64,000 bases of DNA from Sphingopyxis macrogoltabida (GTDB lineage Bacteria; Pseudomonadota; Alphaproteobacteria; Sphingomonadales; Sphingomonadaceae), in the NCBI RefSeq assembly GCF_001307295.1, contig NZ_CP012700.1:1243001-1307000 (forward strand), written 5' to 3'. The notes under the pieces were generated by a model. That model was given only the letters and a program-made list of their open reading frames with translations. It had not been told where the DNA came from and did not search any database. Shown here in pieces: positions 1-64,000 of this stretch; positions within the stretch are counted from its first letter, which is position 1, and each line of letters starts with the position of its first letter. The translations under genes were made by a program, and so were the position numbers.

Positions 1-15
1 CCGAAAGGTCGCCTG

Positions 16-1470
16 ATGAAACGCCTGCTTGTCACCCTTGCTGCCGCGCTGTCACTTGCTTCGCCTGCGCTTGCCGGGCCGCAACAGGGCGATGTCATCA
101 TCCGCCATGTGACCGTCATCGATGTCGAGGCGGCGAAGGCCGTCGCCGGGCAGGCGGTCGTGCTGCGCGGGGCCGATATCGTTGCGGTCGGCGATGACGC
201 CGGCGTCGCGAAGGGCTGGCGTGCAGAACGGACGATCGAGGGCAAGGAGCGCTACCTCATCCCCGGCCTGTGGGACATGCATGTCCATTTCGGTGGCGGG
301 CCCGAACTGATCGAGGAGAACCGGGCGCTGTTCCCGCTCTATGTCGCGAACGGAATCACGACGATCCGCGACTGTTCGGGCGACCTTGCCGATCAGGTGC
401 TGGCGTGGCGGAGCGAGATCGCGAACGGCAGCCTGTTCGGCCCGCGCCTGCTGACCTCGGGCGCGAAGATCGAGGGGATCGCGCCGGTGTGGAAGGGGAC
501 GATCGAGGTCGGCAGCGAGGCCGATGTCGATGCGGCGCTCGATCGGCTGAAAAACCGCGACAAGGTCGATTTCGTCAAGATCACCGACAATACGCTGAAA
601 CCCGAGCTGTTCCTCTATGCGCTGCGGCAGGCGAAGGCGCTGGGGCTCCGCACCTCGGGGCATATTCCCATGGCGCTGACGGTCGAGCAGGCGGTCGATG
701 CAGGGATCAGCTCGATCGAGCATCTCGACTATGCCTATAATGCGGGAGCGAAGGACGAGGCCGCGATCGCCGCCGATTTCGCGGCGGGACGGATCGATCG
801 CGCCGAGGCGAACCGGCGGCTGAGCGCCGGATTCGATCGCGCCACCGCGATAGCCGCCTATCGCGATTTTGCCGCTAAAGGCGTGTATGTTACCCCGACG
901 CTCAACGGCAGCCGCATTCTCGACTATCTCGACCGCGACGATCACAGCATGGATGCCGGCCTCGCCTATATCGGCCCGAAGCTGCGCAAGACTTATGACT
1001 GGCGCATCGAACGCGCGGCGAAGGCGGATGCTGCGGCGATCGCGGCGCGCCACGCGCACAGCGATGCGGTGAGCGAGGTGCTGCCGATGCTCGCCGAGGC
1101 CGGCGTTCCGATCATCGCCGGAACCGACGCGGGCTTCCTCAACAGCTTTAACTATCCGGGCTTCGGGCTGCACGACGAGATCGAGCTGTTCACGAAAAGA
1201 GGCCTGACCCCCGCGCAGGCGCTCGCTTCTGCGACGCGCGCTGGGCCCGCGTGGTTCGGCTGGCTCGACCGCTATGGCGCGGTCAAGCCAGGCATGGCAG
1301 CCAATCTGGTCTTGCTCGACAAGAACCCGCTGCAGGACATCGCGGCGACGCGCGCGATCCATACGGTGGTGATGCGGGGGCAGGTGCACGACCGCGCGGC
1401 GCTGGACAAGATGCTCGCCGACACCCGCGCGAAGGTCGCGGCGTGGAAGGGGGAGGCTGCGAAGCCCTAG
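16..1470 (+). CDS. Exported metal-dependent amidohydrolase
   Basis: Amidohydrolase-superfamily enzyme (imidazolonepropionase-like branch), predicted to hydrolyse an amide or peptide bond in the periplasm; the substrate cannot be read from sequence. Residues 1-20 form a signal peptide ending in ALA. The TIM-barrel metal ligands are all visible: HVH at 89-91, a candidate carboxylated lysine in FVKITD (Lys188), His216 in SGHIP, His236 in EHLDY and Asp371 in GTDAG. The 484-residue length is typical of this branch. It converges on the next gene and the two ends overlap by four bases around a shared CTAG. Family call is firm, substrate unknown. Confidence 0.9.
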   Translation: MKRLLVTLAAALSLASPALAGPQQGDVIIRHVTVIDVEAAKAVAGQAVVLRGADIVAVGDDAGVAKGWRAERTIEGKERYLIPGLWDMHVHFGGGPELIEENRALFPLYVANGITTIRDCSGDLADQVLAWRSEIANGSLFGPRLLTSGAKIEGIAPVWKGTIEVGSEADVDAALDRLKNRDKVDFVKITDNTLKPELFLYALRQAKALGLRTSGHIPMALTVEQAVDAGISSIEHLDYAYNAGAKDEAAIAADFAAGRIDRAEANRRLSAGFDRATAIAAYRDFAAKGVYVTPTLNGSRILDYLDRDDHSMDAGLAYIGPKLRKTYDWRIERAAKADAAAIAARHAHSDAVSEVLPMLAEAGVPIIAGTDAGFLNSFNYPGFGLHDEIELFTKRGLTPAQALASATRAGPAWFGWLDRYGAVKPGMAANLVLLDKNPLQDIAATRAIHTVVMRGQVHDRAALDKMLADTRAKVAAWKGEAAKP

Positions 1471-1736
1471 TGCACCAGCGGCGTCCGGCGTGCGCGCCAG
1501 ACGATGCCGATGGTGAAAAGGCCGATCCCGGCCCAGATGACGTTGAGCACCGCCGACGGGATCGCGCCGTTATAGCCCGAGTTGAGAATGAAACCGGCGG
1601 CGCCGATGACGTTCATCCATTGATAGAGATAGCTCCGCGCCTCGAGCTTGCCGAGCGACAGCAGCACATAGGCGACGAGGATCACCACCGCGGCCGACCA
1701 GCCGATGACTTCGATCGCCAGTCCCAGCGCGTCCAT
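1467..1736 (-). CDS. Small membrane protein, CBU_0592-like
   Basis: An 89-residue protein with three hydrophobic stretches (about 5-27, 38-56 and 60-78) and a short basic tail. The pattern, including LGLAIEVIGWSAAVVILVAY at the start and a central YQWMNVIGAAGF segment, matches small uncharacterised inner-membrane proteins of the CBU_0592 type common in alphaproteobacteria. No catalytic residues are evident. It is followed downstream by no partner on its own strand; upstream lies the small L7/L12-like membrane protein gene 26 bp away, so the two may be co-transcribed. Function unknown. Confidence 0.75.
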   Translation of the reverse strand: MDALGLAIEVIGWSAAVVILVAYVLLSLGKLEARSYLYQWMNVIGAAGFILNSGYNGAIPSAVLNVIWAGIGLFTIGIVWRARRTPLVH

Positions 1737-1762
1737 AACCTGTCCTTTTCGGGTGAGCGCGC

Positions 1763-2059
1763 CTAGCGCGGCATCCGGACTTCGATCGCCTCGACTGCGT
1801 CTTTCGCTTCCTTGAGACCGAGGCCGGTCTGGTCGCGGAGCCGCTTGATCGCCTCAATCTTGCGGTTCTGACGGATCAATTCGCGGATTTCATCGTCGTC
1901 GATCTGCGCATCGACGACCCGCGCTTCGCCGATGCGCGGCATCGGCGGGCGCGCCGGCGGCGGCGCGGTGAGGTCGCGGCGCCCGCCGCCGCGCAGGAAG
2001 CGCGCGAGGAGAAGCCCGATCAGCAGGCCGGCGGCGAGAAAGAGCAGTTTGCCGACCAT
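1763..2059 (-). CDS. Membrane-anchored protein with ribosomal L7/L12 C-terminal-like domain
   Basis: A 98-residue protein. Residues 3-22 are one hydrophobic anchor, followed by a proline/arginine-rich linker (about 25-45). The C-terminal 45 residues (IRELIRQNRKIEAIKRLRDQ and then GLGLKEAKDAVEAIE) closely resemble the alpha-helical C-terminal domain of ribosomal protein L7/L12. In bL12 this domain contacts translational GTPases, but the dimerisation domain of bL12 is absent here, so this is not the ribosomal protein. It probably places an L12-like helical domain at the cytoplasmic face of the membrane. It lies just downstream of acnA on the same strand (19 bp gap). Role unknown. Confidence 0.8.
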   Translation of the reverse strand: MVGKLLFLAAGLLIGLLLARFLRGGGRRDLTAPPPARPPMPRIGEARVVDAQIDDDEIRELIRQNRKIEAIKRLRDQTGLGLKEAKDAVEAIEVRMPR

Positions 2060-2078
2060 CGCCGCCGGTCCCTATCCG

Positions 2079-4751
<2,673 letters not shown>

Positions 4752-4897
4752 AGAACAAGCAGTCCCCATGTTGGCGCGGCGGGGAATGACCGTCCGGTGG
4801 CAAAGCAGGAGAGCGGGGCCAGCGGGAGTCGCACGCGCAGGTTTATGTTGGCGCCGCCTTACGCCGGGGGTGGGGAAATGCAAGGGGGTGAGGTAAC
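4752..4897. other. Junction between chromosome backbone and acquired island
   Basis: A 146 bp gap upstream of acnA and downstream of the acquired minus-strand operon. It should carry the acnA promoter, but no convincing -35/-10 pair could be assigned. No hairpin-plus-T terminator is visible after the operon, and no direct repeat or attachment site was recognised. Base composition changes from very GC-rich on the acnA side to AT-richer past 4898. Confidence 0.4.
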
Positions 4898-5977
4898 TTA
4901 CAGAAGCCGCATGTTGAGCGAGGAGAAGCCCTGCTTTTCCATTTTCAGATAACGCTTCATGGGTTCCGTAAGATAGACTTTCGTTTTGAGTTGGCCTTCA
5001 TTCAACATCTCGGTTTGATTGGCGACTTCTCTGATTAAAGCCAAAGCCTCATCAGAGACCTGATGTTCTTCCTCGTCGAAGAGTCCGCGCGTCCGCCAAG
5101 TCAGAATTGGCATCGCGCTTTTAGTCGCCTCAAGGCTATCAGGAAAACGGCTATACCAACGACCGCCTAGATCGACGCAATAAGGTCCGTCTTTCTGGCG
5201 AATATAGAAAAACCGCGTTATCGGGCCGCCGAGGCGGGCGGCGGCCAAGTTGTCGATCAAATATAGAATTTTGTGAAGCCGAAACAGTGAGATACTTCCA
5301 TGAATCTTCAGTACTTTCGCCACCACGTTCCAAGAGTTGTCATCACGAATGCTCGTCGAGGCGCGCCGTTTTTTGTTCCCGAGGCGTTTTAGGGTTTCAC
5401 CGACGAAGTAGTAATCGGAAACTTGATTATGAAAACTGCGATGAATCATCGCCCGAGCGCCAGGGTGGTACAAAGGCAAAAGGAGGCGACTATTCCATTT
5501 GTTACTGGTTCTTACAGAATCTCTAAGTGTTAGATCATGATGTTCTATTATCCGCGTAGCTTCAAGGGCGACGCCGCCTAACGTCATAACCAAGGCGGGT
5601 TTGATAAGCTCAATCTGGCGTTGAAGATTATCAACGCAGTTTTCTATTTCCCTCTTCGCGGGAGGAGAGTTGTTTCCCTTTTCGTCCTTTGGGTTACAAA
5701 GGACGGCATTGGTAACGAATATATCTTTTCTCGATATTCCAGCAGTGTCGAGAAGCTTTTCAAAGTTGTCTCCCGACTTGTCACCATGGAAGGGAATGGC
5801 AGTTCGATCGGCGCCGAGCCGCCCCGGCGCCTCGCCGATGAACATCAAGGGAGCTTCAATGCTTCCGTTCGCCCAGCTCAATACCCTGACGCAACCTTCC
5901 ATGCGGGCGCATTTTCGACAGGCGGATACGTCGTCTACCAACTTATCAAATTCAATTTCCGAGAACGTCGTCAGCAT
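4898..5977 (-). CDS. Family 4-type uracil-DNA glycosylase fused to a C-terminal Panacea-like domain
   Basis: Residues about 15-205 are a family-4 (FeS) uracil-DNA glycosylase-like domain. It has Cys20 and Cys23 (CRKC), motif GEAPGR at 48-53 with IPFHG, Cys94 in TNAVLCNP, Cys114 in EIENC, and a YHPGAR motif that corresponds to the second uracil-pocket motif. Residues about 210-359 are an added domain. Its [13 protein letters not shown] helix and following [16 protein letters not shown] segment resemble the Panacea/SocA (DUF4065) fold; that part is tentative. The ATG at 5977 overlaps the end of the upstream thymidylate-synthase-like gene by 26 bases, which argues for translational coupling. Codon use is AT-richer than the flanks. 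Last gene of the island operon. Confidence 0.8.
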
Positions 5978-6314
5978 AACGTCGCTGAAGGCCTTTCGAC
6001 AAAGATATGTGAGGGTGCAGTGAAACCACTTGCGTCGCCTCATAACGGCGACCGCTGTGCCGAGCAACAAACTGACCAAGTCTCTGTAATGCTATGAGAT
6101 TTCCAAGAGCCTTGGCGCTGTAGTCGTGCGAACGATAAAGGGCGACTAGATCGAGTCGACCTCGCGAGTGTGGTCGAAACTGAAGATACTGGAGGCAAGG
6201 GCTTCCACGAGTTCGGAATGTGTCAGTTGGTCGAAAATTGTGGAGATACAAGGCTGCTTGAACGTCATTGGGCCAAGTTAGAAGCTTATGGATCAAGTTA
6301 GCGTCCGCGCTCGT
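5952..6314 (-). pseudogene. Thymidylate-synthase-like protein, C-terminal part (separated by IS insertion)
   Basis: This is the downstream half of the gene that begins at 8116. Reading from the IS edge, the frame runs without a stop to TGA at 5952. It contains the thymidylate synthase superfamily signatures: a nucleophile motif GSPCLQYLQF (compare PCHxxFQF of ThyA) and ALYRSHDYSAKALGNLIALQ (compare QRSxDxxLGxPFN). Together these mark a member of the ThyA / dCMP hydroxymethylase superfamily. The divergent sequence places it in an uncharacterised branch. Its last 26 bases overlap the start of the UDG gene. Without its N-terminal half it has no start codon of its own. Confidence 0.75.
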
Positions 6315-6343
6315 GGTGTAATTTCCGGTGTAGGCGATGGTGT

Positions 6344-6375
6344 ATTCCGGGGTGGGGCATGCCCCACCCCGGAAT
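6344..6375. repeat. Perfect 32 bp palindrome inside the IS, upstream of the transposase
   Basis: Sixteen bases starting ATTCCGGGGTGGGG are followed directly by their exact reverse complement, giving a stem with no unpaired bases. It sits between the left inverted repeat and the transposase start. It may act as a terminator or translation block that shields the transposase from outside transcription, or as a cruciform. There is no T-tract, so intrinsic termination is uncertain. Confidence 0.85.
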
Positions 6376-6453
6376 GCGGCGTCGCTGGTGGCCACCGGGT
6401 TCATCGTTATGGTGGAGTTTGCACACTTCAACCGTGACGAAGAGGAGTTCCCG

Positions 6454-7668
6454 ATGACCGAGGACAGATTACTGATCGAAGAGCTGGCTGCAAAGGGCGG
6501 CCAACCGGATTTTTTGCGCACCATCGCCGAGAACGTGCTGCAGCTGATCATGGAGGCCGACGTTGATGGCCTGATCGGCGCGGGTCGCCACGAACGCAGC
6601 AGCGAGCGCGCGACCTGGCGCAACGGCTATCGCGACCGTTCGCTGGATACCCGGGTAGGCACGCTGAACCTGAAAATCCCCAAGCTGCGTGCTGGGTCCT
6701 ATTTTCCGGGCTTCCTTGAGCCCCGCAAGATGGTCGAGAAAGCGCTGGTTGCGGTGATCCAGGAAGCGTGGATCGGCGGGGTCAGCACCCGGCGGGTCGA
6801 TGAACTCGTCCAGGCCATGGGCATGACCGGCATCTCCAAGTCCACCGTCTCCAAGCTTTGCAAGGACATTGACGAGCGCGTCCATGCCTTTCTGAAACGC
6901 CCGCTCACCGGCGAATGGCCGTATCTCTGGCTCGATGCCACCTATCTCAAGGTACGCGAAGGCGGGCGGATCATCAGCGTTGCCGCAATAATCGCCATGG
7001 CCGTCAACACCGAGGGCCGGCGCGAGATCGTCGGCCTGCATATCGGCCCCTCGGAAGCGGAGGTCTTCTGGTCCGACTTCCTGAAGGACCTTGTTCGGCG
7101 CGGTCTTACCGGCGTGAAGCTGGTCATCTCCGATGCTCACGAGGGCCTCAAGGGCGCGATCACCCGCGTCATGGGCGCCACCTGGCAGCGCTGCCGGGTG
7201 CACTTCATGCGCAATGCCCTGTCCTATGTGCCCAAGGGCCAGAACACTGTCGTCGCCGCCGCGATCCGCCAGGTCTTCCTGCAGCCCGATCAGAAAAGCG
7301 CAACGCAGGTCTGGCGACAGGTCGCCGACCAGTTGCGCACCCGTTGGCCCAAGCTCGGCGCCTGCATGGACGAGGCCGAAACCGACGTGCTCGCCTACAC
7401 CGGCTTCCCCACCCAGCACCGCACGAAGTTACACTCAACCAATCCGCTCGAGCGGCTCAACAAGGAGGTCAAGCGCCGCGCCGACGTCGTCGGAATCTTC
7501 CCGAACGAAGACAGCATCATCCGCCTCGTCGGGGCTGTGCTGATGGAGCAGAACGACGAGTGGCAGCTCCAGCACCGATACATGCAGATCGAAGGCATGG
7601 CCGAACTCAACCAACCCATGATCGAGGAGGAAAATCAGCCCCTACACATCACCGCCAAAGCCGCCTGA
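6454..7668 (+). CDS. IS256-family transposase
   Basis: A DDE transposase of 404 residues that catalyses movement of the surrounding IS. The catalytic acidic residues lie in LWLDATYLK, in VISDAHEGLK and in NPLERLNKEVKRR, with the usual helical insertion between the second Asp and the Glu. The ATG at 6454 is preceded by GAGGAG at a good distance; the upstream in-frame ATGs at 6337 and 6409 lack a comparable site and would add terminal-repeat sequence. It appears intact, so the element may still be mobile. Confidence 0.93.
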   Translation: MTEDRLLIEELAAKGGQPDFLRTIAENVLQLIMEADVDGLIGAGRHERSSERATWRNGYRDRSLDTRVGTLNLKIPKLRAGSYFPGFLEPRKMVEKALVAVIQEAWIGGVSTRRVDELVQAMGMTGISKSTVSKLCKDIDERVHAFLKRPLTGEWPYLWLDATYLKVREGGRIISVAAIIAMAVNTEGRREIVGLHIGPSEAEVFWSDFLKDLVRRGLTGVKLVISDAHEGLKGAITRVMGATWQRCRVHFMRNALSYVPKGQNTVVAAAIRQVFLQPDQKSATQVWRQVADQLRTRWPKLGACMDEAETDVLAYTGFPTQHRTKLHSTNPLERLNKEVKRRADVVGIFPNEDSIIRLVGAVLMEQNDEWQLQHRYMQIEGMAELNQPMIEEENQPLHITAKAA

Positions 7669-7700
7669 CGATGGCCCACGGCCACAGCCGAAATTACACC

Positions 7701-8116
7701 ACCTTGACGGACGCGACCTGGATCAACGCCGCCAATTTGTTATCCCCGAACTCGACTCGTGTTCCGTTCCCGAGAACGGATGATCCCACGAGCCGTTCGA
7801 AATAGGTGTGTTGCCATTGGCTAAATTTGCGGCCTCGTCGACGGCCTCTGCCAAATAGGTTTAGCCCGGCTTCGGTTGCTTCAGCCACAGTTCCTGCGTG
7901 GCGCTCAACCACAGCGGGAAGAAGCATGTTGGCGACGGATGACGGCGTCTCGGTTCGAACCGCCCTCGCGGCCGCGTCAACACGTCTAAGGTCGGCCGCC
8001 GTAAACTCAGACGCGCCGCTCGCGCTGAGCGTCAGAATGTATGGCGCATTGTTTCCGAGGAGCAAATCGCTCGCACTACGCCATGCGGTAACAATGTCGG
8101 GTTCGGAAATATCCAT
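7701..8116 (-). pseudogene. Thymidylate-synthase-like protein, N-terminal part (interrupted by IS)
   Basis: The first ~138 codons of a gene cut by the IS at 7700; the frame then runs only two codons into the IS before TAA. The sequence SSVANMLLPAVV followed by FSQWQHTYFERLVG matches the N-terminal region of an uncharacterised thymidylate-synthase-like family, and the catalytic half lies beyond the IS at 6314-5952. The start ATG at 8116 comes 1 bp after the mazG stop. The two halves are not in one frame if simply rejoined: the N part ends two bases into a codon while the C part resumes at a codon start, consistent with loss of a few bases at insertion. Confidence 0.75.
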
Positions 8117-8117
8117 A

Positions 8118-8969
8118 TCACTTCATCGTGTAGGTTATAGTTTTTCTTTTCCTATTTATCCTTATTATTCCTCCGCTGTTCCTAACCAATTTGTCATAAC
8201 ATCTAAATCCAAAGGATATTGCGTCAAACCAGTCGGAAATACTTCTAGAATTAACTTCTAGGCCGCTTGTCATCGTTTTTATCGTTTGTCCGATAGTAAA
8301 AGGAATATTTCCCCTGTCGGAAAATGATGAAACTCCGTTTGCAGATATTTTGTTCTGGTTGAAGACAAAAACGCTAATACCTTCTTCTAAGAAAATCGAA
8401 CGAGCGCCGTCCTCGACGCGATCTATCTCCGGATTGTAGCGCCTCTTTGCATTCATCAGTTTTCTGAAAACAGGTGACCAGCCTAACTTCGCGACGTAAG
8501 CCAAATGGAACACGTCATGGAAGCGGTACCCATCGTCGATGTAGGCATTGTCATCTAACGAGTCCCCTAAATCTCTTCCTTCGAACTCAATTCGCACTCG
8601 CCCATCTTTCGGATTTTGGTGAAAAACGAACTCGCCCTTTTCCGGTAAACGCTGATCGTGAGGCGATTTTTCATCGAAGTCGCGCTTGTCATCGGAAAAA
8701 AGATACAGCGTCTTCACGAGATTATCAGATGCGATCTGAGAAAGTTTAAGATCACAATATGAAGCAACAGCGGAGAGATACCAGAGCGTGTCTCCTAGCT
8801 CTGTAGCGATCTCCTTTTTGACAACATCAGGGGTTTTGTTGTCGCGCTTTATCTTCTTTATAGAGCTTGCAACGCTTCCGGCTTCTCCGAGTAAGCCAAG
8901 GGTAAGGACTTCAATATCGTCAGTCCTGAGCGTTTTCGAGCATAGATTCTGATATCTGTCTAATTCCAT
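8118..8969 (-). CDS. MazG-family nucleotide pyrophosphohydrolase with MazG C-terminal domain
   Basis: All-alpha NTP pyrophosphohydrolase, expected to cleave (d)NTPs to NMP and pyrophosphate. Residues 1-90 form the MazG fold with GLLGEAGSVASSIKK (25-39) and EIATELGDTLWYL (53-65). The ExxD pair of the second motif (Glu57, Asp60) is intact, but the first motif is E29-A-G-S32, where the family normally has a second Glu. Residues about 100-283 match the MazG C-terminal domain, with DNAYIDDGYRFHDVFHLAYV and LGWSPV. The AT-rich codon use is foreign to the region. Start ATG at 8969 follows a good promoter. First gene of the island operon. Confidence 0.88.
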   Translation of the reverse strand: MELDRYQNLCSKTLRTDDIEVLTLGLLGEAGSVASSIKKIKRDNKTPDVVKKEIATELGDTLWYLSAVASYCDLKLSQIASDNLVKTLYLFSDDKRDFDEKSPHDQRLPEKGEFVFHQNPKDGRVRIEFEGRDLGDSLDDNAYIDDGYRFHDVFHLAYVAKLGWSPVFRKLMNAKRRYNPEIDRVEDGARSIFLEEGISVFVFNQNKISANGVSSFSDRGNIPFTIGQTIKTMTSGLEVNSRSISDWFDAISFGFRCYDKLVRNSGGIIRINRKRKTITYTMK

Positions 8970-9342
8970 ATCCGTTCCGCCCCCTGCGTCAGATAGAGAG
9001 ATTTATATTTTCCTATACTTAGAACATCAAGCCCGCTGCTGATGAGGGCCATAGCGTATTTCCCCTCTTTCCTACATTATCCAAATAGGTTCAAAATCAC
9101 TCCGATTCATTCCAAGTGATTCGGGAGATGGAGTTATGGGGCGTAAAATGGCGCGGGGTTCGCGGGGGAAATCGGGAGGTGTGGCTGCGGCTTCAGGCAG
9201 CGGTGAAGGCCGGAACAGGCCCTCCCGTGGTCGGGGCCACGGGTCTCCGATCGCCCCCTCCCGCAAGCGGGAGGGGAGCAACGCGCGTGGCGCCGCCGGG
9301 CCCTGGATCAAGTCCGGGGTGCGCGAGCGCGAGAATCCCTTC
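8970..9342. other. Gap holding the island promoter and two palindromic repeats
   Basis: The left part (8970-9110) is AT-rich and holds the mazG promoter. The right part returns to high GC and holds repeat-derived sequence: a perfect hairpin CCCCTCCCGC-AA-GCGGGAGGGG at 9255-9276, then at about 9300-9322 one arm of the chromosome's GGATCAAGTCCGGGG repeat. An open frame runs through it from 9136 but is most likely repeat read-through. Confidence 0.6.
9002..9030 (-). promoter_or_regulatory. Predicted sigma70-type promoter of the mazG-TS-UDG operon
   Basis: Read on the minus strand: TTGATG (9030-9025), a 17 bp spacer, then TATAAA (9007-9002). The predicted start of transcription is about 25-30 bases upstream of the mazG ATG at 8969. 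Only one base in each box differs from, or one beyond, the consensus TTGACA/TATAAT. This is unusually strong for this GC-rich chromosome. Confidence 0.65.
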
Positions 9343-9930
9343 ATGCCCGGGCTGCGCGTACGCTCGGACGGGTGGACGGCGGCGCGGACGCAGGTGTTTC
9401 TGGCGACGCTGGGGCAGACGGGGTGCATCACCGACGCGGCGCGGATCGCGGGGGTCAGCCGGACGTCGGTCAATCGCTCGCGGGCGCTGTTTCCTCCCTT
9501 CGACGCGGCGTGCGGCGAGGCGATCGCGCGGGCGCTGCGCGGGCTGGAGGCGGTCGCTTACGAGCGCGCGGTCGAGGGGCGCGAGATGGTCGTCATTCGC
9601 GACGGGCGCGAGGTCGAGCGGCGGATCATGCCGTCGGATTCGATGCTGGGGCTGCTGATCAAGCGCGGCGACCTGAAAGGCGGGCAGAATCTGCATCTGA
9701 CGGCCGAGGAGGCTGCGGCCTATGTGCTGCCCGCGGCGGTCGCGCACCGCTTCCTGTCGGTCGACGAGTTTTACGGCGGCATCACCTTTGACGGGCGCGA
9801 CGGCGGCAAGGTGCAGCGGCCGACGTCCGAGGAGACCGACGCGGCGATCGTCGCGCGGCTCGCCATCCTGCGCAAGCAGCGCGGGCTCAACACGCCGCTG
9901 TGCGACAACTGCGGTGAGCCGGTCGATTAG
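9343..9930 (+). CDS. Helix-turn-helix protein of unknown function
   Basis: A 195-residue protein starting MPGLRVRSDGWTAARTQVFL. Residues about 20-45 (GCITDAARIAGVSRTSVNRS) form a helix-turn-helix of the kind found in terminase small subunits and transposase-like regulators. The middle is charged and helical, and the C terminus ends with a CDNC motif that may bind zinc. An in-frame ATG at 9136 would add 69 residues, but that stretch is encoded by palindromic repeats and is low complexity, so 9343 is preferred. No neighbour suggests a role. Confidence 0.7.
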   Translation: MPGLRVRSDGWTAARTQVFLATLGQTGCITDAARIAGVSRTSVNRSRALFPPFDAACGEAIARALRGLEAVAYERAVEGREMVVIRDGREVERRIMPSDSMLGLLIKRGDLKGGQNLHLTAEEAAAYVLPAAVAHRFLSVDEFYGGITFDGRDGGKVQRPTSEETDAAIVARLAILRKQRGLNTPLCDNCGEPVD

Positions 9931-10221
9931 GGGTGATCGGGGGCGCCGGTTCGGGGGCGGGGAGGGGACGCTGGAAAGCTGATGTGGCGTAATCGCGCTC
10001 TGGGCCCCGGCTTTCGCCAGGGTACAGCATGGCAACGTCCCCAACCGGCCGTTTTCAGCCCCCCGAAGCCGACTTTCCCCCGGCATCGCTCTTTTCCCTG
10101 CAGAGAGCCGAGCCGGGGCAAGCGGCCTTTTGTGCGAAACTTATAACCCAGATCAACGCGCCGCGGCGCGGGCGGCTGGCCAATGCTTGCGGGGCGGGTC
10201 TTCGCAGGGCATTGGGAGAAT
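9931..10221. other. Intergenic stretch with one diverged repeat arm
   Basis: About 290 bp before the sensor kinase gene. It holds a fragment GGCCCCGGCTTTCGCCAGGG (about 10002-10021) that resembles one arm of the CCGGCCTTCGCCGGG repeats seen elsewhere. A GGGAGAA ribosome-binding site is at its right edge (10214-10220). No gene or terminator was recognised. Confidence 0.4.
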
Positions 10222-11724
10222 ATGGAATCGACCAGACTGTCCTCGCTCGGCCGTGATACGCGCGCGAACCGGCTGATCATCACGCTGCTCGCGGTGGGCT
10301 TTGCCGCGATTCTGGTGGCGGCGAGCGTTGCCTTTTACGTCCAGCGGCAGAATGAGGCCGATGCACAGCTGGTCGCGCATACGCTGGCGGTCGAGGCGGC
10401 GCTGGGCGCCTATGCGAGCGCGACCGAACGTATGGAGACCGCGCGGCGCGGGCTGATCCTCACCCAGAACCCCGAATTTTCGGCGATCATGGCCGAGGCC
10501 GAGAAGGTGTCGCGCAACCAGCTCGACGCGCTGGCGCGGCTGATCGCCGACAATCCGGAGCAGCGGGCGCGGGTGGCGCGGCTGCGCACGCATCTGGACG
10601 TCTATGGCGCCCATTATCGCCGGACGCTCGGGCTGCGCGGCGCCGATCGCGACGCGCTGCTCGCCTCCTTTTCGTTGGACAAGGGCGTGCAGGAGGTGCG
10701 CGCCTCGCGCGCGGTGGTCGAGGCGATGCTGAACGACGAACTGGCGCTGCTCCGCGACCGCGAAGAGCGGCAGCGGCGGACGCAGCGGCTGTTCAGCACG
10801 CTGCTGCTCGCAACCGGGCTGCTGGTCGTGGCCGTAGCGGCGGCCACCCTGTTGCTGGTGCGGCGCAATCTGGTCGAACTGCGGACCTCGCGCGCCGAGC
10901 TGCGGCGGCTTAACGACGGGCTGGAAGAGCTGGTCGAGGCGCGCACCGGCGAGCTCAAGCGCGCCAATGCCGAAATCCAGCGCTTTGCCTATATCGTCAG
11001 CCATGACCTGCGCTCGCCGCTTGTCAACGTCATGGGCTTTACCGCCGAGCTGGAGACGGCGCGCAAGGCGATCGCGGCCTATCTGGACAAGGGGGATGCC
11101 GAGGGGTGGGGGCCGCCCGATGCGGCGACGCGGCTGGCGATCGAGGAGGATCTGCCCGAATCGATCGGCTTTATCCGCACCTCGACGCAGAAGATGGACC
11201 GGCTGATCAACGCCATCCTCAACCTGTCGCGGCAGGGGCGGCGGACGCTGGCGCCCGAACGGCTTGACCTGACCGCGCTGGTGGAGGGGATCGTCGGCAG
11301 CCTGCAGCACCGGATCGACGAAACGGGGACCGATGTCGCGGTCGGCAATCTGCCGGTGGTGGTCAACGACCGGGTGGCGGTCGAACAGATCCTGTCGAAC
11401 CTGATCGAAAATGCGCTCAAATATCTGCAGCCGGGCCGTGCGGGCGTCATCGGCGTGAGCGGCGGCGCCGATCTGGGGCGCGCGTGGGTCGCGGTGACCG
11501 ACAATGGCCGCGGCATCGAACCGCGCGACCATGAACGGGTGTTCGACCTGTTCCGCCGCTCGGGCATGCAGGACCAGCCGGGCGAAGGGATCGGGCTTGC
11601 GCACGCCCGCGCGCTCGCATATCGCCTCGGCGGTACTATCGAAATCCAGTCCGAACCAGGTGTGGGGTCCACCTTCCGGCTGATCCTGCCACTCGAATGG
11701 CAAAGCGGAGAAGAGGATGCCTGA
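10222..11724 (+). CDS. CHASE3-type membrane sensor histidine kinase
   Basis: A 500-residue inner-membrane kinase. TM1 is at about 15-38, followed by a ~150-residue helical periplasmic region typical of CHASE3 (ATERMETARRGLILTQN), then TM2 at about 190-212 and a short coiled coil. The HisKA domain has the phospho-acceptor in IVSHDLRSPL; the ATPase domain has ILSNLIENALKY (N box) and TDNGRGI (G1). Its end overlaps the next response regulator gene by eight bases, so the two are probably a cognate pair. Start 10222 is chosen over an ATG at 10183 because GGGAGAA precedes it and the hydrophobic anchor then begins normally. Confidence 0.9.
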   Translation: MESTRLSSLGRDTRANRLIITLLAVGFAAILVAASVAFYVQRQNEADAQLVAHTLAVEAALGAYASATERMETARRGLILTQNPEFSAIMAEAEKVSRNQLDALARLIADNPEQRARVARLRTHLDVYGAHYRRTLGLRGADRDALLASFSLDKGVQEVRASRAVVEAMLNDELALLRDREERQRRTQRLFSTLLLATGLLVVAVAAATLLLVRRNLVELRTSRAELRRLNDGLEELVEARTGELKRANAEIQRFAYIVSHDLRSPLVNVMGFTAELETARKAIAAYLDKGDAEGWGPPDAATRLAIEEDLPESIGFIRTSTQKMDRLINAILNLSRQGRRTLAPERLDLTALVEGIVGSLQHRIDETGTDVAVGNLPVVVNDRVAVEQILSNLIENALKYLQPGRAGVIGVSGGADLGRAWVAVTDNGRGIEPRDHERVFDLFRRSGMQDQPGEGIGLAHARALAYRLGGTIEIQSEPGVGSTFRLILPLEWQSGEEDA

Positions 11725-12163
11725 CCAGAAACCCGTCAATATCGTGATGATCGAGGACGATGAGGGGCATGCGCGCCTGATCGAGAAGAATATCCGCCGC
11801 GCCGGCATCTCGAACGCGATCCACCATTTCCTCGACGGCACGTCGGCGCTGGAATTCCTCTATGACGGTGCCGAGGGGCCGGTGCGCAACGGGCCGGCGC
11901 TCGTGCTGCTCGACCTCAACCTGCCCGACATGAGCGGCACCGACATCCTTGCGAAGTTGAAGGCCGAGAGCAGCCCGCTGCGCCGGACGCCGGTCGTCGT
12001 GCTGACGACGACCGACGACAAGATCGAGATCCAGCGCTGCTACGATCTCGGCTGCAACGTCTATATCACCAAGCCGGTCAATTACGAGAATTTCGCCGAT
12101 GCGATCCGTCAGCTCGGGCTGTTCCTGTCGGTGATCCAGGTCCCCGATCCCGATCTCGCCTGA
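11717..12163 (+). CDS. Single-domain response regulator (Rcp1-like)
   Basis: A 148-residue stand-alone receiver domain with no output domain. It has the acidic pocket in MIEDDEGHARL, the phospho-acceptor Asp in LVLLDLNLPD, the switch Thr in LTTTDD and the conserved Lys in ITKPVNY. Proteins of this Rcp1 type take phosphate from bacteriophytochrome or CHASE-type kinases and pass it on. The start overlaps the kinase gene, and its stop overlaps the likely start of the next gene, so all three form one unit. The ATG is preceded by GGAGAAGAGG. Confidence 0.9.
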   Translation: MPDQKPVNIVMIEDDEGHARLIEKNIRRAGISNAIHHFLDGTSALEFLYDGAEGPVRNGPALVLLDLNLPDMSGTDILAKLKAESSPLRRTPVVVLTTTDDKIEIQRCYDLGCNVYITKPVNYENFADAIRQLGLFLSVIQVPDPDLA

Positions 12164-13248
12164 GACCCACGCTGACCCACATTCTTTATATCGACGACGA
12201 CGAGGGCATGCGCCGGCTTGCGTCGCGGGCGCTTGCGCGCAAGGGCTTCGAGGTCAGCCTCGCGGCGAGCGGCGGCGAGGGCTTCGAAATGGCGAAGGCC
12301 GCGGCCTTCGACCTGATCGCGGTCGACCATTATATGCCTGGGCAGGACGGCCTCGCGACGCTGGAGGCGCTGCGCGCGCTGCCCGAATGCCCGCCGGTCG
12401 TCTATGTCACGGGGTCCGAGGAAAGCCGGATCGCGGTCGCGGCGCTCAAGGCGGGCGCCGACGATTATGTCGTGAAATCGGTGGGCGAGGATTTCTTCGA
12501 CCTGCTCGCGTCGAGCTTCGATCAGGTGCTCGACCGCGCCGAGCTCCGTCGGGGCCGCGAAGCCGCCGAGGCCGAGCTGCGCGCCAGCAACGCCCGGCTG
12601 GAGGCGCTGCTCAAGGAAGTGAACCACCGGGTCGCGAACAACCTCCAGATGATCATGTCGTTCGTCGCGCTGCAGTCGAAAAGCCTCGCCGACGCCGGCG
12701 CGCGCGAGGCGCTGCAAAAGACGCAGCAGCGGATCGCGACGGTCGCGCAGGTGAACCGCCGCCTCTACACCACCGACGACGTCGAATTCGTCGCGATGGA
12801 CGATTATCTCGAAGGATTGGCGCACGACCTGTCCGAAACCTGGTCGAACGGCGCGGGCGTCCGGCGGGTCACCGCCGCCGTCGAGCCCGTCCGCGTTGCG
12901 ACCGACAAGGCGGTGGCGCTGGGCATGATCGCGAACGAGTGGGTCAGCAATGCGTGCAAATATGCCTATGCCCACGATCATGGCGGGGAAATCCGCCTGT
13001 CGCTGCGCCAGATGGGCAGCGCGACGATTGAGCTGGCGGTCGAGGACGACGGGGCGGGGATGCCGGACGACGGCGTCGCGCGCGGCACCGGGCTCGGCAC
13101 GCGGCTGATCGAAGCCCTCGCGCGGACGCACAAGGCGGCGGTTTCCTATGTGCCGGTCGACCCGGCGAAGACGCAGCCCGGCACGCGGGCATCGATCCGC
13201 ATCGACCTGAGACCTGGCGAAATCCGGCCGGCGGCGGTGCCGGTCTGA
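12160..13248 (+). CDS. Response regulator - HWE/HisKA_2 histidine kinase hybrid
   Basis: N-terminal receiver domain (about 1-125) joined by a coiled coil to a HisKA_2-type kinase with LLKEVNHRVANNLQMIMSFV (His acceptor) and IANEWVSNACKYAYA (N box), and G box DDGAGMPDD. The first ATG in frame (12208) would cut off strand beta-1 and the acidic triad of ILYIDDDEGM, which the fold needs. The frame is open further up with CTG codons at 12160 and 12172, and the CTG at 12160 forms a CTGA overlap with the upstream stop. A CTG start is therefore proposed; the exact start is uncertain. It probably receives signal from the upstream kinase-regulator pair. Confidence 0.82.
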   Translation: MRPTLTHILYIDDDEGMRRLASRALARKGFEVSLAASGGEGFEMAKAAAFDLIAVDHYMPGQDGLATLEALRALPECPPVVYVTGSEESRIAVAALKAGADDYVVKSVGEDFFDLLASSFDQVLDRAELRRGREAAEAELRASNARLEALLKEVNHRVANNLQMIMSFVALQSKSLADAGAREALQKTQQRIATVAQVNRRLYTTDDVEFVAMDDYLEGLAHDLSETWSNGAGVRRVTAAVEPVRVATDKAVALGMIANEWVSNACKYAYAHDHGGEIRLSLRQMGSATIELAVEDDGAGMPDDGVARGTGLGTRLIEALARTHKAAVSYVPVDPAKTQPGTRASIRIDLRPGEIRPAAVPV

Positions 13249-13389
13249 TCCCTTGTGGCGCGGCGCAGGCGTCGCAGCGACCGGGCGTAATTAAGATTGA
13301 CTTGCAATAGCGTTAACCCCTAGGGCCCGCCCCGACGCCGCGCGCCGCATCGGCGGCGGGCACGGACGTGCCGGTTCGAAAAGGGGATT
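13249..13389 (+). promoter_or_regulatory. Upstream region of the TonB receptor
   Basis: A 141 bp gap with an AT-richer patch at 13287-13317 that includes TTGACT (13297-13302), likely the promoter area. No matching -10 box and no convincing Fur-type operator could be assigned. A GGGG ribosome-binding sequence lies just before the start codon. Confidence 0.35.
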
Positions 13390-15567
13390 ATGATGAGAAC
13401 GCATCGCTTGCTGACCGCTGCGACGAGCGCGCTGGCGCTTTTTGCGGGCGCGCTGACAGTCCCGGCAGGCGCGATGGCGGCCGAGGGCGATGCCGGTGCG
13501 GACGCCGGCACCGACGATCAGGACCGCAAGGACGAGATCGTCGTCTATGGTCGCGGCGAAGAGGACAATACGCTGGCGACCGGACTGTCGCTGTCACCGC
13601 GCCAGACGCCGCAGTCGATCAGCGTCATCACCCGCGAGCAGATCGAGGATCAGGGCGCGGTCAATATCGCCGACGTGCTTTCCTATACCACTGGCGTCTC
13701 GGTCAAGGCGGTCGACCGCGGCCGCAACATGCTGGCGGCGCGCGGTTTCGAGATCAGCAATTTCCAGCTCGACGGAGCGCCCTTTGCCACCGGCAATATC
13801 GGGCTCGAGGAAAACAGCAGCGCGCTGTACGACCGGGTCGAGGTGATCCGCGGCGCCAACGGGCTGATGCAGGGGCTGGGCGAGCCGTCGGCAACGATCA
13901 ACCTCGTTCGCAAGCACGCGGACTCGCGTTCGCTGACCGGCAGCTTCGAGCTCGAAGCGGGCTCGTGGGGACGGATGGCGGCGACCGGCGACGTCACCGT
14001 GCCGCTGACCAGCGACGGGTCGGTGCGCGGCCGCTTCGTCGCGCAATATTATACGCAGGAGAGCTTCGTCGACCTCGAGAAGAGCGACGGTTACCTCTTC
14101 TATGGCGTGATCGACGCCGATCTGGGCGACAGCACGCGCGTCAGCGTCGGCGCGAGTTACCAGCGCGACAATCGCGACGGGATTTTGTGGGGGCAGCTTC
14201 CCTATTGGTACAGCGACGGGTCGCGCACCAACTGGCCGCGGCCGAAGACGACTGGCGCGCGGTGGAACCTGTGGGACACGGTCGAAAAGACCGCCTTCCT
14301 GACGATCGAGCAGCGGCTGGGCAGTGACTGGACGCTGCGCGGCGACGTCAGCTATCACCAGCAATTCGAAGAATCGAAGCTGCTGTGGACCGACGGCTAT
14401 CCCGACCCGGTTACCGGCGCGGGGATCAACCCCTGGGCCTATTGGTACGAGAGCAAGCCCGAGCAGTGGCACGGCAGCGCGACGGTCAAGGGCGGGTTCG
14501 ACCTGTTCGGGCAGCGCCACGAGCTGATCGTCGGCGGCATGTACAGCCATCTGAAGACCGGCTGGACCAACCGCGATCCCGACGCCGCCAGCGTCGCGCC
14601 GATCGAGGATTTCAACGAATGGGACGGCAATGTCTATCCCGAGCCGACATGGGGGCCGCGCTATGACATGAGCGGCATCGGCACCACTGAGCAATATGCG
14701 GTCTATGGCGCGACGCGGCTGCAGCTCGGCGCGCGGCTGAAGCTGATCGCGGGCGGGCGGCTGAGCTGGTACAAGCGGAGCGAAGAGGTCGCGCTTTACA
14801 CCCCCGAAGCTTATACGATCCGCCACAATCACCGCTTCACCCCCTATGCGGGGCTGGTGTTCGACGTGACCGACAATCTGTCGGCCTATGCAAGTTATAC
14901 CAGCATCTTCAACCCGCAGACGGCAAAGGACCGCAATGGCGATTATCTGCCGCCGCTCGAAGGCGCCAATTATGAGGCGGGGCTGAAGGGCGAATGGCTG
15001 GACGGACGGTTGCGTGCATCGGCGGCGGTGTTCCGCATCGAGCAGGACAATTTTGCGGTGGTGGATTTCCCACATAAGGTTCCCGGCACACAGGACCCCG
15101 CGTTCCGTCCAGCGATGGGCACGGTGTCGAAGGGATATGAGGCCGAACTGGCCGGCGAGATCCTGCCCGGCTGGGACCTCAACCTCGGCTGGAGCGAGTT
15201 TTCGGCGCGCGATATCGATGGCCTGGCGGTGCAGGCGCATCACCCGCGGCGGGTGCTGCGTATGGCGACCCGCTATGATTTCGGCGGCGCGCTCGACGGG
15301 CTGAGCCTCGGCGGTTCGCTGCGCTGGGAAAGCACCCCGCCGAAGACGGCGACCAACCCGGCGACCGATGAGATTGTCGCGGTCGGGCAGCCTGCCTATC
15401 TGCTGGTCAATGCGATGGCGCGCTATGCGCTCGGCGAGCATGTCGAGTTGCAGGTCAACGTCAACAATCTGTTCGACAAGCGCTATTTCAACAACAATCT
15501 GTGGTTCGACGGCTATGTCTATGGCGAACCGCGGAACGTGCGCGCGACGATCCGCTTCGGCTTCTGA
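13390..15567 (+). CDS. TonB-dependent siderophore receptor
   Basis: Outer-membrane 22-strand receptor of 725 residues, of the FhuE/FpvA siderophore class, expected to import a ferric siderophore using TonB energy. A signal peptide covers about residues 1-27. The plug domain carries RQTPQSISVITREQIED and DRVEVIRGANGLMQG. The barrel ends with the sorting signature ATIRFGF with terminal Phe. There is no N-terminal signalling (STN) domain, so it probably does not control an ECF sigma factor. Tandem ATGs at 13390 and 13393 are equally possible. No siderophore reductase or ABC genes lie nearby. Confidence 0.93.
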   Translation: MMRTHRLLTAATSALALFAGALTVPAGAMAAEGDAGADAGTDDQDRKDEIVVYGRGEEDNTLATGLSLSPRQTPQSISVITREQIEDQGAVNIADVLSYTTGVSVKAVDRGRNMLAARGFEISNFQLDGAPFATGNIGLEENSSALYDRVEVIRGANGLMQGLGEPSATINLVRKHADSRSLTGSFELEAGSWGRMAATGDVTVPLTSDGSVRGRFVAQYYTQESFVDLEKSDGYLFYGVIDADLGDSTRVSVGASYQRDNRDGILWGQLPYWYSDGSRTNWPRPKTTGARWNLWDTVEKTAFLTIEQRLGSDWTLRGDVSYHQQFEESKLLWTDGYPDPVTGAGINPWAYWYESKPEQWHGSATVKGGFDLFGQRHELIVGGMYSHLKTGWTNRDPDAASVAPIEDFNEWDGNVYPEPTWGPRYDMSGIGTTEQYAVYGATRLQLGARLKLIAGGRLSWYKRSEEVALYTPEAYTIRHNHRFTPYAGLVFDVTDNLSAYASYTSIFNPQTAKDRNGDYLPPLEGANYEAGLKGEWLDGRLRASAAVFRIEQDNFAVVDFPHKVPGTQDPAFRPAMGTVSKGYEAELAGEILPGWDLNLGWSEFSARDIDGLAVQAHHPRRVLRMATRYDFGGALDGLSLGGSLRWESTPPKTATNPATDEIVAVGQPAYLLVNAMARYALGEHVELQVNVNNLFDKRYFNNNLWFDGYVYGEPRNVRATIRFGF

Positions 15568-15580
15568 TCGCGGGGCGCGG

Positions 15581-16330
15581 TCAATAGAGGATATGTTCGG
15601 GCCATAGCACGCGTTCGCAGCGCGTCTTTGGCTCGGCGGTCTTCGCCGCGAGCATGGTTCGCAGCGCCGGGATCGCGGCCACCGCTTCGCGCAGTGCCGC
15701 GATGTCGATCGTGCCGCGGGCGAGCTCCTTGTCGCCGCCCAGCCGGTCGGACGGGCGGACAAGCGTCCAATCCAGCACATCATAGCCCTCGGCATAGGCG
15801 AGGAGGTCGCCGAGCGGCAGTTCGCCATGGCCGTTCCGCATGTCATAAGCCGCGTAGGGGAAGACCTGTGTCGAAAGCGCGGTGCTGCCGATGATGCCGT
15901 GCGGTTCGACCGGGAAAGGGCGCTGCATGCGGATCAGCGCGACCTCGGGCAGGTCGGTTTCGATCCCGACGCGGAGCTTGACCTCGATCGCGCGCGGCTC
16001 GACCGCGGGCTGGCGCGCGGGGTCCCAAATATAGGAAAGTTCGAGATCGAGAGGTCGCTGCGGTCGCTGCGGATCATAGGCGGCCGGGGTCCAGCGCATG
16101 AAGTCGCCGCCGTCGAGCTTTCCTTCGTCGGCATAGAGGCGCGTTAGGCTGACCGTCCCGCCCGCCAGCACCCGTTCGGCATCGCAGCGATAGCGCCAGC
16201 TTTCGCGCAGCGGCGGTACGGGGATCGACGGAGCCTGCGCGCCCGCCTTGCCGGTCAGCCGCGCGTCGGCGGCGGTCGCAGGGATCAGCAGCAGTAGCGG
16301 CAAAAGTTTGAGAATATGGCGCAATCGCAT
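15581..16330 (-). CDS. Exported protein of unknown function
   Basis: A 249-residue protein starting MRLRHILKLLPLLLLIPATA, a clear signal peptide cut after about residue 24. The mature part has no recognised domain; it has a proline-rich start, a tryptophan-rich middle and a C-terminal segment with a single Cys in KTRCERVLWPEHILY. The upstream in-frame ATG at 16402 is rejected because it would bury the signal peptide. It is convergent with the TonB receptor gene and divergent from the MarR regulator. Confidence 0.7.
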   Translation of the reverse strand: MRLRHILKLLPLLLLIPATAADARLTGKAGAQAPSIPVPPLRESWRYRCDAERVLAGGTVSLTRLYADEGKLDGGDFMRWTPAAYDPQRPQRPLDLELSYIWDPARQPAVEPRAIEVKLRVGIETDLPEVALIRMQRPFPVEPHGIIGSTALSTQVFPYAAYDMRNGHGELPLGDLLAYAEGYDVLDWTLVRPSDRLGGDKELARGTIDIAALREAVAAIPALRTMLAAKTAEPKTRCERVLWPEHILY

Positions 16331-16492
16331 CTGTCTTTCTTTGTCGACCCTGTTGCCGGGGATATGGTCCGAAACCGGTGGCTGCGGGGTGACAGCAATC
16401 ACAGGGACGGGCGCTGCGCCCTCTTGCGCCGCGCGGGCGCGGCTGCGACACGGAAGGTGCGAAGGGAGGCGGGCGTGGAGGCAGAGGGCGAC

Positions 16493-16951
16493 ATGACGCT
16501 GGGCATGCGGATCATGAAGCTGTCGCGCCTGTTGCGGCTGCGCTTCGACCGCCGCGCGGCGGGCGCCGGGCTGACCAGCGCGCAGTGGCGGACGATCGCG
16601 TGCGTGCGGCGCTTTCCCGGCGCGACGCAGCGCGAGATTGCCGGGCTGCTCGAAGTCGGCGAAGTAACGGTCGGACGCTCAATCGACCGGCTGGCTGAGG
16701 CGGGCTGGCTCGAACGCCGCGCCGACCCCGCCGACCGGCGTGCCTATCGCATCCACCTGACCGGCGCGATCGATCCGCTGCTTGCCGAGCTGGCGGCGAT
16801 CGGTGCGGCCGAGGATGCCGACGCGCTGGCCGGCTTCAGCGCCACCGAAATCGCCGCGCTCGACGTGATGCTCGAACGCATCGCCGCCAATCTGGGCGGC
16901 GATGTCGATCCGGCGGTGGTCGCAGGGTGTGACCCGCGCGAGGCGGGGTAG
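16493..16951 (+). CDS. MarR-family transcriptional regulator
   Basis: A 152-residue winged-helix regulator. The dimerisation helix is followed by the DNA-binding core LTSAQWRTIACVRRFPGATQ, then EIAGLLEVGEVTVGRSIDRL as the recognition helix region, and a wing WLERRADPADRRAYRIHLT, the classic DxRxxR pattern of MarR proteins. Start at 16493 follows GGAGGCAGAGG; longer frames from 16316 lack homology-like sequence. It is divergent from the exported protein gene at 16330, which it might control. Confidence 0.88.
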   Translation: MTLGMRIMKLSRLLRLRFDRRAAGAGLTSAQWRTIACVRRFPGATQREIAGLLEVGEVTVGRSIDRLAEAGWLERRADPADRRAYRIHLTGAIDPLLAELAAIGAAEDADALAGFSATEIAALDVMLERIAANLGGDVDPAVVAGCDPREAG

Positions 16952-17007
16952 AAGCGACCGCGGGGCGGTTATCGGCCGAAGTCGGACGGCTCATTCTTTC
17001 CTGTTTT

Positions 17008-17084
17008 GTCATCCCCGCGAAAGCGGGGACCCAGAGCGTGTGTGCGCTTACCCCACACTGGGTTCCCGCTTTCGCGGGAATGAC
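17008..17084. repeat. Paired REP-like palindrome
   Basis: Two arms in inverted orientation: one begins GTCATCCCCGCGAAAGCGGGG, trimmed here to CCCCGC-GAAA-GCGGGG as its inner hairpin, and the other ends CGCGGGAATGAC. It sits between convergent genes, where it may serve as a bidirectional transcription end. Confidence 0.8.
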
Positions 17085-17157
17085 AAAGATTTGGAACGTC
17101 CGCTCTCCACCTCCAACCGGCCATTGCAGAAGCTACCGATTGGGACGGCGCCGGGCC

Positions 17158-17457
17158 CTATTTCTGCTTGAGCGCTTCGCTCTTGGTCAGGCTGGTGACC
17201 AGCTTGCCGCCGACGATGCTGAGCGTGTCGGCGGGGATGCGGACGGTCTGGCGGTTGACGATGGCGAGGACGCCGCCCGACGGCTGGACTTTGTAGACCT
17301 TGCCAAGGATGCGCGCCTTGGCGTCGCGCAGAACTTCGCCTTCGACGGGCGCGCGGGGCAGCGCGCTAGCGGCCGACGTGTCGGTGGCTTGCGCGGCGAC
17401 CGCGGGCACGGTCGCGGCGGCGAGAATGAACGGTGCGATGACGAAATGGAAACGCAT
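17158..17457 (-). CDS. Small exported protein
   Basis: A 99-residue protein. Residues 1-22 are a signal peptide ending AVAAQ. The mature part has a beta-rich stretch GEVLRDAKARILGKVYKVQP then GGVLAIVNRQTVRIPADTLS, which resembles the PRC-barrel pattern of small periplasmic or secreted sphingomonad proteins. It is monocistronic. No catalytic residues or cysteines. Confidence 0.72.
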   Translation of the reverse strand: MRFHFVIAPFILAAATVPAVAAQATDTSAASALPRAPVEGEVLRDAKARILGKVYKVQPSGGVLAIVNRQTVRIPADTLSIVGGKLVTSLTKSEALKQK

Positions 17458-17577
17458 GGGAACCCCCTGAGTGAAATTAATAAGCTATGTTAGTATATGC
17501 CTGCTTAGTGTGCAATGCACAAAAATCGCGAGCGGACAGGAGGCGCGGGGCGCGCAGGTCCGGCGCGGCCGGAAATT

Positions 17578-18753
17578 TCAGGCGGTGGCGAGAAGGACCG
17601 GGGCGGGGGTGAAGGTGCGGACGCAGTTGCGACCCGAACGCTTCGCCACATAAAGCGCCTCGTCGGCCTGCCGCATCAATTGCGACAGCCCGGTGCCGGG
17701 GACGTTCGCGGCAAGGCCGATGCTGGCCGTCGGGGTCAGGGCGGGCGGAATCTGGTCGCCGCAGGCGTCGGCAAGGCCGGTGCGCACCGCTTCGGCGAGC
17801 CGGCGTGCCGCCTCGATTCCGGTGCCGGGAAGCAGCAGGGCGAATTCCTCGCCGCCGATCCGTCCGGCGATCATGCTGTCGGGGCCGACGGCGCGGACGT
17901 GGGCGCCAAAGGCGGCGATGATCGCGTCGCCGCACGCGTGGCCGTGGCTGTCGTTGACCTGCTTGAAATTGTCGAGGTCTGCGATCAGCAGCGCCGCGGG
18001 AAGGCCTTCGTCGGCCGAGCGGCGAAGCGCCGCGCCCGCCTTTGCCTCGAAACCGCGGCGGTTGAGCAGGCCCGAAAGCTCGTCGTCGTCGACCTGCTGG
18101 CGCAGTTCGGCGATGATGTCGATGGCGACCGCGACCATCAGGCTGATCGCCGCGGCGATCGACACCATCGCCTGGCTGAACTGGACGGTGGTCCAATAGA
18201 CCGACTGCTGGAAACCGACATAATCGTCGAAGCCGCCGCTGAAGGTGAGGATCACGACCGGGCGGACGATCAGATTGGCCGCCGACAGCGCCGAGACCCA
18301 GAACAGCACGCGGTCGATCAGATGGGGTTTGTCGAGCGGCCACAGCGCGCGGACGATCATCAGCGCGATCACGCCGGCGCCGACGCTGACCGAATAGATG
18401 CGCGCGGGGATGTCGGGCTGGACGAGCAGGAACCAGGTGAAGAAGGCCATCGATATCGCAATCGTCACCGCCATCGCGCGCCAGGGAACGGGCAGCGCAT
18501 AGCGTTTGATGATCGCGGCGGCGAACAGCATGCCGGTGAGCAGGAAGCCGAAATTGGCGGGCAGGCGCTGCAACTCCATCGGCAGCGCGGGCGCGACGTC
18601 CTGGATCAGGAAGGCGGCGGCGGTGGCGACATAGGCGGCAGAGGCATAAGCGACATAGGCTTCGCGGCGGTTCAGCCACAGCAGGAAAAAGGCAGCGGCG
18701 AACAGCAGGCCGATGCCCGGATTGAGCAGCGAAATGAAAAGCTGTCCGTTCAA
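17578..18753 (-). CDS. Membrane diguanylate cyclase (GGDEF)
   Basis: A 391-residue protein. The N-terminal ~215 residues hold six or seven hydrophobic segments forming a membrane sensor, followed by a GGDEF domain with DELSGLLNRRGFE, the metal-binding LIADLDNFKQVNDSHGH and the active-site GRIGGEEF. GGEEF is a catalytically competent variant, so it should make c-di-GMP. The RxxD feedback inhibitory site expected five residues before GGEEF is absent. The start appears to be TTG at 18753, since no ATG lies in the open frame before the first hydrophobic segment. Confidence 0.9.
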   Translation of the reverse strand: MNGQLFISLLNPGIGLLFAAAFFLLWLNRREAYVAYASAAYVATAAAFLIQDVAPALPMELQRLPANFGFLLTGMLFAAAIIKRYALPVPWRAMAVTIAISMAFFTWFLLVQPDIPARIYSVSVGAGVIALMIVRALWPLDKPHLIDRVLFWVSALSAANLIVRPVVILTFSGGFDDYVGFQQSVYWTTVQFSQAMVSIAAAISLMVAVAIDIIAELRQQVDDDELSGLLNRRGFEAKAGAALRRSADEGLPAALLIADLDNFKQVNDSHGHACGDAIIAAFGAHVRAVGPDSMIAGRIGGEEFALLLPGTGIEAARRLAEAVRTGLADACGDQIPPALTPTASIGLAANVPGTGLSQLMRQADEALYVAKRSGRNCVRTFTPAPVLLATA

Positions 18754-18851
18754 TTTGCCGTTCCCGCCTCCCGCCCGTCCGGGATACGCCGGCGTGGATA
18801 ACAGGAAGTTACTTTTTGGGGAGTTAAGTCACGGTTACCGCAGAATTTCTG

Positions 18852-19862
18852 TCAGGCGGTGCCGCGTATGACGAGGTGGACGGGGATGCGCGTGCCGCTG
18901 CGCGTATGCTCGTCGTCCTCGAGCGCCATCGCGACGAGCGCTTCGCCGGCGGCGTCGAGATCGGGTTCGAGCGTGGTGAGCGCGGGATCGGCCAGCGTGC
19001 CCGCGCGAATACCGTCGAAGCCGATCAGCGCGATATCCTGCGGCACGCGGCGTCCGGCATCCTTCAGCCCCTGCAGCACGCCGAGCGCGAGCATGTCCGA
19101 CGCGGCAAAGATGGCGTCGATGTCGGGATGGGCCTCCAGCAAGGCGCGCGTTGCGGCGACGCCCTGCGCGTGCCGGTCGGCCGCGGCGGGCGGCTCGACG
19201 ACGATGGGGGTCAGGCCGTGTCCGGCGAGCGTCGCCGCGAAACCGTCGCGCCGTTCGTCGAACTGGCGCTGCGGCGACTGCTGCGACCCGATGAAGGCGA
19301 TGCGGCGGCGCCCGGTCTTCGCGAAATGCGCGGCGGCGAGCTGGCCGCCCTCGTCATTTTCGCTGCGCATCCAGTGGAACGGGCTGCCGGGGCTGCCCCA
19401 GCAGACGAAATCGAGGCCCGACGCCTGCGCCTCGGCGAAATATTGCCAAGCGGCGCGGTTGCTGGTGGTGCCGATGACGATCATCGCGTCGGCGAGCCCC
19501 GAGGCGACGAAATCGGCACGGAAATTGGCCTCGCTCTCCTGAAACGAGACGAGCAGGTTGAAGCCGCGTGCCGAGGTCGCGGCGGCGATGCTGCCGAGCA
19601 AGGCGAAATAGAAGGGGTTGATCGCGCTGCGATCTTCGCCGGGGCGGCAGATGGTGACGAGCGCGATCGTCTCGCTGCTCTTGAGGCGCAGCGACGAGGC
19701 ATGGCGGTCGACGACATAGCCGAGTTCGCGCGCGGCGGTGGAGACGCGCGCCCGTGTCTCGGCATTGACGCCCGGACTGTTCCGTAGCGCACGCGAGACG
19801 GTCGATTGCGAAACCCCGGCGCGTTCGGCGACGTCGAACGATGTCGGGCGCAGCGTCTTCAT
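18852..19862 (-). CDS. LacI-family transcriptional regulator
   Basis: A 336-residue repressor/activator. The N-terminal helix-turn-helix and hinge are TSFDVAERAGVSQSTVSRAL followed by RNSPGVNAETRARV and LGYVVDRHA. The rest is a periplasmic-binding-protein-like effector domain ending in FDGIRAGTLADPALTTLEP. It is the last gene of the minus-strand 5-oxoproline cluster and 50 bp beyond the DUF2891 gene, so it may sense 5-oxoproline or a related compound; that is inference. Start ATG at 19862; the long open frame upstream is a shadow. Confidence 0.93.
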   Translation of the reverse strand: MKTLRPTSFDVAERAGVSQSTVSRALRNSPGVNAETRARVSTAARELGYVVDRHASSLRLKSSETIALVTICRPGEDRSAINPFYFALLGSIAAATSARGFNLLVSFQESEANFRADFVASGLADAMIVIGTTSNRAAWQYFAEAQASGLDFVCWGSPGSPFHWMRSENDEGGQLAAAHFAKTGRRRIAFIGSQQSPQRQFDERRDGFAATLAGHGLTPIVVEPPAAADRHAQGVAATRALLEAHPDIDAIFAASDMLALGVLQGLKDAGRRVPQDIALIGFDGIRAGTLADPALTTLEPDLDAAGEALVAMALEDDEHTRSGTRIPVHLVIRGTA

Positions 19863-19912
19863 GGCAGTCCTTCTCCCCTTTGCGCCGTCTGTCGCCGCGA
19901 GGGGGAGGCTTG

Positions 19913-20908
19913 TCAATCGGTGAGGCCGTCGAGTGCAAGCAGCGCGAAGCTCGCGAGCCAATGTTCGCCCATATAGTCGCCGGTGACGTGCGGAAGCGCG
20001 GCGTCGAGATGGCGCTGCGCGGTGGCTTCGGCGACGGGGCTGGCGGGATGGGCGGAGCCGAGCGCGGCGCCGATGGTGCGCCAGCTCCATGCGCGGCTGA
20101 GATTGAGTCCATCGAGATGGGCGATCTTGCCGTCGCTGCGATCGGAGACTGTGGCGGGGGTGAAGAGGGTCGCGGGTTGTCCGGCGGCTGTGCGCGGGAG
20201 GAAGGCGTCGAACCATGGGGCGAAGCTGTCCCCGAGGACGGCTACCATCAGATGCGCTTCGGTGAGTGCCGGGGAGAGGAATTCGTCGCCGCCGGGCTCC
20301 CACGCCTGACAGTCGCGGTCGGCGGCGAACCAGTCGCGGGCGCGGGTGTCGATAAGGGCGACGAGCGCGGGGTCGCGGGTCTCGGCCCAGTGGCGGGCGA
20401 GCAGGAGCGCAAAGGCGATGTTGAAATGGGTGCCGACGCGCAGCGGATAGGTGAGCTTGGGCAGGAAGGCGTGGAAGCGCGCCGCGAAAGCGGCGGCGAG
20501 CGGTTCGAGGGCGGCGGCCCAGGGGGCGTCGTGGCGGGCGGCTTCGGCATGCAGCGCGAGGAGCCACGCCCAGCCATAGGGGCGCTCGAAGGCGGCGGAA
20601 TAGGGGCGACTGAGGAACGCCAGCTCGCCCGCAACCTTGTCGGGGACGAGCATCGCGTCGGCACGGGCGCGGATATCAGCGGCGACAGGAAGATCGGGGA
20701 AGCGGCGCGCGAGGCGGAGGATCTGCCACCAGCCATGGACGCCGCTATGCCAGTCGAAACTGCCGTGGAAGATCGGGTGATGCTCGCGCGGTGGCCTCGC
20801 ATCCTCGGGGCCGTTCAGCACCAGGTCCATCTTGTAGGGATATTCGCGGCCGAGGTGGGCGAGCGTTGCTGTCGCGAAGCGGGTGGCGTGTTCGGGGGTG
20901 AGGTGCAT
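19913..20908 (-). CDS. DUF2891-family protein
   Basis: A 331-residue protein with the features of DUF2891: HPIFHGSFDWHSGVHGWWQI near residue 43, AFERPYGWAWLLAL and a C-terminal GDYMGEHWLASFALLAL. The many Trp and His residues and helical repeats suggest an (alpha/alpha)6 barrel like glycosidases and metal-independent mannosidases. Members often sit beside the DUF969/DUF979 transporter pair, as here. The enzyme activity is not established. There is no signal peptide, so it is likely cytoplasmic. Confidence 0.82.
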   Translation of the reverse strand: MHLTPEHATRFATATLAHLGREYPYKMDLVLNGPEDARPPREHHPIFHGSFDWHSGVHGWWQILRLARRFPDLPVAADIRARADAMLVPDKVAGELAFLSRPYSAAFERPYGWAWLLALHAEAARHDAPWAAALEPLAAAFAARFHAFLPKLTYPLRVGTHFNIAFALLLARHWAETRDPALVALIDTRARDWFAADRDCQAWEPGGDEFLSPALTEAHLMVAVLGDSFAPWFDAFLPRTAAGQPATLFTPATVSDRSDGKIAHLDGLNLSRAWSWRTIGAALGSAHPASPVAEATAQRHLDAALPHVTGDYMGEHWLASFALLALDGLTD

Positions 20909-20920
20909 GGGACCTCCTTA

Positions 20921-21002
20921 TCCGTTCGCATCGAGCGAAGTCGAGATGCCCATCGGTTGTGCGTGCCTTCGGGGTGTCTCGACTTCGCTCGACACGAACG
21001 GA
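20921..21002. repeat. Paired inverted repeat, CGTTCG...CGAACG type
   Basis: An 82 bp element between two same-strand genes, with arms TCCGTTCGCATCGAGCGAAG and, in inverted orientation, CTTCGCTCGACACGAACGGA, plus inner GTCGAGATGCCC / GGGGTGTCTCGAC pairing. It is a different repeat family from the CCGG-rich ones in this window. Confidence 0.75.
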
Positions 21003-21012
21003 AACAGGGGCG

Positions 21013-21951
21013 CTAGAAAGCGAACAAGTAGATGAAGACGATGTTGACCGCGAGCAGCGGCACCGCCGTACCGATCTGCGCCTTGATCACGCCATAGGGG
21101 TTTTTGAGTTCGAGCAGCGCGGCGGGCACCAGATTGAAGTTCGCCGCCATCGGGGTCATCAGCGTGCCGCAGAAGCCGGCGAGCATGCCGATCGCCGCGA
21201 CGACCGCGGGGTCGCCGTCATATTGCTTGATGAGCAAGGGCATGCCGACCGCGGCGAGCATCACGGGGAACGCCGCGAAGGCATTGCCCATCACCATCGT
21301 GAACAGCGCCATGCCGAGCCCGAAGGCGAGCGTCGCACCGAACAGGCTGCCCTTTGGAATCGTGGTACCGATCAGGTCGCCGACGACTTCGCCGACTCCC
21401 GCGAGCGCGAAGACCGCACCGAGGCTGGCGAGCATCTGCGGCAGGATCGCCGCCCAGCCGACCGCGTCGAGCAGGCGGCGGCCCTGCTGAAGCGGGAGCA
21501 AAGGCGGCGGTTTGAGCCGCGCCATGCCGACCGCGAGCGCGATGAGGACACCGAGTGCGAGCGAGATCAGCGTCGCCTGCTTCGGATCGGCGAGGCCGGG
21601 GACCCATTTGAACAGGAAGGTGCCGATCAGCGCGGTCGCGGGGATGATGAGCGCGACGAGGAGCAGGAAATTGCCGTATTTCGTGGCACGTTCGGCCTGC
21701 ACCTCGGCGGGAACTTCGCCGCCGGGGGCACGGCCGATCTGGCCCGCGCCGGCAATCGCGACGAGCGCGAGCACGAGCAGCCCGTTGCCGAAATCGCCGA
21801 GATAATCCCCCGCGATCATCGAGGTCGCGACCAGCCCCCAGAAGGCGGCGTTGCCGAAGCGTTTGGAATTGCTGCGGTCATAGAGGCCGAGCAGCGCGAA
21901 GAGCGCGAAGATCAGGCCCGCAAAGAGATAGACGTGCCCGAGCGTGATCAT
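21013..21951 (-). CDS. 5-oxoproline transporter, DUF979 subunit
   Basis: A 312-residue inner-membrane protein with about nine transmembrane segments, starting MITLGHVYLFAGLIFALFAL. The sequence GNAAFWGLVATSMIAGDYLGDFGNG and the glycine-rich middle are typical of DUF979. DUF979 proteins are always paired with DUF969, and the pair is annotated as a 5-oxoproline (pyroglutamate) transporter. The start overlaps the end of the DUF969 gene by four bases (ATGA). Neighbouring 5-oxoprolinase supports the assignment. Confidence 0.87.
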   Translation of the reverse strand: MITLGHVYLFAGLIFALFALLGLYDRSNSKRFGNAAFWGLVATSMIAGDYLGDFGNGLLVLALVAIAGAGQIGRAPGGEVPAEVQAERATKYGNFLLLVALIIPATALIGTFLFKWVPGLADPKQATLISLALGVLIALAVGMARLKPPPLLPLQQGRRLLDAVGWAAILPQMLASLGAVFALAGVGEVVGDLIGTTIPKGSLFGATLAFGLGMALFTMVMGNAFAAFPVMLAAVGMPLLIKQYDGDPAVVAAIGMLAGFCGTLMTPMAANFNLVPAALLELKNPYGVIKAQIGTAVPLLAVNIVFIYLFAF

Positions 21952-22622
21952 GCGCCGCCGTCCCCGGTCGCGCGGATCCTTCGGTCGAAGCGCCGGAGAC
22001 GGAAGCCGTGGATCAGGAAGGCGGCGATCGCGGTCGGGATCGCCCAGAGCGAGAGGTGGAGCGGCTCGATCTGGTAGCCATAGCCTTCGAGGATGCTGCG
22101 CATCAGCAGGATCGAACCGAAAGCGAGAAAGATATCCTCGCCGAAAAAGACGCCGACATTGTCGGTCGCCGCGGCATAGGCCTTTACTTCTTCGCGCTCG
22201 TCGTCGGTCAGGGCCGGGCTCTGCGCTTCGGCCGCGGCTTCAGCCATCGGCGCGACGAGCGGACGGACGGTCTGGGCGTGGCCCGCGACCGAGGTGAGGC
22301 CGACGGCGGCGAAGGCCTGACGCAGGAAAAGATAGCCGGTGAGCAGGCGGCCCAGCGTTGCGCCCTTCAAGCGGCCGATGATGTTGCGCGCATGTTGTTG
22401 CAGGCCATAGGCCTCAAGCAGACCGATGACGGGAAGGACGATCCAGATAATCGAGACATAGCGCGTGTCGTTGAACGCCTTGCCGAACGCGGCGACGATG
22501 GCTGTGATATCGAGCCCTGCGGCGAGCCCGGTCGCGAGCGCCGAGGCCATGATCACGAGCAAAGGATTGAAGCGGAGCAGGAAGCCCGCGATGATGATCA
22601 GGATGCCGATCAGGACGAGCAT
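21948..22622 (-). CDS. 5-oxoproline transporter, DUF969 subunit
   Basis: A 224-residue inner-membrane protein with about six transmembrane segments. LVLIGILIIIAGFLLRFNPL, FNDTRYVSIIWIVLPVIGLL and RQAFAAVGLTSVAGHAQTV are the usual DUF969 signatures. It partners the overlapping DUF979 subunit. Its start is 129 bp after the stop of the 5-oxoprolinase gene, with a REP-type palindrome in between, so import and hydrolysis are probably made from one long transcript. Confidence 0.87.
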   Translation of the reverse strand: MLVLIGILIIIAGFLLRFNPLLVIMASALATGLAAGLDITAIVAAFGKAFNDTRYVSIIWIVLPVIGLLEAYGLQQHARNIIGRLKGATLGRLLTGYLFLRQAFAAVGLTSVAGHAQTVRPLVAPMAEAAAEAQSPALTDDEREEVKAYAAATDNVGVFFGEDIFLAFGSILLMRSILEGYGYQIEPLHLSLWAIPTAIAAFLIHGFRLRRFDRRIRATGDGGA

Positions 22623-22644
22623 ATTATCGGCCTTGTCCAGGCCA

Positions 22645-22729
22645 GTTCCCCGGCGAAGGCCGGGGTCCAGAGCGGTACAAAGCGACGCCGGTTTTAGAAC
22701 GCTCTGGACCCCGGCCTTCGCCGGGGAAC
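22645..22729. repeat. Paired REP-like palindrome (CCGGCGAAGGCCGGGG family)
   Basis: Two arms, GTTCCCCGGCGAAGGCCGGG and its inverted partner CCCGGCCTTCGCCGGGGAAC, with GGTCCAGAGC / GCTCTGGACC pairing inside. It lies between oplAH and the DUF969 gene within one operon and may stabilise or partly stop the transcript. Confidence 0.82.
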
Positions 22730-22751
22730 AGCAACAGTGTTGGCCGCCCCA

Positions 22752-26498
<3,747 letters not shown>

Positions 26499-26513
<15 letters not shown>

Positions 26514-26764
26514 GGATTGCACGTCCGAGGCGCCGAAATGGCGAAGATATCGTGTTCGCGCTGCCGCCGCGGGTAGCAGCGCTACCCGCAAGGTTGCGCG
26601 AATGCGAGATCGAAGCCATTTCGGTGTCCCTTCGGGACTTGACCGATTTTGTCCATGGCGTTGTCGGCAAGTCTTGAAATATTGACATATTCCTGCGCCT
26701 TGCCTCCTAGCCCTAGACAAAATCGCTTCAAACCTCGGGCACGCAATCCATGGATTCTGACCCT
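26499..26764. repeat. Long hairpin element A, overlapping the oplAH start
   Basis: A 266 bp element with 32 bp inverted arms: 26499-26530 (AGGGTCAGAACCCATGGATTG...) pairs with 26733-26764. An inner stem GATTTTGTC / GACAAAATC encloses a core AAGTCTTGAAATATTGACAT at 26669 on. The same core with different arms occurs in element B at 29217-29384. The oplAH start codon lies in the left arm, so the oplAH promoter must lie within or beyond the element. Confidence 0.8.
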
Positions 26765-26768
26765 AACG

Positions 26769-28397
26769 TCAGTCGGTGGGGGCATTGTCCGGCCAGCGAA
26801 TGACGATGGCGAGGCGCTTGTCAACCGCGGTCCGCTCCCAGCTTCCCTTCAATTGCCGCTCGATCAGGGTGCGGATGAATTGCGTCCCGAAGCTTTCATG
26901 GTCGATCTGCGGCGTTTCGGGCAGGCCGCTTTCGACCCACGACAATTCGATGTCGCCCGCATCGCGCCGCCAGCCGACGGCGAGGTCGCCCCTGCCGGCG
27001 AGCGCGCCATATTTGATGCTGTTGGTGACGAATTCGTGGATCGCGAGCGAGATCGCCTGCGCGCCGTCGTCGTCGAGGCGGACTTCGGGGCCCTCGACGG
27101 CGGCGAGCTGGTCGGCGGAGCGGCCAGCGAGTTCGAGTTCGCGGCGGACGATCCGGCCAAGCTCGACATGATCGACCGCGCCGGTCACCAGCATCTGCTT
27201 CGCATCGGAGAGCGCGCGCATCCGGCCGTCGAACTTGGTTTCAAAGTCGCCGAGATCCTTCGCTTCGCGCAGCGTGATCCGCGCCAGCGCGCCGATGCGG
27301 GCAAAGGCGTTCTTCATCCGGTGCGCCATTTCGCCGATCATCAGCTCGCGATCCTCGGCATGGCGCGCCTGCTGTTCGGCGAGCGCCTGCGCGACGTCGA
27401 TCCGGCGGCGCTGGACGCGGTGAAGCTGGGTCGCGAGCAGGGCGAGCGCGATACCGAACAGCAGGATGCCGAGCGGGCGGCCGAGCCGGTCGATGAACCG
27501 GCCGTAGGAGATGCGCATCGTCCATTCGCGGTCGGCGATGCGCAGCGTCTGTTCGTGCGCGTCCCAGCCGATCTTGCCCTGCCGGAAAACGACCGGGGCG
27601 GCCGGGCCGGCGCCGGCGCGCACTTCGATCCCGTCGATTGAATCGAGCTGGGTGCCGAGCACCGCGCGCATCAGGTCGTGGACCCGGAACGGCGCATAGA
27701 CGAACGCCTCCACCGGGCGGGTGCCGGCGGTGGTCGCGATGGTGTCGCCGCCCGGTTCTTCACCGGGCAGCGGATCGCGGGTGTAGACGGGGATGTAGAC
27801 GAGGAAACCGGGCTGCTTGACCTTGGCGGCTTTTTCCTGCGCGAGCTGGACGATACCGCTCGCCGCCGGGCGGCCCGTCTGCCAGGCGCGGCGCATCGCT
27901 GCGCGCCGGACCGGTTCGCTGTACATATCGAAGCCGAGCGCGACGTGGCGGCGCGGCGTGTAGGGCTCGACAAGGACGACCGCGAAGCCGATCGGCTGGT
28001 CGGTCGCCGGCCAGACCTTGATATCCTCGCCATAGTTTTCGCGCAGCTTTGCCTCGAGCGCGGCGGGGGTCGCGGCGCGCATCGCGGCGGCGATACCGAC
28101 GCCCTCCATCCCCGGCGCCTGCACTTGCGGCTGCAGCGCGCCGAGATAGGCCTTGATGCCGGGACCGCTGGTCGCGCTGTCCGACTGATAGAGCGCACGC
28201 ACGCCTTCGAGGATCGCGACCTGATCGCGCAGCCGCATATTGACCTGCATCGCGACGCGCGCGGCCTGATCCGATTCCTGCGACTGATTGTAGAAGAAGC
28301 TCGCGGCCGAAGCGGCGAGGGTGGCCAGCAGGATGAGCAGCCCGACGAAACGGACGAGCAGCCCCATCAACCGGTCTGCCCAGAGCGAAGGACGCAT
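26769..28397 (-). CDS. CHASE-domain sensor histidine kinase, HWE type
   Basis: A 542-residue membrane kinase. TM1 is at about 12-36; residues about 70-270 form a CHASE ligand-binding domain in the periplasm, with EPYTPRRHVALGFDMYSEPV and AFVYAPFRVHDLM; TM2 is at about 308-328. The kinase core has the HWE/HisKA_2-like box MIGEMAHRMKNAFARI (His acceptor) and LAIHEFVTNSIKYGAL (N box). HWE kinases commonly feed the alphaproteobacterial general stress response or light responses. No cognate regulator is adjacent. It ends 5 bp before hairpin element A. Confidence 0.9.
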   Translation of the reverse strand: MRPSLWADRLMGLLVRFVGLLILLATLAASAASFFYNQSQESDQAARVAMQVNMRLRDQVAILEGVRALYQSDSATSGPGIKAYLGALQPQVQAPGMEGVGIAAAMRAATPAALEAKLRENYGEDIKVWPATDQPIGFAVVLVEPYTPRRHVALGFDMYSEPVRRAAMRRAWQTGRPAASGIVQLAQEKAAKVKQPGFLVYIPVYTRDPLPGEEPGGDTIATTAGTRPVEAFVYAPFRVHDLMRAVLGTQLDSIDGIEVRAGAGPAAPVVFRQGKIGWDAHEQTLRIADREWTMRISYGRFIDRLGRPLGILLFGIALALLATQLHRVQRRRIDVAQALAEQQARHAEDRELMIGEMAHRMKNAFARIGALARITLREAKDLGDFETKFDGRMRALSDAKQMLVTGAVDHVELGRIVRRELELAGRSADQLAAVEGPEVRLDDDGAQAISLAIHEFVTNSIKYGALAGRGDLAVGWRRDAGDIELSWVESGLPETPQIDHESFGTQFIRTLIERQLKGSWERTAVDKRLAIVIRWPDNAPTD

Positions 28398-28569
28398 TGG
28401 CGATTATCCCCGCATGATATCTGCCGCGGCAGCGACCCCTGCAGCAATCTTTTCCACGCTGATGGGACGAAGGCAAGCGCCTTTCGCAGCAGCTCGGATG
28501 CGGACGCTGCGACGGGTTGCAACGGGCAACCTTTCTCCTATGCTGGACAGCCTGCCGAGGAGGAAAAAG

Positions 28570-29220
28570 ATGATCGTTTACGGGTCGGTCGTGTCGCCAT
28601 TTGTCCGCAAATTGCTGGGCTATCTTGGCGAAAAGGGGTTGGCGTTCGAGTTGAAGGGCGTCGGGATCGGCGACCCCGATCCGGGGTTCCGCGCGGCGTC
28701 GCCGCTGGGCAAGATGCCCGCGATGGACGACGACGGTTTCCTGCTCGCCGATTCGAGCGCGATCATCCAGTATCTTGAAGCCAAGCATCCCGAGCCGCCG
28801 CTGATCCCAGCCGATCCACAGCAGCGCGGACAGGTGATCTGGTGGGAGGAATTTGCCGATACGGTGTTTGCGCTGTGCAGCGGCAAGATGTTCTTCAACC
28901 GCATCGTCGCGCCGAAATTCCTCGGGCGCGAGGGCGACCTTGCCGCCGCGGCGCTGGCCGAGAGCGAGGAGCTGCCGAAATTGCTCGACTATCTCGAAGG
29001 CGCGATCCCGGCATCGGGGTTCCTCGTCGGCGACCGGTTGACGCTTGCCGACCTTGCCGTCGCGTCGCCGCTGATGAATTTTCGCCATTGCGGGACCGTC
29101 ATCGACCCGGCGGTTCATCCGAAGATTGCGGCGTGGAGCGAAGCGATCCTGTCGCGGCCGAGCATGGCGCCGTGGATCGAAAAGGAAGAGCGGATGATGG
29201 CGAAGGTGCTCGCCGCCTAG
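28570..29220 (+). CDS. Glutathione S-transferase family protein
   Basis: A 216-residue cytoplasmic enzyme. The thioredoxin-like N-terminal domain begins MIVYGSVVSPFVRKLLGYLG, where the Ser/Cys position near residue 8 would activate glutathione, followed by KMPAMDDDG (cis-Pro loop) and ADSSAIIQYLE, the glutathione-binding motif. The helical C-terminal domain has VGDRLTLADLAVASPL. Strong ribosome-binding site AGGAGGAAAAAG. Its stop codon lies in the arm of hairpin element B. The substrate is unknown. Confidence 0.9.
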   Translation: MIVYGSVVSPFVRKLLGYLGEKGLAFELKGVGIGDPDPGFRAASPLGKMPAMDDDGFLLADSSAIIQYLEAKHPEPPLIPADPQQRGQVIWWEEFADTVFALCSGKMFFNRIVAPKFLGREGDLAAAALAESEELPKLLDYLEGAIPASGFLVGDRLTLADLAVASPLMNFRHCGTVIDPAVHPKIAAWSEAILSRPSMAPWIEKEERMMAKVLAA

Positions 29221-29384
29221 GGTCCGTACTCAATTACAGCGGCGTCCCGCAGGGATTTGATCAAAATGGCCCATTGCTTCGTCGAGAAGTCTTGAAATAT
29301 CGACATATGTCTTCGCCTTCTGTCCTCGCACTGGGCCATTTTGCTACAAACCTCGACGCCGCTGTGATTGAGTACGGACCCTAG
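29217..29384. repeat. Long hairpin element B, overlapping the GST stop codon
   Basis: A 168 bp element with 30 bp arms (29217-29246 and 29355-29384) that match at 29 of 30 positions, starting CTAGGGTCCGTACTCAAT. An inner stem AAAATGGCCCA / TGGGCCATTTT encloses a core AAGTCTTGAAATATCGACAT that is nearly identical to that of element A. It may terminate the GST transcript. Confidence 0.85.
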
Positions 29385-29393
29385 GGTATCACG

Positions 29394-30062
29394 CTAGAGT
29401 TCGACGACGATCCGGATCCGGTCGGGGCGGGTGCCGACGGCGCGCGCAATCTGTTCGCGGCAACGGTCGAGCAGCTTCTGCAATCCCTCGGGCGCGGCGT
29501 CCTCGATCAGGTCGGCGGTCTGAACGCCGAGAATGGCGGCGAGCTTTGCCATGCTGCTCCGCTTGGGGCGCGCGCGGCCCTTTTCCCAGCTCGAAACCGA
29601 CGCCGCGCCGACGCCCATGCGCACCGCGAGATCGGCCTGTTTGAGCCCGGCCATGGTGCGAAGCCGCTGCAGGCGGAGCCCGAAGCTGTCGTCCATTGCC
29701 GGGGCCGCGGTTTCTTCGTCGAAGACGGGCGCCGGGGCGGGAGCGCTCTTGAGTTCCACCGCGCTCAGCGTCGCGGGCGAGACGGGGCCTTCGAACTGGC
29801 ATCCGAACAGCCGCCCGCTGGCCCAGATGACCACCGCGCTGATGTCGCCCGCGTGCGGCAGCGCGATTTCGATCCGGTCGCCGGACGCGAGTTCGATGTC
29901 GCTTTCGAACAGCAGGCCGGTGCCCGAGATATTGTGGATTTGTACCGCGATGCCTGTGCCGTCATGTTGGACGCCGTGGGCCAGAAGGCTGAGTTTTCGG
30001 CGCGCGTCCTGACGTTTGTCGGTGCTCTGCGGCGAGGGAAGAAAATATCCGGAAATGGCCAT
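29394..30062 (-). CDS. PilZ domain - XRE helix-turn-helix protein
   Basis: A 222-residue cytoplasmic protein with two parts. Residues about 17-105 look like a PilZ domain: RQDARRKLSLLAHGV (the RxxxR c-di-GMP motif, one residue longer than usual spacing) and IHNISGTGLLFESDIELASG, matching D/NxSxxG. Residues about 127-185 are a Cro/CI-type helix-turn-helix with LRLQRLRTMAGLKQADLAVR and VGAASVSSWEKGRARP. This suggests a DNA-binding regulator that reads c-di-GMP directly. Target genes unknown; a diguanylate cyclase is encoded 11 kb away. Confidence 0.82.
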   Translation of the reverse strand: MAISGYFLPSPQSTDKRQDARRKLSLLAHGVQHDGTGIAVQIHNISGTGLLFESDIELASGDRIEIALPHAGDISAVVIWASGRLFGCQFEGPVSPATLSAVELKSAPAPAPVFDEETAAPAMDDSFGLRLQRLRTMAGLKQADLAVRMGVGAASVSSWEKGRARPKRSSMAKLAAILGVQTADLIEDAAPEGLQKLLDRCREQIARAVGTRPDRIRIVVEL

Positions 30063-30197
30063 ATCCGGTTGTTGGGTTTCGCCGGTTAAAAGAAGGTTAG
30101 CGGTCGCGGCGAAAGATGGGTTCTGACCCTGGGATATCCGGTCTTGTCATCCTCATCGCTTGCCGCGAAAGTGGATTTTTCCCCGGGAGACAAGTCC

Positions 30198-32045
30198 ATG
30201 GATCGTCGCACACTTCTGGCCGCCGTACCCGCCGCCGCAATGTTGCCCACGGTCGGCTTCGCGCAGGAGGGCAAGCCGAAGGCCACCCCGAAAGCAGGCG
30301 GTGCCGCCGCGCAGCCGCCGGTCTGGGAAGCCGGCGCGGACCGCTTCGTCCGGCCCGATGTCCAGGGCGGCGACCGGCCGGTCGGCGCAAGCTTTGCGTC
30401 GCGGACCGCGGCCTACGGGCTGAGCGGTGCCGCGGGGACGGCGCATCCGCTGGCGACGCAGGCGGGGATCGACATGTTGAAGCGCGGCGGATCGGCGGTG
30501 GACGCGGCGATCGCGATCAACGCCTGCCTCGGGCTGCTCGAACCGACGGCGAACGGCATCGGCGGCGACGTCTATGCGATGATCTGGGACCCGAAGGCAA
30601 AGAAGCTGGCGGGTCTGGCCGGTTCGGGGAAAAGCCCGCGTGGGCTCGACCTCGCGACGGTGCGCAGCCGCGCCAAGGGCGGCACGCTGCCGGCCCATGG
30701 CGCGATCAGCGTGTCGGTGCCGGGGGCGGTCGATGGCTGGTGGACGATGCACCAGCGCTACGGCAAGCTGCCGTGGAAGGAATTGTTCGAACCGGTGATC
30801 GCGCATGCCGAGGCAGGGGCGCCGGTGCCCGACATGATCGCTTATTATATCCGCCGCAGCCTGACGGGCTTTCGCCAGCCGGGGCGCGGCATCGAGGAGG
30901 TCGACAATGCGCTGCGGACCTATGGCCTCGAAGACGGCAAGGGACCGGCGGCGGGGCAGGTCTTTCGCAACCCCGACCTAGCGCGCACTTTCCGCCTGAT
31001 CGCCGAGGGTGGCCGCGATGCCTTTTACGAAGGCGAGATCGCGCGGACGATCGACGCCTATTTCAAGCGGATCGGCGGCTGGTTGCGCTACGAGGACATG
31101 GCCGCGCACAAATCCGAATGGATCGAGCCGCACCGGACGGCCTATCGCGGCACCGACGTCTATGCGCTCGGCGCCAACACGCAGGGCATCGCGACGCTGC
31201 AAATGCTCAATATCCTCGAGAATTTCGACCTGAAGGGCGCAGGATTCCAGTCGGCGCTTTCGATCCACCTGCAGGCCGAGGCGAAGCGCCTCGCTTACGA
31301 GGATCGCGCGCGATATTACGCCGATCCGCACTTCGCCCAGGTGCCGGTCAAATGGCTGATCTCCAAGGAATATGCTGTCGAGCGCGCCAAGCTGATCCGC
31401 CCCGACCGGCTGCTGTCGCCGGTCCATCCGGGGCAGGCGCCGAGCCGCGGCGATACGACCTATTTCAGTTGCGCCGACAAGGACGGCATGATGGTGTCGA
31501 TGATCCAGTCGAACTTCCGCGGCATGGGGTCGGGGCTCGTCGCCGACGGGCTCGGCTTCATGTTCCAGGACCGCGGGCAGCTCTTCAGCTTGGCTGACGG
31601 GCATCCGAACATCTATGCGCCGGGCAAGCGGCCGTTCCAGACGATCATCCCGGGTTTCGCGGCGCGTGGTCAGGTGCCGTGGATGAGCTTTGGCGTGATG
31701 GGCGGCGACATGCAGCCGCAGGGGCAGACGCAGATCGTCGTCAACCGCGTCGATTACGGGCTGGAAATTCAGGCGGCGGGCGATTCGCCGCGCTGGCACC
31801 ATGAGGGGTCGTCGGAAACGATGGGCGAGGACGCCCCCGACCTCGGCACGAACGGCCTGCTCCGCCTCGAAAGCGGGGTGCCCGAGGCGACGCGGCAGCG
31901 GCTCGCCGATATCGGCTGGACGCTGGGCGAGCCCGATGGCGGGTTCGGCCGTTACCAGTGCGTCGAACACCGGATGGACGGCGACACGCGCGTCTACGCC
32001 GCGGCAAGCGAGATGCGCGCCGACGGCTGTGCGCTGGCTTATTGA
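30198..32045 (+). CDS. ggt: Gamma-glutamyltransferase
   Basis: Transfers or hydrolyses the gamma-glutamyl group of glutathione and related compounds in the periplasm. The 615-residue precursor starts MDRRTLLAAVPAAAMLPTVG, a signal peptide with an Arg pair resembling a Tat signal. The autoprocessing/nucleophile site is GDTTYFS with Thr420 as the predicted N-terminal residue of the small subunit; GMGSG near 455 and the substrate motifs ANGIGGDVYAM and GGSAVDAAIAINACLG are present. Start 30198 is preferred over 30144 because the signal peptide then begins the protein. It fits a glutathione/5-oxoproline neighbourhood. Confidence 0.93.
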   Translation: MDRRTLLAAVPAAAMLPTVGFAQEGKPKATPKAGGAAAQPPVWEAGADRFVRPDVQGGDRPVGASFASRTAAYGLSGAAGTAHPLATQAGIDMLKRGGSAVDAAIAINACLGLLEPTANGIGGDVYAMIWDPKAKKLAGLAGSGKSPRGLDLATVRSRAKGGTLPAHGAISVSVPGAVDGWWTMHQRYGKLPWKELFEPVIAHAEAGAPVPDMIAYYIRRSLTGFRQPGRGIEEVDNALRTYGLEDGKGPAAGQVFRNPDLARTFRLIAEGGRDAFYEGEIARTIDAYFKRIGGWLRYEDMAAHKSEWIEPHRTAYRGTDVYALGANTQGIATLQMLNILENFDLKGAGFQSALSIHLQAEAKRLAYEDRARYYADPHFAQVPVKWLISKEYAVERAKLIRPDRLLSPVHPGQAPSRGDTTYFSCADKDGMMVSMIQSNFRGMGSGLVADGLGFMFQDRGQLFSLADGHPNIYAPGKRPFQTIIPGFAARGQVPWMSFGVMGGDMQPQGQTQIVVNRVDYGLEIQAAGDSPRWHHEGSSETMGEDAPDLGTNGLLRLESGVPEATRQRLADIGWTLGEPDGGFGRYQCVEHRMDGDTRVYAAASEMRADGCALAY

Positions 32046-32058
32046 GCGGCGACTGAAT

Positions 32059-32188
32059 CCTCCCTGCGGCGAAGCCGTGGGGAGGGGGACCATCCGTAGG
32101 ATGGTGGAGGGGCCGCGAGGCTTGCGCCATTAGCCCCTCCGTCAGCCCTATGGGCTGCCACCTCCCCATCGCTGCGCGACAGGGAGGG
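32059..32188. repeat. Palindromic repeat, relative of the one inside oplAH
   Basis: A 130 bp element with ends CCTCCCTGCGGCGAAGCCG and CTGCGCGACAGGGAGG and the same internal boxes as 24308-24510 (GGTGGAGGGGYCGCGAG, GCCCCTCCGTCAGCCC, GGGCTGCCACCTCCCCATCG). It directly follows ggt. Confidence 0.85.
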
Positions 32189-32200
32189 TATGTCTCCCTT

Positions 32201-32274
32201 CGTCATCCCGGACTTGATCCGGGATCCATGACAATGCCCGTTGCTTGGACCCCGGATCAAGTCCGGGGTGACGA
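32201..32274. repeat. Paired REP-like palindrome (GGATCAAGTCCGGGGTGACG family)
   Basis: Arms CGTCATCCCGGACTTGATCC and GGATCAAGTCCGGGGTGACG in inverted orientation, 74 bp. Further copies lie at 36186-36258, 44264-44336 and 63280-63354. Between convergent genes here. Confidence 0.85.
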
Positions 32275-32320
32275 AAGTTGGTGGCGCGACCGCCGCTCGC
32301 TATTTCGCCGCTGCTTCCGC

Positions 32321-34063
32321 TCAGCCGAGCGCGGGCAGCGGCGCGAGCGCCGCGTCGCCGGCGAGCGCCGAGGGGGCGAGGCCGGTCGCCGCAGGCACGA
32401 TCTGCTGCAGGTAGAAGCGCGTCGAGGCGATTTTCGCTTCGAGGAAGGCGGCGTCGCCATTGCCTTCGTCGAGCGCGGTCTTCGCCGCCTTGTGCTGGAG
32501 CGCCATCAGCCAGCCGCACGTCGCGGTCGAAAGCATGGTGAGATAGGGGTAGCTGCCCGCGAGCCGGTCGCCGGTGTTCGCATTGACCATCCAGTCGGTG
32601 ACCGCGCGGCAGGCGTCGACGAGCTGCTGGAGTTCGGGGAAGTCGGCGGCGCCGTGCGCGATGTCGTCGATCAGGCCACGGACAAGGTCGCCGCCCGCCA
32701 TGCCGAGCTTGCGCCCGACGAGATCGGCGGCCTGGATGCCGTTGGTGCCTTCATAGATCGGCGCGATACGCGCGTCGCGATAATGCTGTGCGGCGCCGGT
32801 TTCCTCGATGAAGCCCATGCCGCCGTGCACCTGCACGCCAAGGCTGGCGACCTCGCAGCCGATGTCGGTCGCATGCGCCTTGACCAGCGGGATGAGCACC
32901 TCGGCGCGCATCGCTGCGGCCTCGTCGCCCAATTTTCCGAAGTCGATTTGCGCTGCGGCATAATAGGTCAGCGCGCGTGCGGCCTCGGTCTGCGCGCGCA
33001 TCCGCCACAGCATGCGGCGGACGTCGGGGTGCTGGTCGATCGTCACCGGGGTGCGGTCGGGCGAACCAGCGAGCGACGACTGGACGCGTTCGGCGGCGTA
33101 GCGCTGCGCCTGCTGCGTCGCACGCTCGGCGATCTGAACGCCCTGACAGCCGACCATCAGACGGGCGTTGTTCATCATCACGAACATCGCGCGCATGCCG
33201 CCCATCTCGTCGCCGACGATCTCGCCGAGGCAATCCTCGCCGTCGCCATAGACCATCACCGCGGTCGGCGAGCCGTGGATACCAAGCTTGTGCTCGATCG
33301 AGGCACAATGGACACCGTTCGAAATCGTCGGATTGCCGGCCTCGTCGAGGCGGTATTTGGGGACGAGGAACAGCGAGATACCACGCGTTCCCTCGGGCGC
33401 GCCGGGCGTACGCGCGAGGACGAGGTGAACGATATTGTCGGTGAGGTCATGCTCGCCGAAGGTGATGAAGATCTTCTGGCCCTTGATCCTGTAGAGGCCC
33501 GCGTGCTCGCCCTCGGTCACTTTCTCGGCGGTCGAGCGCAGCGCGCCGACGTCGCTGCCCGCGGCGGGCTCGGTCAGGTTCATCGTGCCGTTCCACTCGC
33601 CGTTGACCAGCTTGGGCAGCCAGGTCTGGCGCTGCTCCTCGGTGCCATAGGCCATCAGCGCGTGGATCGCGCCCGCGGTCAGAATTGGGCAAAGCGTGAA
33701 GCCCATGTTGCCGCTGCCGAGCGTCTCGATCACCACGGTCGCGAGCGTGAAGGGCAGGTCCTGCCCGCCATATTCGCCGGGGCCGTCGAGGCTGCCCCAG
33801 CCCGCCTCGACGAACTGCCGGTACGCTTCCTTGAAGCCCGGCGGCATGGTGACCTTGCCATTGTCCCATTTGGGGTATTGGACGTCGCCGACGCGGTTGA
33901 GCGGGGCGTAAACCTCGGCAGCGAAGTCGCCGATGCCGGTGACGATCGCTTCGACCATGTCGGGGGTCGCCGCGGCGAATTTGTCGTGGCTGGCCATCGC
34001 GTCGACGCGGGCGATATGGTCGAGAACGAACAATTGTTCGGTGGTGGGCGGAGTATAGGTCAT
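32321..34063 (-). CDS. Acyl-CoA dehydrogenase with C-terminal extension
   Basis: FAD-dependent alpha,beta-dehydrogenation of an acyl-CoA. At 580 residues it belongs to the large DmdC/FadE-like group with an added C-terminal helical domain. Signatures include FTLCPILTAGAIHALMAYG, the FAD/substrate region MNLTEPAAGSDVGALRSTAE, IFITFGEHDLTDNIVHLVLA and the catalytic-base region VHGGMGFIEETGAAQHYRDA followed by RIAPIYEGTNGIQAADLVGRK. The ATG at 34063 starts MTYTPPTTEQLFVLDHIA, normal for the group. It is divergent from the TsaC/Sua5 gene. Chain-length preference unknown. Confidence 0.93.
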   Translation of the reverse strand: MTYTPPTTEQLFVLDHIARVDAMASHDKFAAATPDMVEAIVTGIGDFAAEVYAPLNRVGDVQYPKWDNGKVTMPPGFKEAYRQFVEAGWGSLDGPGEYGGQDLPFTLATVVIETLGSGNMGFTLCPILTAGAIHALMAYGTEEQRQTWLPKLVNGEWNGTMNLTEPAAGSDVGALRSTAEKVTEGEHAGLYRIKGQKIFITFGEHDLTDNIVHLVLARTPGAPEGTRGISLFLVPKYRLDEAGNPTISNGVHCASIEHKLGIHGSPTAVMVYGDGEDCLGEIVGDEMGGMRAMFVMMNNARLMVGCQGVQIAERATQQAQRYAAERVQSSLAGSPDRTPVTIDQHPDVRRMLWRMRAQTEAARALTYYAAAQIDFGKLGDEAAAMRAEVLIPLVKAHATDIGCEVASLGVQVHGGMGFIEETGAAQHYRDARIAPIYEGTNGIQAADLVGRKLGMAGGDLVRGLIDDIAHGAADFPELQQLVDACRAVTDWMVNANTGDRLAGSYPYLTMLSTATCGWLMALQHKAAKTALDEGNGDAAFLEAKIASTRFYLQQIVPAATGLAPSALAGDAALAPLPALG

Positions 34064-34139
34064 CTCTTGTCCCGACTTTACTGGTGAATCCCCATTCGCG
34101 GGCGCTATAGCGCGGCATGGCTGAGGGTCAAACGAGAGC

Positions 34140-35072
34140 ATGAATACCGAAACCTGCCCCTACGGCAGCGACGCGATTTCGCGCGCGGCGGCGCTGGTCG
34201 CACGCGGCCAGCCGGTCGCGGTGCCGACCGAGACCGTCTATGGCCTCGCCGCCGACGCGCGCGATTCGGGGGCGGTCGCGGGTATCTATGCGGCGAAAGG
34301 CCGGCCTGATTTCAACCCACTGATCGTCCATGTCCCGCATCTGGCGGCGGCCGAAAAGCTGGGGGTCTTCGGCGCTGCCGAGCGCGCGCTGGCAGCGGCC
34401 TTCTGGCCCGGGCCGCTGACGTTGGTCGTGCCGCGCACCCACGACTGCCCGGTCGCGAGCATCGCGACGGCGGGGCTGGGGACGATCGCGATCCGGGTGC
34501 CCGGGCATCGCGCGATGCAGGCGCTGCTCGTCGCCACCGGCGCGCCGCTGGCGGCGCCGAGCGCCAATGCCAGCGGGAAGGTGAGTCCGACAAGGGCGGA
34601 GCATGTGCTCGCCAGCCTCGACGGGCGGATCGCGCTGGTGATCGACGACGGACCCACGACGGCGGGGGTCGAATCGACGATCGCGCGGGTCGGGGACGGC
34701 GCGGTCGAAATGCTGCGGCCGGGCCCGGTGACCGCCGCGATGCTCGGCGAGGCGAGCGGGCTGCCGGTGACGGGGGTGGCGGGATCGGAGGTCGTCGCGC
34801 CGGGCATGCTCGCCAGCCATTATGCGCCGGGGAAACCGGTGCGGTTGGGCGCGACGGAATTTGCCGACGACGAATATGGGATAGGCTTCGGCGCCGTCGC
34901 GGGCGATTATGATCTGAGCGCGGCGGGCGACCTGACCGAGGCGGCGGCGCGACTGTTCGACGCGCTGCACGCGGGCGCAGCGAGCGCGAAGGGGCGGATT
35001 GCGGTGGCGGCGATCCCCGAGGACGGGCTGGGCGCCGCGATCAACGACCGGCTGGCGAGAGCTGCGGTGTAA
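34140..35072 (+). CDS. Threonylcarbamoyl-AMP synthase, long Sua5 form
   Basis: Makes L-threonylcarbamoyl-AMP for the t6A37 modification of tRNA. The 310-residue protein has the YrdC domain (about 10-195) with VPTETVYGLAADARDSGAV, YAAKGRPDFNPLIVHV and the AAPSANASGKVSPTRAEHV motif, followed by the C-terminal Sua5 domain with VAPGMLASHYAPGKPV (about 220-310). The start ATG lies 77 bp from the divergent acyl-CoA dehydrogenase start. An essential housekeeping role is expected. Confidence 0.93.
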   Translation: MNTETCPYGSDAISRAAALVARGQPVAVPTETVYGLAADARDSGAVAGIYAAKGRPDFNPLIVHVPHLAAAEKLGVFGAAERALAAAFWPGPLTLVVPRTHDCPVASIATAGLGTIAIRVPGHRAMQALLVATGAPLAAPSANASGKVSPTRAEHVLASLDGRIALVIDDGPTTAGVESTIARVGDGAVEMLRPGPVTAAMLGEASGLPVTGVAGSEVVAPGMLASHYAPGKPVRLGATEFADDEYGIGFGAVAGDYDLSAAGDLTEAAARLFDALHAGAASAKGRIAVAAIPEDGLGAAINDRLARAAV

Positions 35073-35073
35073 G

Positions 35074-35174
35074 TTCCCCTCCCGCTTGCGGGAGGGGTTA
35101 GGGGAGGGCCTGTGTCAGCCATTCCCCAAGTCGACATGCCCTCCCCCGACCGCTCCCATAAATGGGAGAGGAGA
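35074..35174. repeat. Paired palindrome (CCCCTCCCGC-TT-GCGGGAGGGG family)
   Basis: The left unit is a perfect hairpin at 35077-35098; the right unit is CGCTCCCATAAATGGGAG, about 35151-35168. It lies between convergent genes. The same hairpin with an AA loop is found at 9255-9276. Confidence 0.8.
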
Positions 35175-35176
35175 AG

Positions 35177-36079
35177 CTAGGCCGCCGCCGGCTCGATCGG
35201 GTCGCCGTGCGGCGCCTTGCGGATGACGATCAGACAGGCCGCGACGATCAGCGCGGCGCCTGCGAGCGTCGGCAATGCTACCGCCTCATCGAAGAAGAAC
35301 CAGCCGAACAGCATCGCCCACAGGAAACCGGTATATTCGGTCGTCGCAAGGATCTGCGTCTCGGCGCGGGCATAGGCCCAGCTCAGGAGCAGCAGCGAGG
35401 TGGTCGCCAGCACTGCGGCGCCGAAGATATGCGGCGCCTGTCCGGCGTCGGGCACCGCGAGGAACCATGGCGCGCCGAGCGCGAGGATCGCGGCGACGAA
35501 GAAATTCTGGAAGAAGGCGATCTCCAGCGGCTCGGCCATCTTGGCCTGCCGCCGCGCGAGGATGAGATTATAGGCGTAGAAGATCGCCGACAGGAATACG
35601 GCGCCGACCGCCCAGAGCGCCTCGTCCGAATAGTCGCTGCCGCCCAGTTTGCCCGCGACGATCACGACCACCCCCGCAAGACCGAGCAGCGAGGCGGCGA
35701 TCGAGCGCGGTCCGATCTTCTCGCCGAGGAAAATCGCGGCCATATAAAGCGCCATCAGCGGGGCGACGAAGGCGAGGGCGATGGCTTCGGCCATCGGCAG
35801 CCGCGCGAGCCCCCAGAAAAAGCTGAGCGCCATCCCCGATACGAACAGCGAGCGCCATGCGTGGATCTGCATCGCCGCGCTGTCGGGCCATTTCGGCCGC
35901 GTCGCCAGATAGATCGCGCCGCTGACCAGCGTCCCCGTCCCGGTGCGCCAGAGCACTGCATTATAGGCGCCGATGTCGATCGACAGCCCCTTCATCAGCA
36001 CGTCCATCGCCGAAAAGGTCGCAATGCCCGCGCACGCGATCAGGAACGGGACAAGGGGAGAGGCCGAATCGGGGCGCAT
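35177..36079 (-). CDS. EamA/DMT-family transporter
   Basis: A 300-residue inner-membrane protein with ten hydrophobic segments in two homologous EamA halves, the usual drug/metabolite transporter layout. The first half includes ATFSAMDVLMKGLSIDIGAY and AIALAFVAPLMALYMAAIFL with GEKIG; the second includes YTGFLWAMLFGWFFFDE near residue 255. Members export metabolites such as amino acids or nucleosides; the substrate here is unknown. Monocistronic, with repeats on both sides. Confidence 0.88.
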   Translation of the reverse strand: MRPDSASPLVPFLIACAGIATFSAMDVLMKGLSIDIGAYNAVLWRTGTGTLVSGAIYLATRPKWPDSAAMQIHAWRSLFVSGMALSFFWGLARLPMAEAIALAFVAPLMALYMAAIFLGEKIGPRSIAASLLGLAGVVVIVAGKLGGSDYSDEALWAVGAVFLSAIFYAYNLILARRQAKMAEPLEIAFFQNFFVAAILALGAPWFLAVPDAGQAPHIFGAAVLATTSLLLLSWAYARAETQILATTEYTGFLWAMLFGWFFFDEAVALPTLAGAALIVAACLIVIRKAPHGDPIEPAAA

Positions 36080-36370
36080 GGCAGCGGCTGTAGCCGAGAA
36101 TGATGCGTGGAGCGCGTCTTGCTTTAGAGATGGTGGTTCGAATGTCGGCTTTGGGGTGGGGAGCGGACGTTGCTTCCCACATTTTCGTCATCCCGGACTT
36201 GATCCGGGATCCACTGCGGCGCCGAAGTCATGGACCCCGGATCAAGTCCGGGGTGACGAAGACATTATCCTCCCTGCAGCGAAGCCGTGGGGAGAATTTC
36301 AATGCCCACTGCCGGCCGTCTCCAGTTCTCCGCGTCCAGCCGCGCCCGTCTCAAAGCTGGGGTGTGCGAT
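36080..36370. other. Repeat-filled gap
   Basis: No gene is seen. It holds a full GGATCAAGTCCGGGGTGACG-family repeat pair at 36186-36258 and then, at about 36269-36294, a truncated end (CCTCCCTGCAGCGAAGCCG) of the palindrome family found in oplAH and at 32059. The gap should also contain the promoter of the divergent DMT transporter's upstream side, which could not be assigned. Confidence 0.6.
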
Positions 36371-37150
36371 TTACCGAAACGTCGCTTGCCTGGCGCCGTC
36401 GATGTTGAGCTTCTGCCCCGAACAATAGGGGTTCGCGTCGCTGACGAACCAGACGACCGCCGCGGCGACGTCGGCGGGGACGGCGACGCGGCCGAAGGGC
36501 ATTCTGGTGTCGAGGTGGTGGATGTCGTCGTTGCCGGTGATCGCGCGCGAGAGCTTTTCGCCCATGTCGCTGACGGTGAGCGCGGGGGCGACGATGTTGA
36601 CGCGGACGCCGTGCTTGAGCTCCTCTTTCGCGAGGGTCAGCGCGAGCGCCTCGCCGGCCGCTTTCGCCATCGTATAGGGGGCGCCGTTCGGGGCGTTGGC
36701 AAGCGTCGCGATGCTCGAAATGACGATAATGTCGCTGCGGTCGTGCCGGCGAAGCTGCGGCAGCGCAAGGCGCGACAGGCGGTGCGGGCCGGCGGCATGG
36801 ACGGCGAAGAGCTTGTCGACCTCGGCGGGGTCGGTGTCGGCGACCGCGAGGCCGCGGCTGGCGATGCCGGCATTGTTGACGAGGATCGACAGCGGGCCGA
36901 GGTCGGCTTCGATGCCTGCGACCATCGCGGCGCAGGCGGCCTCGTCGATGACCGACGCCTGATAGGCCTTTGCCCTGCGGCCGAGCGCCCGGATCGCGGC
37001 GACGGTTTCGGCGGCGGCTTCCTCGCCACGCGTATAGTTGACCGCGACATCGGCGCCCGCTTCGGCGAGGCCGATCGCAATGCCGCGGCCGATCCCGCGC
37101 GACGCGCCGGTGACGAGCGCGACGCGCCCCGCAAGGTTCATGTCGGTCAT
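36371..37150 (-). CDS. Short-chain dehydrogenase/reductase
   Basis: A 259-residue classical SDR, NAD(P)-dependent oxidoreductase of an alcohol or ketone. The Rossmann motif is TGASRGIGRGIAIGLAEAGA; the NNAGIASRG motif follows near residue 90; the catalytic Ser is in VISSIATLANAP and the Tyr-Lys pair in YTMAKAAGEAL. The C terminus with ANPYCSGQKLNIDGA is typical of 3-oxoacyl-ACP-reductase-like SDRs. Its start overlaps the stop of the thioredoxin-fold gene by one base, so the two are co-transcribed. Confidence 0.92.
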   Translation of the reverse strand: MTDMNLAGRVALVTGASRGIGRGIAIGLAEAGADVAVNYTRGEEAAAETVAAIRALGRRAKAYQASVIDEAACAAMVAGIEADLGPLSILVNNAGIASRGLAVADTDPAEVDKLFAVHAAGPHRLSRLALPQLRRHDRSDIIVISSIATLANAPNGAPYTMAKAAGEALALTLAKEELKHGVRVNIVAPALTVSDMGEKLSRAITGNDDIHHLDTRMPFGRVAVPADVAAAVVWFVSDANPYCSGQKLNIDGARQATFR

Positions 37151-37644
37151 CAGTCTCTCCCCATAAGTTCTTGATAGATTTCAACGTCGCTGCGGCTGGC
37201 GGCATTGCGCCACTTCGGTGCGGCCTTGCGGTTGAGGACGCGGCCCTCGTCATCGAGGATCGCGACGGTCGGCGTGCCCCTGATCCGGAAGCCGAAGCGT
37301 TTCGGCACCCCGGGGCTGCGGCCGAGACCGCGGACATGCGGCATGCCGATATCGGCATAGACGATCTCGTAGCGGTCGCGGACCGGCGCGAAGCGCGCGG
37401 TTCCGAGCAGGTTGGCAAGCCAGGCGCTGTCGTGACAATTGTTCGCGCCCATGACGAGGAGGACCGGCTTACCCGCCTGCCGCGCCCTCGCGAGTGCGGC
37501 GTCGATCGCCGGCATCGGGTCGGCGACGAAGGCGTCGGTCTGATACGGGTCTTCGACGCCGGGGATGGCGCGCGTTTCGCCGGCGGCGGCAGGCGCGAGC
37601 GCCAGCAGCGCGATGGCGAGGGGAAGGGCGAACCGGCGCGTCAT
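37150..37644 (-). CDS. Periplasmic thioredoxin-fold protein
   Basis: A 164-residue exported protein with a signal peptide (1-21, ending APAAAG). The mature part has a thioredoxin-like fold: KPVLLVMGANNCHDSAWLAN in the active-site position, IRGTPTVAILDDEGRVLN containing the cis-Pro loop. Only one cysteine is present (NNCH rather than CxxC), so a classical dithiol exchange is unlikely; it may be a DUF255/thioredoxin_7-like protein. It overlaps the SDR gene by one base downstream. Confidence 0.8.
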   Translation of the reverse strand: MTRRFALPLAIALLALAPAAAGETRAIPGVEDPYQTDAFVADPMPAIDAALARARQAGKPVLLVMGANNCHDSAWLANLLGTARFAPVRDRYEIVYADIGMPHVRGLGRSPGVPKRFGFRIRGTPTVAILDDEGRVLNRKAAPKWRNAASRSDVEIYQELMGRD

Positions 37645-37701
37645 GGTCGGACGATAGGTTTTGCATGACGTTTCCGTCAACGTAAGATAGCCTCCGTCCC
37701 C

Positions 37702-39228
37702 ATGAGCTGGAAAAAAGAGATCGAGGAACTCGCGCAGCGCCGCGCGATGGCCGAGAAGATGGGCGGCGCGGAAAAGGTCGCGCGCCAGCACGGGCGCGGC
37801 AAGATGGACGCGCGGGCGCGGCTCGCCGGGCTGGTCGACGCGGACAGTTTTCGCGAGATCGGCAAGATCGCGGGGCGCGGCAGTTACGGCGCCGACGGCG
37901 AACTCGAAGATCTGGCGGCGTCTAACTTCATCTTCGGGCGGGCGAATATCGACGGTCGCCCGGTCGTCGCCTCGGCCGACGATTTCACGGTGCGCGGCGG
38001 CGCTGCCGACGCGGCGCTGCACCGCAAGTTCGTCCAGTGCGAGGCGATGGCGCACGAATATCGCCTGCCGCTGATCCGCATGATCGACGGCACCGGCGGC
38101 GGCGGGTCGGTCAAGACGCTGGAGGATATGGGCTATACCTATATCCCGCACGTTCCGGGGTGGCACGAGATCATCGCCAATCTCGATACCGTGCCGGTGG
38201 TGGCGCTCGCGCTCGGACCAACCGCGGGGCTGGGCGCGGCGCGCGTTGTCGCGAGCCATTACAGCGTGATGGTGCGCGGGCTGTCGCAGCTCTTCGCGGC
38301 GGGGCCAGCGGTTGCGGCGGCGATCGGCGACACGCTGGATCGCGAGGAATTGGGCGGAACCGATGTGCATACGCGCAACGGCGTCGTCGATGACGAGGTG
38401 GCGTCGGAGGCCGAAGCCTTCGCCGCGGCGCGGCGTTTCCTGTCATACCTGCCGTCGTCGATCCATGAGCGCGCGGCGCGGACCGAAAGCCGCGATCCGG
38501 TGGATCGCCGCGAGGAGGCGCTGCTGTCGGTCGTGCCGCGCGAGGCGAAGATGGTCTATTCGATGCGGCGCATCGCCAATGCGGTGTTCGATCAAGGCAG
38601 TTTCTTCGAAATGGGCGCGCGCTGGGGGCGGGCGGTGATCACCGCCTTCGCGCGGCTCGACGGTTATCCGGTTGCGGTGCTCGCGAGCGATCCATCCTAT
38701 CTCGGCGGATCGTGGGACGCGAAGACGAGCGAGAAGGCCGAGCGCTTCGTGAAACTGGCGGACCAGTTCCGGCTGCCGATCGTCCATCTCGTCGACAATC
38801 CGGGCTTCATGATCGGCGGCGAGGCCGAGCGGACGGGGACGATCCGTTACGGGGTGCAGGCGATGAACGCCATCTATCGCGCGACGGTGCCGCTGGCGTC
38901 GGTCGTGGTGCGGCGGGCTTACGGGATCGCGGGGAGCGCGATGTCGAACGCCGAGCGTTTCCAGTATCGCTTCGCCTGGCCGTCGGGCGACTGGGGCAGC
39001 CTGCCGATCGAGGGCGGGGTCGAGGTTGCCTACAAGAGCGAGCTGGAGGCGGCTGCGGATCCGGCGGCCCATCTCGAGGCGATCCGCGAAAGATTGAACC
39101 GGGTGCGTTCGCCGTTCCGGACGGCGGAGAAGTTCGGCGTCGAGGATATCATCGACCCGCGCGATACGCGGCCGTTGCTGTGCGAATTTGCCGAACTGGC
39201 CTGGCGGGTGCTGAACAGCCGTTTGTAG
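37702..39228 (+). CDS. Acyl-CoA carboxylase carboxyltransferase (beta) subunit
   Basis: Biotin-dependent carboxyltransferase of 508 residues, of the propionyl-/methylcrotonyl-CoA carboxylase type, which moves carboxyl from carboxybiotin to an acyl-CoA. The N-terminal lobe has MIDGTGGGGSVKTLEDMGYT and LGPTAGLGAARVVASHY; the C-terminal lobe has VHLVDNPGFMIGGEAERTGT and VVRRAYGIAGSAMSNAERF. No biotin carboxylase (alpha) gene is next to it, so the partner lies elsewhere. Start MSWKKEIEELAQRRAMAEKM is usual for a sphingomonad group of unassigned acyl-CoA specificity. Confidence 0.92.
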   Translation: MSWKKEIEELAQRRAMAEKMGGAEKVARQHGRGKMDARARLAGLVDADSFREIGKIAGRGSYGADGELEDLAASNFIFGRANIDGRPVVASADDFTVRGGAADAALHRKFVQCEAMAHEYRLPLIRMIDGTGGGGSVKTLEDMGYTYIPHVPGWHEIIANLDTVPVVALALGPTAGLGAARVVASHYSVMVRGLSQLFAAGPAVAAAIGDTLDREELGGTDVHTRNGVVDDEVASEAEAFAAARRFLSYLPSSIHERAARTESRDPVDRREEALLSVVPREAKMVYSMRRIANAVFDQGSFFEMGARWGRAVITAFARLDGYPVAVLASDPSYLGGSWDAKTSEKAERFVKLADQFRLPIVHLVDNPGFMIGGEAERTGTIRYGVQAMNAIYRATVPLASVVVRRAYGIAGSAMSNAERFQYRFAWPSGDWGSLPIEGGVEVAYKSELEAAADPAAHLEAIRERLNRVRSPFRTAEKFGVEDIIDPRDTRPLLCEFAELAWRVLNSRL

Positions 39229-39237
39229 AAAAGGGCT

Positions 39238-39319
39238 CGTCATTGCGAGCGAAGCGAAGCAATCCAGAGCGGAATAGGCGACTCTGGATTGCCGCGGGCC
39301 TTTGGCCCTCGCAATGACG
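39238..39319. repeat. Paired inverted repeat (CGTCATTGCGAG family)
   Basis: Arms CGTCATTGCGAGCGAAGCGA and, inverted, CTCGCAATGACGG, with AATCCAGAG / CTCTGGATT pairing nearer the centre. Lies between two plus-strand genes, 14 bp before the acyltransferase start. Confidence 0.78.
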
Positions 39320-39333
39320 GGGAGGGGAGAGGC

Positions 39334-40467
39334 ATGACCACCGCACGCCATTACGGGATGGACTGGCTGCGGATCGGCGCGTTTGCGCTGCTGATCCTCT
39401 ATCATATCGGCATGTATTTCGTGCCGTGGGACTGGCATGTGAAGATCGCCGAGCCGATCGACTGGGTCGCGATCCCGATGCTGGCAACCAATGGCTGGCG
39501 GCTGGCCCTGCTGTTCCTCGTCTCGGGCTATGCCAGCGCGGCGCTGTTCGCGAAGCTCGGTGGCAGCGGAACCTTCGCGCGGTCGCGCAGCGCGCGGCTG
39601 CTGGTACCGCTGCTGTTCGGCATGGCCGTCGTCATCCCGCCGCAGCCGTGGATCGACCTTGTCGGGCAGCATGGCTACCGCCAAGGCTTCCTGCACTTCT
39701 GGCTGCACGACTATTTCGGTTTCCGGTTCATCGACGGCATTGCGCTGCCGACCTGGCAGCATCTGTGGTTCGTCGTCTATCTGTGGGTTTATACGATGCT
39801 CGCGGCGTTGCTGCTCGCGGTCGTGCCCGAAGGCGTCCGGGCGCGGATCGCCGACGCGGCGGCGCGGTGGCTGGGCGGCTGGGGGCTGCTCGTATGGCCG
39901 CTTGCGGCGTGGCTGGTCGTCTATGCGCTGTTTCCGGGCCATGACGAGACGCATGCGCTGTTCGACGACGGGCCGTCGCACCTCCATTATCTGGTGGCCT
40001 TTGCCGCCGGCTGGCTGCTCCGCGTCCGGCCGTTGCTGTTCGACGCGGTGGCGCGCTGGTGGAAGGTCGCGGCGGTGCTGGCCGTTGTCGCCTTCGTACC
40101 CGTGGCATGGATCGAATGGACTTGGCCGGGCGACACGATCGCGCCCGACTGGGTGTTTCCGCCCTATCACATCGCGCGGCTGGTGCAGGGCTGGGCGGCG
40201 ATCGTCGCGCTGGTCGGGATCGCCGACCATTATTGGAATCGCGACCACCGCTGGCGCGCGACGCTCGCCGAGGCAGTGTTCCCTTTTTACATCATCCATC
40301 AGACGATCATCGTCGTGGTGGGCTGGTACCTGCTGCGCGGCGAGGTTTCAGCGCTGCCGTCGTTCCTGATCCTTTTTGCCGCGACCGTATCGGGATGCTG
40401 GCTTTTCTACGCGATCGGGCGCAGCATCGGCTGGCTGCGGCCGCTGATCGGATTGCAGCGCGGGTAG
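39334..40467 (+). CDS. Membrane acyltransferase, family 3 (OpgC/MdoC-like)
   Basis: A 377-residue inner-membrane protein with about ten transmembrane segments. It starts MTTARHYGMDWLRIGAFALL, the classic Acyl_transf_3 beginning with the DWLR motif, and has LPTWQHLWFVVYLWVYTML and FPFYIIHQTIIVVVGWYLLR with the conserved HQ. OpgC-like members succinylate or acetylate periplasmic glucans or other sugars. The substrate cannot be told. Strong ribosome-binding site GGAGGGGAGAGG. Probably co-transcribed with the small membrane protein 10 bp downstream. Confidence 0.88.
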   Translation: MTTARHYGMDWLRIGAFALLILYHIGMYFVPWDWHVKIAEPIDWVAIPMLATNGWRLALLFLVSGYASAALFAKLGGSGTFARSRSARLLVPLLFGMAVVIPPQPWIDLVGQHGYRQGFLHFWLHDYFGFRFIDGIALPTWQHLWFVVYLWVYTMLAALLLAVVPEGVRARIADAAARWLGGWGLLVWPLAAWLVVYALFPGHDETHALFDDGPSHLHYLVAFAAGWLLRVRPLLFDAVARWWKVAAVLAVVAFVPVAWIEWTWPGDTIAPDWVFPPYHIARLVQGWAAIVALVGIADHYWNRDHRWRATLAEAVFPFYIIHQTIIVVVGWYLLRGEVSALPSFLILFAATVSGCWLFYAIGRSIGWLRPLIGLQRG

Positions 40468-40477
40468 GGGAGACGAC

Positions 40478-40681
40478 ATGGGAGCATTGAAAGCGGTCAT
40501 GGCGGTTGTCGGCGTCGCGGCGTTGCTGATGGGCGGGCTCTGGATGCTGCAGGGGCTCGATATCATACGCTGGCCGGCGAGCAGCTTCATGCTCGGCGAT
40601 ACGACCTGGACGCGCAACGGCGCGATCCTTGCCGCCGTCGGCGCGGCGCTGGTCTGGTTCTCGCGCAACCGTCGAGCCTGA
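40478..40681 (+). CDS. Small two-helix membrane protein
   Basis: A 67-residue protein with hydrophobic segments at about 4-26 and 45-61, joined by a loop DIIRWPASSFMLGDTTWTRN. It follows the acyltransferase gene by 10 bp and has a GGGGAGACGAC-type ribosome-binding site, so co-expression is likely. Small proteins of this kind are common in sphingomonads; function unknown. Confidence 0.68.
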   Translation: MGALKAVMAVVGVAALLMGGLWMLQGLDIIRWPASSFMLGDTTWTRNGAILAAVGAALVWFSRNRRA

Positions 40682-40684
40682 ACC

Positions 40685-40706
40685 ATCGACTACAAATGTA
40701 GTTGAT
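40685..40706. promoter_or_regulatory. BlaI/MecI/CopY-type operator
   Basis: A 22 bp dyad: ACTACA-aa-TGTAGT with the outer bases ATC/GAT also pairing. It agrees with the TACA-N2-TGTA operator bound by BlaI/MecI/CopY winged-helix repressors. It lies 57 bp before the S41 peptidase start, in position to control it. The cognate regulator is not in the window. Confidence 0.65.
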
Positions 40707-40762
40707 CCGTGTTGTAAGTGTGATACACCTCGTTCCGACAGGGGCCGATGGAGACAAGAATC

Positions 40763-41845
40763 ATGCGCATTTTGCCTGCCTTGCTGATTGCCGCGAGCGT
40801 TGCTGCGGTTGCCGCCTTGCCCACGGCCCCGGTGCTGGCCGCCGACGATGACAGCGCCAACGCCATCGCCGAAAAATATGCCGCGCTGCTCGAGAGTGAT
40901 TATGTCTATCCCGAGACCGGCAAGCGCTATGCCGCGGCGATCCGCGCGGCCATCGCCGCGGGCCGCTATGCGCCGCTCTCCGGCGAGGCATTGGGCGAGG
41001 CGATCGATGCCGATGTCAATGCCGTGTCTCCCGACGGGCATCTGAGGGTCCGCGTGCCGGAGGGCGCCGCCGCGCCGGGCGGCACTGCGCCGACGCGCTA
41101 CCCGCCGCGGGTGCCGATCGAACAGCCGGGGTGGATCGCGCCGGGGATCGCCTATATCCGCTTCAACATCTTCCCCGACGATCCGGCGGTGACCGCGGCG
41201 GCGGCGAAATTCATCGCCGATCATGCCGACGCGAGGGCGATCATTTTCGACCTGCGCACCAACGGCGGCGGCGGCATGGACCAGATGGACGTGATGTTCC
41301 CCTGGCTGTTTTCGGCGCCGACCCGGCTGGTGACGATGGCGACGCGCGCCTCGGTCGATGCCGAGGGCGGTTCGCCGATCGAAGGCATCCCCTCAATGCG
41401 CAAGGTCGACGGCGATCCGGGGATGGTGACGCGCGAACATTGGGCGACCCCGAACGGCGACGCGCGGCTGCGCGATGCAAAAGTCTATGTGCTGACATCG
41501 GGCGGCACCGCGTCGGCGGCCGAGCATTTCTCGCTGGCAATGAAGCACACGGGGCGCGGGACGCTGGTCGGCGCGCCGACCGCGGGCGCCAATCATTTCG
41601 GCCGCGGCGAGGAACTGGGCAGCGGTTATGAGGCGTTCATCCCGGTCGGGCGCACCTATGATCCGGTGACGGGCAAGGATTGGGAAGGCGACGGAGTGCA
41701 ACCCGATATCGCGGTTCCGCCCGCCGAGGCGCTGGTGCGCGTACTCACCGACCTGGGCGTCGAGGCGGGCGAAGCGAAGAAACTGTCCGACACGCATATG
41801 CCGAGCCGGCCGATGGAGCGGCGCAAGCCCGCTCCGGCGCGCTGA
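40763..41845 (+). CDS. Exported S41-family peptidase
   Basis: A 360-residue periplasmic or secreted serine peptidase of the S41 (tail-specific/IRBP) family. Signal peptide 1-27 ends VLAAD. A short helical N-terminal domain is followed by the protease core with IIFDLRTNGGGGMDQMDVMF and VLTSGGTASAAEHFSLAMKH, where the Ser of TASAAE is the nucleophile and Lys in AMKH is nearby, then GAPTAGANHF. No PDZ domain is evident. ATG 40763 is chosen over 40748 because GGAGACAAG lies just before it. A BlaI-type operator lies upstream, so induction by a BlaI-like repressor is plausible. Confidence 0.88.
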   Translation: MRILPALLIAASVAAVAALPTAPVLAADDDSANAIAEKYAALLESDYVYPETGKRYAAAIRAAIAAGRYAPLSGEALGEAIDADVNAVSPDGHLRVRVPEGAAAPGGTAPTRYPPRVPIEQPGWIAPGIAYIRFNIFPDDPAVTAAAAKFIADHADARAIIFDLRTNGGGGMDQMDVMFPWLFSAPTRLVTMATRASVDAEGGSPIEGIPSMRKVDGDPGMVTREHWATPNGDARLRDAKVYVLTSGGTASAAEHFSLAMKHTGRGTLVGAPTAGANHFGRGEELGSGYEAFIPVGRTYDPVTGKDWEGDGVQPDIAVPPAEALVRVLTDLGVEAGEAKKLSDTHMPSRPMERRKPAPAR

Positions 41846-41855
41846 CCTACTCGAT

Positions 41856-41933
41856 CGTCATCCCGGCGAAGGCCGGGATCTCGCCTTCGCCATAAAACGC
41901 ACCGGCGAGGTCCCGGCCTTCGCCGGGATGACG
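41856..41933. repeat. Paired REP-like palindrome (CCGGCGAAGGCCGGGATC family)
   Basis: Arms CGTCATCCCGGCGAAGGCCG and CGGCCTTCGCCGGGATGACG inverted, 78 bp. The same family is at 54084-54160. It lies between convergent genes. Confidence 0.85.
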
Positions 41934-41945
41934 GGAGTGGTAGCT

Positions 41946-42362
41946 TCAGCTTGCATGCAGATAGGGCAGATTGTCGCGAAAGGCGGCCTCGATATTATTG
42001 CCGTCGGGGTCGAGCAGGAAGGCGCCATAATAGCCCTCGGCGCCTTCGCGCGGACCCGGCGCGCCATGATCAGTCCCGCCCGCCGCGATGCCTGCCGCGT
42101 GAAACGCGTCGACAGCGTCTTTCGACGGCGCGACGAAAGCGACGTGCATCTGGTTGACGCCGGTGCGCGAGCCGTCGGCCCAATAGCTCGGGCGAAGCGT
42201 GCCGACCCACAGATAGGGGATCGGCTCCGCCTTGCTTTTGCCGAAGATAAAGGCCTGCTCGCCATTGTCGGCGGTGACGAGACCGAGCGGCTTGCCGATC
42301 GCATCGTAAAAGGCGCGGGCGCGGGCGAGGTCGCTGACGACGATTCCGGTATGGTCGAACAT
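41946..42362 (-). CDS. VOC-family (glyoxalase-like) protein
   Basis: A 138-residue vicinal-oxygen-chelate fold protein starting MFDHTGIVVSDLARARAFYD, with the paired beta-alpha-beta-beta-beta modules. Likely metal ligands are His4, a mid-chain His in GVNQMHVAFVAP and Glu in NNIEAAF near the C terminus. Such proteins include glyoxalases, dioxygenases and antibiotic-binding proteins; the C-terminal AFLLDPDGNNIEA is standard. Specific activity unknown. Start 42362 puts the first beta strand at the N terminus. Confidence 0.88.
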   Translation of the reverse strand: MFDHTGIVVSDLARARAFYDAIGKPLGLVTADNGEQAFIFGKSKAEPIPYLWVGTLRPSYWADGSRTGVNQMHVAFVAPSKDAVDAFHAAGIAAGGTDHGAPGPREGAEGYYGAFLLDPDGNNIEAAFRDNLPYLHAS

Positions 42363-42503
42363 GCCGAGAAAACGCGGCGCCCGTGGCCATCGTTCCGCCA
42401 TTCGTCGGTTGGTCGGCACCTGAACTGTATTGGTCGAATAACACGCCTCTGATGGCGGCGGTCCGGCTATTCCCGGTCCGGCATATATTCAGGGAGGTTG
42501 GCC

Positions 42504-43247
42504 ATGCTGAAACCATCGCACAAGATTCGCCTGCTCACCGTTTGCGGCCTTGCCTTGGCGGGCGCGATCGCCTTGCCGTCCATGCCCTCCGCCGCCCAGA
42601 TGATGGGAACCGCAAAGCCATCGCGACCCGCCGCCGATATTGCCGAGGACGCGGCACGCAAGCCCGGGATGATGCTGCGCTTTGCGAACGTCAAGGCAGG
42701 GCAGCGTGTCGTCGAAATCCTGCCCGGCGGCGGTTATTTCACGCGCGTCCTGTCGGCGGCGGTCGGTCCGCGCGGCACGGTCGTCGCGGTGATCCCGCGC
42801 GAATCCGATCCGCTGCGCAAGCTGGTGCGCGAGCCGGGCCGCGGCAATGTGAAGCTCCAGATCGGGGCGCTCGCCGACCTCGCCCGCGCGGGCCCCGCCG
42901 ACGTCGTGTGGACATCGCGCAATTATCACGACCTGAAAGGCGGCGATGCGTCTTCGGACCTCGCCGAGCAGGTCAACCGCGCGGCGTTCGCGGCGCTGAA
43001 GCCCGGCGGCACCTATATCGTCACCGACCACAGCGCCGCAGCGGGATCGGGCGCGCGCGACGCCGGCAGCCTGCACCGCATCGATGCCGAGGCGGTGAAG
43101 ACCGAGGTGCAGGCGGCGGGATTCGTCCTCGACGGCGAAAGCAACCTGCTGGCGAACGTAAGCGACGACCGGACGAAGCCGGTGTTCGATCCCGCGGTGC
43201 AGGGCAAGACCGACCAGTTCGTGCTGCGGTTCCGCAAGCCGAAGTGA
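42504..43247 (+). CDS. Exported class I methyltransferase-like protein
   Basis: A 247-residue protein with a signal peptide (1-32, ALPSMPSAAQ) followed by a SAM-dependent methyltransferase fold: QRVVEILPGGGYFTRVLSAA (motif I), GTVVAVIPRESD, and ADVVWTSRNYHDL. The late motif LKPGGTYIVTDHSAAAGSGA is also typical. Export of a SAM enzyme is unexpected because SAM is cytoplasmic, but this exported family is widespread in alphaproteobacteria. ATG 42504 follows GGGAGG; an in-frame TTG at 42498 is also possible. Function unknown. Confidence 0.85.
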   Translation: MLKPSHKIRLLTVCGLALAGAIALPSMPSAAQMMGTAKPSRPAADIAEDAARKPGMMLRFANVKAGQRVVEILPGGGYFTRVLSAAVGPRGTVVAVIPRESDPLRKLVREPGRGNVKLQIGALADLARAGPADVVWTSRNYHDLKGGDASSDLAEQVNRAAFAALKPGGTYIVTDHSAAAGSGARDAGSLHRIDAEAVKTEVQAAGFVLDGESNLLANVSDDRTKPVFDPAVQGKTDQFVLRFRKPK

Positions 43248-43252
43248 AGGCG

Positions 43253-43741
43253 TCAGGCGTGCGCGCTGGCGGCAAGTCCCGTCAGCGCCGCGCCATCGAC
43301 GCGCATCACCGTCCATTCGTCCATCAGCTTTGCCCCGAGGCTCTGGTAAAAGCCGATCGACGGGGTGTTCCAGTCGAGCACCCACCATTCGAGCCGCGCG
43401 CAATCGCGTTCGACGCAGAGCTTGGCGAGATGCGCGAGCAGCGCCTTGCCGAGCCCCGAGCCGCGCGCTCCGGGGCGGACGAACAGATCTTCGAGATAGA
43501 TGCCGGGCCGCCCCTCGAAGGTCGAGAAATTGTGGAAGAACAGCGCGAAGCCCTGCGCCGTGCCCTCGATCTCGCCGATCAGGACTTCGGCATAGGGGCG
43601 CGGGCCGAACAGCTTTTCGCCCAGCTTTGCCTCATCGAAGCGCACCTCGTGGGCGAGCTTTTCATAGTCGGCAAGGTCGCGGATGAACTGCGCGATCAGC
43701 GGCAGGTCGGCGGGGGTGGCGGGGCGGATCGAAAGCGTCAT
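43253..43741 (-). CDS. GNAT-family N-acetyltransferase
   Basis: A 162-residue acetyl-CoA-dependent N-acetyltransferase. The acetyl-CoA site is VRPGARGSGLGKALLAHLAK (RxxGxG/A motif), preceded by IYLEDLFV and followed by ARLEWWVLDWNTPSIGFYQS. This pattern is that of the spermidine/diamine-type (SAT-like) GNAT group. The substrate is not established. It is convergent with the exported methyltransferase gene (5 bp gap). Confidence 0.9.
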   Translation of the reverse strand: MTLSIRPATPADLPLIAQFIRDLADYEKLAHEVRFDEAKLGEKLFGPRPYAEVLIGEIEGTAQGFALFFHNFSTFEGRPGIYLEDLFVRPGARGSGLGKALLAHLAKLCVERDCARLEWWVLDWNTPSIGFYQSLGAKLMDEWTVMRVDGAALTGLAASAHA

Positions 43742-43772
43742 CGCGCCCGTCTGTCGAACGCCGCCGCCGCTG

Positions 43773-44189
43773 TCAAATGCGCTTTCGCACGCGCAGCAGG
43801 ACGAGCGCCGCGATGACGAGCGCCGGCTGGCCGATCACCGCCGGCGCATCGGCCCAGAAGGTCGCGGGACCGCAGATACCGGCGGCGACCTCATAGATAT
43901 GCAGCAGGCCATGGAAGCTCAGCCACAGCCCGCCGACCACCGCTGCGCGCCAGCGCCGAACGGGGTCGAATGCCGCGTAAAAGAGGATCAGCCCCGACCC
44001 GAGATAGGCGAGGCCGATGTCGCGGATGAAATGGGCGTTCGGCGGGCCGGTGGTGACGACGGTGGGGACGAAGACATACCAGTCGAGCGGCTTGACCAGC
44101 ATGAAGGCGCCGTTGGCGACGGTGGTGACCGCCGCGATCAACAGCAGCAACTGGGCGATGCGGTCGAAGCTATCGAACTTGTCGGGCAT
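43773..44189 (-). CDS. Four-helix membrane protein of unknown function
   Basis: A 138-residue protein with four hydrophobic segments (about 10-33, 55-75, 84-104 and 110-132). No catalytic motif is seen; a conserved-looking HFIRDIGLAYLGSGLILFYA stretch and an AAVVGGLWLSFHGLLHIYEV segment resemble uncharacterised DUF-type membrane proteins of proteobacteria. It is 31 bp upstream of the GNAT gene on the same strand and may be co-transcribed with it. Confidence 0.7.
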   Translation of the reverse strand: MPDKFDSFDRIAQLLLLIAAVTTVANGAFMLVKPLDWYVFVPTVVTTGPPNAHFIRDIGLAYLGSGLILFYAAFDPVRRWRAAVVGGLWLSFHGLLHIYEVAAGICGPATFWADAPAVIGQPALVIAALVLLRVRKRI

Positions 44190-44263
44190 GGCGGTGCTCC
44201 TCGCGATGGCGCGAGGCTAGCGCTTGCTGACAGCGATGTAAAAGGCGATTGTGCACCAATTCT

Positions 44264-44336
44264 CGTCATCCCGGACTTGATCCGGGATCCATGACGACCG
44301 GCGCTGTCTGGACCCCGGATCAAGTCCGGGGTGACG
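44264..44336. repeat. Paired REP-like palindrome (GGATCAAGTCCGGGGTGACG family)
   Basis: A 73 bp pair with arms CGTCATCCCGGACTTGATCC and GGATCAAGTCCGGGGTGACG, directly downstream of ispG (44352) on its strand and upstream of the small membrane protein gene. Confidence 0.85.
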
Positions 44337-44351
44337 GAGGGCTGGCCCGCT

Positions 44352-45503
44352 CTACGCCGCCTTGCCGTGCAGCGTGTCCATGCTCACCGCGCTGCCGGCG
44401 TCGATTTCAGCCGCCTTGGCTTCGACGAGCCGGACGATATGCGCGATCATGTCGGCGTCTTCGACATGATGATCGGTGACGCCCGAGAGATAGACCATAT
44501 GCTTGCCGTTGCCGCCGCCGGTGATGCCGATGTCGGTTTCGCGCGCCTCGCCGGGGCCGTTTACGACGCAGCCGAGGACAGAGAGCGACATCGGGGTCTT
44601 GATATGGCCGAGCGCATCTTCGAGCGCCTGGACGGTGCGGATGACGTCGAAGCCCTGCCGCGCGCAGCTCGGGCACGATACGACGCGAACGCCGCGGGTG
44701 CGCAGCCCGAGCGCTTTCAGGATTTCATAGCCGACGCGCACTTCCTCTTCGGGTTCGGCCGACAGGCTGACACGGATCGTGTCGCCGACGCCGCCCCACA
44801 GCAGATTGCCGATGCCAAGCGCCGATTTGACAGTGCCGCCGATCAGCCCGCCCGCCTCGGTAATGCCGAGGTGGAGCGGGCAGTCGACCGCGTCGGCGAG
44901 CTGCATATAGGCTGCGACCGCAAGGAAGACGTCGCTCGCCTTCACCGCGACCTTATATTCGTGGAAGTCGTGATCCTGCAGCAGCTTGATATGGTCGAGC
45001 GCGCTTTCGACGAGCGCCTCGGGGCAAGGCTCACCATATTTTTCGAGCAGGTCCTTTTCGAGACTGCCGGCATTGACGCCGATGCGGATCGCGCAGCCGT
45101 TGGCCTTGGCGGCGCGGACGACCTCGCCGACACGTTCGCTGCTGCCGATGTTGCCGGGGTTGATCCGCAGGCACGCGGCACCGGCGTCGGCGGCTTCGAG
45201 CGCGCGTTTATAATGGAAATGGATGTCGGCGATGATCGGGATGCGCGCCGCGCGGACGATCTTGCCGAGCGCCGCGGTGCTGTCGGTGTCGGGGCAGGAG
45301 ACGCGGATGAGGTCGGCGCCCGCCTCTTCGCAGCGGCGGATCTGGTCGATCGTTGCCACCGCATCCGACGTCAGCGTGTTGGTCATCGTCTGCACCGTGA
45401 TCGGCGCGCCGCCGCCGACCGGGACGCTGCCGACCATGATCTGGCGGCTGGTCCGCCGCGCGATGTCGCGCCAAGGGCGCAGGCCGGGATTGTGATCGCT
45501 CAT
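44352..45503 (-). CDS. ispG: (E)-4-hydroxy-3-methylbut-2-enyl-diphosphate synthase IspG
   Basis: Penultimate MEP-pathway enzyme, converting MEcPP to HMBPP in isoprenoid synthesis. The 383-residue bacterial form has the TIM barrel ([40 protein letters not shown]) and the C-terminal [4Fe-4S] domain with [10 protein letters not shown] and a later [20 protein letters not shown], which supply the three cluster cysteines and the catalytic Glu. Start 45503 ([20 protein letters not shown]) is preferred over the 58-residue longer frame, which is low complexity. Confidence 0.96.
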
Positions 45504-45775
45504 GATGCTGCTCGACGATGCTCGTGAAGGGGGAGATATGCGCCGCTCTTTAGCCCCGCGGGCGGCGCTTGGCAAAGCGAAGCGTGCAGACCGGCAATGT
45601 GGCGGCAATGTCACACCCGATGGCCGGAATGGACCGCAGGTGCAGTTTCCGATTGTGCATTGCGTCAAAATCGGCACTTTTTAGCGCGTTCGTCGCTGCA
45701 GGCCCGCATCAGACAGGTGAGAGCGCGTTCGGCAGGGTGGGGACGATCCGGAAAAACAATGTGAGGGGATCATCC

Positions 45776-46534
45776 ATGAAGTTTCTCAGCAAGGCGTGCC
45801 TCGGCGTGCTGCTCGCGGCGTCCGCAATGTCGACGCCGGCCATGGCGGAGGAAGAGGAGGGCGGCGTTTCCGCCGGTCCGATCACCGTTTCGGGCGGGAT
45901 CGAGGTCGTCTCCGACTACCGGTTTCGCGGCATATCGCTGACCGGCGGCGATGTCGCGGTCCAGCCGACGCTCACCGTCAGCCACGACAGCGGCCTTTAT
46001 CTCGGCGCCTGGGGCTCGAACCTCGAAGACACGCCGACCTATGGCAAGACCGAGATCGACATCTATGGCGGCTATGCGACCGAAATCGCGCCGGGGACCG
46101 AATTCGACATCGGGCTGACCTATTACGGCTATCCCGGCGGCGAGAAGGCGGCGGGCCCGGCCGATTATTTCGAGATCATCGGCAAGGTGTCGCACACGCT
46201 AGGGCCGGTCGAGGCGACGGGCACCGTCGGCTATGCCTGGGATCAGCAGTCACTGGGCGGTGAAGACAGCATCTATCTCAGCGCCGGGCTTTCGGCGGGC
46301 ATTCCGACGACGCCGGTGACGCTGTCGGCGCAGGCGGGCTACACCGACGGCGGGCTCGGCGCGCTGGCGCCGGCGGGCCATTATTGGGACTGGTCGATCG
46401 GCGCCTCGGCAAGCTTCGGGCCGATCACCGCCGGGGTCAAATATGTCGACACCGACATTCCGACCACCGGGGTGAAGGCGGTCGACAAATATTTCGATTC
46501 GGGCGTCGTCTTCTCGCTCGGCTTTTCGTTCTGA
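45776..46534 (+). CDS. TorF-family putative porin
   Basis: A 252-residue outer-membrane beta-barrel protein. Signal peptide 1-24 ends PAMAEE. The mature N terminus (ITVSGGIEVVSDYRFRGISL followed by TGGDVAVQPTLTVSHDSGLY) is the signature of the TorF/TIGR02001 group, and the last residue is Phe in SLGFSF, the usual barrel assembly signal. These porins are thought to pass small solutes; specificity unknown. A strong terminator follows at 46546. Confidence 0.9.
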   Translation: MKFLSKACLGVLLAASAMSTPAMAEEEEGGVSAGPITVSGGIEVVSDYRFRGISLTGGDVAVQPTLTVSHDSGLYLGAWGSNLEDTPTYGKTEIDIYGGYATEIAPGTEFDIGLTYYGYPGGEKAAGPADYFEIIGKVSHTLGPVEATGTVGYAWDQQSLGGEDSIYLSAGLSAGIPTTPVTLSAQAGYTDGGLGALAPAGHYWDWSIGASASFGPITAGVKYVDTDIPTTGVKAVDKYFDSGVVFSLGFSF

Positions 46535-46545
46535 TCATGCGGAGG

Positions 46546-46574
46546 CCCGCTGCCCGAGCGGCAGCGGGTTTTTT
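46546..46574 (+). terminator. Rho-independent terminator of the TorF porin
   Basis: Stem CCCGCTGCC / GGCAGCGGG (46546-46554 with 46560-46568), loop of five bases, then six T residues (46569-46574). The run of T touches the stop codon of the convergent gene, so it probably serves only the porin. Confidence 0.9.
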
Positions 46575-47743
46575 CAGCCCAGCGGCTTGTCGTAAATCTG
46601 ATAGACGCGGTTTACCGTCGCGTTGATCGCTTCGGCGACCGCATTCATGCCCTGATTGTCGTCGAGCACCCAGCCGATGTCGCCTTCTGCGGCGCCATAT
46701 TCGGCGACGCCGTCGCGGCGGATATATTCGATCATCATGAAGGCGAGGGTGCTCGCCATGCGGCTGTTCTGCAATTTCTTGACGACGCCCATCAGCGGCA
46801 CGCGCAGCCGCCGGCTTTTGGGTTTGCGCAGCCACCAGAGCAGGCGCGCCCAGTTGAAGGGCCATAGCGACCCGTCCATGTCGATCAGCTTTTCGTTGAT
46901 ATTCGGCAGCACGATCATGAACGCGACCGCTTCGCCATCGACTTCCGCGACGCGGATCAGATCCTCGAAGACGATGTCTTTCAGCTTCTTGCCGATATAG
47001 GCGATCTCGCTGTCGGTGAGCGGGACAAAGCCCCAATTGTCCGACCAGGCATCGTTGAGGATGCCCATGATCAGGCGCGCTTCCTCGTTGAACCGGCGCT
47101 TGTCGACGCGGCGGATGCGGATGCGTTCGTTCTTTTCGCCCGCCGCGACAATGCGGTTCACCAGCGGCGGAAAGCCATCCAATATCTCGACCGAGAAGTT
47201 CTGGAGCTTCTTGACCGGCCGATAGCCCTCGGCCTCGATCCAGTCGCGGTAGAGCGGACTGTTGTGGCCGAGCATGATCGTCGGCGGCCGTTCGAACCCC
47301 TCGACCAGCAGGCCGGGTTCGTCCCAGATCGAAATCGACAGCGGCCCGAGCGCGCGGTGCATCCCCTGCCTGCGCAGCCAGTCCTCGGCGGCGACGAGCA
47401 GCGCATGGGTCACCTCGGCGTCCTCGGCCTCGAGCAAGCCCCAGTTGCCGGTGCCGGGGCCCATGCCTTGCTCGACAGGCTGCGCGAGCGCGAGATCGTC
47501 GATATGCGCCGAAATCCGGCCCACCGTCCGCCCGTCGAGCCGGGCGAGGAAAAACTGCGCTTTGCCATGTTCGAACCACGGATTCTCGCCGGGGGTAAGC
47601 AGGCCGTAGACTTCGCCCTTCAGCGGCGGCACCCACGCCGGATCGCCGCGATTGAGCCGGAAAGCCAGTTCGACGAACTCGCGCAGATCGGCCTTGGACT
47701 TGACGGGATGGATAGTGACGGGGCCTTGCGAATGTCCGCTCAT
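46574..47743 (-). CDS. GNAT-like N-acetyltransferase domain protein of unknown function
   Basis: A 389-residue cytoplasmic protein starting MSGHSQGPVTIHPVKSKADL. It contains GNAT-like pieces: NPWFEHGKAQFFLARLDGRT then VGRISAHIDD, and a duplicated domain later (EVDGEAVAFMIVLPNINEKL). It matches a conserved large hypothetical family in alphaproteobacteria with the hallmark DPAWVPPLKGEV near the N terminus. The reaction is unknown; an aminoacyl- or acyl-transfer role is possible. Confidence 0.78.
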   Translation of the reverse strand: MSGHSQGPVTIHPVKSKADLREFVELAFRLNRGDPAWVPPLKGEVYGLLTPGENPWFEHGKAQFFLARLDGRTVGRISAHIDDLALAQPVEQGMGPGTGNWGLLEAEDAEVTHALLVAAEDWLRRQGMHRALGPLSISIWDEPGLLVEGFERPPTIMLGHNSPLYRDWIEAEGYRPVKKLQNFSVEILDGFPPLVNRIVAAGEKNERIRIRRVDKRRFNEEARLIMGILNDAWSDNWGFVPLTDSEIAYIGKKLKDIVFEDLIRVAEVDGEAVAFMIVLPNINEKLIDMDGSLWPFNWARLLWWLRKPKSRRLRVPLMGVVKKLQNSRMASTLAFMMIEYIRRDGVAEYGAAEGDIGWVLDDNQGMNAVAEAINATVNRVYQIYDKPLG

Positions 47744-47861
47744 ACTGGTTTCCTGAAGAAGGCTTCCTATCTTTGCTGGCGACGCATTAGGGCATTGATG
47801 AGGCACTGGCGACCCGCATTCGGCCATTTTGCTGCCACGAAATCATGATGAAGAGCAGCCT

Positions 47862-48962
47862 ATGTTTGCGATGAACACTCTTGTCGACCGGGCGTCGGAG
47901 CCGTCCGCGGCGGCGACCCCGAAATCGGCGATCGCCGACGATATGGCGATGATCCGCGCGGCGTCGGAGTTGACGCGCGACCTGACCGCGCCCAGCCCGC
48001 GCATCTACTGGAGCGATTTCCTGCTCTCGGCCTTCGTCGGCTATGCCGGCATCGCCGCGGCGATTTTCGCGCCGTCGACGCCGTGGGTGCTCGCCGCGTC
48101 GCTGGTCGCCGTGCTCGCCCTCTATCGCGCCGGCAGCTTCATCCACGAGATCACGCATATCCGGAAGAATGCGCTGCCGGGGTTCCGCCTCGGCTGGAAC
48201 CTGCTCATCGGCGTGCCGCTGCTGATCCCGTCGTTCATGTATGAGGGCATTCACAGCCTGCACCACAATCGCACCAAATATGGCACGGTCGACGATCCCG
48301 AATATCTGCCCCTCGCGCTGATGAAGCCGTGGACGGTGCCGTTGTTCGTCGTCGCGGCCGCCTTTGGCCCGCTGGCCTTCGTCTTCCGCTATGCGGTGCT
48401 GACCCCGCTGTCGTTCCTGATCCCGCCGCTGCGCCGGATCGTCGTCGAACGCTATTCGGGGCTGATCATCAACCCGATGTTCCGGCGCAAGCCGCCCGAA
48501 GGCGAATTCCGCCGCCAATGGGCGTGGCAGGAAGGCGGCGCGTGGGCGTGGTCGACCTTGCTGATCGCCGCGGGCGTTTTCGGCTGGGTGCCGCTGCGCG
48601 CGCTGATCATCTTCGGCGCCATCGCGTCGGCGACCGTCGTGCTCAACCAGATTCGTACCCTCGTTGCGCATCTGTGGGAAAATGACGGCGGCGTGCTCAC
48701 CGTGACCGCGCAGTTCCTCGACAGCGTCAACGTTCCGCCGCCGGGGCTGTTGCCCGAACTATGGGCGCCCGTGGGGCTGCGCTATCATGCGCTCCACCAT
48801 CTGCTGCCGGGGGTTCCCTATCATGCGCTCCCGGAGGCGCATCGCCGCCTTAAGGACGCGCTGCCTGCGGACTCGCAATATCATGGCGCCAATTACGCCG
48901 GGCTTCCGGGGCTGGTCGCGCGGCTGGTGGCGGGGTCGACACGAGGCGGGGCGGCGGCCTGA
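47862..48962 (+). CDS. Membrane fatty acid desaturase family protein
   Basis: A 366-residue integral membrane di-iron enzyme. The three histidine boxes are HEITH (95-99), HSLHHN (131-136) and YHALHHLLPGVPYH (His309, 312, 313). Hydrophobic segments flank them at about 50-90, 120-130, 165-200 and 235-265. Such enzymes desaturate or hydroxylate acyl chains or sphingoid bases. In a sphingolipid maker either substrate is possible. ATG 47862 follows GAAGAGCAG; the earlier in-frame TTG at 47829 is less likely. Divergent from the GNAT-like gene. Confidence 0.87.
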   Translation: MFAMNTLVDRASEPSAAATPKSAIADDMAMIRAASELTRDLTAPSPRIYWSDFLLSAFVGYAGIAAAIFAPSTPWVLAASLVAVLALYRAGSFIHEITHIRKNALPGFRLGWNLLIGVPLLIPSFMYEGIHSLHHNRTKYGTVDDPEYLPLALMKPWTVPLFVVAAAFGPLAFVFRYAVLTPLSFLIPPLRRIVVERYSGLIINPMFRRKPPEGEFRRQWAWQEGGAWAWSTLLIAAGVFGWVPLRALIIFGAIASATVVLNQIRTLVAHLWENDGGVLTVTAQFLDSVNVPPPGLLPELWAPVGLRYHALHHLLPGVPYHALPEAHRRLKDALPADSQYHGANYAGLPGLVARLVAGSTRGGAAA

Positions 48963-49025
48963 ATTTAAAGGCTGCTAGCGGTGCGGCAGATGTCGGCCTT
49001 GGGATGGGAAACTGCCTCTAAAGTT

Positions 49026-49128
49026 CGTCATGCTGAACTTGTTTCAGCATCCATGACCAGCACTCTCGGCTAGCGCTGCGTCGCAGGAAACGGCAGGCCA
49101 TGGACCCTGAAACAAGTTCAGGGTGACG
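49026..49128. repeat. Paired repeat (CTGAACTTGTTTCAG family)
   Basis: 103 bp element with inverted arms GCTGAACTTGTTTCAGCATC and GACCCTGAAACAAGTTCAGG. Each arm also contains its own small CTGAA/TTCAG hairpin. Confidence 0.8.
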
Positions 49129-49182
49129 AAGAAACAAACGTCAGCAACCGGCCGGAAGCGCACGTCTCGCACTTCTTCATTT

Positions 49183-49260
49183 CGTCATTCGCGCGAAGGC
49201 GGGAATCCCGCTTTTCCTCCACCGTTGTCAAGCGGGATCCCCGCCTTCGCGGGGATGACG
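49183..49260. repeat. Paired REP-like palindrome (CGCGAAGGCGGG family)
   Basis: 78 bp element with arms CGTCATTCGCGCGAAGGCGG and CCGCCTTCGCGGGGATGACG inverted, and inner AATCCCGCTT / AGCGGGATCC pairing. Confidence 0.8.
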
Positions 49261-49309
49261 AAGGTTTGCAAACGGCCGAAAGCAGCCCCACCGCCTGAGC
49301 AAGAAAAAG

Positions 49310-50407
49310 CTATTCCTCGGTCCGGATCAAGATCATCTCACCGATCAGCGCGAAGAGGATGAACGGTCCCCATGCCGCGAGGAAGGGCGTGTAGGCGCCG
49401 AGATCGCCCATCGCGAGGGCGAAATTGTCGGCGACGAAATAGGCGAAGCCCAATGCCATGCCGAGGATCGCGCGGACGAACAGTTTACCCGAGCGCGCGA
49501 GGCCGAAGGCCGCGACGGCGCCCAAGAGCGGCATCAATATCGCCGACAGCGGCCCCGAAATCTTGTGCCAGAGCACGCCCTTCAGCGCGTCGACCGGCCG
49601 CCCGGCGGCTTCGAGATCGGCGATCGCCGACTGGAGCTGGAGGAAGGGCAGTTCGTCGCCGTCGACCTGCGCCAGCGTGAACTGGTCGGGACGCACGCCC
49701 TTCGCCGCGACGATGTTGCCGAGCGATTCGAGCGTTCCCGAGCGGCGCAGGAAGCGCTTGGCATTGGTGAGCTCCCAGCCGCCGTCGACCGCACGGGCGC
49801 TGTCGGCCGACAGGATCGACGAGAGGACGCCCTGCGTGCGTTCGTAGATCGCGACCTTGCCCAAGACGACAGTCGGCCCGCCGGTCTGCACCGTCTGCGC
49901 GTTGATCAGGTCGTCGCCGGCGCGCACCCAGATGTTGCTGCGCAGTCCGCTGTCGGCGGGCACCTGCGCGTATTGCACCTTCTGCCACGCGCTGAGCGCG
50001 GCGTTGGCGCGCGTCACGATGCGTTCGTTGAAGACGAAGCTGATCCCGGCGACGAGCAGCGCGGCGAGGAACAGCGGCGCGAGCACCTGGTGCGCCGACA
50101 TGCCCGACGCCTTCATCGCGATCACCTCGCTGTTCTGGTTGAGCGTGATCAGCGTCAGGATCGTCCCGAGCAGCACCGAAAAGGGCAGGAAGGTCTCGAC
50201 GATCTGCGGCAGGCGCAAGCCGACATAGCGCCAGACGTCGCTGTCGCTGTTGCCCGCGACCGCGAGGATCTTGCCGCTCTCGCCGAGCAGGTCGAGCGTC
50301 TGCAGGATCAGCACCAGCGCGAACAGGATCGCGAAGCTGCGGACGAGGAACAGGCGTCCGACGTAAAGCGCCATCGTGCGCGACGGGAAGAAATGGAGCT
50401 GGTGCAT
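49310..50407 (-). CDS. lptG: LPS export permease LptG
   Basis: One of the two transmembrane subunits of the LptB2FG ABC transporter that extracts lipopolysaccharide from the inner membrane. The 365-residue protein has three N-terminal transmembrane segments, a periplasmic beta-jellyroll domain (about 125-260) and three C-terminal segments; AMKASGMSAHQVLAPLFLAA is the coupling helix that contacts LptB. It overlaps lptF by one base. The ATG at 50407 begins MHQLHFFPSRTMALYVGRLF, the usual LptG start. Confidence 0.93.
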   Translation of the reverse strand: MHQLHFFPSRTMALYVGRLFLVRSFAILFALVLILQTLDLLGESGKILAVAGNSDSDVWRYVGLRLPQIVETFLPFSVLLGTILTLITLNQNSEVIAMKASGMSAHQVLAPLFLAALLVAGISFVFNERIVTRANAALSAWQKVQYAQVPADSGLRSNIWVRAGDDLINAQTVQTGGPTVVLGKVAIYERTQGVLSSILSADSARAVDGGWELTNAKRFLRRSGTLESLGNIVAAKGVRPDQFTLAQVDGDELPFLQLQSAIADLEAAGRPVDALKGVLWHKISGPLSAILMPLLGAVAAFGLARSGKLFVRAILGMALGFAYFVADNFALAMGDLGAYTPFLAAWGPFILFALIGEMILIRTEE

Positions 50408-51615
50408 CAGGCGATCTTGGGCTTGCGCTGGAAAATGGTGAGCAGCTTGCGGACTTTCTGGCCGGCCTTGGCGGCGACGCGTTCGAGCGCGCCGATCGGC
50501 TGGCCGCCGGGGACGTGCGCGACGGTATAATACATCCACACCGCGAGCGCCGCGAACAAGAGGAAGGGCACCCATAGCGCGATGATCGGGTCGACGGTAC
50601 CGCGGGCGCCGAGATCCTCGGCATATTGGTTGATCTTGTGCTGGGTGACGAGGAGGACGATCGACAGAAAGACGCCGAGCGACGAGGTCGACCGCTTCGG
50701 GGGGATGGCGAGCGCGATCGCAATCAGCGGGATCAGGAACATCGACATCACCTCGACGATACGAAAATGGAAATTCGCGCGTATTTCCAGCCGGGTGGCG
50801 GCGGATTCGGCCTTGTCCTTGCCGGCGACGAACAGTTCGGGGATCGTCATTTCGCGGTCCGACCCGCCGCGGGTGCGGAAAGCTTCGATCTTGGGCAGCG
50901 GGATCGGCAGATCGTGGTTGTCGAAACTGAGCACGCGCGGCACCGCGAATTTCGGCGATTCGTGGATCAGCACGCCCTGCGTCAGGCGGAGGATGATCGT
51001 GTCGGGATCGTCGGTCGCGAGGAACTGCCCCTGCGAGGCGGTCGCCGAGACACTCTGCCCATCCTTTTGCTCGCCGCGCACGAAGATGCCGCGCAGGCTG
51101 CGGCCGTCGTTGTAGCTTTCCTCGATCCGCAACGTCATGCGCTCTCCGAGCTTGGTGAATTCGCCGACCTTGATCGACGCGCCGAGCGCGCCCGAGCGCA
51201 GCTCGAACTGGAGGCCTTCATAAGCATAGCGCGCAACTGGCTGAATAAAGCCGACAATCGCGAGATTGAGCGCGGCCAGCGCAACGGCATAGGCAAAGGG
51301 TACGCGCATCAGCCGCCCGAAGCTCATGCCGACGCCCTTCAGCACGTCGAGTTCGCTCGACGTCGCGAGCCGGCGGAAGGCGAGCAGGATGCCGAGCATC
51401 AGCCCGATGGGGATGCCGAGCGAGAGATATTCGGGGATCAGGTTGGCGAGCATCCGCCACACGACGCTGACCGGGCCGCCTTCGGTGGCAACGAAATCGA
51501 ACAGCCGCAGCATTTTTTCGAGCACGAGCAGCATCGCCGACAGGACGAGCGTGCCGAGCATGGGAAAGAAGATGAGCCGCGCGATATAGCGGTCGATGGC
51601 AGGTAGCTTATTCAA
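50407..51615 (-). CDS. lptF: LPS export permease LptF
   Basis: Partner of LptG in the LptB2FG transporter. The 402-residue protein has RYIARLIFFPMLGTLVLSAM as TM1, DVLKGVGMSFGRLMRVPFAY as coupling helix, a periplasmic jellyroll (about 130-270) and three further transmembrane helices, with a C-terminal basic tail. The start appears to be TTG at 51615 (reading MNKLPAID), since no ATG precedes TM1. Stop and lptG start overlap by one base. Divergent from the DUF2141 gene. Confidence 0.93.
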   Translation of the reverse strand: MNKLPAIDRYIARLIFFPMLGTLVLSAMLLVLEKMLRLFDFVATEGGPVSVVWRMLANLIPEYLSLGIPIGLMLGILLAFRRLATSSELDVLKGVGMSFGRLMRVPFAYAVALAALNLAIVGFIQPVARYAYEGLQFELRSGALGASIKVGEFTKLGERMTLRIEESYNDGRSLRGIFVRGEQKDGQSVSATASQGQFLATDDPDTIILRLTQGVLIHESPKFAVPRVLSFDNHDLPIPLPKIEAFRTRGGSDREMTIPELFVAGKDKAESAATRLEIRANFHFRIVEVMSMFLIPLIAIALAIPPKRSTSSLGVFLSIVLLVTQHKINQYAEDLGARGTVDPIIALWVPFLLFAALAVWMYYTVAHVPGGQPIGALERVAAKAGQKVRKLLTIFQRKPKIA

Positions 51616-51748
51616 TCTTTCGTCGCCCCATCACCATGATTTGGCCGCAAATGGTTCCGATATACCGATTCAAGGGCGACAGGGACCCGTGCCGGCACAT
51701 GCTTTTTGCGTGGCTGGCATGGCTATAGCGTCTGGAGGTTTTGAGGTC

Positions 51749-52222
51749 ATGTCGAAATTTGTATCCGCCTCGCTGTGCATTGCTCTGTTGGCTTTCGCAG
51801 CCTCGGCGCAGGCCGAAGGCCGGGTCATCTCGAACGATCTGTCGAAGTGCAAGAGCGGACCGTCGACCCTGGTCCAGATCAGCGGCGTCAAGGCGTCGAC
51901 CGGCAAGATTCGCGTGCAAAGCTATCGCGGCACCGCCGCCGACTGGCTTGCCAAGGGCCGCTGGATCACGCGTATCGAAGTGCCGGCGCGCGCCGGGTCG
52001 ATGACCGTCTGCGTGCCGCTGCCCGAAGCCGGGACCTATGGCATTGCGGTGCGTCACGACGTCAACGGTAACGGCAAGACCGATCTGTCGAAGGACGGCG
52101 GCGGGATGTCGAACAATCCCAGCATCAACGTCTTCAACCTCGGCAAGCCGAGCTACAAGAAGACGGCCTTTTCGGTTGGAGACGCCCCCCGGACGATCTC
52201 CATCACGATGAAATATATGTAA
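51749..52222 (+). CDS. Exported DUF2141 protein
   Basis: A 157-residue secreted or periplasmic protein. Signal peptide 1-22 ends SAQAEG. The mature part is a beta-sandwich of the DUF2141 type: LVQISGVKASTGKIRVQSYR, RIEVPARAGSMTVCVPLPEA, and the signature YGIAVRHDVNGNGKTDLSKD with the Asp/Asn-rich loop that resembles a calcium-binding turn. It is only 6 bp upstream of the lipid kinase gene, so the two share a transcript. Confidence 0.85.
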   Translation: MSKFVSASLCIALLAFAASAQAEGRVISNDLSKCKSGPSTLVQISGVKASTGKIRVQSYRGTAADWLAKGRWITRIEVPARAGSMTVCVPLPEAGTYGIAVRHDVNGNGKTDLSKDGGGMSNNPSINVFNLGKPSYKKTAFSVGDAPRTISITMKYM

Positions 52223-52228
52223 GGGGCA

Positions 52229-53203
52229 ATGGCCAGCGTCGCGCTTCTTTCCAATCCGCGTTCGACGGGCAACCGTGCCCTGTTGCCCCGGGTTCGCGAA
52301 TATTGCGCGGCGCACCCCGACATTTTTCATTACGAGGTCGAGGACGTCGACCAGATCGGCGAGGCGATCCGCACCATCGCGATGGTCAGCCCGCGGATCA
52401 TCGTGATCAATGGCGGCGACGGCACGGTGCAGGCGGCGCTGACCGAACTTTATTCGGGCGGCCATTTCGGTGGTTCGCCGCCGCCGGTCGCGGTGCTTCC
52501 CAACGGCAAGACCAATTTGATCGCGCTCGACCTCGGCGCCGAAGGCGACCCGCTGAAGGCGCTCGAACGCGTCGTCGAACTGGTCGAATCGGGGCGGCTC
52601 GAGGATCATGTGATCGAGCGCCAGCTGATTTCGCTCGACAGCGGCGGCGAGACGCGGCCGGTGCTCGGCATGTTCCTGGGCGGCGCCTATCTGGCCGACG
52701 TCATGCTCTATTGCCGCAACCGCATCTATCCGCTCGGCCTGCCGAACGGACTGTCGCATTTTCTGGCTGCGGTGCTCGGGCTGTTTTCGATCATCTTCGG
52801 CCTCGGCGGCGGACGCCTGCCGCCCAAGCCCGAACCGATGACCGTGTCGCTGGTGCGGCAGGGCGAGTTCAAGGGCAAATTCTCGCTGCTCATCGTCACG
52901 ACGCTCGAAAAGCTGCTGCTCAGCATCCGGACGAGCGACGGCGGCGGGACGAACGGTCATATGAAATTGCTGGCGACCGACAGCAGCGTCGGCGCGCTGT
53001 TCCGCATGCTCGGCGCGACCTGGCGGGGGACGCTGGGGCAGAAAGAGCTGGAGGGCGTGCATTTCCAGCAAGGCGACGAGATCCGCATCGAGGGCGAGCG
53101 GTCGAACGTCATCCTCGACGGCGAGATTTTCGAGGCGAAGGGCGGCCAACCGATCATCCTGACCTCGACGCAGCCGGTGCCGTTCCTGCGCCTCGCCGCC
53201 TGA
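52229..53203 (+). CDS. Diacylglycerol kinase-family lipid kinase
   Basis: A 324-residue DAGK_cat-type kinase that phosphorylates a lipid hydroxyl with ATP. It has VALLSNPRSTGNRALLP at the start, the nucleotide motif VINGGDGTVQAALTELYSGG and PNGKTNLIAL, a variant of the usual PxGTxNDxA with Lys and Asn-Leu replacements. The C-terminal beta domain is present. In this organism candidate substrates are diacylglycerol, ceramide or sphingoid base; the last two fit the nearby spt-acp genes but are inference. The stop lies 13 bp before the Tam41-like gene. Confidence 0.85.
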   Translation: MASVALLSNPRSTGNRALLPRVREYCAAHPDIFHYEVEDVDQIGEAIRTIAMVSPRIIVINGGDGTVQAALTELYSGGHFGGSPPPVAVLPNGKTNLIALDLGAEGDPLKALERVVELVESGRLEDHVIERQLISLDSGGETRPVLGMFLGGAYLADVMLYCRNRIYPLGLPNGLSHFLAAVLGLFSIIFGLGGGRLPPKPEPMTVSLVRQGEFKGKFSLLIVTTLEKLLLSIRTSDGGGTNGHMKLLATDSSVGALFRMLGATWRGTLGQKELEGVHFQQGDEIRIEGERSNVILDGEIFEAKGGQPIILTSTQPVPFLRLAA

Positions 53204-53216
53204 GAAGCATCGCGTC

Positions 53217-54077
53217 ATGACCGATATCGGGGAACTGGTCCGCGCCGAATTATCGGCCCCGGTCGATCCGCGCGTCGCGGCGATGGCGGCGGCGATTGCG
53301 GCCGAATATCCGGGCAGTGCGCGCGCGGTGCTGTTTTACGGAAGCTGCCTCCGCGAAAGCGAGCTCGACGGGCTGATGCTCGATTTCTACCTGATCGTGT
53401 CGGATTATGGCGATGCCTATCCGAAGCGCTGGCAGGCCGTCGCGAACCGGCTGATCCCGCCGAACGTCTATCCGTTCCAGCATGACGGGCTGATTGCCAA
53501 ATATGCGGTGCTCAGCGAAGCCGATTTTCACCGGTTGAACGGGCCGGAAACACGCAATGTGTCGGTCTGGGCGCGTTTCGCGCAGCCGTCGCGACTGGTC
53601 TGGGCGGTCGACGATACCGCGGCGGACCGCGCAGTCGCAGCGGTCGCCCGCGCCGCGCCGGCGTTGCTCGCGGCGGCGGGGGGCGTCGCAGGCGAAGCGC
53701 CGCTCGACTGGTGGCGGCGCGCCTTTGCGCTGACCTATTCGGTTGAACTCCGCGCCGAGCGGACGGGGCGTGCGCAGTCGGTGGTTGACGCCGATGCCGG
53801 GCGCTATCTCGCTTTCAGCACCCCGGCGATCGCCGCGATCCCGGCGGGCGTGCGGAGCGGGGGATGGGCGCGGCGCCGCGCCGAAGGTAAGGCGCTCAGC
53901 ATCGTCCGGCTGGCCAAGGCGAGCCTGACCTATGCCGGCGGGATCGATTATCTGGCGTGGAAGATCAACCGCCACGCGGGCACGAAGATCGAGATCAAGC
54001 CTTGGCAACGCCGCTGGCCGCTCGTCGCGGCGCTGACGTTAGTGCCGCGATTGATGAAAAGCGGTGCGATACGGTAA
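53217..54077 (+). CDS. Tam41-like nucleotidyltransferase-fold protein
   Basis: A 286-residue protein without signal peptide. VLFYGSCLRESELDGLMLDF carries the GS and acidic pair of the nucleotidyltransferase fold, and the next part, including YPFQHDGLIAKYAVLS, resembles the mitochondrial Tam41/MMP37 CDP-diacylglycerol synthase (whose GRxIKYGVIS segment aligns with it). A role making a CDP-lipid from the phospholipid produced by the upstream kinase is therefore plausible. The C-terminal half is helical with a basic end. Similarity is at motif level only. Followed by a REP pair. Confidence 0.65.
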   Translation: MTDIGELVRAELSAPVDPRVAAMAAAIAAEYPGSARAVLFYGSCLRESELDGLMLDFYLIVSDYGDAYPKRWQAVANRLIPPNVYPFQHDGLIAKYAVLSEADFHRLNGPETRNVSVWARFAQPSRLVWAVDDTAADRAVAAVARAAPALLAAAGGVAGEAPLDWWRRAFALTYSVELRAERTGRAQSVVDADAGRYLAFSTPAIAAIPAGVRSGGWARRRAEGKALSIVRLAKASLTYAGGIDYLAWKINRHAGTKIEIKPWQRRWPLVAALTLVPRLMKSGAIR

Positions 54078-54083
54078 CCCTGT

Positions 54084-54160
54084 CGTCATCCCGGCGAAGG
54101 CCGGGATCTCAACGTCACACTATTACGCTCCGGCGAGATCCCGGCCTTCGCCGGGATGAC
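54084..54160. repeat. Paired REP-like palindrome (CCGGCGAAGGCCGGGATC family)
   Basis: 77 bp pair, arms CGTCATCCCGGCGAAGGCCG and CGGCCTTCGCCGGGATGAC inverted; same family as 41856-41933. Lies between convergent genes, 8 bp from the end of the sensor kinase gene. Confidence 0.85.
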
Positions 54161-54168
54161 AGAAAGAG

Positions 54169-56145
54169 CTAGCTTGCCAGCCGTTGTCCATCGCCCGGCC
54201 GCGTATCGCCGCTCCGCCGGATCGCCTGGTCGAGCGCGCTCAGCGTGAAGGGCTTGCGCAGCACGTCATGGTCGCCGAAGGCGGCGTCTTCGCTGGCATC
54301 GCCGGCATAGCCGGTGACGAACAGCACCGACAGTTCGGGCCAGCGCTGCTTGAGTTGCGCGACCATTTCGGGCCCGGTGAGTTCGGGCATCAACACGTCG
54401 GAGAGGATAAGGTCGAAACCGCCGCCGGCGGCGAACTGCCCCTCGACAAGGGCCTCGGCCTCCAGCGGATTGCCGCACGCGACGGGCCTGTGGCCCAGTT
54501 CGGCGACCGCGTCGACGGTCGCGGCAAGGACGCGCTGGTCGTCCTCGACGACGAGGATGCTGAGCGCATCGGCGAGGGTGGGGTGCGCCACACCTTCGCC
54601 GGTATCGCCGTCGGCGTCGGCGGCGTCCTCGGCGCGGGCGACGGGCAGCAGCATCGCGACGCTCGTTCCTTCGCCCTCGGTCGACGAAATCTGCACCTCG
54701 CCGCCCGACTGGCGGCAAAAGGCGAAGACCTGGCTCATGCCGAGACCGGTGCCCTGGCCGGCGGGCTTGGTGGTGTAGAAGGGATCGAAGACGCGTTCGA
54801 GGACTTCGGGCGACATGCCGCAGCCGGTATCGATCACCTGCACCGCCAGCGCCGCGGTTTCCTCTTCCTCGTCGCGCAGGGTACGGATGGTCAGCGACCC
54901 GTGGCCGTCCATCGCGTCGCGCGCATTGACCGCGAGGTTGAGCAAAGCGTTTTCGAACTGGCGCCGGTCGAGCAGGCAAGTAAGGTCGGCCGCCTGAAGA
55001 TCGAGCGTCAGTGCGATCCGGTCACCGATCGTCCGCTCTATGAGTTCGGCGAACGACGCGATGCATTCGTCGACCACCGTCATTTCGGGGCGTGCCGGTT
55101 CGGATCGCGCAAAGGTCAGCAGCCGCCGGGTCAGGTCGGCGGCGCGGTTAGCGCCGTCGAGGGCGTTGGCGAGGTGACGCTGTGCCTTGTCGGGGGCTTC
55201 CGACAACCAGCGCTGCGCAAGTTCGAGCCCGCCGACGACGACCGCGAGCATATTGTTGAAGTCGTGCGCGATGCCGCCGGTAAGCTGGCCGACGGCCTCC
55301 ATCTTCTGCGCCTGGCGCAGTTGTTCCTCGGCCGAGAGGCGCTCGGTCATTTCGCCGCGCAGTGCGGTGTTCGCCTGTTCCAGTTCGGCGGTGCGCGCCT
55401 CGACGGCGGCTTCGAGTTGCATCGCACGGTCGCTTTCGGCGAGCTGCTCGCGTCGCGCCAGCCGCCGTTCGGCATCGGCGCGGACGAGCGAAAAGGTCGC
55501 GCCGATCGCGATCACCGCGGCGCCGGCGCCGAGCAGTGAGAAGAGCAGCATCGCTTGGTTGAGGCTGGCGCGATCGGCCGCCGCGAGGCGGTTGCGTTCG
55601 CGGAGCAAGGTGCGTTCGTTGTCGATAATCCGCGTCAGCAGCTTGTCGATCTTGCCGAGCCCCTGATCGTGCCCGGCGGCGTGATATTTGGAAATGGCGG
55701 CGACGGTCTGGCGGTAGTTGGCGCTGAGCGCCGCGTCGCCGAGCTGGGCGCCGCGCCGGTCCATTTCGTGCGTCAGTTCCGCGACCAGCTTTGCCTGCGC
55801 CGGATTGTCGCGGACGTTGCGCTGGAGCTGGACGCGATATTGGCGCGCGCGGCCCCATTGCTGCTCGAAGACGCGCCCGTCTTCCTTCTGCAAACCGACC
55901 GCGAAGCGGCCGAGCGCGGCTTCCGCACGCGCGAGCGAGGCGTCGAGCGAGCGGGTCTGCGAGATGACCTCCATGCTCTGCGTCTGCCAGCCGAGCGAGC
56001 GTTCGTAATTGTCGTTGGCGCGCGACAGCAGCAGGACGAGCGCCGCGACGACGCCGACCAGGATGGTCGCGACCCCGATCGTCAGCCAGAAGCGAACACG
56101 CTCCCGCCGGCTTTCGGTCTCGATATCGAAATCCCTCTCGAACAC
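54169..56145 (-). CDS. Hybrid sensor histidine kinase with receiver domain
   Basis: A 658-residue membrane kinase. TM1 (about 21-42) and TM2 (about 203-224) flank a ~160-residue helical periplasmic domain of the CHASE3/4HB kind. A coiled coil leads to HisKA with [20 protein letters not shown] (His acceptor), then the ATPase domain with [12 protein letters not shown] and DTGCGM, and a C-terminal receiver with [20 protein letters not shown] (Asp acceptor). Without an output domain, phosphate must pass to another protein. The start is GTG at 56145. It lies 113 bp downstream of spt on the same strand. Confidence 0.9.
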
Positions 56146-56258
56146 CCGCCGTCTTTACCGGACAAGCGCCCGGCCGCAAAGCGGCGAAGCGGGCAGCGCG
56201 CCGACGATGCTTCGATTCAACCCGAAAAGGAATCCGCTGGTCGGGTCGTGCGGGGGTT

Positions 56259-57461
56259 TCAGCCGATGATGCCGACGCGTTTGCCCGCGCGCTCGAAGCG
56301 CGTAAGGATCTCGCCGACCTGCTCGCTCGAATGCTCGGCGCAGAGCGAGCAGCGCAGCAGCGTCATACCCGCGGGGGTCGCCGGCGGACGCGCGAGATTG
56401 ACGTAGAGCCCTTCCTCGAGCAGCGCTTCCCACATCATCGCGCCCTTTTCGAGGTCGGGCATGATCACCGCAATGATCGCCGACTGCGGCTCTTCGGTGC
56501 CGAGCTGGAAGCCAAGGTCCTTGAGGCCCTTGTGCAGCGTCTTCGAATTTTCCCACAGGTGCGCGCGCTTGTTCGACCCGTGCATCAGCTTGCGGATGCT
56601 CGTCGCAGCGGTCGCGACGACGCTCGGCGGCAGCGAGGCGGTGAAGACATAGGGACGGCAGACGAGCCGCATGATTTCGAATTTCGGGTGGTTCGACACG
56701 CAGAAGCCGCCGACGGTGCCGACGCTCTTGCTGAACGTTCCGATGATGAAATCGACGTCGTCGATGACGCCCTGCGCCTCGGCGACGCCGCGGCCATGCT
56801 CGCCAATGAAACCCATCGAATGCGCTTCGTCGACCAGAACCATCGCGCCGGCTTCCTTGGAGACGCGGATCATCTCTTTCAGCGGCGCGACGTCGCCGAG
56901 CATCGAATAGACGCCTTCGAGCACGACGAGCTTGCCCGCTTCGGGGGGCAGGCGCTTCAGCCGCTTTTCGAGCGCCTCGACGTCGTTGTGGCGGAAGGCG
57001 ACGATTTCGGCGTCGCCCATCTTGCACCCGTCATAGATCGACGCATGGCTGTCGATGTCGAGGATGACATAATCGCCCTTGCCGGCGATCGTCGAAATGA
57101 TGCCGAGATTCGCCTGATAGCCGGTCGAAAACACCATGGCATGATCCATGGCGTAAAATTCCTTGAGCGCTTCCTCGCACTCCTTGTGCCCCTGATAGGT
57201 GCCGTTGAGGACGCGGCTGCCGGTCGTGCCGCTGCCGAACTTGTCGAGCGCGTCCTTGCCGGCGGCGATGACGTCGTCGTCGAAGGTCATCCCCATATAA
57301 TTATAAGTGCCGAGCAGGATCGTCTCGCGCCCGTTGCAGATCGCGACGGTCGGCGAGACAACCTTTTCCATCACCAGGCTGAACGGGTCCGTGACGCCGG
57401 TCGCGAGCAGCGCCTCGCGCTGCTGGATCAGCGGGTCGAACTTGCTGAAAAGATCGGTCAT
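56259..57461 (-). CDS. spt: Serine palmitoyltransferase
   Basis: PLP-dependent alpha-oxoamine synthase that condenses serine with an acyl thioester to 3-ketosphinganine, the first step of sphingolipid synthesis. The 400-residue cytoplasmic enzyme has the PLP lysine at 245 in TFSKSVGTVGG, LVDEAHSMGFIGEHGRGVAE with the Asp/His pair and DIDSHASIYDG with the stacking His. Length and layout match soluble bacterial SPTs. The acp gene lies 8 bp upstream on the same strand and probably supplies the acyl donor. This gene is the main evidence for sphingolipid production in the organism. Confidence 0.93.
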   Translation of the reverse strand: MTDLFSKFDPLIQQREALLATGVTDPFSLVMEKVVSPTVAICNGRETILLGTYNYMGMTFDDDVIAAGKDALDKFGSGTTGSRVLNGTYQGHKECEEALKEFYAMDHAMVFSTGYQANLGIISTIAGKGDYVILDIDSHASIYDGCKMGDAEIVAFRHNDVEALEKRLKRLPPEAGKLVVLEGVYSMLGDVAPLKEMIRVSKEAGAMVLVDEAHSMGFIGEHGRGVAEAQGVIDDVDFIIGTFSKSVGTVGGFCVSNHPKFEIMRLVCRPYVFTASLPPSVVATAATSIRKLMHGSNKRAHLWENSKTLHKGLKDLGFQLGTEEPQSAIIAVIMPDLEKGAMMWEALLEEGLYVNLARPPATPAGMTLLRCSLCAEHSSEQVGEILTRFERAGKRVGIIG

Positions 57462-57468
57462 CGCGGTG

Positions 57469-57705
57469 TCAGCCCTGCAGTTTCTCGACCGCGGCGACGA
57501 GCTGGCCGACGGTTTCGATTTCGGCCTGCATGTTCATGCTGATGATGATGTCGAACGTGTCCTCGACCTCGGCTACGAAATCCATCACCGTCAGGCTGTC
57601 CCATTCGAGGTCGCCGGCAAAGGTGGTCGCATCGGTCAACTCGACGCCCTTTTTGTTGAAGGGGGCGATCAGGCCGTAAATTTGGTCGCGAAGGGCGGTG
57701 CTCAT
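57469..57705 (-). CDS. Acyl carrier protein dedicated to sphingolipid synthesis
   Basis: A 78-residue acyl carrier protein. The phosphopantetheine attachment Ser37 lies in LEWDSLTVMDF; the rest is an acidic four-helix bundle ending VGQLVAAVEKLQG. It is 7 bp upstream of spt in the same operon, the arrangement seen where an ACP rather than CoA delivers the fatty acyl chain to SPT. The ATG at 57705 is preferred; upstream codons in the long frame look non-coding. Other steps (acyl-ACP synthetase, ceramide reductase) are not in the window. Confidence 0.92.
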   Translation of the reverse strand: MSTALRDQIYGLIAPFNKKGVELTDATTFAGDLEWDSLTVMDFVAEVEDTFDIIISMNMQAEIETVGQLVAAVEKLQG

Positions 57706-57860
57706 GCAGGTGCGTCCCGTAAAGAAATAAGATTGCGCGCGGGAATGCCGCGCTGCCGCCCGATTGGCAAGCGAATGCGGCGGGAACAGGGCAGCATCTT
57801 GCCGGTTGCGGTACTTCATGCCATTCCTGTGACAGGGTCGCTGGCAGGGGGCATGGCAGC

Positions 57861-58433
57861 ATGGACAGCGCAGAATCAACGACATCGCCGGCGCCGCCGC
57901 CGATTTCCTTCCCGCCGAACGCCGTGCATCTCGTCCGCACGAACCAGCAGATCACGATGCAATTGTCGCAGATGGCCGACCAGAAGGCATCGATCCTGAT
58001 GGGCGCGACCTTCGTCGTCTTCACGCTTGCGATCGGGCAGGCCCGGTCGGGGGGCGGGGCGCTGGCGATGCCGCTCGCGATCCTTGCGACCTTTTCCTTC
58101 CTGTCGGCGCTGTTTGCGATTTCGGCGGTGCTGCCGCGCGTCGGCAAGGCGCCGCCGGTCGTCTATCGCGACGGCAAGGATCACAGCAATATCCTCTTCT
58201 TCGGCCGCTTCGCGCAGATGGACGAGGACGAGTTCATCGGGGCGGTGAAGGCGCGCCTCCGGACCGAGGAAGATCTGTACGAGACGATGCTGCGCGACAC
58301 CTATCAGAACGGCATCGTGCTGGCGCGGCGCAAATACCGCTATCTCGCTTATGCCTACCGACTGTTCGTGGTCGGGCTGACGCTGACCTTCATCGCCTTC
58401 GCCGTCGAGATGGCGATGCTGTGGAGCAAATAG
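57861..58433 (+). CDS. DUF5706 / Pycsar-effector-like membrane protein
   Basis: A 190-residue protein. After a proline-rich cytoplasmic start comes HLVRTNQQITMQLSQMADQK followed by ASILMGATFVVFTLAIG: this amphipathic helix plus transmembrane hairpin (about 45-90) is the signature of DUF5706, the membrane domain of Pycsar effectors. A cytoplasmic helical part follows, then a last transmembrane helix (about 165-187). In Pycsar, the effector is triggered by a cyclic nucleotide and damages the membrane. No cyclase lies next to it here. The TIR-OmpA gene starts 25 bp downstream on the same strand. Confidence 0.8.
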   Translation: MDSAESTTSPAPPPISFPPNAVHLVRTNQQITMQLSQMADQKASILMGATFVVFTLAIGQARSGGGALAMPLAILATFSFLSALFAISAVLPRVGKAPPVVYRDGKDHSNILFFGRFAQMDEDEFIGAVKARLRTEEDLYETMLRDTYQNGIVLARRKYRYLAYAYRLFVVGLTLTFIAFAVEMAMLWSK

Positions 58434-58458
58434 CCGTCCTGCGCATTATCCCGGGACG

Positions 58459-59574
58459 ATGACCGACGTCTTCATCAGCTACAAGCGCGAGGAGCGCGGC
58501 CGCTGCGTCGCCATCTATAACGCGCTTGTCGATCTGAAACTGGCGGTCTGGTTCGATGCCCATATCGAGCCCGGCACCGATTTCGACCGCGAGATCGAGC
58601 GCGAGGTGCGCTCGGCGAAAGCCGTTCTCGTGCTCTGGTCGGCGCTCGCCGCCGACAGCGACTGGATCCGCGCCGAGGCGCGCACCGGGCGGCAGAACGA
58701 GCGGCTCGTCGCGGCGCGGCTCGACGATTGCCTGCCGCCGCTGGAATTCGCCTCGGTGCAGGCGGTCGACCTGTTCGACCGCCGCGATTTCCACACTGGC
58801 GAGGGCTGGCGGCAGGTGGTCGGGCGGATCGGTCGCCTCGTCGGGCGGCCGGGGCTGGGCGATTATGTCCGCTGCGAACAGGCGGCCGATGCGGGGCTGT
58901 GGCGCGGCTGGATTGCCGCCAATCCGGGCGATCCGCTCGTCGAAACCGCGCAGCAGCGTGTCGCTGCACTGGCGCATCGCGCGCTGCCGGGCCCGGCCCG
59001 GGCCGCTCCCGCAAATCCGGTGGCGGCGGAAGCTGCTCGCGGCGGGCCGGCACGCTATTGGCCGTTGTTCGCCGGGAGTATCCTGCTGCTCGTCGCGGTC
59101 GCCGCACTCACCTTTGGACGTGACGACCCCGATCCGCCGCAGCAGGCGCCCGTCGCCGCGACCGCATCGTCGGACCTTCCCATCCTGCCGCGACCGGCGG
59201 AGGTCGTTCCGATGGCGGCGGCCGGCGGCGGCAAGCCGCTCTTCTGCCGTCCCGATGATCCCTTTGTCCTGTCCTTCGTTGCCCGGCGCACCGACATGCC
59301 GCCCGTGGGCAATCTGACGATCGGCAACGCCTGGCTTGCGTGGCGCGAATGCCGTGGTCCGGTTCGCGTCGAAGGTCATGTCGAAAGCGGCGGCGGCACT
59401 CTGGCCGATAGCCGGAGGATGGCCGATATCGTCGCGAACGAATTGCGCGCGCGCGGGATCGATCCGAAAGCGATTGCGACCGCAGGATATGGTGATGCCC
59501 GGCCGCTGGCGGGGAGGGCGGTCGATGCGATCGCCAATCGCCGCGTCGAAATCTACCTCGACCCATCGCGCTGA
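58459..59574 (+). CDS. TIR domain - transmembrane - OmpA-like domain fusion
   Basis: A 371-residue fusion. Residues 2-130 are a TIR domain with DVFISYKREE, AVLVLWSALAADSDWIRAEA and a candidate NADase Glu73 in the DWxxxE position. Residues about 198-219 are one transmembrane helix (WPLFAGSILLLVAVAALTFG). Residues about 270-371 are an OmpA-like peptidoglycan-binding domain with VRVEGHVESGGGTLADSRRM, then AIATAGYGDARPLA and ANRRVEIYL. The topology predicts TIR inside the cell and the OmpA domain at the cell wall. The wall-binding Asp is not obvious, but the paired Arg region is kept. Next to a DUF5706 gene, so an immune function is plausible. Confidence 0.85.
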   Translation: MTDVFISYKREERGRCVAIYNALVDLKLAVWFDAHIEPGTDFDREIEREVRSAKAVLVLWSALAADSDWIRAEARTGRQNERLVAARLDDCLPPLEFASVQAVDLFDRRDFHTGEGWRQVVGRIGRLVGRPGLGDYVRCEQAADAGLWRGWIAANPGDPLVETAQQRVAALAHRALPGPARAAPANPVAAEAARGGPARYWPLFAGSILLLVAVAALTFGRDDPDPPQQAPVAATASSDLPILPRPAEVVPMAAAGGGKPLFCRPDDPFVLSFVARRTDMPPVGNLTIGNAWLAWRECRGPVRVEGHVESGGGTLADSRRMADIVANELRARGIDPKAIATAGYGDARPLAGRAVDAIANRRVEIYLDPSR

Positions 59575-59676
59575 CCAACGGCCGATGTGGCCGATTTGCC
59601 ACCATGGACGGGAATTTCGCTTCGCGCGCTGCCGGGGGATTGAAGCGCCGCGCGCCCGCGCCTATCCGGGCCGGCT

Positions 59677-61074
59677 ATGCTCGAGCAGGCCCACCCCCTG
59701 ACTGCGGATCGTCCGCAGAATTTCCGCGCTGAATTCCGCGCGACGTGGGCGCTTGCGCTGCCGCTGGCGGCGGCGAACCTGCTCCAGATGATGGTGCACG
59801 CGATCGACGTGATCTTCGTCGCCCGGCTGGGCGATACGGCGCTCGCCGCTTCGTCGCTCGGCGTTTCAATCTTCGGGCTGCTTCTCTGGACAGGGACGGG
59901 TCTGGTCGGCGCGGCGGCGCCGCTGATCGCGGCGGAACTCGGCCGCCGCAAGCACAGCGTGCGCGAAGTACGGCGCACGGTGCGCATGGCACTCTGGCTG
60001 AGCGCGCTGGTGTCGCTCATTTTCATGGGCGTGTGCGCAGCGGGCGGCCCGATCATGCGCGCGACCGGCCAGCCCGCCGACCTGACGGCGCGCGCGGCGA
60101 GCTTCCTCCTCATCCTGATGTTCGGCATGTTTCCGATGATCGCGGCGAGCGTGCTGCGTATCTTCGTTTCGGCGCTCGGCCGGCCGACGATTGCGACGGC
60201 GATCACCTTCTTCGCGCTCGGCGTCAATGCGCTCGGCAACTGGGTGCTCGTCTTCGGCCATCTCGGCCTCCCCGCGCTCGGGCTCCACGGTTCGGCGATT
60301 TCGAGCGTGATGACCAGCGCGCTGATGCTGCTCGCCTATGTCGTCGTCATCCAGACCGACCGGCGGCTGCGGCGTTACCGCCTGTTCGGCAACTGGTGGC
60401 GCTCCGAATGGTCGCGCTTCTTCGAGATGCTGCGCATCGGCACGCCGATCAGTCTGACCATCCTTGCTGAAGCGGGGCTGTTCACCGGCGCCGCTTTCCT
60501 GATGGGGCGGATCGGCGAGACCGAACTGGCGGGGCACACGATCGCGCTGCAGGTCGCGGCGCTCGCGTTCCAGATCCCGTTCGGGGTGGCGCAGGCGGCG
60601 ACGATCCGCGTCGGGCTGGCCTATGGCGCGCGCGACCATCGCGGCATCGGCTTCGCGGGGCAGGCGTCGCTGCTGCTCGGCATCGGCTTCATGGCCTTTA
60701 CCGCGCTGATCATGTGGCTGTTCCCGAAGCTGGTGCTGTCGATCTATGTCGACGTCGATGCGGCGCGCAATGCCGCGCTGGTCGGCTTTGCGATGCAGTT
60801 TCTCGTCGTCGCGGCGGCGTTCCAGCTCTTCGACGGCGCACAGGCGGTGGCGGCGGGGGTGCTGCGCGGGCTGCAGGACACGCGCATCCCGATGATCATC
60901 GCGGTGTGCGGTTACTGGATCGCCGGATACGGCACCGCCATCTACCTCGGCTTCTGGACGCCGCTGCGCGGTGTCGGGGTGTGGATCGGGCTGGCGGTCG
61001 GGCTGATCGTCGTGTCGGCGGTGCTGCTGACGCGCTGGCGGATGCGCGGCCGTCTCGGCCTTCTTCCGGCCTGA
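59677..61074 (+). CDS. MATE-family multidrug efflux transporter
   Basis: A 465-residue inner-membrane exporter with twelve transmembrane helices in two homologous halves, antiporting organic cations against sodium or protons. It starts FRATWALALPLAAANLLQMM and has VIFVARLGDTALAASSLGVS, the typical NorM-type beginning, and GVLRGLQDTRIPMIIAVCGY in the second half. NorM-like length is normal. It ends 62 bp before the start of the groES promoter area. Substrates are not known. Confidence 0.92.
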   Translation: MLEQAHPLTADRPQNFRAEFRATWALALPLAAANLLQMMVHAIDVIFVARLGDTALAASSLGVSIFGLLLWTGTGLVGAAAPLIAAELGRRKHSVREVRRTVRMALWLSALVSLIFMGVCAAGGPIMRATGQPADLTARAASFLLILMFGMFPMIAASVLRIFVSALGRPTIATAITFFALGVNALGNWVLVFGHLGLPALGLHGSAISSVMTSALMLLAYVVVIQTDRRLRRYRLFGNWWRSEWSRFFEMLRIGTPISLTILAEAGLFTGAAFLMGRIGETELAGHTIALQVAALAFQIPFGVAQAATIRVGLAYGARDHRGIGFAGQASLLLGIGFMAFTALIMWLFPKLVLSIYVDVDAARNAALVGFAMQFLVVAAAFQLFDGAQAVAAGVLRGLQDTRIPMIIAVCGYWIAGYGTAIYLGFWTPLRGVGVWIGLAVGLIVVSAVLLTRWRMRGRLGLLPA

Positions 61075-61097
61075 CGCAAAAAAGTTGACCGCCGCTG

Positions 61098-61127
61098 CTT
61101 GACGGCCTTCTGACTCCCACCCATATG
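61098..61127 (+). promoter_or_regulatory. Sigma32-like promoter of groESL
   Basis: CTTGACG (61098-61104), 17 bp, then CCATATG-like CATATG (61122-61127). This fits the alphaproteobacterial RpoH consensus CTTG-N17/18-CCATAT and also resembles a housekeeping promoter. The predicted transcription start is around 61134, next to the CIRCE operator. Confidence 0.65.
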
Positions 61128-61135
61128 CCCGCCTG

Positions 61136-61162
61136 TTAGCGCTCCCGGCATGTGAGTGCTAA
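61136..61162. promoter_or_regulatory. CIRCE operator (HrcA binding site)
   Basis: TTAGCGCTC-N9-GAGTGCTAA, 61136-61162. One base of the left arm differs from the consensus TTAGCACTC; the right arm is perfect. HrcA would repress groESL from here under normal growth. It lies 34 bp before the groES start. Confidence 0.92.
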
Positions 61163-61195
61163 AATGATATCATTTGCACTTCTGGAGGGAGTTTC

Positions 61196-61486
61196 ATGAC
61201 CCAGTTCCGACCGCTGCACGACCGCGTGCTCGTTCGCCGTATCGAAGCCGAAGAAAAGACGGCCGGCGGCATCATCATCCCCGACACCGCCAAGGAAAAG
61301 CCGCAGGAAGGCGAAGTCGTCTCCGTCGGCACCGGCGCCCGCGCCGACGACGGCAAGGTGACCCCGCTCGACGTCAAGGCCGGCGACCGCATCCTGTTCG
61401 GCAAATGGTCGGGCACCGAAGTCAAGGTCGACGGCGAAGAGCTGCTGATCATGAAGGAATCGGACATCCTCGGCGTCATCGCCTGA
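61196..61486 (+). CDS. groES: Co-chaperonin GroES
   Basis: The 96-residue lid of the GroEL chaperonin. It has [20 protein letters not shown] at the start, the mobile loop [20 protein letters not shown] and the C-terminal YG-like end [16 protein letters not shown]. It heads the groESL operon with CIRCE and a sigma32-like promoter upstream and a purine-rich ribosome-binding site (CTGGAGGGAG). Confidence 0.98.
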
Positions 61487-61510
61487 GCGATTTCATCGAT
61501 TTGCGAGTAA

Positions 61511-63193
<1,683 letters not shown>

Positions 63194-63227
63194 GTCCAAA
63201 CCGTTCGGCCACCCGCCGACAGAAACA

Positions 63228-63261
63228 AGGGCCGGAGCAGCGATGCTCCGGCCCTTTTTCT
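63228..63261 (+). terminator. Rho-independent terminator of groESL
   Basis: A perfect 12 bp stem AGGGCCGGAGCA / TGCTCCGGCCCT (63228-63239 with 63244-63255), four-base loop GCGA, followed by T-rich TTTTTCTTT. Confidence 0.95.
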
Positions 63262-63279
63262 TTGGGCTTTTACCATCCC

Positions 63280-63354
63280 GTCACCCCGGACTTGATCCGA
63301 GGTCCCGCTTTTCACCGTTGCGGAGCGGGACCCCGGATCAAGTCCGGGGTGACG
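63280..63354. repeat. Paired REP-like palindrome (GGATCAAGTCCGGGGTGACG family)
   Basis: 75 bp pair after the groESL terminator: left arm CGTCACCCCGGACTTGATCC, right arm GGATCAAGTCCGGGGTGACG. Confidence 0.85.
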
Positions 63355-63400
63355 AAAGTGGGACATTGCCAGTTCATTCCGCCCGGCATAGCTATGCAGG

Positions 63401-64000
63401 ATGATCCTGCTCTTCGCCCTTGCCGCCGCCGCCGCGGACCCCGCCCCGGTCGAGCGCTGCGGTTATCGCATCGTGCAAAGCTATCCGCACGATACGACCA
63501 GCTTCACACAGGGTCTGTTCTGGGACGACGGTTATCTTTACGAGGGCACGGGCCAATATGGTAAGTCGCGTATCGCCCGGCTCGATCTCGACACCGGCAA
63601 GGCGGTGGCTCAGACCAGCTTGCCCGTCGACCAGTTCGGCGAAGGCATCGCGCGGTGGAAGGACCAGATCATCGGTGTGACCTGGCAGAACGGCGTCGGC
63701 CATCGCTGGTCGATCAAGGATCTGAAGCCGCAGGGTAACTTTGCTTATGCGGGCGAAGGGTGGGGGCTGACGACGGTCGGCGACCAGCTGGTGCTGAGCG
63801 ACGGCACCTCGGAACTCCGGTTCCTCGATCCCGAAACGATGACCGAGAAAAGGCGGGTTACCGTGCGCTTCGGCGGTCGGCCGATCGGCATGATCAACGA
63901 GCTTGAGGCGATCGAGGGACAGGTCTGGGCCAATATCTGGATGACCGATTTCATCGTCCGGATCGACCCGGCGAGCGGTGACGTCGCCTCGCTCGTCGAC
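63401..64000 (+). CDS. Glutaminyl-peptide cyclotransferase, 3' end outside the window
   Basis: The first 200 codons of an exported glutaminyl-peptide cyclotransferase (plant/bacterial beta-propeller type), which turns N-terminal Gln of peptides into pyroglutamate. A short signal peptide (MILLFALAAAAADPAP) is followed by VERCGYRIVQSYPHDTTSFT then QGLFWDDGYLYEGTG, GEGIARWKDQIIGVTWQNG and INELEAIEGQVWANIWMTDF, the family signatures. The frame runs off the right edge without a stop. ATG 63401 is chosen because it starts the hydrophobic signal. The product, pyroglutamyl peptides, links loosely to the 5-oxoproline genes at 18852-26513. Confidence 0.9.
   Translation, partial: MILLFALAAAAADPAPVERCGYRIVQSYPHDTTSFTQGLFWDDGYLYEGTGQYGKSRIARLDLDTGKAVAQTSLPVDQFGEGIARWKDQIIGVTWQNGVGHRWSIKDLKPQGNFAYAGEGWGLTTVGDQLVLSDGTSELRFLDPETMTEKRRVTVRFGGRPIGMINELEAIEGQVWANIWMTDFIVRIDPASGDVASLVD

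Follow-up and report, generated by a model that had tools for sequence, protein, structure and literature searches.

A patchily distributed MazG, thymidylate synthase-like and uracil-DNA glycosylase operon, split by an IS256-family element in Sphingopyxis macrogoltabida, is a candidate anti-phage system

Brig1, Brig2 and Brig3 are defense DNA glycosylases, and Brig3 has an operon partner, BapA, that strips glucose for it (PMC13160076). The operon described here encodes a MazG, a thymidylate synthase (TS)-like protein and a uracil-DNA glycosylase (UDG). It resembles the Brig systems in having a UDG-superfamily glycosylase that, we propose, excises a non-canonical phage base, and Brig3 in giving that glycosylase partner genes; it is set apart by a family-4/5-like UDG with a Panacea-like domain and by two nucleotide-pool enzymes in the same operon. 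DefensePredictor places MazG, MazG-C and UDG among the domains of predicted, unvalidated systems and includes validated systems with thymidylate synthase and 5-hydroxymethyluracil kinase domains (PMC13092281). The domain vocabulary and general idea are shared, but the available text and legends of that report contain no MazG-TS-UDG-Panacea operon. A preliminary description of this locus had called the gene set a candidate undescribed defense operon. That holds for named systems: PADLOC-DB 2.0.0 names none of the four window proteins (its only match is SIR2, E=0.026, for the UDG protein) and has no match for an intact TS-like protein from locus L030. It calls for caution where the domains are concerned, as DefensePredictor already includes them in its predictions. 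The open-licence literature on MazG, TS, UDG and defense yielded no paper that we recognized as describing the set, and nothing on TS-fold hydroxylases.

The window, the whole stretch of 64,000 nucleotides that was analyzed, carries the three genes on the minus strand in the order mazG, TS-like, UDG (4898-8969), with the following features:

4898..9066, no strand: low-GC foreign segment with a GC-rich insertion element inside, between acnA and a flank common to some congeners
4898..5977, minus: UDG of family 4/5 fold with four conserved Cys and a C-terminal Panacea/SocA-like domain, 359 aa (PF03167, E=2.5e-27)
5952..6288, minus: TS-like C-terminal part (TIGR03283, E=5e-10, below cut-off), in which Cys, Arg, Asp and Asn line up with their ThyA counterparts
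6289..6296 and 7719..7726, no strand: target-site duplication TGGATCAA, 8 bp, flanking the insertion element on both sides
6297..7718, plus: IS256-family insertion element, 1,422 bp, with transposase ORF 6337-7668 (NF033543, E=4e-104)
7719..8116, minus: TS-like N-terminal part; ORF 7694-8116 matches the TS-like profile (E=1.2e-7)
8118..8969, minus: mazG, MazG domain plus MazG_C, 283 aa (PF18722, E=5.4e-58; PF03819, E=5.8e-4)
9002..9030, minus: promoter-like TTGATG-N17-TATAAA, identified by eye

The tight packing first reported was reproduced: a single base (8117) separates mazG from the TS-like start at 8116, and the TS-like stop (5952) and UDG start (5977) overlap by 26 bases. The block is likewise AT-rich, with a GC content of 0.43 for mazG, 0.51-0.58 for the TS-like pieces and 0.49 for UDG, against 0.655 for the window. 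The TS-like gene does lie between mazG and UDG as reported; it is not one frame, however, and the IS256-family element splits it. Aligned separately, the two halves cover complementary regions of intact TS-like proteins, and the N-terminal ORF (7694-8116) reaches 25 bases inside the element. The genome holds 19 full-length copies of this element, the window copy included, all 100% identical. Because the element splits the middle gene, the operon copy in this genome is probably dead.

Alignments from the acnA side stop at 4888-4897 in all 10 congeners compared and resume on the opposite flank at 9065-9067 in three of them; the interval 4898-9064 aligns with none of the 10. In three of the 10 congeners, the site adjoining acnA holds other, partly defense-like genes. 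The single good promoter proposed for the operon is plausible by eye but went unconfirmed in a consensus scan, which listed nothing near 9000 and one site in the region against 2.5 expected from shuffles; the scan rule demands T at the last -10 base, and TTGATG-N17-TATAAA at 9030-9002 went unlisted.

Intact operons with the same gene order are present in six other genomes, including two Variovorax (loci L005 and L030), Fibrella, Nitrospira and a Burkholderiales MAG. All seven genome-borne UDG-Panacea fusions found, the window's included, lie in this order, in a linkage sample biased by the five operons found via MazG, only that of genome G1215 being independent. Since the order recurs in six other genomes, the juxtaposition is more than chance. 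With its middle gene split and a divergent MazG (36-39% identity to the other five), the window copy might have suggested unrelated neighbors gathered in an island, but the intact operons refute this explanation and leave it a vanishingly small probability. As a unit, the three genes are conserved and mobile. Their distribution is patchy, and defense-like or variable genes surround the window site as well as several of the intact copies. At a further locus, L038, mazG is followed by a TS-like gene within which the contig ends; this may be another operon and was not counted. A class-sample candidate, G238, was rejected as a fusion: its 219-aa UDG frame has no Panacea domain, and the 2.1 kb examined there holds no TS-like or MazG gene. 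An argument for co-inheritance from identity matrices was also dropped, as it rests on two close pairs. The MazG tree comprised 64 of 82 rows under a length filter of 230-420 aa.

A phage or plasmid origin of the operon was sought with the UDG fusion, MazG and the TS-like protein and rejected. Coverage of 80% of the UDG fusion was reached in none of the 166 plasmid and 25 phage records with a match; for MazG it was reached in 26 of 36 plasmid records and in none of 133 phage records. None of 24 candidate viral stretches was confirmed by the TS-like profile. Around the best 80 of 449 viral UDG relatives (27-39% identity, six rows passing query residue 220 of 367), a scripted profile scan gave one MazG match (L165) and one match to HMUDK, the 5-hydroxymethyl-dU DNA kinase, with no TS-like and no Panacea-like match.

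Pfam matches uphold the identities of mazG and UDG. In the window MazG, MazG_C (PF18722) scores 196.1 bits against a cut-off of 29.7, and the MazG domain itself (PF03819) 20.5 bits against 22. The UDG passes the Pfam UDG cut-off and has the four Cys and the fold of family 4/5, yet falls well under the NCBIfam family-4 cut-offs (92.8 against 250 and 88.5 against 125.3); judged by sequence, it is a relative of the family-4 UDGs and not an equivalog. A distinct 12-letter motif and the C-terminal Panacea-like extension further separate it from family 4/5 enzymes such as 4zbx, 1ui0 and 2d3y. That extension is a weak SocA_Panacea match in the window (25.4 bits against 25.7), and precomputed PF13274 is present on many relatives among the 120 listed. 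Of 8,000 proteins scored from metagenome contigs, 2,792 match the UDG-Panacea protein at E<=1e-40.

The TS-like protein misses the Thymidylat_synt Pfam cut-off of 24.3 bits at L030 (21.3), at L202 (18.8) and in the window C-terminal ORF (14.2). Cys, Arg, Asp and Asn residues are nevertheless invariant across 44 TS-like relatives, align to ThyA in hhalign and are retained in the window C-terminal part; in ThyA, these residues are catalytic and dUMP-binding. Structures of pyrimidine-nucleotide hydroxylases and hydroxymethylases fit the TS-like model slightly better than ThyA does. With a fold match at least equal to ThyA's, the enzyme is predicted to be a TS-fold nucleotide hydroxymethylase or hydroxylase. 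A separate ThyA above cut-off is present in six of the seven genomes with the operon, so the operon protein is not the sole thymidylate synthase in those six; in the seventh, G389, PF00303 detects no ThyA. Housekeeping relatives exist for MazG, TS and UDG alike, in line with their family matches, and one could picture nucleotide-pool clean-up coupled to uracil repair and carried on mobile DNA. The separate ThyA, patchy distribution, low GC, variable site and lack of MazG_C from all 14 control genomes make this quite improbable. In the loci found, a sample biased toward MazG (5 of 7), the three genes neither co-occur rarely nor keep to housekeeping pathways, because the unit is conserved, mobile, separate from ThyA in six of seven genomes and, in the window and several intact copies, placed at variable or defense-like sites.

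MazG_C loci supply a second comparison. HMUDK is nearby in 61 of 80 such loci and in none of the eight with a UDG-superfamily gene (two profiles), and the kinase and glycosylase look like alternatives. Clusters of MazG_C and HMUDK with TS-like and ImmA/IrrE genes (e.g., plasmid locus L090) share MazG_C and a related TS-like enzyme with the UDG-type operons, which lack HMUDK in the stretches examined: no HMUDK_hel gene accompanies five UDG-type operons there, nor is there one at L202 or the window. DUF1643, which adjoins MazG_C at L033 and L044 and lies elsewhere in locus L020, was considered as a member of the UDG superfamily; hhalign gave no support (E of 0.25 and 0.55), and the strict count excludes it. 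If DUF1643 is counted, HMUDK is found in 0 of 11 loci against 61 of 69 (Fisher, 7e-9).

Interpretation starts from what was observed: a recurring operon with conserved residues and predicted folds, a site that varies between congeners and, among the loci seen, the alternation of kinase with glycosylase. On this basis, we give a probability of about 50% to a horizontally spread anti-phage operon of a nucleotide-chemistry kind, inactive in this genome through the IS256-family insertion, with a deoxyuridine-modification mechanism. A defense role is itself likely; 5-substituted deoxyuridine as the common currency falls a little short of an even chance. The best reading is that a modified deoxyuridine, made by the system or stripped from phage, would be excised from DNA. 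The TS-like enzyme would act on the 5-position of deoxyuridine monophosphate, adding a hydroxy or hydroxymethyl group or, in reverse, removing one. MazG-MazG_C would hydrolyze nucleoside triphosphates and so govern the amount of unusual dNTP that polymerases receive in a healthy cell; UDG would cut the unusual pyrimidine, or uracil left by stripping, from replicating phage DNA; the abasic sites would halt phage replication; and the Panacea-like tail may restrain the glycosylase or sense infection. An altered dUTP/dTTP ratio, as first suggested, finds nothing in its favor, and the comparative evidence prefers 5-modified deoxyuridine to plain uracil.

Two other mechanisms are unlikely in our estimation. 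MazG, on triphosphates, and the TS-like enzyme, on monophosphates, could act in series to turn a phage's modified dNTP or dNMP into the uracil form, whose DNA UDG would then destroy, in a type IV-like manner. We know of no TS-fold enzyme that works in reverse in defense, and the relatives with HMUDK would seem to resemble a making rather than an unmaking pathway, although Brig glycosylases do attack modified phage DNA and BapA removes glucose on behalf of Brig3 (PMC13160076). Similarly improbable is a toxin-antitoxin-like or abortive system in which TS-like and UDG proteins, once triggered, would load the host's own DNA with lethal abasic sites, and MazG, Panacea or both would serve as antidote. 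The Panacea-like domain on UDG, for which a mainly sensory function has been hypothesized (PMC10440598), speaks for it, as do the RelE-like and DUF5615/PIN-like genes that the G1215 contig carries. Against it, the Panacea scores of the window, L041 and L202 proteins fall below the cut-off, and the operon has no separate toxin gene.

Excision of a 5-modified deoxyuridine could belong to a broader, rather doubtful scheme of modular immunity, "write, then excise": MazG_C and a TS-fold 5-position enzyme would put in or unmask a marked deoxyuridine in invading DNA, on which a swappable DNA-level enzyme would act; most lineages would use the 5hmdU DNA kinase for this, and the operon described here a dedicated UDG. 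The alternation of kinase and glycosylase predicts a base common to both. If our reading is true, glycosylase-based immunity of the Brig type would gain a form with its own nucleotide chemistry, and a testable role would emerge for MazG_C and for the numerous TS-like and 5hmdU-kinase genes found here in bacteria, outside phages.

The three genes that the preliminary description grouped as a candidate defence operon form a compact unit on the minus strand, as gene coordinates and domain scores agree, and an insertion sequence passed over in that description lies within it:

8118-8969, minus strand: mazG (MazG_C, 196 bits)
5952-8116, minus strand: thymidylate-synthase-like (TS-like) gene, start 8116, stop 5952, split into parts 7719-8116 and 5952-6288
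4898-5977, minus strand: UDG (UDG 96 bits; Panacea 25.4 bits, cut-off 25.7)
6297-7718, plus strand (transposase): IS256-family element interrupting the TS-like gene and flanked at each end by the 8-bp duplication TGGATCAA

One base separates mazG from the TS-like start, and the TS-like stop overlaps the UDG start by 26 bases. The operon is indeed AT-richer than its surroundings, with a GC content of 0.43-0.58 across its genes against 0.655 for the window. The single promoter ascribed to it is readable by eye but was missing from the matches of a consensus promoter scan.

The three-gene unit is real, but its TS-like gene is interrupted. The insertion looks recent, because all 19 full-length copies of the element in this genome, 6297-7718 included, were printed as 100% identical; the copies are spread over C1, C2 and C4 of the assembly and resemble a recent burst. 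When the two TS-like parts were aligned separately, 7719-8116 matched residues 1 to about 127 of intact relatives and 5952-6288 matched about residue 128 through the end. In the C-terminal part, the residues that align with the catalytic Cys of TS and with Arg/Asp/Asn are retained, but the window protein differs from its family at Gly106 and around Cys216/Ser218. Taken together, the split and these departures suggest that the operon is probably non-functional in the window.

Fifteen same-genus genomes carry acnA, and 10 were fetched at length for comparison of the site beside it. Positions 4898-9064 aligned in none of these 10 congeners; the acnA-side alignment ends at 4888-4897 in all 10, and the far flank (from 9065-9067) is present in three (loci L191, L193 and L195), where the DNA between the flanks is different and measures about 2.6, 1.0 and 2.7 kb. 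Genes in the congener slot encode a 764-aa protein that weakly matches nucleoside deoxyribosyltransferase and nSTAND3, an AAA protein of 277 aa, and another AAA protein, which matches PADLOC family HEC-04 (E=2e-51). We read this site as a variable slot that would receive defence-like genes.

A scan with the window MazG returned 85 relatives, the best 80 of which were kept as loci. A UDG-Panacea fusion lies downstream of MazG in 5/80 (L005 and L030, Variovorax; L031, Fibrella; L041, a Burkholderiales MAG; L048, a Nitrospira MAG), each with the order MazG, TS-like, UDG on a single strand. One more full fusion with identical gene order, in genome G1215, came from a UDG-profile search made without MazG in a sample drawn from the order to which Variovorax sp. 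J22P168 belongs. The position of the TS-like gene between MazG and UDG recurs, but five of the seven operons were found through MazG. Across overlapping genome samples (E limits 1e-30 to 1e-80), full fusions numbered 1/385 in the class and 1/398 in the phylum of the window's genome (its own in both; the class held one further UDG match without Panacea), 2/61 and 2/399 in the genus and order of genome G386, 1/345 in the class of G387, and 1/245 in the phylum of G389, the Nitrospira MAG; the G386, G387 and G389 samples added G1215 as the only new genome. Because these counts run at 1-2 of 61-399, the fusion is rare in genomes; in contrast, the protein collection held 2,792 such proteins at E<=1e-40 among 8,000 candidates scored. 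The TS-like profile matched 710 proteins at E<=1e-10, and for 26 of 120 listed the longest contig is exactly as long as that of one of 120 listed UDGs, against 0-3 in eight shifted controls. A dCTP-deaminase-like (DCD) gene adjoins the operon at L031 (10574-11416) and MazG_C at L045 (8918-9832).

In a tree of 64 rows, UDG-type MazG proteins form no single clade, the window's sitting on a very long branch, and the resemblance of identity matrices depends on two close pairs; the operon may therefore have come together on several occasions, or had its mazG exchanged. A purely housekeeping role is disfavored by a separate canonical ThyA in 6/7 operon genomes (the same profile found none in the Nitrospira MAG) and by MazG_C itself, which occurs once in the window's genome and in 0/14 control genomes.

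Neighbours were counted in the best 80 of 85 MazG_C loci, up to 8 kb per side, with some loci ended by contig edges. Whole-locus counts gave HMUDK (5-hydroxymethyl-dU DNA kinase, by its Pfam name) in 61 and TS-like in 39; clusters within 7 kb, their domains named from one representative each, were ImmA (33), Nmad2 (33), ThsB-like (29), ACP-like (16; representative without Pfam match, labelled from plasmid annotation) and SLOG (15). TS-like co-occurs with ImmA in 31 loci and with Nmad2 in 2. HMUDK is absent from the UDG-type loci: all five among the 80, L202 and the window. It is likewise absent from three loci with a small, separate UDG-superfamily gene directly beside MazG_C, which match the window UDG family by hhalign (E=2.6e-5):

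L001, 10787-11455: no Pfam match
L078, 9083-9748: PF03167, E=9e-7
L055, 1917-2558: profile match only

When both UDG profiles were run at a looser limit (E<=0.5) against all 80 loci, they returned these three, the five UDG-type loci and no other, 8 glycosylase loci in all. Since HMUDK occurs in 0/8 of these against 61/72 elsewhere (Fisher p=2.6e-6, a guide only, as rows are related), one slot would appear to hold either the kinase or a DNA glycosylase.

Plasmid locus L090 (3296-8218) carries consecutive HTH, ImmA, TS, HMUDK and MazG_C genes; AcpS lies on the opposite strand, and ABC-three-component genes adjoin. L092 (1436-6310) is alike by annotation, with a nucleotide kinase, holo-ACP synthase and an adjoining SIR2 gene. 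An annotated acyl carrier protein adjoins MazG_C at L091 (6608-6859). Bacteroidota loci L006, L008, L010, L012, L021, L026 and L047 have MazG_C with ThsB-like/TIR, SLOG, HMUDK and Nmad2 in a row, a DUF1643 gene immediately follows MazG_C at L033 (8945-9427) and L044 (8710-9177), and a single long frame at L067 (5952-8672) matches MazG_C and HMUDK, a possible fusion.

The DefensePredictor report (PMC13092281) describes validated systems with domains including thymidylate synthase and 5-hydroxymethyluracil kinase, and names MazG, MazG-C and (in the legend of Fig. 6F) UDG among the domains of predicted systems; its figures may already show this operon or a close one. The closest precedent known to work is that of the Brig glycosylases (PMC13160076), and PMC10440598 hypothesizes a mainly sensory function for Panacea. 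Searches of open-licence literature for the three genes together turned up no closer match than DefensePredictor and Brig. The window copy is broken; the MazG/TS-like/UDG set is a real, rare and mobile three-gene system and most likely an anti-phage one, a form of nucleotide-based defence.
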